NCBI GenBank assembly: GCA_027031765.1
Contig: JALVPN010000144.1
Location: 1-41,373 of the forward strand
Source: Promethearchaeota archaeon
GTDB lineage: Archaea > Asgardarchaeota > Thorarchaeia > Thorarchaeales > Thorarchaeaceae
Direction of reading: 5' to 3'
Length of the DNA: 41,373 bases
A program made the position numbers and the translations under genes. Below are positions 1 to 41,373 of the stretch, one piece after another. Numbering within the stretch: the first letter of the stretch is position 1; each line of letters starts with the position of its first letter. The notes under the pieces are model-generated. The model made no database searches and was not told where the DNA came from. It was given only the letters and a program-made list of their open reading frames with translations.

Positions 1-61
1 AGATGGGACCCTGCCGTTTTAAGGCCGGCGCTATGGGCCCAGCGACCACCGTCACAACGCG

Positions 62-70
62 CATATAATC
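62..70 (+). promoter_or_regulatory. Candidate TATA box of the CLC channel gene
   Basis: The bases CATATAATC form an AT-rich box in a GC-rich upstream region, about 90 bases before the CLC start. Archaeal initiation would fall near 95 and leave a leader of about 60 bases. The call rests on sequence appearance only. Confidence 0.35.
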
Positions 71-154
71 TCAAGACTTATGTACGGTCTCTGACGAGGC
101 GCTCTACGCCTTCAACATGCCATTAGTTCTCACCATTGATGGAGGCAAGAGCAA

Positions 155-1960
155 TTGATGCCTGATAGGACTATGATGCGTCAGCGACTACAACTCTATG
201 CACTCAGTGCCATTGTTGGTGTGGCATCTGGAGTGACAGCTATAGCGTTCAGGTGTTTGATCTTTGGCATCAGCAGTCTGTTCGTCATGATACCAGCGGT
301 CTTGGGTGCCTGGGGATGGATTGTGGCCCCTGCAGTTGGAGGCCTGTTCGTAGCGTTCATCGTGCAGAGGTACGCGCCGGAAGCAAAGGGACATGGGGTG
401 CCCGAGATAATAGAGGCCTACTCAATCCAAGGTGGACGGATTCGGATGCGCGTACCGCTACTGAAGAGCTTGGCCTCAGCAATCTGTATCGGCTCGGGCG
501 GCTCGTGTGGGAGAGAGGGGCCAATCGCACAGATAGGTGGTGGCGTCGGGTCATCAATTGCACAGTTCCTGAACCTGAACAAGCGGATGACAAAGACACT
601 GGTTGTGTGTGGGGTCTCATCAGGCATCGCTGCCACATTCAACGCCCCGCTCGGGGGCACACTGTTTGGCATTGAAGTCGTTGCAGGGGGTATGGCTGGC
701 TTCTCAATCATCCCTGTAATCTTGGCCTCAGTAATTGCCACGGCAGTGGCAGATGCCGTCCTTGGGACACAGCCCTCATTCCAGGCACCACTGTTCTCAC
801 TTGGCAACTACTTTGAGCTCTTCTTCTACTTTGTCCTCGGACTGGGGTTCGGCATAGTCAGTGTGATATGGGCAAGGGGTTTCTATAAGGTGGAGGACCT
901 GCTTGAAAGGGTGCGAGTCTCGAAGTATGCACTCCCCGCAATTGGGGGGCTCATGGTCGGAGCGCTCGCAGTGCTCGTAATGATGCTGGAAGCAACATTT
1001 GCGTACAGCGGCGCTTTCAAGCCGGGCCAGCCCTATTTCCCAGCCATCATGGGGGTCGGCTACGCATTTGTCGACTCAACGCTGATGGGAAATGTGGTCA
1101 TGGCCGCGCTGCTTACGTTCGGCGTCCTGAAGGGCGTTGCAACATCCCTTACGCTTGGCTCTGGCGGTTCAGGTGGTGTCTTTGCACCCACCCTCTTCAT
1201 GGGTGCAGCACTTGGCGGGGCTTTTGGTCTCCTCATCTCCATGTTGCTCCCCGGGTTCCTCATCAATCCAATGGCATATGCGTTGGTAGGCATGGCCGCT
1301 CTCTTCGCAGGGTCGGGCCGTGCGCCGATTACGTGTATCATCATGGTAATGGAGATGACGCGCGACTACTCGATGATACTTCCACTCATGATTGCCGTGT
1401 CTACATCCTTCCTGATTGCGTCCTCCATCGAGGAGGAGAGCATCTATACACTGAAGCTCACACGACGTGGTGTCCATGTCCACAGGAGCCTGTACATAAG
1501 TGCACTGAAGGAGTTCAGGGCAGAAGAGGTGATGACACGGACGCCAACCGTTCTTCGACCTGAGATGACTAGGGACGAGGTACTGAGGATTGTCGACTCG
1601 ACACAACACACCAAGTTCCCAGTCGTCGATGAAGAGGGATGTGTCGTAGGCACACTGATTACCGAGGACCTGTTCAAGGAGCCACAAGAACCGGGGCGGG
1701 AATACCGTGTCCGAGACATGATGGACACGGACTTCCTGCACCTGAACCCCGGCTGTTCAATGGACGCCGTTCTCCACGCGATGCTGGAGAGAGGAGAGGG
1801 CCATGCAGTGGTGGTCGACCCCAGCAACCCGGACAAGATGCTGGGCTTCATAACAAAAGCTGATGTCCTAAAGGCATACGAGCTCTCCATCCTCCGTCTC
1901 AGAGCAGAGGGAGAAGATGTGGAAGAAATAGGCCAGCCCAAGATTGTGGACCCGACATGA
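155..1960 (+). CDS. CLC-family chloride channel or H+/Cl- antiporter with C-terminal CBS pair
   Basis: This is an integral membrane anion channel or transporter of the CLC family. The selectivity-filter motifs are visible: GHGVPE at residues 79-84 (the GSGIP-type loop), GREGP at 119-123 with the gating glutamate, and a glycine-rich GGVFAP loop near 335-346. Many hydrophobic helices fill residues 15-430. Two CBS domains follow, at about 458-510 and 518-578, and these usually bind adenine nucleotides to regulate transport. The length of 601 residues is normal for a CBS-bearing prokaryotic CLC. The start is TTG at 155 or the adjacent ATG at 158, preceded by GGAGG at 141-145. It is the first gene of the window and stands alone, with a promoter-like stretch before the next gene. 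Family assignment is secure. Channel versus exchanger cannot be decided here. Confidence 0.93.
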   Translation: MMPDRTMMRQRLQLYALSAIVGVASGVTAIAFRCLIFGISSLFVMIPAVLGAWGWIVAPAVGGLFVAFIVQRYAPEAKGHGVPEIIEAYSIQGGRIRMRVPLLKSLASAICIGSGGSCGREGPIAQIGGGVGSSIAQFLNLNKRMTKTLVVCGVSSGIAATFNAPLGGTLFGIEVVAGGMAGFSIIPVILASVIATAVADAVLGTQPSFQAPLFSLGNYFELFFYFVLGLGFGIVSVIWARGFYKVEDLLERVRVSKYALPAIGGLMVGALAVLVMMLEATFAYSGAFKPGQPYFPAIMGVGYAFVDSTLMGNVVMAALLTFGVLKGVATSLTLGSGGSGGVFAPTLFMGAALGGAFGLLISMLLPGFLINPMAYALVGMAALFAGSGRAPITCIIMVMEMTRDYSMILPLMIAVSTSFLIASSIEEESIYTLKLTRRGVHVHRSLYISALKEFRAEEVMTRTPTVLRPEMTRDEVLRIVDSTQHTKFPVVDEEGCVVGTLITEDLFKEPQEPGREYRVRDMMDTDFLHLNPGCSMDAVLHAMLERGEGHAVVVDPSNPDKMLGFITKADVLKAYELSILRLRAEGEDVEEIGQPKIVDPT

Positions 1961-2000
1961 CCAGTGTCCAGTGTAGTAGGGGCAGTATACACGGGATTGA

Positions 2001-2009
2001 TATAATAAG
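2001..2009 (+). promoter_or_regulatory. Candidate TATA box of the V4R/GTPase/roadblock cluster
   Basis: TATAATAAG lies between the CLC stop and the V4R gene. A start about 25 bases downstream would give a leader of about 65 bases to ATG 2099, or about 110 bases to ATG 2147. Confidence 0.4.
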
Positions 2010-2098
2010 GGACAGGTGACACGCAGATAGGCCAATCACTCGAGACGCACCCTAGAGGCAACAGTCCCTAGCAGGATGTCGCCTGCAGACACCGGGTA

Positions 2099-2836
2099 AT
2101 GAGCAGAGCGTTCAGAAAGAGTGATTGCACAGACCAACAAGTAAGTATGAGGTACTGGTCGTACTACAGGAGTGTGACAGATGAGTTGGTAAAGACTGTA
2201 GAGGCACCGCCTGAACTCCACCCACTAATAGAGGAGATAGAAAAGAAATACGAGGAAGTATTCGCATCGCACCTTGAGTTCAGGCCGGAGGAGAGCCGTA
2301 TTCGGCTCCTAGGAAAAGACGTGATGTTCATAGGACTCAGGGCAGTAGCAATCGACCTGAAGGACGAGCTCGACAGAGTCCTGGGAGAACAGGGAAGAAA
2401 CCTCCTAATCTACCGCCTAGGACAGTCGTTTGGCCGCTCTGAGGCGGAACGCTTGATCCCACAGCTCGGCGTTGAGGGACTACCGGCAAGACTTGCTGCA
2501 GGGCCAATCTGGGCGGCATTCTCCGGATTTGTGAGGGTAAGACTACTCCCGGGATCAGTGCTCGAGCCGAATGAGAACTATTTTCTGTTCTACGAACATC
2601 CGAACAACTTCGAGGCACAGCTCTGGAAGGACGAGGGACGCACGAGTCAGGAGCCAGTCTGCTTCTTCAACGCGGGGTACTCGTCAGGCTGGTGCTCAGT
2701 TGCATCGGGGCTGGACCTGGATGCAGAGGAAATCCTATGTGAGGCCAAGGGCGACCCTGTCTGCAGGTTCATAATGTTCCCATCGTCCCGCCGGATGGAA
2801 TACATGGAACGCGTGGACGAATACAGGAACATATAG
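2099..2836 (+). CDS. V4R domain protein (Bet3/TRAPP-like fold) with XylR-N-like region
   Basis: The C-terminal part (about residues 185-228) has the V4R pattern: a glycine-rich GYSSGW segment followed by Cys 188, 199, 214 and 222, ending in the typical CRF. The preceding region (about 55-185) resembles the XylR-N/V4R sensor region. V4R domains are known to share the fold of the TRAPP subunit Bet3 and often bind small hydrophobic ligands or metals. There is no signal peptide or membrane span, so it should be cytosolic. The first ATG is 2099. An in-frame ATG at 2147 is possible, because the first 16 residues are not domain-like. It lies directly upstream of an MglA-like GTPase and three roadblock proteins, which suggests a regulator or scaffold for that GTPase. 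The function itself is inference. Confidence 0.8.
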   Translation: MSRAFRKSDCTDQQVSMRYWSYYRSVTDELVKTVEAPPELHPLIEEIEKKYEEVFASHLEFRPEESRIRLLGKDVMFIGLRAVAIDLKDELDRVLGEQGRNLLIYRLGQSFGRSEAERLIPQLGVEGLPARLAAGPIWAAFSGFVRVRLLPGSVLEPNENYFLFYEHPNNFEAQLWKDEGRTSQEPVCFFNAGYSSGWCSVASGLDLDAEEILCEAKGDPVCRFIMFPSSRRMEYMERVDEYRNI

Positions 2837-3035
2837 AGTAGAGAACAGGAGTGCACGGCATACAGGGGCCTGCACTGGGGTCTCCACTGCGGCTGGCACG
2901 GACATGTGGCTGGGGCAACTGACCTGGCAAGATGTGGTCTGTATTGCATGTGACATGACAACGTCTGTATGTGTCCGCGCACCACGGACGGTGGGTTCAC
3001 TCTGACAACGACAACTAGAAACAGGGGGCGAATAG

Positions 3036-3665
3036 ATGGGAGGAAGAATGAAACCGTACGACTACAAGGTCTACGTGACCGGGCCATTCCAAGCGGGAAA
3101 GACAACTCTCATCCACACTCTCGACCCAGATGCCATATCAATAGAACGTGAGATGCGAGAAGCATATCGTGGTGAGAAGGGGACGACGACCACAGGGTTT
3201 GATCTAGGTCGGGTCGTGTGGGTGAGGAAAGAGGTGCATCATGACGGACTGGTTGTCCCAAAGAAGGAGTTTGAACGCGAAAGGGCCGAGTACGACGGCT
3301 GGACAACCAGAGAGATTGAACTCAGAGGTGTGCCAGGACAACTACACTTCAAGTTTGTCAGAGACACTATGCGGATGAACACCGATGGTGTCCTCATGAT
3401 TGTGGACTCGTCAGACTACGGGATGATTGGTGATGCAAGCGCAATACTGGCAGAAACGATAGCTGCATTCGGCGACATACCTCTGGAAGTGATTGCAAAC
3501 AAGCAGGACCGTAACGATGCCGCTAGTCCAGAAGAGGTCGCGACATGGCTAGGAGTAGAGAAGGCGACCGGTATGTGTGCAAAGGATCACGAGTCGGCCC
3601 GAGAGGCACTGATACGCCTGCTGAAGAAGCTGGAGGGAGCAGGGGAGGAAGGGGGGTCTGCATGA
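3036..3665 (+). CDS. MglA-like Ras-superfamily small GTPase
   Basis: This is a soluble GTP-binding switch protein of about 209 residues. G1 is GPFQAGKT at residues 16-23, a threonine run at 50-53 fits G2, and G3 reads GVPGQ at 98-102, so the usual aspartate is absent, as in bacterial MglA (TVPGQ). G4 is NKQD at 155-158, and G5 may be CAKD at 181-184. An insertion-like charged segment lies between G2 and G3 (about 62-92). Start candidates are ATG 3036 and ATG 3048. The second has GGGAGG four bases upstream, although MKPYDYK fits either. It is followed within 22 bases by the first of three roadblock/LC7 genes, the typical partners (MglB-like) of such GTPases. The target pathway is not visible. 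Confidence 0.87.
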   Translation: MGGRMKPYDYKVYVTGPFQAGKTTLIHTLDPDAISIEREMREAYRGEKGTTTTGFDLGRVVWVRKEVHHDGLVVPKKEFERERAEYDGWTTREIELRGVPGQLHFKFVRDTMRMNTDGVLMIVDSSDYGMIGDASAILAETIAAFGDIPLEVIANKQDRNDAASPEEVATWLGVEKATGMCAKDHESAREALIRLLKKLEGAGEEGGSA

Positions 3666-3687
3666 ATGACCATACAGAGGGCGGTGC

Positions 3688-4149
3688 GTGAGCACATTGC
3701 ATGAGGACACCCACGAAATCCCACCAGTCCGAACAATCGTGTCAAAGCTCAGAGAGTTCACAACAAGGGTGCCGGTGTGGGGCCTGACGGTGTTTACAAT
3801 TGATGGTTATGTGATAGCCCATCATGCCACGACCAACAACATTCCCCAAGGAGTTGAGATGGCCATAAGCAGCATGTCAGCAGGGCTGATTGCGATTGCA
3901 GAAGACTTCATAAGACTTGTAGATGCGAAGAAGCGGTTCAAGGAGATAGTTGTTGACTCGGAGGACACCGATGGAGCCCCTGCATTCTCAGTCATACTGA
4001 GGCATGCAGCGGAAAACGTAATGCTCGCATGTATCTTCCCGAGGACAACGCAACTTGGACTGATCACGTTTGAGATGGACCTGCTCTGTAATGACATTGT
4101 AGAGATTGTAGGGCAGTGGGACCCCAAACTCCACATGATGAAACAGTGA
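3688..4149 (+). CDS. Roadblock/LC7 domain protein 1
   Basis: This 153-residue soluble protein has a single roadblock/LC7 domain at about 13-120: a long N-terminal helix, the strand pattern LTVFTIDGYVIAHH, a central helix rich in Met/Ala/Ser, and a closing strand pair (VMLACIFP and GLITFEMD). The family dimerises and acts on small GTPases as MglB-type GAP or scaffold. The start is GTG at 3688, with GAGG seven bases upstream at 3677-3680. It begins 22 bases after the GTPase stop and is probably co-transcribed with it. It is longer than the two roadblock proteins downstream and differs from them in sequence, so the three are probably not recent duplicates. Confidence 0.85.
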   Translation: MSTLHEDTHEIPPVRTIVSKLREFTTRVPVWGLTVFTIDGYVIAHHATTNNIPQGVEMAISSMSAGLIAIAEDFIRLVDAKKRFKEIVVDSEDTDGAPAFSVILRHAAENVMLACIFPRTTQLGLITFEMDLLCNDIVEIVGQWDPKLHMMKQ

Positions 4150-4169
4150 CGTGAGGAGGCTGAAAACCA

Positions 4170-4601
4170 GTGAGCATGGGTACAAGCGAGAAACTGTCGG
4201 AGGTCATTCGAAGCCTTGTGACAGACTCGTCAGACAAGTTCCATGGCTGCGTAATCACCAACGAAAGGGGACTGATTGTCGCCGCAATGGATGACAACAC
4301 CGTATCCAATGAGAGTTTGGCAGCAATGATGTCATTGCTGTCAGACACGGCACAGCGGATAAACGAGAGCTTGGATCTTGGGACTCCCAAGACAATGGCA
4401 ATCCTCTCTGACGAAAGACGTCTTCTGATGCACGAGTTCAGGGTACAGGGACGTCGGTTCAGGATTGGTGCCATTGTCAGTGGCAGGGTGACATCCCGAA
4501 GACTGAAACGGATACGGGGGCTGTTCAGCCGTGGCGGTATTGAGCATACATTGGAAGATGCAGCCAAACGCGTTGTCAGTGTGTTGGAAGAGAGGGCATG
4601 A
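4170..4601 (+). CDS. Roadblock/LC7 domain protein 2
   Basis: This 143-residue protein has the roadblock order: an N-terminal helix, the strand pair GCVITNERGLIVAA, a helix with alternating Ala/Met/Ser (residues 50-68), then a strand pair ending in FRIGAIV. A basic segment follows (residues 108-125, several Arg/Lys), which the family does not usually have and which may contact an acidic partner or membrane. The start is GTG 4170, with GAGGAGG at 4153-4159 ten bases upstream. ATG 4176 is the alternative. It sits 20 bases after the first roadblock gene in the same direction. Domain assignment is by pattern, and the partner is inferred from context. Confidence 0.8.
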   Translation: MSMGTSEKLSEVIRSLVTDSSDKFHGCVITNERGLIVAAMDDNTVSNESLAAMMSLLSDTAQRINESLDLGTPKTMAILSDERRLLMHEFRVQGRRFRIGAIVSGRVTSRRLKRIRGLFSRGGIEHTLEDAAKRVVSVLEERA

Positions 4602-4641
4602 CCGTACCTACGAATGATGTGAAACAAGGTGAGGGAAGGTA

Positions 4642-5004
4642 ATGCCAAGGACTGAAGAGCTGAAGCAAGTATTGAGTGAACTACTGAAGAAGTGCGACCT
4701 TGATGGTGTGGCGATTGTTACGAACCGGGGGCAACCAGTGGCCGCGATACTACCGCATGACGCACCGGAGAAGGCTGTTTCTGCAATGGCAGCATCAATC
4801 CTGTCAATAGGACAGCGGGTAGGATATGAGCTGGGTGCGGGCGAACCGAGGCATATCATTGTTGACGGCACAGAGAACACAGTAGTACTCGTCGGGTTTG
4901 ACTCGATGGTACTTGTGGGACGGGCACCATCAACCGCTGAGATTGGGCTCATTCGGTTCGAGGCAGGCAAGACGGTCAGGAAACTACAGGAACTCCTCTC
5001 ATGA
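4642..5004 (+). CDS. Roadblock/LC7 domain protein 3 (MglB-like)
   Basis: This is the shortest (120 residues) and most typical roadblock/LC7 protein of the three. It has an initial helix, then DGVAIVTNRGQPVAAILP, then the helix carrying AMAASILSIGQRV, a conserved glycine before the third strand, and a final GLIRFEAG strand and helix. This matches the MglB-type consensus closely. ATG 4642 follows GAGGGAAGG at 4631-4639. It closes the five-gene group that starts with the V4R protein. The next feature is on the opposite strand. The likely role is a GTPase-regulating or scaffolding dimer in the cytosol, possibly as a heteromer with the other two roadblock proteins (inference). Confidence 0.87.
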   Translation: MPRTEELKQVLSELLKKCDLDGVAIVTNRGQPVAAILPHDAPEKAVSAMAASILSIGQRVGYELGAGEPRHIIVDGTENTVVLVGFDSMVLVGRAPSTAEIGLIRFEAGKTVRKLQELLS

Positions 5005-5017
5005 AGCGTAGGGACAA

Positions 5018-5310
5018 CTAGGCCGGCACCGGGCGGTACGGGACAGGTCGTGCGTGCAACCGCACTGACTTGGACAACAGGACAGACTGTATGACCTCGC
5101 CGGCGCCACGAGCAAGCACCTGTGCACCCAGCAAGTGACGGGACTCGGTGTCCACGACAAGTTTCACAAGACCACGAGTGTCGCGCGCAGCGACCGCGTG
5201 TGGCACATACGCCAGTGAGAGTATGCTCACAACAACACTGCAACCAGCACTCCTAGCTGCACGTTCCGTGAGGCCGACACCAGCGACCTGAGGGTCTGCC
5301 CGGTTGCGGC
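5018..5310 (-). pseudogene. Remnant of a mercuric-reductase-like flavoprotein (dimerisation domain only)
   Basis: Read on the minus strand from about 5310, one frame gives [11 protein letters not shown], then VPHAVAARDTRG, LVKLVVDTES, LLGAQVLA and GAGEVIQ. These are the ordered landmarks of the C-terminal dimerisation domain of pyridine nucleotide-disulfide oxidoreductases, closest in feel to MerA. Upstream in the same frame there are stop codons, and no FAD or NAD domain is present. Downstream the expected HPFPT-type catalytic end is replaced by unrelated residues before the stop at 5018. Both ends are therefore lost. The remnant lies between the roadblock cluster and the copper ATPase, so it may be what is left of a metal-resistance gene. 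A short standalone reading frame (5018-5230) is unlikely to be a functional protein. Confidence 0.75.
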
Positions 5311-5351
5311 CCAGATGCCGTTGCTACTGTCACAACGCAGCCCCAAGCCAA

Positions 5352-5379
5352 AGAGATAAATATCTACACGGATATATCC
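5352..5379 (+). promoter_or_regulatory. copA promoter: TATA-like box and 10-bp palindrome
   Basis: An AT-rich box GATAAATAT (5354-5362) preceded by CCAAAGA suits a BRE/TATA element. Initiation would fall near 5385, about 30 bases before the copA ATG. The perfect palindrome GGATATATCC at 5370-5379 lies between TATA and the expected start, a usual place for an archaeal repressor operator. The PadR-TRASH protein encoded after copA is the obvious candidate to bind it (inference). Confidence 0.5.
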
Positions 5380-5415
5380 AAACAGATACATACCGGCCAT
5401 GGGTGGCGAGCAGAC

Positions 5416-8064
5416 ATGGAAGATGCTGTCGGAAAGAAGGTGAAGCGACGTTCGTTGAAGATTGAAGGGATGCACTGTGCATCCTGTGTGGCAACCATTG
5501 AAAGGGCACTCCTAGAGCAGGACGGGGTGATAAGGGCCACCGTAAGTCTGCTGGACGAGAAGGCGGTCGTAGAATATGACCCTCAGAGAGTGGACACGCC
5601 GGATCTTGAACGGGTGGTCGAGTCAACGGGGTATTCAGTCCGACGGGCAAAGATGACTCTCAGGGTCACATCAAGACCAGACGTCGATGGCTGGGAGGCA
5701 ATAGTTGATACCTTGAAGGGGACTGAAGGAGTCCTAGGAGTAGAGGTGTATCCTGAAAGGGACATGTTGATAGTGGAATATGACGACGATCTCGTCACTG
5801 TCAGGACGGTGAAACGGGCGCTACGCACTGTGGGCCACACCATAGAGGAGGAGGAGAAGTCAAGGACGGACCGGGAGTCGCTGGCAAGAACACAAGAGAT
5901 AAGACACTATACTAGACTGTTGGCCCTGGCACTTGCACTCTCAATACCAGTGGTCCTGGTCACGTTCGGTGTACTGACACCGCTACTGCCCGAGGGCGTC
6001 ACACCAGCGATGGTCAACTTCGTACTGACGACGCCGGTTCAGTTTGTGGCAGGATACCCATTCTACAGGTCGAGCCTGAAGGCAGCACGACATGGAAAGT
6101 TGAACATGGACACCCTGATAATGCTTGGGACCAGCGCGGCCTATTCGTACTCAGTGGCTGCGACGTTCGTGTTCACTCAGTACGATGCTTTCTACGACAC
6201 TGCTGCCCTCCTGATCACATTCATACTCCTCGGGAGGACTCTTGAGGCGGTGGCCAAGGGGCGCACATCACGTGCAATAAGGGAGCTCATGGATCTCCAG
6301 CCAAAGGCAGCAACGGTGTTGCGCGACGGGAGAGAGGTGCTGGTGCCGGCTGATGAACTTGAGGTGGGAGACGTGGTCCTTGTGAGACCCGGCGAGAAGA
6401 TACCGGTGGACGGTGAGGTCATCGAGGGCATGTCATCTGTGGACGAGTCAATGATAACTGGAGAGTCCGTGCCCGTGAGCAAGGGGCCAGGTGACACGGT
6501 CGTCGGTGCGACCATCAACAAGAACGGCGTGTTGCGAGTCCGTGCGACAAAGGTAGGACAGGACACGGTCCTCTCACAGATAATACGGCTTGTGGAGAGT
6601 GCCCAGACCCAGAAGCCGCCAATCCAGCGGAAGGCTGACGCGATTGCAGCAGTGTTCGTACCGGTCGTGATGACACTTGCCCTCGTGACATTTGTTGTCT
6701 GGGCATTTGTGTTCACCCAGCCATGGGTACGGGCACTGAGCTTTACGATTGCAGTCCTCGTAGCTGCGTGCCCCTGTGCACTCGGTCTTGCGACACCGAC
6801 CGCACTGATGGTAGGTCTGGGCCGTGGGGCAAAGTACGGGATCCTGATAAAGACCGGCTCCGCGCTCGAAACGATACCGAGGATTGATGTGATAGTATTT
6901 GACAAGACCGGGACACTCACAGTCGGTGCGCCCACGGTGACCGATGTCATCACGGATTACAACACTGACGAGGACTCTGTACTGTCAGTGGTGGCAGCAG
7001 TAGAGACCAACAGCGAGCACCCATTGGCTGAGGCAATTGTGAACTATGCAAGAGAGAGAGGTATTGATATCCCGCAGGTCGATGCGTTCGAGGCCGTCCC
7101 CGGGCGCGGCGTGCGGGCGCGGGTCGACAACGAAGTTGTACTCGTCGGGAACGAGGACCTCCTTGCCGACGCGGGAGTGGACACTACGCGACTCCTCGGA
7201 ACGGCCAAGGGACTACAGGACCAAGGCAAGACCACAGTCTTTGTGGCCCGTGATGGACGGGCGCTTGCAGTCATTGGGATTGCAGACACACTGAAACCCA
7301 GTTCACCACAGGCAGTTAGGCTGCTCAGGGAGATGGGAATTGAGGCCATCATGCTTACAGGGGACAAGAGGAGGACTGCAGAGTTCATCGCCGCCTCCGT
7401 GGGAGTTGACCATGTGATGGCAGAGGTGCTGCCGGAGCAGAAGAGCGCCAAGGTCAGGGAACTACAGCGAGAGGGACGAGTTGTAGCGATGGTAGGAGAC
7501 GGGATAAATGATGCACCAGCACTGGCCCAGGCCGATGTCGGCATTGCGCTCGGGAGTGGCACAGACGTGTCGATGGAAACGGGGGACATAGTGCTTGTAC
7601 GGAGCGACTTGCTGGACGTGGTTGCAGCAGTCCAGCTCGGACAGAAGACTATGACCAAGATCCGGCAGAACTTCTTCTGGGCGCTAGTATACAACATGGC
7701 CCTGCTCCCCATAGCTGCAGGAGTGCTATTCCCCATAGCAGGCATAGTGCTCCGGCCTGAACTCGCTGGCCTGGCAATGGCATTCTCCAGCGTGAGTGTG
7801 GTGACCAATGCACTACTACTCGGGCGCTTCAGACCGGTGGTTGGTGAGAGTGACACGGGCACGACAGGTCAGATGGGGCCGGGAACAGCGGTGGACCCTG
7901 TGTGTGAGATGCATGTAGAGATTACAGACGAAACGCCAGCATTTGAGTACAACGGCCGGACATTTTATTTCTGTGCCGCCCGCTGTAGGGACATGTTTGC
8001 AGCTAGGCCCGAAGAATACCTTGAGAAGAAGAGGACTGAACAGGAAACATCGAGCTGGAACTGA
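5416..8064 (+). CDS. copA: Cu+-exporting P1B-type ATPase with N-terminal HMA and C-terminal YHS domain
   Basis: This membrane pump couples ATP hydrolysis to heavy-metal (probably Cu+ or Ag+) export. An N-terminal HMA domain has the metal ligand pair CASC at residues 21-24. A second HMA-shaped repeat (about 79-148) lacks the CxxC. Eight hydrophobic helices follow, with the actuator TGES, the intramembrane CPC at 452-454, the phosphorylation site DKTGT starting at D496, the SEHP nucleotide-site motif, and GDGINDAP near 694. The C-terminus adds a YHS domain (about 826-868) with DPVC and a later C-x3-C. The CPC type predicts Cu+/Ag+. ATG 5416 lies about 30 bases after the predicted transcription start. 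It is followed by a PadR-TRASH regulator and preceded by a mercuric-reductase-like remnant, so this is a metal-resistance locus. At 882 residues it is slightly long because of the extra domains. Confidence 0.96.
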
Positions 8065-8120
8065 CAACACAGACCGTGCCTGTGGGATGGTGGACACTGG
8101 TGGACAATGCCGAAGGGACA

Positions 8121-8573
8121 ATGCGTGAAGAAATGGACGAAATCCTCTCAGGTTTCACGCAGTTCTACATACTACTTATGCTGAGTGAAAGGGACGCCCA
8201 TGGGTACGCACTGATCAAGGAGTACCATAAGAGGACAGGACGCACCCTGAGTGCAGGGACACTGTATCCGTTCTTGCGAAAGCTGGAGGAGAAGGGACTG
8301 GTGACACACGAGGACAGACCTGTGGGCAACAAGCCGAGGTCAGTGTATATGTTGACACAGACAGGGCGGACATTCTGTAAACGGCTATTCCAGAGGTTCG
8401 CCACAATGGTCGCATCTGCAATCGAGCCAAGCCTGGAAGTGTGTGCGAGCTGCGGTGTGAAACTGATAGGAGGGGGGTATCATGAGATTATCGACGGAAA
8501 AGAAATGGCGTTCTGCTGCTCACATTGCGCTGCTGCTTTCAAGGGTGAACGGACGGGCAGTGAGCACCGCTGA
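8121..8573 (+). CDS. PadR-family regulator with C-terminal TRASH-like metal-sensing domain
   Basis: The N-terminal 85 residues form a PadR winged helix: FTQFYILLMLSE, then GYALIKE, then the recognition part SAGTLYPFLRKLEEKGLV. The C-terminal 40 residues hold CASCG and, about 19 residues later, CCSHC, the spacing of a TRASH/YHS-like metal site. PadR proteins are usually dimeric repressors, and TRASH domains are known in archaeal copper regulators. The start is set at ATG 8121, because the PadR domain begins there. A frame-open GTG at 8076 has no ribosome site. It begins 56 bases after copA in the same direction, so it is probably a copper-responsive autoregulator of the pair. The PadR plus TRASH combination is less usual than the known Lrp-type or other HTH-TRASH copper regulators. 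Confidence 0.88.
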   Translation: MREEMDEILSGFTQFYILLMLSERDAHGYALIKEYHKRTGRTLSAGTLYPFLRKLEEKGLVTHEDRPVGNKPRSVYMLTQTGRTFCKRLFQRFATMVASAIEPSLEVCASCGVKLIGGGYHEIIDGKEMAFCCSHCAAAFKGERTGSEHR

Positions 8574-8637
8574 GGGACTACTCTGGAACAACCTATAATG
8601 GTCGTACGACACCCATAGGTAGTCCCTGTAGTGGACT
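8574..8637 (+). repeat. Nested and competing inverted repeats after the PadR gene
   Basis: Immediately after the stop codon, GGGACTAC (8574-8581) is repeated inverted as GTAGTCCC (8619-8626). Inside it, ACCTAT (8591-8596) pairs with ATAGGT (8615-8620) around the palindrome GTCGTACGAC (8601-8610). AGTCC at 8621-8625 can alternatively pair with GGACT at 8633-8637. The element may be a transcript 3' end, an operator, or a structured leader. There is no U-tract. Confidence 0.5.
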
Positions 8638-8674
8638 CAAGGGCCGACCCCGACAGTCCGGGTCTGTGCACCAT

Positions 8675-8684
8675 AGTAATAAAA
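8675..8684 (+). promoter_or_regulatory. Candidate TATA box of the sensor kinase-like gene
   Basis: AGTAATAAAA lies 43 bases before the GTG start at 8727. Initiation near 8710 leaves a leader of about 15 bases that holds the GGGGTGA ribosome site (8713-8719). Confidence 0.45.
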
Positions 8685-8726
8685 CGCACCGACCACCACA
8701 CAGGGTGAGATTGGGGTGAAAGACTA

Positions 8727-10289
8727 GTGGCCTTGGCTGGACGGAGCGTGCGCGGACTCTTGTCCGTAGTGTTGCTCACCTCCATGTTGTGCCTGCTGTT
8801 CACAAGTAGACCAGTCCTCTGTCAGAGTGGGCACACATGGACTGTCGGAATAGACAGGAACTATGCACCACACGAGTACTGGGTCGATGGGGAGGCGAAG
8901 GGGTTCAATGTTGATATCATCAATGCGCTGGCAGTGCGGATGGGTGTGGAAGTGAGCTGGGTACCACTCAGCTGGCACGACGCGTTGGAGGCCCTCAGCA
9001 ACGGTACTGTCGACAGCCTCTGCATGGCGCGCTCAGCCGAACGCGACACTTACTTTGACTTCAGCCGACCAATACTGAACCTGTCACTCCGGGTGTTTGT
9101 GAGACCCGAGGTGAGCGGAATCGTCACCCTTGAAGACCTGGCAGGACACACGGTGGCTGTGGAGGAGGGCGACATTGCAGACTCGATAGTCACAGAACGG
9201 TGCCCGGAGGCAAACATCGTACGTGTCAGGACTCAAGATGAGGCCATTCAGCTGGTAGCTAACGGTGAGGTCCTAGCAGCCTTTTGCAACGAGTATGCAG
9301 GGTACTATGCAGTGATGATGAATGACATTGACAATGTGAAGGTTATCGGCGAGCCGGTGGACATAGAACCGCGGGTCATAGCGGTCAGGGAGGGGGACAG
9401 AGAGCTGCTGCAGGCGATAGACGCCGCACTCGAGGAACTCTTTGAGTCGGGAGAGTATGAAACGATATTCGCCCGATGGTTCGGTACCGGACTGGATGGA
9501 AACCGGGAACTGGCACAAATCCGGACGCTGGTAGTAGCTGTGGCGGGGATTGTTGGAGCGGGCGTCCTGCTTGTGCTCACTTGGAACTGGTCGCTACGCA
9601 GGAGGGTCGACAGGGCGACGAGGAGAATCCTGCTCCTGACCGATATCTTTCGACACGATCTCAGGAACATCTGCCAGATAGGACTCTATAGTCTGGAGCT
9701 CCTTGAACTGAAGACGGATCTGAGAGATGGGGAGGCGGCCGACTTTGTCGAGAATGCGAAGAATGCGTTCAGAAGACTTGACAACCTGATAAACGACCTC
9801 TCGCTCCTAGAAACACTTGCATCAGAACGGCCGCCAAAGGGCGAGGTTGATGTGAAAGGGGCACTGTACTATGCGGCCGAACGGCTCAGGGCCGAGCAGG
9901 TAGGTGTAGATGTCCAGCTGATATTTGAGAGCGATAGGACACAAGTGATACACTCGTGCGAGCTGTTGCCCGAGGCCCTCTTCCGGGTGATGCGATACGT
10001 AGCTGTGAAGACGCAACCAGATGGGGGCAGATACATCATCGTGAGGGTAAGGAGGACAAGGTTGCACACCGAAATCTCCATTGGGAGCCCGGAACTGGTA
10101 GTACCACCAGACATGAGAGAGAACAGGTTCTTGAGGTATGCAGGGGACTCTCACGCTGAGGTCGGGCTGGACCTGTCTGTTGCCCATAGTATAGTGTCCC
10201 AGTGCGGCAAGGGGACAATAAGGGTGGAGATTAGTCCGACCAGTGATGAAGGCACAGGAGCAACATTCGTAATCACGCTGGGCCAGTAG
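8727..10289 (+). CDS. Sensor protein: extracellular solute-binding domain plus degenerate histidine-kinase region
   Basis: Residues 1-32 form a signal peptide or anchor. About 35-255 is a solute-binding protein family 3 domain: it starts with a VGIDRNYAPHEY strand, continues with KGFNVDIINALA, and has the D-x-F-DFSRP signature. A membrane helix follows (about 268-290). The cytoplasmic part has an H-box-like FRHDLRN with His 310 and a helical hairpin to about 365. The C-terminal 140 residues resemble the HATPase fold only loosely: the N-box asparagines are replaced (ALFRVMRYVAVK), no DxGxG is visible, and a GLDLSVAHSIV helix stands in the G2 position. It thus looks like an amino-acid or small-solute sensor whose ATP-binding site is altered. 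The GTG start has a GGGGTGA site seven bases upstream. No receiver gene is adjacent. Confidence 0.8.
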   Translation: MALAGRSVRGLLSVVLLTSMLCLLFTSRPVLCQSGHTWTVGIDRNYAPHEYWVDGEAKGFNVDIINALAVRMGVEVSWVPLSWHDALEALSNGTVDSLCMARSAERDTYFDFSRPILNLSLRVFVRPEVSGIVTLEDLAGHTVAVEEGDIADSIVTERCPEANIVRVRTQDEAIQLVANGEVLAAFCNEYAGYYAVMMNDIDNVKVIGEPVDIEPRVIAVREGDRELLQAIDAALEELFESGEYETIFARWFGTGLDGNRELAQIRTLVVAVAGIVGAGVLLVLTWNWSLRRRVDRATRRILLLTDIFRHDLRNICQIGLYSLELLELKTDLRDGEAADFVENAKNAFRRLDNLINDLSLLETLASERPPKGEVDVKGALYYAAERLRAEQVGVDVQLIFESDRTQVIHSCELLPEALFRVMRYVAVKTQPDGGRYIIVRVRRTRLHTEISIGSPELVVPPDMRENRFLRYAGDSHAEVGLDLSVAHSIVSQCGKGTIRVEISPTSDEGTGATFVITLGQ

Positions 10290-10325
10290 GCAGTGGCAGG
10301 TCCTGGGGTCAACGTCGTCGCACAC

Positions 10326-11102
10326 CTATTCAGCATCTACTACTGCATCGACCACCAAGGTGCGACTGGACTCTATGAATGGCCTAGCAGAATAGTCTGC
10401 AAAACAAGAAACGGTCCCAAAGCCGGCGTCGTGTAGGGTTTCCACAAGCCAGAGGGGGCTTATGTTGAGAACCCGTTGTGTGACTGTGGAAGACTGCCAA
10501 TGGTCGCCAGTGCGTTGCGCAACTAGGAATACCAACGTGGACACCGGTTCAGATGGCAGGTGGTCGAAGAACCTCGCAAAAACGACCGGAGTGCCACTTC
10601 TGCCAGCACCCACACGCATGGGTAAGGGGCTCAGAGGCGAGGCCCGGAGTACATCAAAGTTCAGCAACTGGAGCACAGTCCGGCCATGTGGGGACAACAT
10701 GTCAGCAAGGGTGTATAACAGCTGCTCAACATCAGTGAGACTTGGCAGTAGCGACAGCGAGTTGCCAATGCACAGTACCATCTGGATGTCGCCTTGTGCA
10801 ATTAGTGTCGCATCACGCATATCAGCCAAGATGAACTGTGGGGTGGGTACGACACTCTGGGCAAGGACATGGGCAGCCCGGATCATTGCCAGACTAGAGT
10901 CAATCCCGATGACCCTGTACCCACGGCGCGCTAGGGCCACCGCATGGTGTCCACTACCACATGCAATATCTATGACCGAACCGCTATCTGGTGTGGCAAG
11001 CCTCTCCGTGATGAATGGCAGTTCTCTACCCAGACGGGTACGCCAGTCAATTGTCTGGTCATAGGCCAGCGCCACTTCGTCGAACACGGCCAGTCCAATC
11101 AC
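10326..11102 (-). CDS. Class I SAM-dependent methyltransferase
   Basis: This 258-residue soluble protein has the methyltransferase-11/25 type Rossmann core: motif I VIDIACGSGHHA at about 44-55, an acidic end of strand 2 (GIDSS), FILADMRDA as motif II/III, and an aromatic- and Leu-rich fourth strand (IQMVLCIGNSLSLL). The N-terminus VFDEVALAYDQ is typical of small-molecule methyltransferases. The substrate cannot be read from the sequence. The start is GTG 11102. A second in-frame GTG, 15 bases further into the gene, begins nearer the conserved FDEVA. It follows the reductive-dehalogenase-like gene in the same direction after 115 bases that contain a perfect 16-bp palindrome. It ends convergently with the sensor gene, 36 bases away. 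Confidence 0.85.
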   Translation of the reverse strand: MIGLAVFDEVALAYDQTIDWRTRLGRELPFITERLATPDSGSVIDIACGSGHHAVALARRGYRVIGIDSSLAMIRAAHVLAQSVVPTPQFILADMRDATLIAQGDIQMVLCIGNSLSLLPSLTDVEQLLYTLADMLSPHGRTVLQLLNFDVLRASPLSPLPMRVGAGRSGTPVVFARFFDHLPSEPVSTLVFLVAQRTGDHWQSSTVTQRVLNISPLWLVETLHDAGFGTVSCFADYSARPFIESSRTLVVDAVVDAE

Positions 11103-11110
11103 TTCCGGCA

Positions 11111-11126
11111 GACACCATATGGTGTC
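11111..11126. promoter_or_regulatory. Perfect 16-bp palindrome upstream of the methyltransferase gene
   Basis: GACACCATATGGTGTC is a perfect inverted repeat starting eight bases upstream of the GTG start at 11102. Its central ATAT and its position suggest an operator that overlaps the promoter or leader. The binding protein is unknown. Confidence 0.45.
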
Positions 11127-11217
11127 ATATTGAACCGAGGGGGAGATGGATAAGTCCTTGGGAAGCGGGCCCTCCGGGCAACTGCCTGATCAGATGCTAT
11201 CAGGACGACCAACGACA

Positions 11218-12575
11218 TCATGCCAACGGTGGGGGGATTTGCCATCCAGACCCAAACAGGTCGTCCAGCGCAACAACTGGCCGGTCCAGTGCGGGGACGT
11301 ATTTCGTCGACCACAGGATGACGTGTCTGAGCATACGCATCGCTGGCGCGTCGGGTTTGTTGTACGGACAGGAGCGGATACAGTTACAGTTGGAGCAGTC
11401 CGTACCGTTGTCAAGCCAGTACCCATGACAGGCCTCAACATCGACGTACCACTTCTTCACGCCAGGGTCATTTGACCTGCACACGCCCTCCCAAGTCTGT
11501 TCCCGCTCGTAGGGGATTGCCTGAAACGGGCAGTGTCTGTCACACTTGTCGCACACCTCGCAGAACCGGATTACAGACTCGCAGAACTCCATGTCGGGAC
11601 CGTCAGGGCCCAGTGGCATGTCGGTGAGCACTGTGCCAATGCGCACATACGAGCCATACTTTGGAGTGATGAGCAGTCCGTGCCGTCCGTACTGCCCCAG
11701 GCCGGCATCGATGACCAGTGGCACACTCAGTGCCACATCGTTCCCACACACCACTGCCCGGTAGCCCATGTCCTCGATGGACTGAGCAAGCATGAGTTCA
11801 ATCACGACCAGCCGGGAGTAGCCCACGGCCGTTGGAACACTTGCAAGCATCGCTGGGGAGCTGCTGATGGACTCGTAGTCCATGCGGACAACAAGGACAA
11901 CAGCACGGTTGATGTCAGACGGGATGTTGTAGGGCACACCGAAGCGGTCCTTCGCATAGACCCATCGTCTGTCAAGCGCTGCAATGCCGACATCATCTGC
12001 TCCGAGATGGCGTGCAACACGCTTCGCGAGGGGCGCAGGTGCTCTGGACTTGCAGACACACGCTTGCTGGCTGGATCACCTACTAGACCACAGGGTCTGA
12101 GCTCGACCACATTGCCATAGACCCACCATGGTGCCACAAGTAGGGCGGACTCTGCAGGCGAGTACCCAAGAATGCCAAGCTCGACCACATGTGCTGCCCC
12201 AGAGTACGCACTACGTCCATAGTACTTGAAAGACGGCTCCTGCTGTGCACAGGCAAATATGTGGTCGGTTTCGCAGAAGCGACAGTATGATGGGCGCACA
12301 CGGTACGGTCGACTCTTGGACTGGACGGCTTGGCCACGGTCACTAGTGCGCTGCGGCGGGGTCGTCTTCCGACCGTATTCCGGGACAATGGCCCCCAGTG
12401 GGCAGGAAGGCACACATCCGAGGCAGGCGGTACACTCGGAGGGCCGCACAGTGGGGCGGCCACTCTCCCTGTTGAGGGCAAGTGGACTCCGTCCCTTGCG
12501 TACAGAAACGAACGAGACCACACATTCAAAGTCGCAACCAGACGGGTCGCATGTCTTCGGGTCTATGACCGCCAT
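11218..12575 (-). pseudogene. Reductive-dehalogenase-like Fe-S protein with N-terminal ferredoxin domain, frameshifted
   Basis: Two frames make one protein. The N-terminal frame (from ATG 12575) has an RLI/ABCE1-like ferredoxin start with Cys 9, 14 and 18 (the fourth Cys replaced by Phe 22), then CTACLGCVPSCP at 48-59 and CRFCETDHIFAC. The second frame continues with KRVARHLGADDVGIAAL (readable from about 12030), a core rich in landmarks of reductive dehalogenase/QueG-like proteins (MDYE, GYSRL, CGNDVALS, DAGLGQYGRHGLL), and ends with two clusters, CEVCDKCDRHCP and CSNCNCIRSCP. The switch lies at the GGGG run 12030-12033. A one-base indel there would restore a protein of about 450 residues. 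No Tat signal is seen, so it would be cytoplasmic. It is either a real frameshift or a consensus error. Substrate specificity is unknown. Confidence 0.8.
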
Positions 12576-12773
12576 GTCTCGTGCCAGCCCGGAGGTGTGG
12601 GGCCCTCATGCGGCCAGAGGGTATTATCCACGCTTGTCCTCGGCCCAGACAGACTTCTATGACTCCGTACGGACAGTGCCATTCTGGGCCATCGTACGTG
12701 TTCCCAGTGACACAAAAACTAAATCGTGCCGCCGTGCTACCAGTGATGACCCCTGACAAGGGAGAGAGGCCTG

Positions 12774-13202
12774 ATGACGATTGACCCACTCCTAGATGCC
12801 CTCAAGAAGATTCCAGTGGAGATGCTTGCAAGTGCGCTTGACAGCCTACCAGTAGAGTTCACGATAATCGACGCAGAAGAAAGAGTCCTGTTCTGGAACC
12901 AGCACGGTACACGCACATTCAAACGTGGCCCGGGAGTGATTGGTCGGAATGTCCGCATGTGCCATCCAAAGTCCAGTCTCGACAAGGTCGAAAGAGTGAT
13001 TGAGCTCCTGAAGAGTGGCAAGAAGGATCATGTTGACTTCTGGATTGATATTGGGGAAGGTGATGACAAGAGGAAAATCCTCATACGGTACTTCGCCATC
13101 CGAGATGACGAGGGGAAGTACCTTGGAGTCCTTGAGGCCACACTCGACCTGACACCACTCCAGGAGATAACGGGGGAGAAACGGCTCCTAGACGTGGAGT
13201 AG
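12774..13202 (+). CDS. Single PAS-domain protein (DUF438-type PAS)
   Basis: This 142-residue soluble protein is almost entirely one PAS domain. It has the DSLPVEFTIIDAEERVLFWNQ entry, a CHPKSSLDKVERVIELLKSGKKD segment with a conserved Cys-His, then DFWIDIG and the closing strands IRYFAIRDDEGKYLGVLEATLDLT. This matches the PAS type found at the end of DUF438 proteins, where the conserved His has been suggested to bind haem or another ligand. No output domain is attached, so it would act through a partner. ATG 12774 is preceded by AGGGAGAGAGG. It is divergent from the Fe-S protein gene, with 198 bases between them. Confidence 0.83.
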   Translation: MTIDPLLDALKKIPVEMLASALDSLPVEFTIIDAEERVLFWNQHGTRTFKRGPGVIGRNVRMCHPKSSLDKVERVIELLKSGKKDHVDFWIDIGEGDDKRKILIRYFAIRDDEGKYLGVLEATLDLTPLQEITGEKRLLDVE

Positions 13203-13593
13203 GGGCTGCATGTCAATATGAGGACACAGAGGACACGTCATCCCCGGGTCACTGTCCACACGGAGGACTGCACGGGGGTGTCTAAGGTGTGTCCGGGGGT
13301 GCCCTGAGAGGATGTTCGGGGGCGTCAGAAACGTAGAGAGCATGCGCACGGTAGTGGTGGTGGAGCCGGAACACAACTGTGTGGCCTGTCTTCTGTGTGA
13401 AGTGGTCTGCCCGGTGGACGCAGTACATGTCGTGACGTACGGCAGGTCTGATGACACGCTTGGTGCGCTCCTGCTCTAGTCTGCACAACCGGGTGGCCAC
13501 GTACTCGACCGTGGGTGTTCGTTGGCAGTTCCCCTTTTGGGGGTGCAGCACCCCGTTATGTCCGGAATGCCGTTTCTCTCTGCGTGACCGGAA
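13203..13593. other. Gap between PAS gene and acyl-CoA dehydrogenase remnant
   Basis: Apart from the ferredoxin-like remnant, no gene is supported here. The minus-strand open frames are low-complexity shadows without recognisable domains. A CCCCTTTTGGGGG-like inverted stretch occurs near 13530-13545. Confidence 0.4.
13222..13479 (+). pseudogene. Small ferredoxin-like remnant with two Cys clusters
   Basis: One frame open from 13222 to the TAG at 13477-13479 shows GCLRCVRGCPERM and, 26 residues later, CVACLLCEVVCPVDAVHV. The second cluster is a perfect C-x2-C-x2-C-x3-CP [4Fe-4S] motif. The first is shorter (C-x2-C-x3-CP). ATG 13342 would give a 45-residue product with the second cluster only, preceded by no clear ribosome site. 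It ends abruptly after the motif. It could be a small ferredoxin or the broken piece of a larger redox subunit. The disrupted acyl-CoA dehydrogenase just downstream favours decay. Confidence 0.5.
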
Positions 13594-14813
13594 ATGTGTG
13601 GCGTGTCGCTGAGCGACAATGAGAAGGCCATCCGTAATCGGACACGCACTTTTGTACGTGACCGGGTTGACCGGGAGCTCGTCCTAAAGGTGAATGGATG
13701 GGAGGAATACTCATGCGAGTTCATCAAATCCGCAGGGGACACAGGACTACTGGGGCTGCGTTTCCTACGTAGATATGGTGGGCACAGACTAGACTGGGTC
13801 CACGAGGTGCTTGCACTTGGAGGTCGGAGTGCTGGGATTGCACTTGCATGTGCGTACTCGCTCCTCAGTACTGTGGGACAGGGCATCCACTGGTTCGGCA
13901 CGGAAGAACAGAAGAAGATGTATCTTGAGCCAACACGGTGCGGTAAGACGATTTGTGGAGATGGGCTGACCGAGCCCCGGGGTGGTTCGGAATTCCTTGG
14001 CACCAACACAGTGGCCATCAAGGAGGGCGACACGTACACAATCAACGGCAGGAAGCGCTTTGTTGCGGGGGTGTTGGTAGAGACTACTTCCTTGTCTATG
14101 CACGAATCAGTTCTGATGCCCCGTCACATAGGTCACTGACGGCATTCCTAGTGGACAGGGATGCAGACGTTGAGGTCGCTGAGGAATACGAGCTGATGGG
14201 GCGTCGGGGGGTGGGGGCGGCCCGAATTGTGTTCTGGGAGGAGGTACCTGAGGCCGCCGTACTCGGCAAGGTTGATGGCGGCACAGCAGTGTTCAATACA
14301 ATAATGGTGTCCGAACGGCTAACCTCTGCATCAAACCCACTTGGAATGGCACGGGCGGCGCTTGAGATTGCGGTCAGGTATGCAGACCGGCGGCAGGCGT
14401 TCGGTGGGGGAATGAAACAACTTTGAGGAGACAAGTTTCAAGTTGGCGACTGTGCGACGCGGCTCGATGCAGGCCAGGGGCTCGTGTACCGTGCAGCCAA
14501 GGTCGCAGACACTAGGAGGTGGTGTAGGAGGGAAGTCGCACAGGCAAAGCCGTTCTGCACCGAGGCGGCCCTCAAGGTTGTCAGCGAGGCCATGCGAGTC
14601 CTTGGCGGTATAGGCCATACCAACATCTGTTTCATTGAACGTCTGTTCCCAGACGCACATCTTGTCACCATATTGACTGGGAGCAATGAGATACAGCGTC
14701 CAATCGTCCAGAAGGAATTGTTCAAGGAAGTCCTGTCTGAAGGCCGTTCGGATAGTCGTGATGTCAAGCCCTACACGCCGGGGGTACACAAGGTAGCGAA
14801 AAAAGGTGTTTGA
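13594..14813 (+). pseudogene. Acyl-CoA dehydrogenase, disrupted by a frameshift and an in-frame stop
   Basis: Three pieces align in order to one acyl-CoA dehydrogenase of about 400 residues. The first frame (from 13594) has GLLGLRF, RYGG, then FGTEEQKKMYL and GLTEPRGGSE (FAD/substrate region). At the G-run 14067-14071 the frame changes, and DYFLVYARISSDAP, TAFLVDRD, and the helix with PLGMARAALEIAVRYADRRQAFGG follow. A TGA at 14424-14426 interrupts, and the same frame resumes with FQVGDCATRLDAG, MRVLGGIGHTN and TGSNEIQRP. At the MCAD Glu376 position of the LTGSNEIQ stretch a Thr is seen, although some families place the base elsewhere. Several conserved N-terminal positions are also poor. Sequencing error at the G-run is possible, but the extra TGA makes a pseudogene more likely. 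Beta-oxidation of an acyl-CoA is the family's role. Confidence 0.82.
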
Positions 14814-14823
14814 GGAAGACCCG

Positions 14824-15321
14824 ATGAGATACCACACAGGACAGGGCACAGTGACTGGCCGCAAACCCGGCAGTGAGTATTTCAGGCACGGTCGCAGAGC
14901 CAATACTGCAGCACCAGTACGGGTGCAGGCCTACGAGGTGAAATCAAGGGTGCAGGCCTATAACATAGTCCACTTTGCAACTACAGTAGTCCCTGGCGTC
15001 GTATTTGGGCTCTTGGTCGGATATGTGTTGGGTGGCTGGCAAATCCAGTCGCGCACGCGACTCGTCATCATTGCGCTCCTGGCACTGATTGGGGGTGTAA
15101 TGGTCGCACTTGGATACAGACTGCTCATGGGTCTGGAACCACTAGACCTCATCTTGGCATTCATGTCCTTTGTCTCAGGAGTGGGCCTTGGCAGCGGTAT
15201 CGGGTGGGTGCCTGAGGGGCCGCCTGCGCCAAAGCGTCATGTCAGGTATGACCCTGATGAGGACGACCGTGAGTTCGACAGGCAGCTCAGGGAGTCACTG
15301 GGTATCGATGAGGACGAATGA
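14824..15321 (+). CDS. Small membrane protein with three predicted helices and acidic tail
   Basis: I do not recognise a family. The 165-residue product has a polar N-terminus of about 45 residues, then three hydrophobic segments (roughly 48-72, 81-103 and 107-128, the last rich in Gly and Ser), and a C-terminal tail with many Asp/Glu (YDPDEDDREFD and GIDEDE). ATG 14824 is chosen because GAGGAAG lies at 14812-14818. An upstream TTG at 14806 would overlap the preceding remnant. It is followed by another membrane protein gene in the same direction, about 130 bases on. Confidence 0.68.
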   Translation: MRYHTGQGTVTGRKPGSEYFRHGRRANTAAPVRVQAYEVKSRVQAYNIVHFATTVVPGVVFGLLVGYVLGGWQIQSRTRLVIIALLALIGGVMVALGYRLLMGLEPLDLILAFMSFVSGVGLGSGIGWVPEGPPAPKRHVRYDPDEDDREFDRQLRESLGIDEDE

Positions 15322-15452
15322 TACTGTACGACTCCCCGAGGGGCACAATCAATGACGGGGTGAGTGGCCACAACGTCATGGAAACGTTCATAATCACGGG
15401 GGGGAGCTATTGCAGGTTCCAATCCGGACGAGCAGAACCGAGATGGATAGAC

Positions 15453-16649
15453 ATGATGCATAAGCCCAGCACTGCTCCGCTCTTTGCTGCAATGTTACTG
15501 CTCACCCTATGTATGGTACTGCCCAGCAGTACAGCACAGACATGGGGTGGTGATGAGAACCTGTCAGTACTCGTGGAGGTGGACGGGGCACCAATTGGCC
15601 CCAACAACCAGACCATACCGGTCTCAGATGTGATGGAACTGACACTTTGCATTCGTGCAAATGTGTTGCTCACACTGCAGAGTATCACATTCCGACTCTC
15701 CTATCTCGGGATTCCAATGATGAACCAGCCAAACGAGTTTGACATCCTGCTGCCAGCGGGCTACAACAGCACGCAGGACATCCCTGTCGACCTGAGTACG
15801 CTAAGTCTGGACGGCATCAGCCTGATCAGTGGTACAGTTGAGGGGAGCCTGGCCTTCGTCTACAATGTGACCCCGTACGAGAACAACACCATTGTCCAGA
15901 GGTTCAAAATAGCAATGGGTAGCGGGAACCCGCTGTATTCAGTACCGGGGATTATCACGGTCGGGCTGACGGCGATGACTGCCATATCCCTCCTCCTTGC
16001 TCTGGCGCAGTTCCAAGGGGGTATATTTGCTGCCGCCCGTATAAGACAGGCCACGCGCGCAAGAGATGTCAAGGTGTTCCCAAAACAGACCGTCCTTGGG
16101 AGAAAGAGAAGGAGAAGGAAAGAAGACCAAGAGATACCGGCTGACCTGTCGGAACGGGCAACCGAGATAGCACAGGACGCATGGGACGGACGCTACTGCC
16201 CCAAGTGTGGCAAGCGGTGGAAGAGGGGTGCCCCGACCTGTGCAAAGTGTGGATTGGACATGGAGTCTGCACGTCGACTGTTCGCCGAGAGAGTCGGCAA
16301 GCTGGCACCAGCCGCACTTGAGGTCATACGTCCAGGGACACGGATGACGGTCGGCGAGCTCTCAAAGAAGCTCAGAGTCCGGGCTGAGATTGGTGGTGCC
16401 ATTGCAGCCGCGCTGTTGGAGATGAACCTGCTCCGGACACGGAGTGTCAGGGTGCCACTGAAGAAAATCACATTCTCAGGCTCCACCATTGTGGGGCTAT
16501 ACCTGAGCTGGTCGCAACTCCTGGGTGGTACGACGCCGTCGTGGATATACGTACTACTGTTGACAGCAGGAGCACTCGTTGCCACAGTGACATTCGCATA
16601 CTGTCTGCGGTGGCTGGCCCGGGTGCCGAGGTTCGGATACGGGGAATGA
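15453..16649 (+). CDS. Membrane protein with ectodomain, cytoplasmic zinc ribbon and winged-helix-like segment
   Basis: From ATG 15453 the 398-residue product begins with a signal peptide (about 8-28). An extracellular beta-rich domain of about 135 residues with several N-glycosylation-type NxT/S sites follows, then a membrane helix (about 163-187), a basic linker, and a zinc ribbon with Cys 248, 251, 263 and 266 (CPKCGKRWKRGAPTCAKCG). A helical region (about 270-330) with TVGELSKKLRV and AIAAALLEMNLLRTRSV looks like a winged helix. Two more membrane helices (about 347-390) end the protein. The family is not recognised. Longer frame upstream (to 15318) is open, but it adds a non-hydrophobic stretch before the signal peptide and is rejected. 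The role may be membrane-linked signalling (inference). Confidence 0.72.
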   Translation: MMHKPSTAPLFAAMLLLTLCMVLPSSTAQTWGGDENLSVLVEVDGAPIGPNNQTIPVSDVMELTLCIRANVLLTLQSITFRLSYLGIPMMNQPNEFDILLPAGYNSTQDIPVDLSTLSLDGISLISGTVEGSLAFVYNVTPYENNTIVQRFKIAMGSGNPLYSVPGIITVGLTAMTAISLLLALAQFQGGIFAAARIRQATRARDVKVFPKQTVLGRKRRRRKEDQEIPADLSERATEIAQDAWDGRYCPKCGKRWKRGAPTCAKCGLDMESARRLFAERVGKLAPAALEVIRPGTRMTVGELSKKLRVRAEIGGAIAAALLEMNLLRTRSVRVPLKKITFSGSTIVGLYLSWSQLLGGTTPSWIYVLLLTAGALVATVTFAYCLRWLARVPRFGYGE

Positions 16650-16716
16650 TTGCCCAGTGCTCCGTGCACCAGCATGACAGCCCGAAACGCGGCGGTCTTG
16701 AGGACGGGAACAGAGG

Positions 16717-17487
16717 ATGGATAGATATGATGAGGTCTTCGGGCGCCACCGCTACCACGAGTGGAGCAATGATGAAGTCGTCGTCACAGTGCCGTTCAGT
16801 GTCGCAGGCGTCAGCACGGTAATAGCAATCACTGAGCGGCGTGGCCACAGGACGGTGCTGCTGGATGCAGGCGACGGCGTTTCGAGGGATCTGCTGGCTG
16901 TAGCTGGGCCAACGGTCACATCAGCACTCCAGCTCGTTGCAGTCACTCACGGCCACTATGACCACATGGGCGGGCTCTACAGTCTACTTGGACTGCTCAG
17001 ACTGCGGCACCGGACAGACCCGCTAGACATCGTTGTCCCGGTGGGGTGTGTCGAGGCCCGTGAGATGGTTGCCGCGTTCAGGAGAGTCTATACAACAACG
17101 ATCCACTTCACAGTCAGAGTACAGGAGATGCCGTGTGGGTCTGAGGTCACAGCCGGCCCGTTCCGCCTTCAGGCCTTCTGCGTGGAACACAGGGGGTTGG
17201 GATCGACCGACAGTGACACCCCTTGGATGCCCGCGCTCGGGTACCGGGTCTGCGTCGGGAGTACCACAATCGCTTATACTGGAGATGCACGCATGACTCC
17301 CGGGCTGGAGAGAGCGGTGCGGGGTACTGACTTGGCCATTATCGAGGCCACACTAGAAACGCATGAGGAGGAGGAAACTGCAGCTCACCTCACAGAAGGC
17401 GAGGCCCGTGACCTCGCCGCCTCAGCAAAGGATGCAATACTCATTCACCGGCCGCCACAGTTTGTCAGGAGGACCAGCACACACTGA
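16717..17487 (+). CDS. MBL-fold metallo-hydrolase
   Basis: This 256-residue soluble metallo-beta-lactamase-fold protein has the metal motif HGHYDH at residues 78-83, preceded by LVAVT. A downstream His lies in CVEHRGLG, TGDARMT supplies the bridging Asp, and ILIHRPP near the C-terminus gives the last His. The pattern is close to the RNase Z or phosphodiesterase-like branch rather than lactamases. The exact substrate cannot be read. The C-terminus is short, with a QFVRRTSTH tail. ATG 16717 lies 67 bases after the zinc-ribbon membrane protein in the same direction. The end faces the convergent alaS, separated by about 130 bases in which I see no gene. Confidence 0.87.
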   Translation: MDRYDEVFGRHRYHEWSNDEVVVTVPFSVAGVSTVIAITERRGHRTVLLDAGDGVSRDLLAVAGPTVTSALQLVAVTHGHYDHMGGLYSLLGLLRLRHRTDPLDIVVPVGCVEAREMVAAFRRVYTTTIHFTVRVQEMPCGSEVTAGPFRLQAFCVEHRGLGSTDSDTPWMPALGYRVCVGSTTIAYTGDARMTPGLERAVRGTDLAIIEATLETHEEEETAAHLTEGEARDLAASAKDAILIHRPPQFVRRTSTH

Positions 17488-17616
17488 CTATGCACGCGCC
17501 ATGCAATGATGCACGAGACCCCGCACCGTATTCTGGCATGGCCCGCCCCGAGGACACGACGGTGACAGCGGCAATGCAGCAGTCAGAGTGCGGCCCACAT
17601 GAGCAGATGGATGGCA

Positions 17617-19389
17617 CTACTCCAGCACGGCCTTTATCCGGACAAGACCGGCACCTATCTTCTTCTGCTTGACTATACGGAACTTTCCAAGGACGCCTGT
17701 GCGCTCGACGTGGGGCCCACCACAGAGCTCCATGCTGAAGTCGCCCACCCGGTAGACAGACACCTCGTCACCATAACGCTCTTTGAAGAAGGCGAGAGCC
17801 CCTGCAGCAATGGCCTCATCATAGGGCATGAACAGGTGCTCCACTTCGAGGTCCTGCTCGATTACCTCGTTGACGAGACGCTCTACCTCCTGGATCTCCT
17901 CGGGAGTCAGTTTGCGTGGAAATGTGAAGTCGAAACGCAGGCGTTCCCGCGTAATGTTGCTGCCCATCTGGCGGACGCCTTCGCCTAGTACCTTTCGGAG
18001 TGCAGCCTGGAGGAGGTGGGTGGCTGTATGTAGCCTTGTAATCTCTTCGCTGTGGTCAGCAAGGCCACCCTTGAACTTGCCCTGTGTCGCAGTCCGGGAA
18101 ATCTCCCGGTGGTGTTCAAACTGCCGCTGGAACTCTTCCATGTCGACAACAATCCCGCGCTCCTCTGCAATCTCCCGTGTCATCTCAGGGGGAAGACCGA
18201 AGCTTGTGAAGAGCAGGAACGCATCAGCGCCAGTGATGGTCCCAGTCTCGTTGAGGATCTTGTCCAGACGGCGGAGTGCCTTGTCCAGTGTGCGCCGGAA
18301 CTTCTTCTCCTCTTCGACCAAGTTCTTCATCACGGAGTCACGGTTGCGCCCGACCTCCTCATAGACATCCTTGTAGATGTCAATCACAATCTCAGCCAAG
18401 CCGGGCAGAAAGCCGGGCTGGATTCCCAGACGGTCGGCACTCAGGATTGATTTTCGCAACAGCCGGCGGACAATGTAGCCCTGCTCGACATTGGAGGGGG
18501 CAATGCGGCTGTCATCAGCCATTATCATGACCGCGGACTTTACGTGGTCAGCAATGATGCGGATGTTCGTGATGTCCTCATCGTCAAAGTCCGTCTTTGG
18601 AGAAACAGACTTGATGTGTTCTATGAGTGGGCGGAATACCTCCGTTTCGAAGACCGTGGGGGCACCCTGGAGCATTGCAGCTGTGCGTTCCACACCCATC
18701 CCGGTGTCGATGTTCTTGCGTTCCAGCCGCTCGTAGGTGCCGTCATCCTTCTTGTAGTACTCCATGAACACATCGTTCCACACCTCGAACCAGTGCCCAC
18801 ATGAGCAGCCCGGTTGACAGTCAGGGCCACACTTTGGGATGTTGTCCTGTTCTATGAACATCTCAGTGTCAGGACCACACGGGCCGGTCTTCCCAGCGGG
18901 CCCCCACCAGTTGTCCTTCTTTCCAAGGTAGAAGATGCGTTCTTCCGGGATGCCAAGCTCACGCCAGATCCTAGCCGACTCCTCGTCCCGGGGCGCGTCA
19001 TCATCGCCAGCAAAGACGGTCACAGCAAGTTTTGCAGGGTCGAAGCCGAGCCACTCCTCCGAGGTGAGGAACTCGTGGCTCCAGGTGATGGCCTCTTTCT
19101 TCCAGTAGTCGCCAAGGCTCCAGTTGCCAAGCATCTCGAAGAATGTGAGGTGCGACGCGTCACCCACCTCGTCGATATCTGTCGTGCGGATACACTTTTG
19201 GCAGCTGGCCAGACGCGTCCCCTGGGGATGCGGCTGCCCCAGCAGATATGGTACAAGTGGGTGCATGCCGGCTGTCGTGAAGAGTACTGTGGGGTCGTTC
19301 TCGGGGATTAGGGAGGCCGAAGGAATGATGGCATGTCCCTTCTGTTTGAAGAACTCAAGGTACTTCTTCCGGAGCTCAGCCACACGCAT
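17617..19389 (-). CDS. alaS: Alanyl-tRNA synthetase, short bacterial-type lacking the C-terminal domain
   Basis: It charges tRNA-Ala. Class II catalytic landmarks are present: TTAGMHPLVPYL, RTTDIDEVGDASHLTFFEMLGNW, WFEVWNDVFMEY and DTGMGVERTAA. The editing domain carries HTATH at about 451-455 and CGGPH near 555-559. It stops at 590 residues, just after the editing domain, with no oligomerisation or C-Ala domain, where typical enzymes have about 870-900. The N-terminal zinc-type extension of archaeal AlaRS is absent. Instead there is a short Cys-rich insert, CGPDCQPGCSCG, before the FEVWND motif. This compact form resembles AlaRS of candidate-phyla (CPR) bacteria, so transfer from bacteria is likely (inference). 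A TATA-like TTAAA at 19451-19456 on the minus strand gives a short leader. Confidence 0.93.
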   Translation of the reverse strand: MRVAELRKKYLEFFKQKGHAIIPSASLIPENDPTVLFTTAGMHPLVPYLLGQPHPQGTRLASCQKCIRTTDIDEVGDASHLTFFEMLGNWSLGDYWKKEAITWSHEFLTSEEWLGFDPAKLAVTVFAGDDDAPRDEESARIWRELGIPEERIFYLGKKDNWWGPAGKTGPCGPDTEMFIEQDNIPKCGPDCQPGCSCGHWFEVWNDVFMEYYKKDDGTYERLERKNIDTGMGVERTAAMLQGAPTVFETEVFRPLIEHIKSVSPKTDFDDEDITNIRIIADHVKSAVMIMADDSRIAPSNVEQGYIVRRLLRKSILSADRLGIQPGFLPGLAEIVIDIYKDVYEEVGRNRDSVMKNLVEEEKKFRRTLDKALRRLDKILNETGTITGADAFLLFTSFGLPPEMTREIAEERGIVVDMEEFQRQFEHHREISRTATQGKFKGGLADHSEEITRLHTATHLLQAALRKVLGEGVRQMGSNITRERLRFDFTFPRKLTPEEIQEVERLVNEVIEQDLEVEHLFMPYDEAIAAGALAFFKERYGDEVSVYRVGDFSMELCGGPHVERTGVLGKFRIVKQKKIGAGLVRIKAVLE

Positions 19390-19468
19390 GGACTGTCACC
19401 AACCAGATCCACCAAGTATGCCGGACCAGTGACGCAATCTGCTCAGGCATTTTAACGGTTTTGATATC

Positions 19469-19972
19469 TCAAATGAGGATGAGACCGGAGGGAGTCATCC
19501 GGTAACGTCGCAGGCGCGAGGCAATCCAAGGGTAGGAGTCCAGCCAGTCGAGGAACCGGTCATTTGAAACGATGTCTGCATTGTGCTGCTGGGCCAGCTG
19601 GATGACAAAGAAGTCGTCATCACGACCTGCTGGTGCTTCTATCACCGTAGTGAGGCGGCTCAGCTCTCCAAGGTATGATGGGTCGGGGACATTGTGTTTC
19701 AGTGCAGCGGAAACCACAACAATTGGACGGAGGTGGGCGGATATCAGGCTCTTCAGTGCCAGCACGAGGTTCTTGGCATGTGGGCGCCCATCAGGGGACA
19801 GGTAATATGCAACATTGTTACCATCGACCACGACGGTCCTGCGCACTGTACGCGGCTGGTCGATGACCCGTTGTTTCGTACGGCACCGCTGGACATGTGC
19901 ATCTAACCGCGCACGGTCAAACAGACGATTACAGAACGGGCATCTCGCACGTCTTGGCATCCCGGTCAACAC
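19469..19972 (-). CDS. Zinc-finger NYN/Zc3h12a-like ribonuclease
   Basis: The 167-residue product has an N-terminal zinc finger, CPFCNRLFDRARLDAHVQRC (C-x2-C...H-x3-C), then a NYN/PIN-like nuclease domain. VVVDGNNVAY gives the first catalytic Asp, a helix-strand pair ends in PIVVVSA, GRDDDFFVIQLAQQHNADIVSNDRF supplies the remaining acidic site, and an RYRMTP tail closes it. This order matches the Zc3h12a-type RNase family, which cleaves structured RNA. The GTG at 19972 gives the longest frame. ATG 19960 starts closer to the finger. It lies 80 bases upstream of alaS in the same direction. Substrate RNA is unknown. Confidence 0.83.
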   Translation of the reverse strand: MLTGMPRRARCPFCNRLFDRARLDAHVQRCRTKQRVIDQPRTVRRTVVVDGNNVAYYLSPDGRPHAKNLVLALKSLISAHLRPIVVVSAALKHNVPDPSYLGELSRLTTVIEAPAGRDDDFFVIQLAQQHNADIVSNDRFLDWLDSYPWIASRLRRYRMTPSGLILI

Positions 19973-20378
19973 CAGCCAGTCTATCCCACACTCGTCCGAT
20001 ACACAGGGTCATGGATTGTCCTGACATGCTCCGTCCACAGGACTGCGCACAACAGACCCAAATTACTAATAGTCCTTTCGCACATATTATAGCTGGCGTC
20101 CGGTTTCCCACGTGTCCGTCCTCCCGGCGGCAACTGGTGGAATCGGGCGCCACTGCTGCCGCCTAGAGCATGTTGTTCGGAGCGGGGAAGCACAGGCATA
20201 ATGCCTTGCCAGAACGCATGACATGCCGACACAAGAGTGACTGGTCAGATGGGGGATTACAACCAACACCGGCTGTCAGTTTCTAGGGACAGCTGGCCAG
20301 TCCCATCAAAGACATCGCAACGTGGAGGTAACGAAACTCTTTAGACGGGGAGGACGCGCACCGCATCGGCACCGAGGA
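19973..20378. other. Gap with orphan TATA box and hairpin
   Basis: I see no protein gene before the small Cys-motif protein. The stretch holds a TATA-like box CATATTATAG (20083-20092) and a hairpin 20126-20163 (stem GGCGGCA with TGCCGCC, then GTGG with CCAC and a nine-base loop). On the minus strand the AT-rich part (about 20056-20092) could instead serve the NYN nuclease gene. Confidence 0.4.
20126..20163 (+). repeat. Hairpin downstream of an orphan TATA box
   Basis: GGCGGCA (20126-20132) pairs with TGCCGCC (20157-20163). After an internal loop GTGG pairs with CCAC around AATCGGGCG. It begins about 13 bases after the transcription start predicted from CATATTATAG (20083-20092). It may be the 5' end of a small RNA or of a long leader to the gene at 20379. 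No known RNA family is recognised. Confidence 0.4.
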
Positions 20379-20687
20379 ATGAGACCCGTGCAGTACTGTG
20401 TGATGGTCAAGGGCCCATGCAGGGGACGGATGTGTGACTTCTGGGCCAGGGTCAGGATCCGCAAGACTCCTGTTGACGAGCTGGTCAAGGGACTGCTGTC
20501 AACAGTCGGTCAGACTGATGAGGTTGCAGGTGCCAGTCTCGAGGATGCAGTGACAAGGTACTGGCAGTCCCTGGGATTGAAGGACATGGTACGACTGCAA
20601 GAGGAGGACCCGGGACTGGGTGCAAAGATCAGTGAAGTGGAGCAGAGGGTTCGACAGGTGCTTAGTATGCAAGGGGCGAGTCCCTAG
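20379..20687 (+). CDS. Small conserved-looking protein with Cys motif, function unknown
   Basis: I do not recognise the family. The product from ATG 20379 (102 residues) opens with a Cys-rich basic strand, CVMVKGPCRGRMCDFWARV, with three Cys in C-x7-C-x4-C spacing, which could hold a metal. The remainder is helical with ELVKGLLSTVG and an acidic-rich middle. A GTG at 20322 would extend it by 19 basic residues that look unlike a folded domain. Neither start has a convincing ribosome site. The stop codon shares the bases CTAG with the stop of the convergent flavoprotein gene. Confidence 0.6.
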   Translation: MRPVQYCVMVKGPCRGRMCDFWARVRIRKTPVDELVKGLLSTVGQTDEVAGASLEDAVTRYWQSLGLKDMVRLQEEDPGLGAKISEVEQRVRQVLSMQGASP

Positions 20688-22324
20688 CCTGGCATAGGCA
20701 CCATGTTCTCACGGTTCAGGAGCCACTTGGGGTCGAGGGCCTGCTTGACGGCCTGGATTTCCCGGATGCCCTCTTCACCATACATCAGCTGGAGGAACGG
20801 TCTCTTCAGTTTTCCAATCCCGTGCTCAGCGGCCACGGTACCCCCAAGTTGGACTGCCTTCTCAGCGAACACACGGTACAGCTCCATGCCCCTATGCACC
20901 TCGTCGGGGTCACGCGGGAGGATATTGACATGTAGGTGATTGTTCCCGATGTGCCCCCACACGACATGTTCTAGGCCCTCACGTTCCAGTGTTTCACGGT
21001 AGAAGTGGAGGTACTCCCATAGCGCTTCGTCAGGGACTGCCATGTCTGTCCCAATCTTGTGGACTTCGTGGTAGGTGCTCTTGCGTTTGGCGATTGTTGC
21101 ATTCACGGTCTCAGGGACGAGGTGACGGACTGCCCGCTGTAGCTCCTCGTCCTGGCTGTCCATTGCAGCCCAACTCATGTCGGAGGAACTATTGTGCGCG
21201 ACCAGGCACTCCTCCAGTGCCACGAGATAACTCTCCATGTCCTCTTCACTATAGGGGAACTCAAAGTACACAATGGCACGGGTCGTGTCACGGAGGACGG
21301 GGACTCTGATGCCTGCTGAAGGTGCGGTCTCCCGGATGAGATGCACGGCGTTGGGGCCAAGGTACTCTATTAGCTCTGGTCTGAGCGGGGTTGCGCCGCC
21401 ACGCAGGTCCTCGACAAAGCCGACCGCGTCCTCCTCGGATGGAAAGAAGGCCATTATGCTCATGGTGTTCTCGGGGACGGGTGCAACCCGTAGCTCCACA
21501 AGCGAGAACACACCCAAGATACCCTCGCAGCCCACGAACAGGTCAATAAGGTCCATGTCTGGCCGTGCAAACAGGCCCGCCGCGTTCTTGGTCTGTGGCA
21601 TCTGATATGTTGGGACACTGACCATCACCGAGCTCCCGTCACTCAGGACAACTTCGAACTTGCCGTCGTTTGCAGTCACCTGACCCCTTCGTATGTCAAG
21701 GACATCGCCGTTCATCAGTACGACCCGGACGCGTGTCACCCACCGACGCACCGCCCCATACCTGAAGGTGCGGGCTCCAGATGCATTGCAGGCAACTATG
21801 CCGCCCAAGAGTGCACTCGACTCCGTTGGGTCTACGGGGAAGGTGAACCGACGTGGGTCAGACTGGAAGCGTGTCCATGCACCGTCATGGCCGGGCACCT
21901 TGTCGGCCCCTGCAAACTCGATCTGTTTTGTCTTCACAGCATGTACAAAGTCCTCAAGGGACACCCCCGGCTCGGCGCCGACCAGATATGTGTCGTTGGC
22001 CTCGTCATACTGGATATACCGGTAGCGGGTCATCCGCTCAAGGTTGAGTGCTATACCCTCGAGGGGCACTGCACCACCGGTCAGACCAGTGCGGGCCCCC
22101 TGCACAGTTACGGGGACGCCACGTCTGTTCGCATCAGCCAAGACTGCTGATATCTCCGCTTCGGAGGTCGGAAAGACGATGGCCTCCGGGTTCCCATCAA
22201 ATGAGTGGCTCTCATCATCGAGGTACAGGGCATAGGTGTCGTGTATTTCGGACAGGTCGTTGATGACCCGCACCTGTGACAGTTCAACGGGTTCGGGTCT
22301 TGTAGCGACAATACGGTTTGACAT
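20684..22324 (-). CDS. FAD-linked oxidase, GlcD/D-lactate dehydrogenase type
   Basis: This 546-residue flavoprotein oxidises a 2-hydroxy acid (glycolate, D-lactate or similar). The N-terminal PCMH-type FAD domain shows the strand IVFPTSEAEISAVL, the FAD-pyrophosphate loop ARTGLTGGAVP near residues 76-86, and the SALLGGIVACNASG segment. The FAD-oxidase C domain follows, with the HHVVWGHIGNNHLHVNIL metal-His motif and EHGIGKLKRPFL near the C-terminus. No separate GlcE or Fe-S subunit is nearby, so an electron acceptor is not evident. ATG 22324 lacks a strong ribosome site. The region 22400-22415 upstream has an AT-rich stretch (TTTAGGGTTAACC) shared with the divergent phosphoesterase. Confidence 0.9.
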   Translation of the reverse strand: MSNRIVATRPEPVELSQVRVINDLSEIHDTYALYLDDESHSFDGNPEAIVFPTSEAEISAVLADANRRGVPVTVQGARTGLTGGAVPLEGIALNLERMTRYRYIQYDEANDTYLVGAEPGVSLEDFVHAVKTKQIEFAGADKVPGHDGAWTRFQSDPRRFTFPVDPTESSALLGGIVACNASGARTFRYGAVRRWVTRVRVVLMNGDVLDIRRGQVTANDGKFEVVLSDGSSVMVSVPTYQMPQTKNAAGLFARPDMDLIDLFVGCEGILGVFSLVELRVAPVPENTMSIMAFFPSEEDAVGFVEDLRGGATPLRPELIEYLGPNAVHLIRETAPSAGIRVPVLRDTTRAIVYFEFPYSEEDMESYLVALEECLVAHNSSSDMSWAAMDSQDEELQRAVRHLVPETVNATIAKRKSTYHEVHKIGTDMAVPDEALWEYLHFYRETLEREGLEHVVWGHIGNNHLHVNILPRDPDEVHRGMELYRVFAEKAVQLGGTVAAEHGIGKLKRPFLQLMYGEEGIREIQAVKQALDPKWLLNRENMVPMPG

Positions 22325-22484
22325 GGGAGTTCACCATGAGTTGCCGGACAGCAGACACGCCGCTGGCCAGCCTTCAAGTCCAAACTCAGTACTACACCAC
22401 TAGAAAGATTTAGGGTTAACCATAGCGCCACTTTCAACGCTCAACACCATATTCGGTCACTGGCCAACGGGAGAAACTTGGACG

Positions 22485-23387
22485 TTGAGAGTCGTAGCAG
22501 TCTCGGACATACACGCAAGACCGAGTGGAGCAGATGCACCACTACTCGATGCCATCCACGATGTTGTCGAAGAGATGTCACCTGATGTGTTTGTGATTGC
22601 AGGTGACCTCAGTGAGCGCATCGACCACCTGCGAGAAAACCTAGCCCGCCTCCGGATCCGAGGAGTCCAAGGCCTGTACGTGGCTGGGAACCACGATGTC
22701 TGGTTTGAGGAGGACACTGGTCTCGGGTCACTTGAGAAGTACTCTAGGGCTATTGGACAGGCATGCAGTGCTGCGGGCTTCATCCATTTGCCAGACCAGT
22801 CTGTCATAGACGACAGTATCGCGTTCGTTGGCAGTATGGGGTGGTATGACTACTCGTTCAGGAGGGAGGACATGGAGATCCCGCTGGAACAGTACGAGAC
22901 AAAACAGTGTGGGAATGCGGTCTGGCTGGACTACTACAACATTGACTGGACCTTCACCGACAGGGAAATCACAGGACTGTTCAACGAGAAGCTGCGGTAT
23001 GACCTCTCGATGCTGCCTAGAAGTGTTGAGCAGGTGGTATACGTGTCGCACCACCTGCCCTTCCGCGAGCTCACAGTCTACATGGACAGACTGCCTTGGG
23101 ACTTCTTCTCAGCATACATGGGGGCATCAAGTACAGGAGAGATACTGCTGGCAGACGGGCGCGTGGTGCTGACCATTTCGGGGCACAGCCACATCCGGCG
23201 CACCATCAACATTGATGGGATTACTGCTGTTTCTGTCCCGCTCGGATATGGTAGGCCTCCTCCAAACGGGGTCATGGATCTAGCGAAGAACGCCGTGGCA
23301 GAGATAGTAATCGGCGGGGATGGTGTGTGCCTACCATGGTTCGTCCAAGGGGACATCTGTGAGGGCCTGCCATACAAGTTCACCTGA
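22485..23387 (+). CDS. Calcineurin-like metallophosphoesterase
   Basis: The 300-residue protein carries the full metallophosphoesterase set: SDIHARP (residues 7-13), AGDLSE, GNHDVWF, then SHHLPF and GHSHIRR. It is a soluble dimetal phosphoesterase. Substrate may be a nucleotide, a phosphodiester or a phosphoprotein. The start TTG 22485 begins the first strand (RVVAVSDIH), so little upstream can be missing. Upstream GGGAGAAAC (22469-22477) may be the ribosome site. It is divergent from the flavoprotein gene, separated by 160 bases. Confidence 0.88.
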   Translation: MRVVAVSDIHARPSGADAPLLDAIHDVVEEMSPDVFVIAGDLSERIDHLRENLARLRIRGVQGLYVAGNHDVWFEEDTGLGSLEKYSRAIGQACSAAGFIHLPDQSVIDDSIAFVGSMGWYDYSFRREDMEIPLEQYETKQCGNAVWLDYYNIDWTFTDREITGLFNEKLRYDLSMLPRSVEQVVYVSHHLPFRELTVYMDRLPWDFFSAYMGASSTGEILLADGRVVLTISGHSHIRRTINIDGITAVSVPLGYGRPPPNGVMDLAKNAVAEIVIGGDGVCLPWFVQGDICEGLPYKFT

Positions 23388-23702
23388 CTCGTGCAGGGAA
23401 TGCAGGGACAGCGGACTGACGCAGTTGACAGTGGAGGTGCTGTTGTGACCACCACCGGGGCACGACCAGAAGTGCAGCTGCGTGGCCGGAGGAGTACGAG
23501 AGCGGGCAGTCAATGGACTGGAAGACAAGTAACAATTGACGGTATGCAGGAACGCATGGCAGCGCTGCCCACAGACGCACTGGTGATGTGACAACACATG
23601 TTGGCAGATAATGAGGGAGGACTGGGATGGAGCTACTAGGCAGGCGAAGGGCCAGAATACGGCAGATTAATCAGACGGGATAGAGGCCAGTTCCAGTACG
23701 TA
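23388..23702. other. Gap with no supported gene
   Basis: Reading frames here lack domain features and ribosome sites. The only structure noted is a 12-bp palindrome GGCAGCGCTGCC at 23558-23569. A TATA-like GATTAATC at 23664-23671 lies about 30 bases before the transporter start. Confidence 0.4.
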
Positions 23703-25070
23703 TTGTCCCATAAGACACACCCGTGGGTGCGACATCAAATGGACTGGCTGGGCGGACTCGTACTGGCAATCTTTGTGATGACGTATGCAATCATCAGCAC
23801 AGAGAAGGTCAATCGGACGGCAATGTCGCTACTCGGGATGTCAGTCGTGGGTGTGGTACTCTGGGCCGCCTATACGTTGGGTCATCCGGACGGCCACCCG
23901 TTCCACGAACTGGTTTCTCATGTGGAGTGGAGCACAGTACTGTTCGTCACTGCAATGATGATAATTGTTGCAGTTGCCAGCGCCTCCGGGATGTTCCAGT
24001 ACATCGCCCTCAACCTGGCCAGGCCAAGCGGCGGGAATCACAGGAGTCTCTTCATAGTCTTCATCTGTTTCGTGTTCGGGATGTCGCTGTTCTTCGACAC
24101 AACATCGACCATGCTGATTATGGCACCGCTCACAATAGAGGTGTGCAAGGCACTCGATGTGGACTTCAGACCGTTCCTAGTATGCGAGTCTCTGACATGC
24201 AACTTTGCATCAATCCCCTCAATCGTTGGTGCGGTGCCAAACCTGGTCATTGCAGGCACGCTTGCAGAGAGCCCTGTGCAGACACCAATTGGAGTGTTCG
24301 CAGGGCAACTCTTCGTGGTGTTCCTCCCCCTCTCAATCATCCTGCTGGTCGTGACCCTGCCAATCATGCTCAAGTGGTATGAGAAGTCTTTCGGGACGAC
24401 GGAGGAACACATAGTGGATGCGGTCTTTGACATCGACCCGGCATACATGATCAAGTCACGTGGCGCATTCTATGCGTCTATCATTGCAATGGTAGCACTG
24501 ATCATGGGTTTTGGCATCGGACCGCTCTTTGGTTTCGAGCCCATAATGATTGCACTCATAGTAGCGGCGCTGATGCTCCTGCTGACCCACGAGAGAGTGA
24601 ACGAGTTCCTAGGGGCCGTGGGATGGGACACGGTCTTCTTCCTCGTGGGCCTGTTCGGACTAGTCGTGGCACTCGAGTTCACGCACCTGATTGAGGAACT
24701 CGGCGACGCGGTAGATGTGCTCATAGGGGACAACCAAGTCGCAGCTGTCATTTTCCTCACATGGATCCCTGCAATGCTCTCGGCTTTCCTCGACAACCTG
24801 CCGGTCTCTGCCGTGCTCGCGCCGATTGCGGCCGACTTCTCAACGGTCAGCCCGGTCATCCCGCTCGCACTCGTGTTTGCAGTGAACATTGGTGGATACC
24901 TGTTCACACCGCTCGGTTCACCCGCCAACATGGTGGCCATGGGGTTTGCTGAGAAGGAGGGACAGTACATCTCGTTCTCAGAGTTTGCCAAGATTGGCAC
25001 TGTGCTCGGGCTCATCCACCTTGCGATTGGGACGGGATGGCTCCTATTGATGCTGCTCATCTTCGGATGA
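23703..25070 (+). CDS. ArsB/NhaD-superfamily ion transporter
   Basis: This 455-residue integral membrane protein has 11-12 hydrophobic helices. The re-entrant loop pair typical of the ArsB/NhaD/CitM/P-protein superfamily is visible: SIPSIVGAVPNLVIAGT near residues 170-186 and NIGGYLFTPLGSPANMVAMG near 397-416, both with the N-x-G/P-x-N character. A DTTSTMLIMAPLT helix sits in the first half and DNLPVSAVLAPI in the second. The transported ion (Na+/H+, arsenite, or dicarboxylate) cannot be told from these motifs. The TTG start at 23703 is weak. ATG 23739 is the other option. A GATTAATC box (23664-23671) fits a near-leaderless transcript. It is followed four bases later by the convergent ahcY. 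Confidence 0.87.
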   Translation: MSHKTHPWVRHQMDWLGGLVLAIFVMTYAIISTEKVNRTAMSLLGMSVVGVVLWAAYTLGHPDGHPFHELVSHVEWSTVLFVTAMMIIVAVASASGMFQYIALNLARPSGGNHRSLFIVFICFVFGMSLFFDTTSTMLIMAPLTIEVCKALDVDFRPFLVCESLTCNFASIPSIVGAVPNLVIAGTLAESPVQTPIGVFAGQLFVVFLPLSIILLVVTLPIMLKWYEKSFGTTEEHIVDAVFDIDPAYMIKSRGAFYASIIAMVALIMGFGIGPLFGFEPIMIALIVAALMLLLTHERVNEFLGAVGWDTVFFLVGLFGLVVALEFTHLIEELGDAVDVLIGDNQVAAVIFLTWIPAMLSAFLDNLPVSAVLAPIAADFSTVSPVIPLALVFAVNIGGYLFTPLGSPANMVAMGFAEKEGQYISFSEFAKIGTVLGLIHLAIGTGWLLLMLLIFG

Positions 25071-25074
25071 CGTG

Positions 25075-26331
25075 TCACGTCCCCTCAGCATACGAGCGAG
25101 CATACTTGACCTGCTCGTCGTTCAACTCATCAATCCCAATTCCCATGGTGTGTAGTTTTGCAAGTGCGGTCTCATGGTCGAGCTCTGTCGGGAAGTCGTA
25201 CACTGCGGGCTTGAGAGTACGGCCGTGCTCCTTCAACCATAGCATGGCGTTCAACTGGCCTGCGAAGCTCAGGTCCATCACCTCACTGGGATGGCCCTCG
25301 GCCGCGACAAGGTTCACCAGACGACCCTCGGCCAAGAGGTACAGTCTACGTCCGTCCTCTAGGAGGTACTCGTCAAGCGCGTGTCGCACCCGCCGTTTCT
25401 TGACGGTCATTGAGAGCAGGTCAGGCTCGTTTATCTCTACATTGTAGTGCCCGGCGTTGCCGAGGATGGCCCCGTCCTTCATGACCTCCATGTGCTCCCT
25501 TGTAATCACGTCCTTCATCCCTGTGACAGTGATGAACAAGTCACCCTCTGCTGCAGCCTCGATCATGGGCATCACACGGAACCCGTCCATCCTTGCCTGG
25601 AGGGCCCTCACAGGGTTGACCTCTGTGACAATCACATCGGCCCCAAGTCCTCTTGCACGCATTGCAAGGCCGCGACCACAGTACCCATAGCCACCGACCA
25701 CGACGGTCTTGCCAGCAATAAGGATGGCTGAGGCCCGGAATACCCCGTCGAATACGCTCTGCCCCGTCCCGTACACGTTATCGAACATGTGCTTGGTCGC
25801 AGCATCATTCACAGCCATTATCGGGTACTTCAGAGCACCGTCATCCGCCATGGCGCGGACACGGATGACACCCGTGGTCGTCTCTTCAGAGCCCCCATAG
25901 AGCGCAGGGATTAGCTCTTCATGCTTGCTGTGGAGCGTGAAAATCAGGTCTGCGCCGTCGTCAAGTGTCAGCGTTGGCCCAATCTTCAGCGCCTGCTCAA
26001 TGCACCAGTAGTACTCCTCAGTGCTCAGTCCGTGCCACGCGAATATCGATATGTCATTTGCTGCGAGCGCGGCAGCAACACTGTCATTGGTCGACAGGGG
26101 GTTACAACCACACCATGCCACATCGGCGCCGAGGTCGCGTAGGGTCTCGACCAGCACGGCAGTTTCCTTGGTGACGTGGAGGCAACCAGACACACGCATC
26201 CCCTTGAGGGGCGCATCTGTACGGTATTTCTCGCGCAGGTGCATCAGGACAGGCATGTGCCGTTCTGCATACTCAATCAGTAGTCGTCCCTCTTCAGCAA
26301 GTCCGATATCTCTGACCTTGTAGTCCGTCAT
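25075..26331 (-). CDS. ahcY: Adenosylhomocysteinase (S-adenosylhomocysteine hydrolase)
   Basis: It hydrolyses S-adenosylhomocysteine to adenosine and homocysteine, keeping methyltransferases active. From ATG 26331 the product has 418 residues, normal for archaeal enzymes. The N-terminal substrate domain includes SGCLHVTKETAVLVETLRD and NPLSTND. The NAD motif GYGYCGRG is near 213-220, followed by VTEVNPVRALQA, and the C-terminus has HTMGIGID and a Lys/Tyr-rich end. The frame is open upstream to 26529, but those residues are not family sequence and overlap the divergent gene, so they are rejected. A TATA box centred near 26357 implies a leaderless transcript. Confidence 0.95.
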   Translation of the reverse strand: MTDYKVRDIGLAEEGRLLIEYAERHMPVLMHLREKYRTDAPLKGMRVSGCLHVTKETAVLVETLRDLGADVAWCGCNPLSTNDSVAAALAANDISIFAWHGLSTEEYYWCIEQALKIGPTLTLDDGADLIFTLHSKHEELIPALYGGSEETTTGVIRVRAMADDGALKYPIMAVNDAATKHMFDNVYGTGQSVFDGVFRASAILIAGKTVVVGGYGYCGRGLAMRARGLGADVIVTEVNPVRALQARMDGFRVMPMIEAAAEGDLFITVTGMKDVITREHMEVMKDGAILGNAGHYNVEINEPDLLSMTVKKRRVRHALDEYLLEDGRRLYLLAEGRLVNLVAAEGHPSEVMDLSFAGQLNAMLWLKEHGRTLKPAVYDFPTELDHETALAKLHTMGIGIDELNDEQVKYARSYAEGT

Positions 26332-26350
26332 GGTAGCCAACCCCGCAACA

Positions 26351-26362
26351 CGTAAGTATATG
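26351..26362. promoter_or_regulatory. Shared TATA region of ahcY and the Lrp-type regulator
   Basis: CGTAAGTATATG lies 26 bases from the ahcY start and about 30 from the regulator ATG 26389. Read on either strand it offers a TATA box (GTATATG or CATATAC), so both genes may start as leaderless or nearly leaderless transcripts. Confidence 0.5.
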
Positions 26363-26388
26363 AATGATACATAGCACGGTGTAATGAA

Positions 26389-27345
26389 ATGCCCAGATGG
26401 GGGCATCATATGTTGCACGACATTCCCACTACAGAGGCGCAGCTCCTGAGAGTGTTGCTCACGGACTCGCGGTGTGGGATACGACACATTGCAGATACAA
26501 TCGGCAAGAGCAGGAACTGGACAGCACATGCAATACGCCGGCTGGTGTCAGAAAGGGTTATCCGTTCCTACAGGATCATAGTTGACCCGTCACTAGTGTA
26601 TGTCGAACGGAACACAGTCCTGCGCATCAAGACCAACCCGCGAGAAGAGCAGTTGAGCCGGGCACTGTTGGAGATGCGCCAGCTTGAGTCGCTTGATGGG
26701 ATATCAGGCGAGCACTCGCTATTGGCCCTGTTCCGCTTCAGAAACGCCGGTGAGTTCTCAACGTTCTTAGACGACATAGACAGGACTGTGGCACAGACCC
26801 GGGCCCAGTCCTACGAGACCGTGCAGGTCCTCACCACCTACAAGAGCCACGGGTTTGTACTCCAGCCGCGAGATGCGGTGCCCCAACGGATCACAGACAT
26901 GGACTGGTCACTTCTACGGGTCATCACTGTCCAGAGGGCTGACCAAGAGCACCCGTTCCCGCTGACCCAAGAGCAGATTGGGTCTATGTTGGAGCCCCCA
27001 ATGAGCCAGCCGGGAGTGTCAAAACGGCTCAGACGGCTTGAGGACGCTGGGGTCATTGTGGGATACTCGGCGGACATAGACTTCAGCAGGGTCGGGCTGC
27101 CCATCAAGTTCTTCCTCCAGGTCAGGCCGCGCCCGGGGACTGTGTCAAGCACTGCGAGGTATGTGAGCACACTGCCAGAAGTGTGGGATCTGTATCGGAC
27201 AGGAGAGGACTTCAGTCTGTTTGCAACCGTACGCACGGCCAGCATATCAGAGTACAACGCATTTCTACGTAGACTCTACCAGCACCCAGATGTCATTGAC
27301 ACACGCTCTCAGGTTTCGCTTGAGGAGTGGGATGTCGCGGTGTGA
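26389..27345 (+). CDS. Double Lrp/AsnC-type transcriptional regulator
   Basis: Two copies of an Lrp-like unit are fused in 318 residues. The first winged helix (about 13-60; TEAQLLRVLLTDSRCGIRHIADTIG) is followed by a short RAM-like ligand domain. A second HTH appears at about 180-225 (SWRL-type DWSLLRVI, then GVSKRLRRLEDAGVIVGYSADID), followed by a second RAM-like half. Lrp proteins bind DNA and sense small molecules, often amino acids. ATG 26389 fits the shared TATA box. ATG 26410 with GGGGG upstream (26396-26400) is the alternative. It is divergent from ahcY, which suggests control of methionine/SAM-cycle genes (inference). Confidence 0.82.
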   Translation: MPRWGHHMLHDIPTTEAQLLRVLLTDSRCGIRHIADTIGKSRNWTAHAIRRLVSERVIRSYRIIVDPSLVYVERNTVLRIKTNPREEQLSRALLEMRQLESLDGISGEHSLLALFRFRNAGEFSTFLDDIDRTVAQTRAQSYETVQVLTTYKSHGFVLQPRDAVPQRITDMDWSLLRVITVQRADQEHPFPLTQEQIGSMLEPPMSQPGVSKRLRRLEDAGVIVGYSADIDFSRVGLPIKFFLQVRPRPGTVSSTARYVSTLPEVWDLYRTGEDFSLFATVRTASISEYNAFLRRLYQHPDVIDTRSQVSLEEWDVAV

Positions 27346-27473
27346 GGGCGCCACACTGTGACCATGCACTGATGGACAGGCCGCAGGGGACATGGCCACA
27401 ATCGTTGGATAGTGGCCAGTATTACATACAGGATGGGGCGTATGGCGGCACAGGTGGCGTCGGCCCGACAAAA

Positions 27474-27482
27474 GGTTAATAC
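27474..27482 (+). promoter_or_regulatory. Candidate TATA box of the GT-C-like membrane protein gene
   Basis: GGTTAATAC after CAAAA fits a BRE/TATA. Initiation near 27506 excludes starts upstream of it and supports the ATG at 27547. Confidence 0.4.
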
Positions 27483-27546
27483 AGGGCAAGGCAGAGCAGC
27501 ATATTCACACAATCCACCAACAGGTAAGAAGCCGGCGGTTCAGGAG

Positions 27547-28893
27547 ATGCTCAGCGCTATTTCACTCAAGATATACGAGCTCCGGAAGTACCTAGTGCTG
27601 AGTCTTCTTGTCTCCACAATCGCAATCCCACTGTCAACACTGTTCATCATCCAGCGAGACCGCAACCGGAATGAGATGTATGGGGAGGCATTCTGGATCT
27701 ACGGCTTTGGAGTGTACAACAAGACCGACAACGACCTCATCAGGGAGCTGCCCGACGAGTGGGACTTTGAGAACGCAACCTACAAGCTACCAGAGTACCT
27801 TGGCAACGTGACCTACGAGTATCCGGTCTTCGGTCTGATCTTCTTTGCAATCGCCACATATCTCTATCCCGGGGTCCAGGGATATCAGGGGCTGTGGCTC
27901 AACTTCATCTTGGTACTGGTGTTCAACCTGAACCTCGTCCTAATCTCAATCCTGCTCGGGAACAAAGTGAAGGAGCACATGTGGGCCAAGATGTTCTTTG
28001 TCGGGTACTTCATGTATGGGCTCTTCATGTCTGCTGCCGGTGGCAAGCTTGAGCCCATTGCGGACTGCCTGCTCTTCATGGCGCTGGTGCTGAGAAAGGA
28101 GGGGCAGATGGGAAAGGCAATGTTCACACTCGGCCTCTCAGTGCAGACAAAGATCTACTCCGTAGTAGTGTTCCCCCTGCTGTTCGTAGAGGCCCCTGCC
28201 TCTGCAGTCTGGTTCTTTGTATCGACTCTACTGACTATAGTCCCGTTCGCATTTCTGGGGGTCAACTTCGACTCGCTAGTAGCGCACTTCCTGAACACGA
28301 CCTCATACTCGTCATACATAGTCAATGGACTGTACCCGGGCCTGTTCCTTGCAACACCAGTGCTCGACACCAGCCCCACACAGTACTATATGTGGCCACC
28401 TGCACTAATCCCGCTCATCATCTACGCATCGTTCATGCTCTATACAATCCCGTTGTACCTGCCTGACAGGAAGACCTTCCTTGCCGCTGGCTGGCGGCAG
28501 CGGATTGACCTCCTCAAACCACTGTACATCTACATGACACCTGGAGTCCTCTTTGTGTTCAGGTGGGTAATGCCATGGTATCTGTTCTGGCTTGCACCAC
28601 TCGTGGTCTTGTTTGAGGACGACCGACAGGCAGCGGGATATATGAAGGAGGTCACCATAGTCGGCTTCGCGTACACCTTCGGGGTATTCTGCAATTATCC
28701 GTATTTCATCTCGGGGCCTCTGCCGGACTTCATCAACGAGTTCATCTTCGGGTATCAGACCCTGTTTGCGCTGGTCGCGATTCTACTCGTCACCACGCTG
28801 GGGTACCTTATATGGCGATGGGAATCTGAGAAACGGGAGAGGCGGGCGCGGCTGATACGCGAGGCAGAGGTCAGGGGAGAACTCGTAATCTGA
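27547..28893 (+). CDS. Polytopic membrane protein, probable GT-C-type glycosyltransferase (DUF2029/GT87-like)
   Basis: This protein of about 448 residues has ten or more membrane helices. A first lumenal/extracellular loop follows helix 1 and has YGEAFWIYGFGVYNKTDND, then YEYPVFGLIFFAIATYLYP, then RKEGQMGKAMFTLGLSVQTKIYSVVVFPLL, the PxF/LK-type loop order found in polyprenyl-phosphate-mannose-dependent GT-C enzymes. The C-terminus is basic (RRARLIREAEVRG). ATG 27547 is taken because a TATA-like box at 27474-27482 lies inside any longer frame (upstream open frame to 27412). AGGAG directly upstream may serve as the ribosome site. The likely role is lipid or protein glycosylation at the membrane. 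The donor is inferred only. Confidence 0.72.
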   Translation: MLSAISLKIYELRKYLVLSLLVSTIAIPLSTLFIIQRDRNRNEMYGEAFWIYGFGVYNKTDNDLIRELPDEWDFENATYKLPEYLGNVTYEYPVFGLIFFAIATYLYPGVQGYQGLWLNFILVLVFNLNLVLISILLGNKVKEHMWAKMFFVGYFMYGLFMSAAGGKLEPIADCLLFMALVLRKEGQMGKAMFTLGLSVQTKIYSVVVFPLLFVEAPASAVWFFVSTLLTIVPFAFLGVNFDSLVAHFLNTTSYSSYIVNGLYPGLFLATPVLDTSPTQYYMWPPALIPLIIYASFMLYTIPLYLPDRKTFLAAGWRQRIDLLKPLYIYMTPGVLFVFRWVMPWYLFWLAPLVVLFEDDRQAAGYMKEVTIVGFAYTFGVFCNYPYFISGPLPDFINEFIFGYQTLFALVAILLVTTLGYLIWRWESEKRERRARLIREAEVRGELVI

Positions 28894-29023
28894 ACTCGCA
28901 TGAGATGATATTGCAGGCCTGACCGGTGGACACGTCAGTGATGTGGGCGATGCGGGCGTGGACATGCCACAGTCACACTGGCCGCAATGTGAGAGGGCCC
29001 ATCAATAGGAGATACAGGCGATA

Positions 29024-29491
29024 TCAGACAGTACCATTTGCATGGTAGTACTCCACAATCCGTCTGCGGATTTCAGTAGATGAGCACAGGTCATTGGTCG
29101 GGAGTCGGGACAACCGGACAACCCGGCTGGGGAGGCCCCCCTCGTCAAACAACCGTTGCAAGGCCTCAATATCCGCGACCTGGTCGTATCCGAGGGCGAC
29201 AATGTCAGGCTTCAAGTCGCGCACAATCTGTGTCCGGTCTTCAGTGTCGTAGCCCAGTACTGCACGGTCAACCACATCAAGTGCTTCCACCAGCTGGCGT
29301 CTCTGTTCTTGAGGGAAGACCGGTGGTGCCCCACGTTCACGTTCTATTGTCTTGTCCAGTGCAATGACGACTACCAGCTCGCCATCGGGCCCAGCGAGTT
29401 CACGGGCCTGCCTGAGATAGGAAAGGTGTCCCGGATGTAGGATGTCAAACTTACCGGCTGCAAGCACACGCTTGGGACACAACCTGTGCAC
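29024..29491 (-). CDS. ribL: Archaeal FAD synthase-type cytidylyltransferase
   Basis: The 155-residue product has the nucleotidyltransferase marks GKFDILHPGHLSYLRQA (HxGH near residues 19-22), VVVIALDK, and SSTEIRRRI near the C-terminus. The sequence agrees with archaeal RibL, which adenylylates FMN to FAD. Glycerol-3-phosphate cytidylyltransferase is the alternative. GTG 29491 has AAGGGGG upstream. It begins 14 bases after the small HTH gene and closes the cdc48 - HTH - ribL run. Confidence 0.88.
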   Translation of the reverse strand: MHRLCPKRVLAAGKFDILHPGHLSYLRQARELAGPDGELVVVIALDKTIERERGAPPVFPQEQRRQLVEALDVVDRAVLGYDTEDRTQIVRDLKPDIVALGYDQVADIEALQRLFDEGGLPSRVVRLSRLPTNDLCSSTEIRRRIVEYYHANGTV

Positions 29492-29505
29492 CCCCTTGTC
29501 ACGGT

Positions 29506-29766
29506 TCAGTCCTCATCGACGGCCAGGAACTCCGTACCTTCATGCACCACTTCGATACGTCGGCGTGTCTTTGTTATCTGACTGACATGTATGATGCCGT
29601 TGATTTCGAGCTGCATCAGTGCTGCGTTGAGTTCGGAGTCACTGGGGTCAGCCCCGAGCTCTTTCTTCAGGGTCCTGCGGAGCTCGTCATCAAGTATAAC
29701 ACCATGCCGCTTCTTGAGGATTGCCACAATCAGGTTCCGCATTGGGATTGCAGACCATGTACTCAT
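29506..29766 (-). CDS. Small winged-helix-like protein
   Basis: This 86-residue soluble protein looks like a single winged-helix domain: NLIVAILKKRHGVILDDELRRTLKKEL as helices 1-2, then DSELNAALMQLEINGIIHVSQITKTRRRIEVV as the recognition helix and wing. No Cys or ligand site is seen. It sits between cdc48 and ribL on the same strand, 25 and 14 bases from them. It could be a DNA-binding regulator or a protein-protein adaptor of Cdc48 (inference). ATG 29766 is the first start. ATG at the MRNLIVAIL position (residue 9) is possible. Confidence 0.75.
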   Translation of the reverse strand: MSTWSAIPMRNLIVAILKKRHGVILDDELRRTLKKELGADPSDSELNAALMQLEINGIIHVSQITKTRRRIEVVHEGTEFLAVDED

Positions 29767-29791
29767 CTCATTTCACGTCCCCATCATATTG

Positions 29792-31993
<2,202 letters not shown>

Positions 31994-32020
31994 TCAACCT
32001 CCAGTCTGTGAGGCTGTCAG

Positions 32021-32085
32021 GGCCAGAACTAGGATGGCTGGGCATCGGTTGACCCTCATCGGGGCCGTCCTGTTCTGGCCATCCT
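32021..32085. repeat. Overlapping inverted repeats in the cdc48 leader region
   Basis: GGCCAGAAC (32021-32029) is perfectly inverted at 32072-32080 (GTTCTGGCC), and AGGATGG (32031-32037) at 32079-32085 (CCATCCT). The two pairs share CC at 32079-32080, so they cannot form together fully. In the cdc48 transcript they would lie 34-98 bases upstream of the CTG start. Confidence 0.45.
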
Positions 32086-32128
32086 GAAGTCTAATGAGTA
32101 TTTCTGTACCATACTCCTGAAGGGGAAC

Positions 32129-32141
32129 CATAAGCGTTATG
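32129..32141. promoter_or_regulatory. Short palindrome upstream of cdc48
   Basis: CATAA-GCG-TTATG is a perfect five-base arm palindrome about 140 bases upstream of the cdc48 start and about 80 bases from the stop of the aEF1B gene. It may be an operator. No protein is implied. Confidence 0.3.
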
Positions 32142-32223
32142 AGTCCAGCGCCTGGTGCTGCACGACCTTGACGGTGAGAGCGGGTCTTTGGGAGTGGACA
32201 TCCACAGACATGACAGTTGTAGG

Positions 32224-32493
32224 CTACATACGGGACAGCATCTCGACCTCGACCTGCGAGACGCCCTCAAGCGCACGTATTGCCTCTTCGATGTCCTCTG
32301 GGCCCCCCATAGACTCTTCTCTCGCAACATTCATCCGGATTGCCCTCAGACCAAAGGCTACAGGGACTATCTCAGTGGCCCGGACATCGGTCCCTTCCGG
32401 CACTGCACCTTTAATCTGTTCCAGCAAGGCATCCAGGTCAACATCTACGTCTTCGGGCATGACTTTCAGTGTGATGACGACTCGTGCCAACAC
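32224..32493 (-). CDS. Archaeal elongation factor 1-beta (aEF1B)
   Basis: This is the nucleotide exchange factor for EF-1A. From GTG 32493 the product is 89 residues, the usual archaeal length, with VVITLKVMPEDVDVDLDALLEQIKG, PVAFGLRAIRMNV and EAIRALEGVSQVEVEMLSRM, the single GEF domain of the family. AAGGGGG is just upstream. A longer frame to 32541 adds residues that belong to the overlapping Zn-ribbon gene and is rejected. It follows that gene by 17 bases on the same strand, the conserved archaeal pair. Confidence 0.93.
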   Translation of the reverse strand: MLARVVITLKVMPEDVDVDLDALLEQIKGAVPEGTDVRATEIVPVAFGLRAIRMNVAREESMGGPEDIEEAIRALEGVSQVEVEMLSRM

Positions 32494-32510
32494 AAGACCC
32501 CCTTTGCAGA

Positions 32511-32678
32511 TTACGGTCCGACAAACCCACAGTTCGGGCACTCGTACTTGTTAGAGAACCGTCTGCAGAGCTCGCACCGCCAGATGACAAACTCACCACA
32601 GTTTGGACAGCGGAACTTCACGCTGTGCTCCTGTGGTGAGATCGAGCTGTGACACGATGTGCACCGGATTGCTCTCAT
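32511..32678 (-). CDS. Small zinc-ribbon RNA-binding-type protein upstream of aEF1B
   Basis: This 55-residue protein starts [13 protein letters not shown] and has three more CxxC pairs: CPNCGEF, CELCRRF and CPNCGFVGP, eight Cys in all, two zinc sites. It matches the small archaeal Zn-ribbon family (DUF1610-like) known next to aEF1B and is near its normal length. ATG 32678 has a TATA box upstream (32746-32755). It forms an operon with aEF1B and probably binds RNA or ribosome-associated partners (inference). Confidence 0.88.
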
Positions 32679-32745
32679 GTTCGGCAAGATATCACCAAGG
32701 CCTTGACTTCTCTACATGGGTTCTCTGGCAGCCAGCAGGGAGGCG

Positions 32746-32755
32746 ATTATAAACC
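32746..32755 (-). promoter_or_regulatory. TATA box of the Zn-ribbon/aEF1B operon
   Basis: On the minus strand GTTTATAATC is a strong TATA box, with initiation near 32724 and a leader of about 46 bases to ATG 32678. Confidence 0.6.
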
Positions 32756-32860
32756 TGTCGAAGGAGCATCTCGGGGTGCAGCCCGGCATGGACGGTACGC
32801 AATGTGACAGGGCAGTAGTCGGTGGTAGTACTCCAGCAGATGGGAGGCATGACTGGAAGC

Positions 32861-32868
32861 CATATATG
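32861..32868 (+). promoter_or_regulatory. TATA box of fen
   Basis: CATATATG lies 45 bases before ATG 32906. Initiation near 32890 leaves a leader of about 16 bases, and AGGAG at 32892-32896 may serve the start. Confidence 0.5.
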
Positions 32869-32905
32869 GGCAGGAATGGGTGACAGGAGGTAGGAGTGCG
32901 CCCCC

Positions 32906-33931
32906 ATGGGAACAAGACTCGGCGACATAATGGTGGCGACCACGGTCACACTGAAAGACCTCGCTGGGAAGACCATAGCAGTAGACGCATTCAACACGCT
33001 GTACCAGTTCCTGTCAACAATCCGCCAGCCGGACGGGACACCGCTGATGGACCGGGAGGGACGGGTGACGAGCCATCTGTCCGGACTGTTCTACCGCAAT
33101 GTGAACCTCATCGAACATGACCTCCGACTAGTATACGTATTCGATGGCGAGGCCCCGGTACTCAAGGCGGAGGAGGTCGAGAAACGGCGGGAACGCCGAG
33201 AGGCGGCAAGATTGGAGTGGGAGCGTGCAAAGGAGGAGGGACGCATTGAAGACGCGTTCAAGGCTGCAAGGGCCAGCTCACGGCTGACGGCCGAGATGAT
33301 TGAGGAGAGCAAGGCCCTCCTACAGGCACTGGGCATACCTGTGGTGCAGGCCCCGTCCGAGGGAGAGGCCCTCGCAGCACAGATGGCCCGCGAAGGTATT
33401 GTGTGGGCGAGTGCAAGCCAGGACAACGACGCGCTCCTGTACAACTGCCCGCGGATGGTGCGGAACCTCTCCATCAGCGGCCGGCGTCGTGGGCGTGGTG
33501 CAAAACAGAAGACTGTCCAGCCAGAGATCATAGACCTTGACAATAACCTCCGCACACTCGGCATTACACGGGAGCAGCTCGTAGACATTGCAATCCTAGT
33601 GGGGACGGACTACAACCCGGGCGTGAAGGGCGTGGGGCCAAAGACGGCACTGAAACTCGTGACCAAATACGGCTGCCTTGAGCGCATCGAGGAGGAGAAG
33701 GGCCTCCGGCTTGACATCCCATATCAGAAGATACGTGATATTTTCCTGAAACCCCTTGAGACCGAGTTGGAGCCGATAGAGTGGAAAAGGCCAGACCCCG
33801 AGAGAGTGATGGAAATACTGTGTGACAGACACGACTTCAATATGGACAGGGTCGAACGGGCTCTTGAGAGGCTGACAGCACGTGCGAGGGAAACGGACGG
33901 CAGGCAGAGTTCGCTCACAGAGTTCTTCTAG
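32906..33931 (+). CDS. fen: Flap endonuclease 1 with PCNA-binding tail
   Basis: It is the structure-specific nuclease that removes 5' flaps in replication and repair. The 341-residue product carries the expected acidic sites in IAVDAFNTLYQF (residues 25-36), YVFDGEAP, SEGEALAAQMA, SQDNDALLY and GTDYNPGVKGVGPKTAL (with the helix-hairpin-helix). The C-terminus ends QSSLTEFF, a PIP box for PCNA. The length and N-terminus (MGTRLGDIM) are usual for archaeal FEN-1. ATG 32906 is supported. It is divergent from the aEF1B pair and is followed by an RPA-like protein in the same direction. Confidence 0.96.
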   Translation: MGTRLGDIMVATTVTLKDLAGKTIAVDAFNTLYQFLSTIRQPDGTPLMDREGRVTSHLSGLFYRNVNLIEHDLRLVYVFDGEAPVLKAEEVEKRRERREAARLEWERAKEEGRIEDAFKAARASSRLTAEMIEESKALLQALGIPVVQAPSEGEALAAQMAREGIVWASASQDNDALLYNCPRMVRNLSISGRRRGRGAKQKTVQPEIIDLDNNLRTLGITREQLVDIAILVGTDYNPGVKGVGPKTALKLVTKYGCLERIEEEKGLRLDIPYQKIRDIFLKPLETELEPIEWKRPDPERVMEILCDRHDFNMDRVERALERLTARARETDGRQSSLTEFF

Positions 33932-33981
33932 TGCAGACTGGCTGACTCTCCGGGGTGGGTATGCCGGGTGGAGCATGTGCG

Positions 33982-33989
33982 TTTATAAG
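33982..33989 (+). promoter_or_regulatory. Candidate TATA box of the RPA-like gene
   Basis: TTTATAAG is a strong-looking TATA box between fen and the OB-fold gene. It predicts initiation near 34012 and a leader of about 105 bases, longer than usual here. Confidence 0.5.
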
Positions 33990-34117
33990 AAACAAGGTGT
34001 GGAGGAATACGGCGTTCGCAAGACGGCCCACGCTGTAGCCGACCGCACTATGGCGTGTGCCCAGAGTTCCCTGTAGTCCATTGGTGGTGCCACTTGACCC
34101 GAGAGAGATTGACTGCC

Positions 34118-34807
34118 ATGAGAGCGTCCGTGAAAGACATCATCACGGGGCGCTATGATGACAACAATGGGCCGTGCGTAATCTCACAGATGGGAATAGA
34201 GCTCAGACGAGTCGCACTCGTGGGGCACATCGTCGACAAGCTGTATAAGGACAACTATGCAAGCCTCACGCTTGACGATGGGACTGAAACAATCAGACTG
34301 AAGGTCTGGGGGCCTGATGCGCATGCGCTCGAGGCCTTTGACGTCTCAGACCTCGTGCTTGTAGTTGGCAAGGTGCGCATGTACCAGGAGGAGTTGTTTG
34401 TAGCACCGGAACTCCTCCGCAGGCTCGACGACCCCAACTTTATGACACTGCACCTGCTGGAACGCTATCACACCATTCTCACGAGGGGGAGGCGTGTGGG
34501 TGCGGTCGTGACCGATGTGCGGCCCTTGGAAACAGCTGGCCAAACGGACAGCACAGCAACGGAGGACACAGGCCGTCCAGCAGTGTCGTCGGCCCCGGCC
34601 GCACCTGAGATGACAGGCGTCCTGTCAGAAGACATACTACAGTACATCAAAGCCAATGAGGGGACTGATGGCGTGGCCATCATGGACATTGTCACACACT
34701 TTGAGGCATTGGGTTACGAGAGGTCGGAAATCCAACTTGAGGTGATGTCCCTGTTGAGCGAGGGCATCATAATGGAGAAGGCAATCGGTCGGTACGCCAG
34801 TCTGTAG
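34118..34807 (+). CDS. RPA32-like single-stranded DNA-binding protein
   Basis: From ATG 34118 the 229-residue product has one OB fold (about 22-110: VALVGHIVDKLYKDNYASLTLDDGTETIRLKVWG, then DLVLVVGKVRMYQEELFVAPELLR), a low-complexity Ser/Thr/Ala/Pro linker (about 143-172), and a C-terminal winged helix (about 173-229, SEDILQYIKANEGTDGVAIMDIVTHFEALG). This order is that of eukaryotic RPA2 and archaeal RPA-associated proteins. It binds single-stranded DNA and partner proteins. Frame is open upstream, to 34055, but those residues are not conserved. TTG 34109 is another possible start. It lies after fen in the same direction. Confidence 0.87.
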   Translation: MRASVKDIITGRYDDNNGPCVISQMGIELRRVALVGHIVDKLYKDNYASLTLDDGTETIRLKVWGPDAHALEAFDVSDLVLVVGKVRMYQEELFVAPELLRRLDDPNFMTLHLLERYHTILTRGRRVGAVVTDVRPLETAGQTDSTATEDTGRPAVSSAPAAPEMTGVLSEDILQYIKANEGTDGVAIMDIVTHFEALGYERSEIQLEVMSLLSEGIIMEKAIGRYASL

Positions 34808-34888
34808 CTGGAGCCACCGACGCCACCGCAGGTCAGACACTCACACAAATCAGAAGGTTCAATAGACAACCCAAGGAGAGAGTCAGAC

Positions 34889-35302
34889 ATGGACGAATAC
34901 AATCGCCTCCTTGAAAGAGCACGGTCGATGATTCCGGAGGACGCGTTCAAGAGGTCTGGAGAACGGTTCCAAGTGCCTGAAGTGCAGGTGATGATACAGG
35001 GCAACCGCACTTTCTGGCAGAACTTTCAGGAGATAATCATGGTACTCAACCGCAAGGGGAAAGAAGTGCTGAAGTACATGGCAGGCCAGCTCGCCACGGC
35101 AGGCACAGTCGAGGGCAGCACGGCAGTGTTCAATGGAGCATTCCCACGTTCTCTCATCCAAGAGGTGCTAGAGCGGTACATAGAGGCATATGTGAGGTGT
35201 CCGGTATGCACCCGGCCTGACACGACGATAGTCAAGGACAAGAATGCATACTATCTACAGTGCTCGGCGTGTGGTGCAAAGACCTCAATCAGGCCAATCT
35301 AG
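34889..35302 (+). CDS. Translation initiation factor aIF2, beta subunit
   Basis: This is part of the eukaryotic-type aIF2 complex that delivers initiator tRNA. The 137-residue protein has the N-terminal helical region, the alpha-beta core (FQNF-type FWQNFQEI, VLKYMAGQLATAGTVEGSTAVFNGAF), and a C-terminal C4 zinc ribbon, CPVCTRPDTT...CSACG. The length matches archaeal aIF2-beta. ATG 34889 has AAGGAGAGAG upstream. It is followed by DUF424, its usual neighbour. Confidence 0.95.
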   Translation: MDEYNRLLERARSMIPEDAFKRSGERFQVPEVQVMIQGNRTFWQNFQEIIMVLNRKGKEVLKYMAGQLATAGTVEGSTAVFNGAFPRSLIQEVLERYIEAYVRCPVCTRPDTTIVKDKNAYYLQCSACGAKTSIRPI

Positions 35303-35359
35303 AGTGGCACCGCGAATTTGATATTTCAGGAGTACAGAAGATAACCTGGAGACAGTGCA

Positions 35360-35671
35360 GTGACCGATGACCCCCAAAGGTTCTACCTGAAGGTGCACCC
35401 CAGGTTTGGGCACTACCTGGTAGCAATATGTGACAAGGCACTGCTGGGACGGACACTCGTTGATGGGGACATTGAGTTCAATGTGTCAGAGAAGTTCTAT
35501 GGGGGGGAGCTTGTTGATGTCGAGACCTGTCTCCAGCACCTCCGAAAAGCGACCATTGTAAATATGATTGGTGAGGAGAGTGTGTCAATTGCAATCGAGG
35601 CCGGGCTCGTCCACCGCAATGCAGTGCTGTACATCGATGGCCATCCACACGCCCAGTGGATGAAACTATAG
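35360..35671 (+). CDS. DUF424 family protein
   Basis: The 103-residue protein starts with FYLKVHPRFGHYLVAICDKALLGRT and contains the GGELVDVETCLQHLRKATIVNMIGEESVSIAI core of the archaeal DUF424 family. The function is unknown. The gene is commonly next to aIF2-beta, as here (57 bases), so a translation-linked role is plausible. GTG 35360 has GGAG eight bases upstream. Confidence 0.88.
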   Translation: MTDDPQRFYLKVHPRFGHYLVAICDKALLGRTLVDGDIEFNVSEKFYGGELVDVETCLQHLRKATIVNMIGEESVSIAIEAGLVHRNAVLYIDGHPHAQWMKL

Positions 35672-35680
35672 TGCAGCCCG

Positions 35681-36052
35681 CTAGTGCTGGTGAGCACCGC
35701 GTCCCCGACACAGACGGTCGGCACCAAGCGGCAGGCTCTGTCCCCCCAGGAAGTTCTCTATCGCTTCACGCACACTCGTACCAGTTGCCCGCACCACACT
35801 CATCCCGACCTGCTGCGAGTATGCAAACGGGCGCATGCCCATCCCGCCAGTCACAAGGACTCTCACACCCCTTCTGGCAAGGAGGTCGATGGGGCCCGAA
35901 CACGACTCGTGGCCAACATTCGGGATAGACTCGACACTGGTAATCTGACCATCGCGGACGGTCGCAACTATGAACGCCGCACAGTGGCCAAAGTGTGCGC
36001 TTACAGGGCTCTCAAGACCACGGTCTGTATCTGCTGGCACAGCGACTTTCAT
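35681..36052 (-). CDS. NifX/NifB-type dinitrogenase iron-molybdenum cofactor-binding family protein
   Basis: From ATG 36052 the 123-residue protein opens MKVAVPADTDRGLESPVSAHFGHCAAFIVA, the marks of the NifX/NafY-like domain (VSAHFG and C for cofactor). GMGMRPFAYSQQVGMSVVRATG follows and the tail is Cys-His-Arg-rich (CRGRGAHQH). Such single-domain proteins occur in archaea without nitrogenase and probably handle Fe-S or metal clusters. No nif genes are in the window. A longer frame to 36211 lacks conserved sequence. A TATA-like ACTATATT near 36120-36127 (minus) supports the short start. Confidence 0.85.
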   Translation of the reverse strand: MKVAVPADTDRGLESPVSAHFGHCAAFIVATVRDGQITSVESIPNVGHESCSGPIDLLARRGVRVLVTGGMGMRPFAYSQQVGMSVVRATGTSVREAIENFLGGQSLPLGADRLCRGRGAHQH

Positions 36053-36164
36053 CTCTGACACTGTATCACCACTACTGTAACTCTGATGTGCGCTCCGGTT
36101 TCGTCCCGCCAAGACAGCAATATAGTAGTTTCTGTCCATCTGGTGGCCAGACACACTGGTTTGC

Positions 36165-36692
36165 CTACTGGAAGAGAGGCGAGAGATGGAGGAACAGTAC
36201 GACCGGTGCAAGAATCAGGGAGCGCACCATGAGAGAGTGGCCCCGTTCCTTGAGGTCGCCCGACGCAGGGTTGAAGTACAGGATGGCGCCGACTAGAAAA
36301 CAGACCGCTGACACAGCGTCGGCAGCATACAGGGCGAGGCCCACAAGTTCCGCATCGGGCACATGGAGTACACGGATCCATATGTCCATGCTCTGGTCAA
36401 TGCTCAGGGGCTGGAGGCCCAGCAGTCCACTTACCAAGGGGGTCAGGACCGGGCCCAGGACACACAGTCCAACACCAAGTATGACAAACTGTTTTGCAGC
36501 CGAGTCACCGAGTCCAGTGGCAAAGATGGTCATACCGACGAGGATTAAGAGCATGTAGCCGCGGACCGTGAATATCAGGAGGAACGCATAGGCGACCTCA
36601 AAGACCTCCCGTACTGGAAAGGTTGGGAGCTGTGGATCAATTACCTGTAGGAGCAGGCTCATGCCAACGCTGGACAGTGACAACGTTCCCAC
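36165..36692 (-). CDS. Four-helix membrane protein of unknown function
   Basis: I do not recognise the family. The 175-residue protein has four hydrophobic helices (about 28-53, 64-90, 115-140 and 155-172), with a GDSAAKQ loop and a DIWIRVLHVPD segment. No transporter motif is visible. The start GTG 36692 is uncertain. An internal ATG at MSLLLQ (36661) is possible. It lies between the NifX-like and UDG genes on the same strand, 25 bases from the latter. Confidence 0.65.
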   Translation of the reverse strand: MGTLSLSSVGMSLLLQVIDPQLPTFPVREVFEVAYAFLLIFTVRGYMLLILVGMTIFATGLGDSAAKQFVILGVGLCVLGPVLTPLVSGLLGLQPLSIDQSMDIWIRVLHVPDAELVGLALYAADAVSAVCFLVGAILYFNPASGDLKERGHSLMVRSLILAPVVLFLHLSPLFQ

Positions 36693-36716
36693 ATGGAACA
36701 GTTGCTGGGGGTAGAT

Positions 36717-37280
36717 TTAATCACCACGAATGTCTGTGCCCTGGATCAGTGTGCGGAGGTCATCGGCCATGACGGGCCGGAGGCGTTGTGAACGGAGGGC
36801 TGCTGCTGGGTGGTACGTCACAAAGAAGAGTTGGCCAGAAGCCCCTTCGTAGAACCGGCCATGTGCTTCGGAAATCTTCCATGGGCCTACCAGTGTATTG
36901 ACCGCCACCGAGCCCAAGAGCACAACGACCTTGGGCCTGAGGACTGAAATCTGGCTTTCCAAGTATGGCAGACACGCACGAATTTCAGAGCTGGTAGGTG
37001 TGCGGTTCATCGGGGGACGACACTTGAGCACTGAGGTTATGAAGACATCCTTCCGGTCGAGGCCGACCTCACTGAGGAGTCCTGTCAGGAGTCGACCCGA
37101 ACGTCCGACAAAGGGACGGCCCAGTTCGTCCTCTCTTGCACCCGGCGCTTCGCCGACAAACATGAAGACGGGACGTGGTGACCCCTCTCCAGGCACTGGG
37201 TTGGTGCGCGACTTGTGGAGGGGACACAGCGTACATGTCTGGATGCGTGCATGGATTGCTTCGAGCTCTGGACACTCCAT
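36717..37280 (-). CDS. Type-4 uracil-DNA glycosylase (Fe-S)
   Basis: This removes uracil from DNA. The protein from ATG 37280 has 187 residues, the usual size. Cys 16 and 19 (CTLC), a later KCRPP Cys and CLPYL Cys hold the [4Fe-4S] cluster. Motif A is GEAPGAREDELGRPFVGRSG, and VTYHPAA gives motif B, with VLLGSVAVNTLV between. Upstream frame to 37514 is open but unlike the family. It starts 110 bases after the atpA stop on the same strand. Confidence 0.94.
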   Translation of the reverse strand: MECPELEAIHARIQTCTLCPLHKSRTNPVPGEGSPRPVFMFVGEAPGAREDELGRPFVGRSGRLLTGLLSEVGLDRKDVFITSVLKCRPPMNRTPTSSEIRACLPYLESQISVLRPKVVVLLGSVAVNTLVGPWKISEAHGRFYEGASGQLFFVTYHPAAALRSQRLRPVMADDLRTLIQGTDIRGD

Positions 37281-37389
37281 CGTCAGACCGACCCGACATG
37301 TCTGTGTCACGCATGACATCCAATAAGTGCCACGGATGCCTATGTCACACAGGCCGGAGAGATACCATCTCATGGGCGGGTCTTTGCAT

Positions 37390-39198
37390 CTATGGCCCAG
37401 GAGTCGGGAGGACAGCGTCGAACTCTGAGAGCTCCTTGAGCAGCCTCTGGAACTCAAGGTCCATCTTTTCCTCAATCTTGTCCATTGTGTCCTCGAAGGA
37501 GTCCCAAGGTGCAATCTTCATCCGGGCGATGTTGTCAAGTACGCTGAACTCAAGGATTCGGCGCACGCTGGCGCCCATCTTCACGGCCTCGAACATCTTG
37601 CGAGAGAACTGGATGATGATGCGCAACATCCGGTAGGTCTTGCGGATTGGGCAGTACGTGTCAATCTCATGCAGGGCGCTCTGGGTCAGGAAGTCCTCCT
37701 TTATCATCCGTGCAGCCTCAAGGACTGCTCTCTCAGACTCGGGTAGTGCATCGGGCCCGACAAGTTGGACAATCTCACGCAGTTCCTGGTCTTTCTGCAG
37801 GATTGCCATTGCCTCTCGTACTAGGTCGGGCCAGTCATCTCCCAAGTGTTCCCGGTGCCACTTCTCAAGGATGCCATGATACAACGAGTAGCTTGTTAGC
37901 GTATTGATGGCGGGGAAGAAGCGTCGTGCAGCAAGGTCTTTGTCGAGGGCCCAGAACACCTTCACGATGCGGAGGGTCGCCTGAGTCACAGGTTCGGAGA
38001 AGTCGCCACCAGGCGGAGAAACGGCCCCGCAGATTGTGACAGAGCCGACGCGGTTGTCAGAGCCGAGTGTCCGGACACGACCACCACGTTCATAGAACTG
38101 GGCCAGACGAGAGCCGAGGTAGGCCGGGTAGCCCTCTTCAGATGGCAACTGTCCAAGGCGGCCGGAAATCTCACGGAGGGCCTCAGCCCACCGGGAGGTC
38201 GAGTCGGCCATGAGTGCAACGTCGAACCCCTGGTCACGGAAGTACTCGGCAATCGTGACGGCAACATAGATTGACGCCTCACGTGCTGCCACAGGCATGT
38301 TCGATGTGTTGGCAATGAGAACCGTGCGTTCCATGAGGGGCTTTCCAGTAATGGGGTCTTTAAGTTCGGGCCACTCTTCCAGTGCCTCTGTCATCTCGTT
38401 GCCGCGCTCACCGCACCCGACATAGACTACCACCTGCGCATCAGCCCACTTTGCAAACTGGTGCAGGGTCACGGTCTTGCCGGTACCAAAGCCCCCAGGG
38501 ATGGCCCCAGTACCGCCCTTCGCCTGCGGCATGAACGTGTCAATCACTCGCTGTCCGGTTATCAGTGGGGTGTCAAGGGGCACACGCTCCTTGAAAGGAC
38601 GACCGGTACGCACCGGGGTGCGCTGGAGCATTGTGACCTCGTGGACATCACCGTCTGAGCCGCGAATCCGGCATATAGGCTCAACAATCGTATATTCCCC
38701 AGGCGATACAATCTCAACGACCTCACCCTCTACGCCCAGCGGGACGAGGATTTTCGAGGTTATGATGCCTGTTTCGGGCACCTCTCCCAAGATGTCACCC
38801 GGCACGACCTTACGGCCAACCTGCACACTCGGGGTAAACTCCCACTTCTTTGACCTGTCCAAGGCAGGGACACTCAGACCGCGTGTGATGAAGTCGCCAG
38901 ACATCTCCCGGAGTTTCGGGAGGGGACGCTGGATGCCGTCGAATATTGCGCCGAGGAGACCGGGGCCCAGTTCCACTGACAACGCGTCACCGGTCGCCAC
39001 CACAGGCTCACCCGGTGCAATACCGGATGTCTCCTCATAGACCTGCACCGTGGCCTCGTCCTCAGCCACTTCTATGACCTCGCCGACAAGGCCATCACGA
39101 CCCACTCGTACGACCTCGTACATGCGGAGGCCGGGGAGGCCTCTGACCCTCACAACAGGGCCCGCGATACTCTCAATCTCGCCAGTATTCTCAGTCAT
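37390..39198 (-). CDS. atpA: A-type ATP synthase catalytic subunit A
   Basis: It is the nucleotide-binding catalytic subunit of the archaeal A1Ao ATP synthase. Of 602 residues, the P-loop GGFGTGKT is at about 234-241. The Walker-B/adjacent region reads VALMADSTSRWAEALREISGRL, and the non-homologous beta-barrel domain is in the N-terminal third. C-terminal helices with TYCPIRKTYRMLRIIIQF end it. ATG 39198 lies 24 bases after atpF, so F and A form a pair. The usual next gene B and the D gene are absent, and UDG follows instead, so the operon is split. Confidence 0.96.
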   Translation of the reverse strand: MTENTGEIESIAGPVVRVRGLPGLRMYEVVRVGRDGLVGEVIEVAEDEATVQVYEETSGIAPGEPVVATGDALSVELGPGLLGAIFDGIQRPLPKLREMSGDFITRGLSVPALDRSKKWEFTPSVQVGRKVVPGDILGEVPETGIITSKILVPLGVEGEVVEIVSPGEYTIVEPICRIRGSDGDVHEVTMLQRTPVRTGRPFKERVPLDTPLITGQRVIDTFMPQAKGGTGAIPGGFGTGKTVTLHQFAKWADAQVVVYVGCGERGNEMTEALEEWPELKDPITGKPLMERTVLIANTSNMPVAAREASIYVAVTIAEYFRDQGFDVALMADSTSRWAEALREISGRLGQLPSEEGYPAYLGSRLAQFYERGGRVRTLGSDNRVGSVTICGAVSPPGGDFSEPVTQATLRIVKVFWALDKDLAARRFFPAINTLTSYSLYHGILEKWHREHLGDDWPDLVREAMAILQKDQELREIVQLVGPDALPESERAVLEAARMIKEDFLTQSALHEIDTYCPIRKTYRMLRIIIQFSRKMFEAVKMGASVRRILEFSVLDNIARMKIAPWDSFEDTMDKIEEKMDLEFQRLLKELSEFDAVLPTPGP

Positions 39199-39222
39199 TA
39201 TAGTCCGGACTCCAGAACTGAA

Positions 39223-39546
39223 CTAGATCTTGACCTCAATGCCCACCGCCCTGCGGATCAGCTCACGCACCACATGGTCATGAACACCGGTAGAACCGTC
39301 CCGGTCAGGGATTAACAGGATTACTGGGACTGGTGCCCGCGACAGTTCGAGGATTGTGTCCTCGACGGGCTCGGCAAGACGCTCGGTGATCAGTATGAGA
39401 CCGACCCCGGGGTCTCTGAAGTAATCTACTAGACGACGTCGGGTCTCTTCAGGCGACTTGGGGACTGCAGACTCATGGACACCGGCCATCTTCAGTCCCA
39501 CGACCGTATCCCGGTCGCCAATCACAGCAATCTTTGCTCCGACCAT
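39223..39546 (-). CDS. atpF: A-type ATP synthase subunit F
   Basis: The 107-residue central-stalk subunit has the Rossmann-like pattern KIAVIGDRDTVVGLKMAGV, VGLILITERLAE and IPVI-type VPVILLIPDRDGSTG with the VRELIRRAVGI end, all typical. ATG 39546 has a TATA-like TTTTTAGAG (about 39594-39602, minus) and a leader of about 25 bases. It pairs with atpA downstream. Confidence 0.93.
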   Translation of the reverse strand: MVGAKIAVIGDRDTVVGLKMAGVHESAVPKSPEETRRRLVDYFRDPGVGLILITERLAEPVEDTILELSRAPVPVILLIPDRDGSTGVHDHVVRELIRRAVGIEVKI

Positions 39547-39619
39547 GGGGCCTCACATCAACACCAGAGTCTCGCGAGTCCACAGGGAATCCTCTAAAAA
39601 CTGTTTCCAAGACACCCCT

Positions 39620-40111
39620 CTATGACGGGCCTGTCAGTTGTTCAATGATGTCCTCCTCTTCGACGAGGTTCCAACAGTAGAGACACTTGAGGACAACTGG
39701 GAACCGGGACACTACTTGGTACTTTGCAACAATTGGCTCTCGTTCCTTATTCGTGATGCACCTTGGGTTGGGACAGCGCACAACGTCGAAGATGGTATCG
39801 GGGAGTTTGACACGGGTCTTCTTCACAACCTCGGAGGCCTCAATGATGTTGATTGTCGCGTCTGGAGCGACGAGCGCAATCTTGGCGACCTCTGACTCTT
39901 CCAGTGTACGGTTCTCAATCTTGACTATGTCCTTGCTGCCAATCTTTGAGCTCGTGATGTTCATCGCAATGGTGACGATGTTGCCCTCTTTTCCGGTTAT
40001 ACCAAGTATCTTCAGCACTTCAAGAGCATGACCCGCACGTATGTGGTCGATTACAGTCCCATCCTTGATCTTTACTATTCGGATCCCGCCCACTTTCTCT
40101 CGGTCGCTCAA
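39620..40111 (-). CDS. pyrI: Aspartate carbamoyltransferase regulatory chain
   Basis: This is the allosteric (nucleotide-binding) chain of aspartate transcarbamoylase. The 163-residue protein from TTG 40111 has IRIVKIKDGTVIDHIRAGHALEVLKILGI, SKDIVKIENR, INIIEASEVVKK and a zinc site CPNPRC...CLYC near the C-terminus. A TATA-like CCTAAAAAG near 40145-40153 (minus) supports the short start. The frame is open to 40564, but that sequence overlaps the promoter and the divergent srp54. The catalytic pyrB gene is not in the window. Confidence 0.9.
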   Translation of the reverse strand: MSDREKVGGIRIVKIKDGTVIDHIRAGHALEVLKILGITGKEGNIVTIAMNITSSKIGSKDIVKIENRTLEESEVAKIALVAPDATINIIEASEVVKKTRVKLPDTIFDVVRCPNPRCITNKEREPIVAKYQVVSRFPVVLKCLYCWNLVEEEDIIEQLTGPS

Positions 40112-40250
40112 ACCACTCGCACCACTGTGACCCTTGAGGGACGGCTTTTTAGGCGTTTTTGTGGGAGCGTGACTGTCCAGCTCCCATCTGTCAGTCGCAA
40201 AGGTTGATATGTGCAACATAGGGAGCACACGCAGAGATGGTGATTGAGAA

Positions 40251-41219
40251 GTGGTCCTTGAACGTCTGGGGCGGTCGTTGAACTCGGCCCTGAAGAGGCT
40301 GTTTGGAGCCACCGTTGTCGATGAGGCGCTCGTGAAGGAGCTCGTACGTGACATCCAGAGGGCCCTCCTGCAGGCCGACGTAGATGTCACCCTTGTGATG
40401 GCAATCACTGAGAGAGTCCAGAAACAGGCACTGGACGAGACCCTGCCCCGGGGTGTTTCGCGGAGGGAGCACATTGTCCGGGTGGTGTGGGACACGCTGG
40501 CGTATTTCCTTGGTGAGCGGCCAGTGCCACTCACCATAACGCCGGGCAAGCCGAACGTGGTCATGTTGGTCGGGATTCAGGGCTCAGGGAAGACCACGAC
40601 AGCAGCAAAGCTTGCACGGTACTATCAGAAACGAGGGATAAAGACCGGGCTGATATGTGCAGACAATTTCAGGCCCGGAGCATACAGCCAGCTCAAGCAG
40701 CTAGCAGAGAGGTCGAACATCCCGTTCTGGGGGGACGAGGGTGAGAAGAACGCCGTGAAGCTCGCAAAGAAAGGCGTCGAGTACATGAAGAAGAAGGGCA
40801 TAGAGCTGATTGTCCTTGACACGTCGGGGCGGCACCGTGAGGAGGCGGGGCTCATAAAGGAGATGAGAGATATTGCACGTGCGGTCAGGCCCCAAGAGAT
40901 AGTACTGGTCATCGATGGTACTCTGGGGCAGCAGGCAGGGGCCCAAGCAAGGGCATTCAAGGCAGCGACCGACATCGGCTCCATAATAGTGACCAAACTT
41001 GATGGCAGTGCGAAGGGAGGCGGTGCGCTGTCAGCAGTGGCGGCCACACAGGCCCCAATCAAGTTCATAGGGACAGGGGAGCGGATGGACGCCATCGAGC
41101 CGTTCAACCCCACGAAGTTCGTCGGCAGACTGCTCGGGATGTCTGACATCAGGGGCCTAATCGAGAAAGTGCGGGAGGCCCAGATTGAAGTCGATGAAGA
41201 CGCTGCAAAACGCTTCATC
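40251..41219 (+). CDS. srp54: Signal recognition particle protein SRP54 (partial, 3' end lost at a junction)
   Basis: The GTPase of the SRP. The N and G domains are complete: LGRSLNSALKRLFG, GIQGSGKTTTAAKLA (G1), the DTSGR G3-like stretch, TKLDGSAKGGGAL (G4 with K-D), and GTGERMDAIEPFNP. The M domain, with the Met-rich groove and RNA-binding helix, is missing. Homology stops after AAKRFI (about residue 323), because the archaeal sequence is joined to unrelated bacterial-looking DNA. GTG 40251 is the start. The open frame continues to 41297 with non-homologous residues that should not be read as protein. Confidence 0.93.
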
Positions 41220-41373
41220 AGAGAATCAGCATTGCGTCGCCGTAACTTAAAAATCTGTATTTGTTTTTCAACGCGGTTTTATACGCTTTCATCGTAAAAT
41301 CGTAACCGGCGAACGCCGCCACCAACATCAACAATGTCGATTCCGGCTGATGGAAATTGGTAATCAGTTTTTT
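41218..41373 (-). CDS. queA: QueA C-terminal fragment of bacterial type (foreign to the archaeal segment)
   Basis: Reading from the window end, the minus strand encodes [19 protein letters not shown], then [18 protein letters not shown] and [14 protein letters not shown], ending at TGA 41218-41220. This is the C-terminus of bacterial S-adenosylmethionine:tRNA ribosyltransferase-isomerase, the queuosine biosynthesis enzyme. Archaea make archaeosine and do not use QueA. Base composition becomes more AT-rich here. The gene is open at the window edge, so only its last 51 codons are present. Confidence 0.9.

Follow-up and report, generated by a model that had tools for sequence, protein, structure and literature searches.

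The window analyzed here, a stretch of 41,373 nucleotides that opens contig C144 in a Thorarchaeota MAG (2.95 Mb, 95% complete), contains five open reading frames on the + strand that encode a V4R protein, a small GTPase and three roadblock proteins (R1, R2 and R3) separated by intergenic gaps of 199, 22, 20 and 40 bases (Table 1). Comparison with the orthologs in a related genome (G004) revealed purifying selection on all five genes, with pN values of 0.12-0.43 versus pS values of 0.68-0.83. Given approximately 14-17 roadblock genes in the genome, the chance that three consecutive roadblock genes follow a given gene is about 2e-7. The open reading frames, their Pfam or profile matches and the purifying selection confirm the tandem of five same-strand genes proposed in a preliminary description of this DNA.

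Table 1. Features of the five-gene cluster, numbered from the first nucleotide of the window.
Feature	Position	Strand	Basis
V4R protein (Bet3/V4R superfamily, MopR/PoxR-like sensor type)	2099..2836	+	Pfam V4R and XylR_N
Predicted Zn site of V4R (Cys188/Glu211/Cys214/Cys222; residues numbered from ATG 2099)	2660..2764	+	Invariance and MopR/PoxR spacing; codons from 2660, 2729, 2738 and 2762
Gap at the R0 position of relatives	2837..3035	none	R0 remnant absent
MglA-like small GTPase, 209 aa	3036..3665	+	Pfam Arf 2.9e-9; AF2 G domain
GTPase G1/P-loop GPFQAGKT	3081..3104	+	Motif alignment
GTPase G3 GVPGQ (Gly for Asp, catalytic Gln102 kept)	3327..3341	+	Motif alignment
Roadblock R1, acidic family	3688..4149	+	Profile match 98%; hairpin Asp39-Gly40 codons 3802-3807
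Roadblock R2, basic family, pI ~9.5 here	4170..4601	+	Profile match 97%; hairpin Arg33 codon 4266
Roadblock R3	4642..5004	+	Pfam Robl_LC7 9.9e-9; groups with R3 of relatives (100/97)

Pfam recognized R3 as a member of the Robl_LC7 family, and scored R1 (0.016) and R2 (0.0074) under the curated cut-off. The preliminary count of three roadblocks is correct, because the R1 and R2 families matched those of R3 and R0, a further roadblock encoded in relatives, in profile-profile comparisons whose controls scored near zero. Another candidate roadblock or longin-like family (c23, encoded ahead of R0 in genomes of family f9) was rejected for its weak match (57% to R1). The median pI across orthologs is 4.5 for the acidic R1 and 9.8 for the basic R2, opposite charges that would fit pairing of R1 with R2 in a heterodimer, or an R2 turned toward the membrane. 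The first hairpin of R1 carries an invariant Asp-Gly pair (28/28) that resembles the pair in roadblocks coupled to MglA GTPases of groups 2-5 (PMC4316618), and R2 has an Arg at the hairpin position in 20 of 21 proteins, and we speculate that this Arg might be contributed to the GTPase in trans. MglB/RomY is a precedent for GAP control by a two-part roadblock system (PMC9481161). No R0 remnant was found in the 199-base gap that follows the V4R gene. Instead, this genome encodes its R0 on contig C109 (L068:3333-3707), beside a PAS/helix-turn-helix gene, and the protein groups with Thorarchaeal R0s (support 94/98).

In close relatives the genes are arranged as V4R-R0-GTPase-R1-R2-R3 with short spacers. 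The core R0-GTPase-R1-R2, sometimes followed by R3, is present at approximately 31 loci, some of them truncated at contig ends, and spans seven or more Asgard families. When 228 genomes of the phylum were scanned, R0-GTPase-R1(-R2) was located in families f1, f9, f20, f21, f22, f25 and f2, the latter with R0 encoded on the other strand. One of the genomes (G120) is a single contig, so that the order cannot be a product of misassembly. Conservation of the gene order in relatives, which the preliminary description had proposed as a check, supports its view of a module in which a GTPase is encoded together with its own roadblock regulators.

The AlphaFold2 (AF2) model of the GTPase is a Ras-superfamily G domain. 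Its motifs comprise the G1 and G3 sequences listed in Table 1, a G2 sequence (TTTTGFDLG) with the Thr and no adjacent Arg, and a G4 NKQD; the G2 and G3 sequences are conserved in orthologs. MglA proteins of groups 2-5 have a GTPGQ G3 that lacks the Asp and a Thr that replaces the Arg finger (Wuichet and Sogaard-Andersen, PMC4316618), and the GTPase of the cluster shares the absence of both the Asp in G3 and the Arg beside the G2 Thr. The DxxGQ signature in G3 of Rup, Ras and Arf GTPases is absent from the GTPase of the cluster and from closely related proteins, all of which have Gly for the Asp. Coupling to roadblock genes also separates MglA from Rup (PMC4316618), and 36 of the 44 GTPase homologs have roadblock neighbours. 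The best matches among proteins of solved structure are Asgard and eukaryotic Arf-like proteins, and a fold search with the model scored Arf, Rab, Ras and MglA about equally. Hence, the motifs and the roadblock coupling support the MglA-like label already given in the preliminary description, and the sequence matches favour Arf proteins.

Motifs of the MglA type and multiple roadblocks would also be expected of a polarity or motility switch like that of Myxococcus MglA/MglB, with its bipartite MglB/RomY control (PMC9481161), in which the roadblocks would place the GTPase at a pole or protrusion. We regard this explanation as very improbable for the Asgard genes, as no pilus, archaellum or polarity genes were named beside the modules examined.

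The catalytic Gln of the GTPase covaries with the roadblock genes. G3 ends in Gln in all 36 homologs with roadblock neighbours, whereas 7 of the 8 homologs without them have lost it and carry Met, Pro, Ser or Lys instead; the one homolog that keeps it, like some of those that do not, is encoded near a contig end. The losses map to about three places, that is, approximately three lineages, on a GTPase tree that left out bacterial MglA references. Retention of the Gln only beside roadblock genes is what a roadblock regulator acting via that residue predicts. Because the Gln is kept with roadblock neighbours and mostly lost without them, the pattern points to a link between the roadblocks and GTP hydrolysis.

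The V4R protein, whose fold is also used by vesicle tethers of eukaryotes, matched the Pfam families V4R (3.6e-8) and XylR_N (1.2e-7). Its translation probably starts at the TTG at 2186, because its relatives begin at the corresponding MVKTVEAPPE; the listed open reading frame would then have 29 untranslated N-terminal residues. The V4R family profile matched MopR, PoxR and CapR in the PDB (1e-22 to 1e-16); all the matches were phenol sensors, and neither TRAPPC3 nor Bet3 was among them. All 18 Asgard V4R proteins compared share four residues (Cys188, Glu211, Cys214 and Cys222), which are spaced as in MopR and PoxR. The Zn ligands of DmpR are three Cys and one Glu (PMC7264223), and the Cys spacing is identical in the V4R protein. 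The alignment shows no conservation of the phenol-positioning His and Trp (residues named in PMC7264223), which are Ala139 and His167 in the V4R protein. The ligand should differ from phenol because of these replacements. By sequence, then, the V4R protein resembles a sensor of the MopR/PoxR type with a predicted Zn site rather than TRAPPC3. We also rejected its identification as the Thorarchaeal TRAPPC3, whose ortholog in this genome is a separate, unlinked gene (G000, contig C41).

The distribution of V4R genes follows that of the module. Within the host's family (n=25), 6 of the 9 module-bearing genomes and 0 of the 16 module-less genomes have a V4R (p=5e-4, uncorrected for kinship), and in a wider sample the family has 9 genomes with a V4R, every one of which also carries the module. 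In three distinct genomes, the V4R gene is located 13-17 bases upstream of R0. Some module-bearing genomes have no V4R (G005, G008 and G018), and one of these (G005) has in the slot a member of c5, a family of approximately 155 residues encoded upstream of the GTPase and next to R0 at 14 modules. More distant V4R proteins are paired with a Folliculin-like longin at eight loci (a Folliculin profile was detected in 4 of 8 aligned members) and, in one genome (G124), directly with a roadblock.

Searches of Pfam and NCBIfam with c5 returned no match, and PDB sequences gave no convincing one. The profile-profile comparison of c5 with V4R yielded no better than P=0.013, and the identity of c5 was informed by its predicted fold alone. 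We modeled one c5 member with AlphaFold2 from a two-row alignment (pLDDT 68, pTM 0.70) and obtained a topology of helices followed by strand-strand-helix-strand-strand. Nearly all of the top 50 PDB matches to this model in Foldseek were TRAPPC3/Bet3-type subunits, H-NOX domains or YslB, with probabilities of 0.89-1.0 and E values of 0.002-0.03, none below 0.001. Based on the model, the evidence that c5 has the predicted Bet3 fold is suggestive to strong, though not final. Genome-wide, 16 of the 18 strong c5 matches lie beside module roadblocks; as adjacency was how c5 came to notice, the number speaks for specificity and not for a chance level. Counting both V4R and c5 (with its predicted fold), a Bet3-superfamily gene lies in or near the slot at approximately 20 of the 31 modules.

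These patterns bear on whether the V4R belongs to the module at all. The V4R could be a sensor gene unrelated to the roadblock-GTPase module and adjacent to it through shared ancestry only, which would account for the many module loci that lack a V4R and for the copies found elsewhere beside kinases in some genomes (G000 contig C223, G220 and G221). Yet within the host's family the V4R never occurs without the module, its position just upstream of R0 recurs, c5 supplies a second family of predicted Bet3 fold in the same slot, and distant V4R proteins are paired with a roadblock or a longin, all of which make such an unrelated pairing unlikely. Co-occurrence and gene position support the Bet3-fold partner anticipated in the preliminary description.

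Genes near the modules and near unlinked V4R genes often encode PAS/histidine kinases and winged-helix proteins. A further unlinked V4R copy (G115) adjoins PAS/histidine kinases, as do the three mentioned above. Kinase enrichment near the modules is mild (4 versus 1.0 expected, p=0.02), and we rejected histidine-kinase linkage as a defining feature of the module for this reason. The nearest sensor-like gene in the window (8727-10289) has an extracellular solute-binding domain and no Pfam kinase match.

The kinship of the V4R protein and its genomic surroundings also inform a trafficking role, in which Bet3-fold proteins and roadblock dimers would act as a TRAPP-like exchange factor, charging the GTPase with GTP at a membrane to drive remodelling or trafficking. 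The Bet3 and roadblock/longin folds of the module are the superfamilies of the TRAPP core, the c5 model matches TRAPPC3/Bet3 chains, V4R proteins of other Asgards are paired with Folliculin-like longins, and the basic R2 could face the membrane. The V4R is, however, of the MopR/PoxR sensor type, with the TRAPPC3 ortholog encoded by a different, unlinked gene; TRAPP targets Rabs that have the G3 Asp, unlike the GTPase of the module; and no coat, SNARE or other trafficking genes were named at the modules examined, where the neighbours are often signalling genes. We consider the TRAPP-like reading quite unlikely. The preliminary description stands with regard to the GTPase module with roadblocks, the MglA-like label and the Bet3-fold partner. 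Its trafficking-like tone was not borne out, as the V4R matches phenol-sensor proteins and several modules or V4R copies adjoin PAS/histidine kinases and winged-helix genes, which fit signalling better.

The reading that we favour, and hold to be somewhat more probable than its negation, is a ligand-gated, roadblock-regulated GTPase signalling module, similar to a conservon and assembled from TRAPP-type parts. The GTPase would be a switch of the MglA kind that has no Arg finger of its own. R0, R3, the acidic R1 and the basic R2, of which the last two may pair as a heterodimer, would make up a platform that orders the catalytic Gln of the GTPase and thereby controls hydrolysis or exchange. The Bet3-superfamily protein (here a V4R with a predicted Zn site, in many relatives c5) may bind a small hydrophobic molecule and alter how active the roadblock platform is. 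Two-component or transcriptional signalling would be the probable output. To the gene content and order, the co-occurrence, the link between Gln and roadblocks and the conserved Zn ligands observed computationally, this mechanism adds contacts, subunit pairing, a ligand, a direction of regulation and an output that we infer.

Some observations run against the module reading. The cluster in the window has no R0 and has a 199-base gap after the V4R, and a V4R is missing in the three genomes named above. The confidence of the c5 model is modest, the enrichment of kinases is mild and the losses of the Gln are partly at contig ends.

A bolder proposal, which we advance tentatively and with more doubt than conviction, is that the operon encodes a forerunner of TRAPP, with a Bet3-superfamily sensor (V4R or c5) mounted on roadblock heterodimers and a hydrophobic ligand that switches their exchange or GAP activity toward a dedicated MglA-like GTPase. 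If so, eukaryotic TRAPP would descend from, or parallel, ligand-gated signalling complexes.

The module was not described in the literature that we searched. GTPase genes of MK-D1 are generally not in operons with GAPs or GEFs, making Asgard GTPases hard to match to either (Tran et al., 2024, PMC10933270). The signalling module proposed here would be a matched, conserved set in which one GTPase comes with three or four roadblocks and a partner of the Bet3 fold, in the archaea most closely related to eukaryotes. With it, one can test whether roadblocks served small GTPases of Asgard archaea as GAPs or as GEFs, and whether Bet3-fold proteins originated as ligand sensors of roadblock-GTPase complexes, an exaptation scenario that has been raised before (Podar et al., 2008, PMC2253512). 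Furthermore, its recurrence across Asgard lineages means that the origin of switch-and-regulator sets can be tested directly.

Several known systems share parts of this organization. As in MglA/MglB of groups 2-5 (PMC4316618), the G3 motif lacks the Asp and ends in GQ, a Thr stands for the Arg finger and roadblock genes adjoin the GTPase. The module differs in having three or four divergent roadblocks per GTPase, a Bet3-fold gene, an insert between switch I and G3 (~38 residues between the motifs) and GVPGQ rather than GTPGQ. Actinobacterial conservons are sets of four fixed genes for the kinase-like CvnA, the roadblock CvnB, CvnC and the GTPase CvnD (PMC13343842). The module is alike in combining a small GTPase and a roadblock in a signalling operon, often with sensor kinases nearby, and unlike in its several roadblocks, its V4R or c5, a kinase that is not constant and the lack of a recognized CvnC-type gene at the modules examined. 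Similarity to the MopR/PoxR/DmpR sensor domain (XylR_N plus V4R) extends across the whole domain and includes the Zn site, whose three Cys and single Glu have the same spacing; the V4R of the module is, by contrast, a stand-alone protein without AAA+ or DNA-binding domains and has the replacements at the phenol-positioning residues. The TRAPP core consists of Bet3-family subunits and longins and is the exchange factor for Rab1 and Rab11. The module resembles it in uniting Bet3-superfamily and roadblock/longin-superfamily proteins with a small GTPase, but has roadblocks rather than longins, an MglA-like rather than a Rab GTPase and a V4R nearer to bacterial sensors. Finally, Tran et al. (2024, PMC10933270) studied TRAPPC3, roadblock and Rab proteins of Thorarchaeota, which belong to the same superfamilies and archaeal group and are the products of other genes.

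The source genome carries further genes of the kinds found in the roadblock-GTPase module. We identified a second GTPase/roadblock cluster about 50 kb downstream on the window's contig and, on contig C223, a second V4R of the same family as the window V4R, with a PAS/GAF histidine kinase gene on the opposite strand 55 bases away. Within the window, the solute-binding domain protein has a C-terminal region similar to a degenerate histidine kinase, and its gene is preceded by genes for a CopA-type ATPase and a PadR-TRASH regulator.

Coordinates of additional genes in the source genome and of fused R2-like roadblocks
Feature	Location	Remarks
Solute-binding domain protein	window 8727-10289	3.7 kb downstream of R3
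Second cluster (Arf-like GTPase, two or more roadblocks)	L067:12774-15135	G000:C144, about 54-56 kb
Second V4R	L146:5993-6787	G000:C223
Fused R2-like roadblock	L152:3829-5331	478-500 aa (with L153)
Fused R2-like roadblock	L153:2533-3969	478-500 aa (with L152)

Other roadblock arrangements include a long, apparently coiled-coil N-terminal region fused to an R2-like roadblock and, at locus L192 (genome G039), a GTPase followed by roadblock and c5 (predicted Bet3-fold) genes alternating twice. GTPase paralogs at five loci (L061, L062, L063, L064 and L172) have no roadblock genes next to them and no longer carry the G3 Gln; they adjoin genes for methylmalonyl-CoA mutase and an uncharacterised protein of 460-500 aa; the same mutase locus holds an intact GTPase-R1-R2-R3 cluster in L054 and L055. 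One retrieved record, WJMJ01000050.1 (L015; RBin_111), appears identical to contig C16 of G018, a genome assigned to the window's Thorarchaeota family, and its Lokiarchaeota title is probably a mislabel.

In other Asgard families (L131-L138), the gene for a distant V4R directly adjoins a Folliculin-like longin gene (Pfam Folliculin match, up to 6e-7). These pairs resemble the pairing of Bet3-fold and longin proteins in the eukaryotic TRAPP complex.
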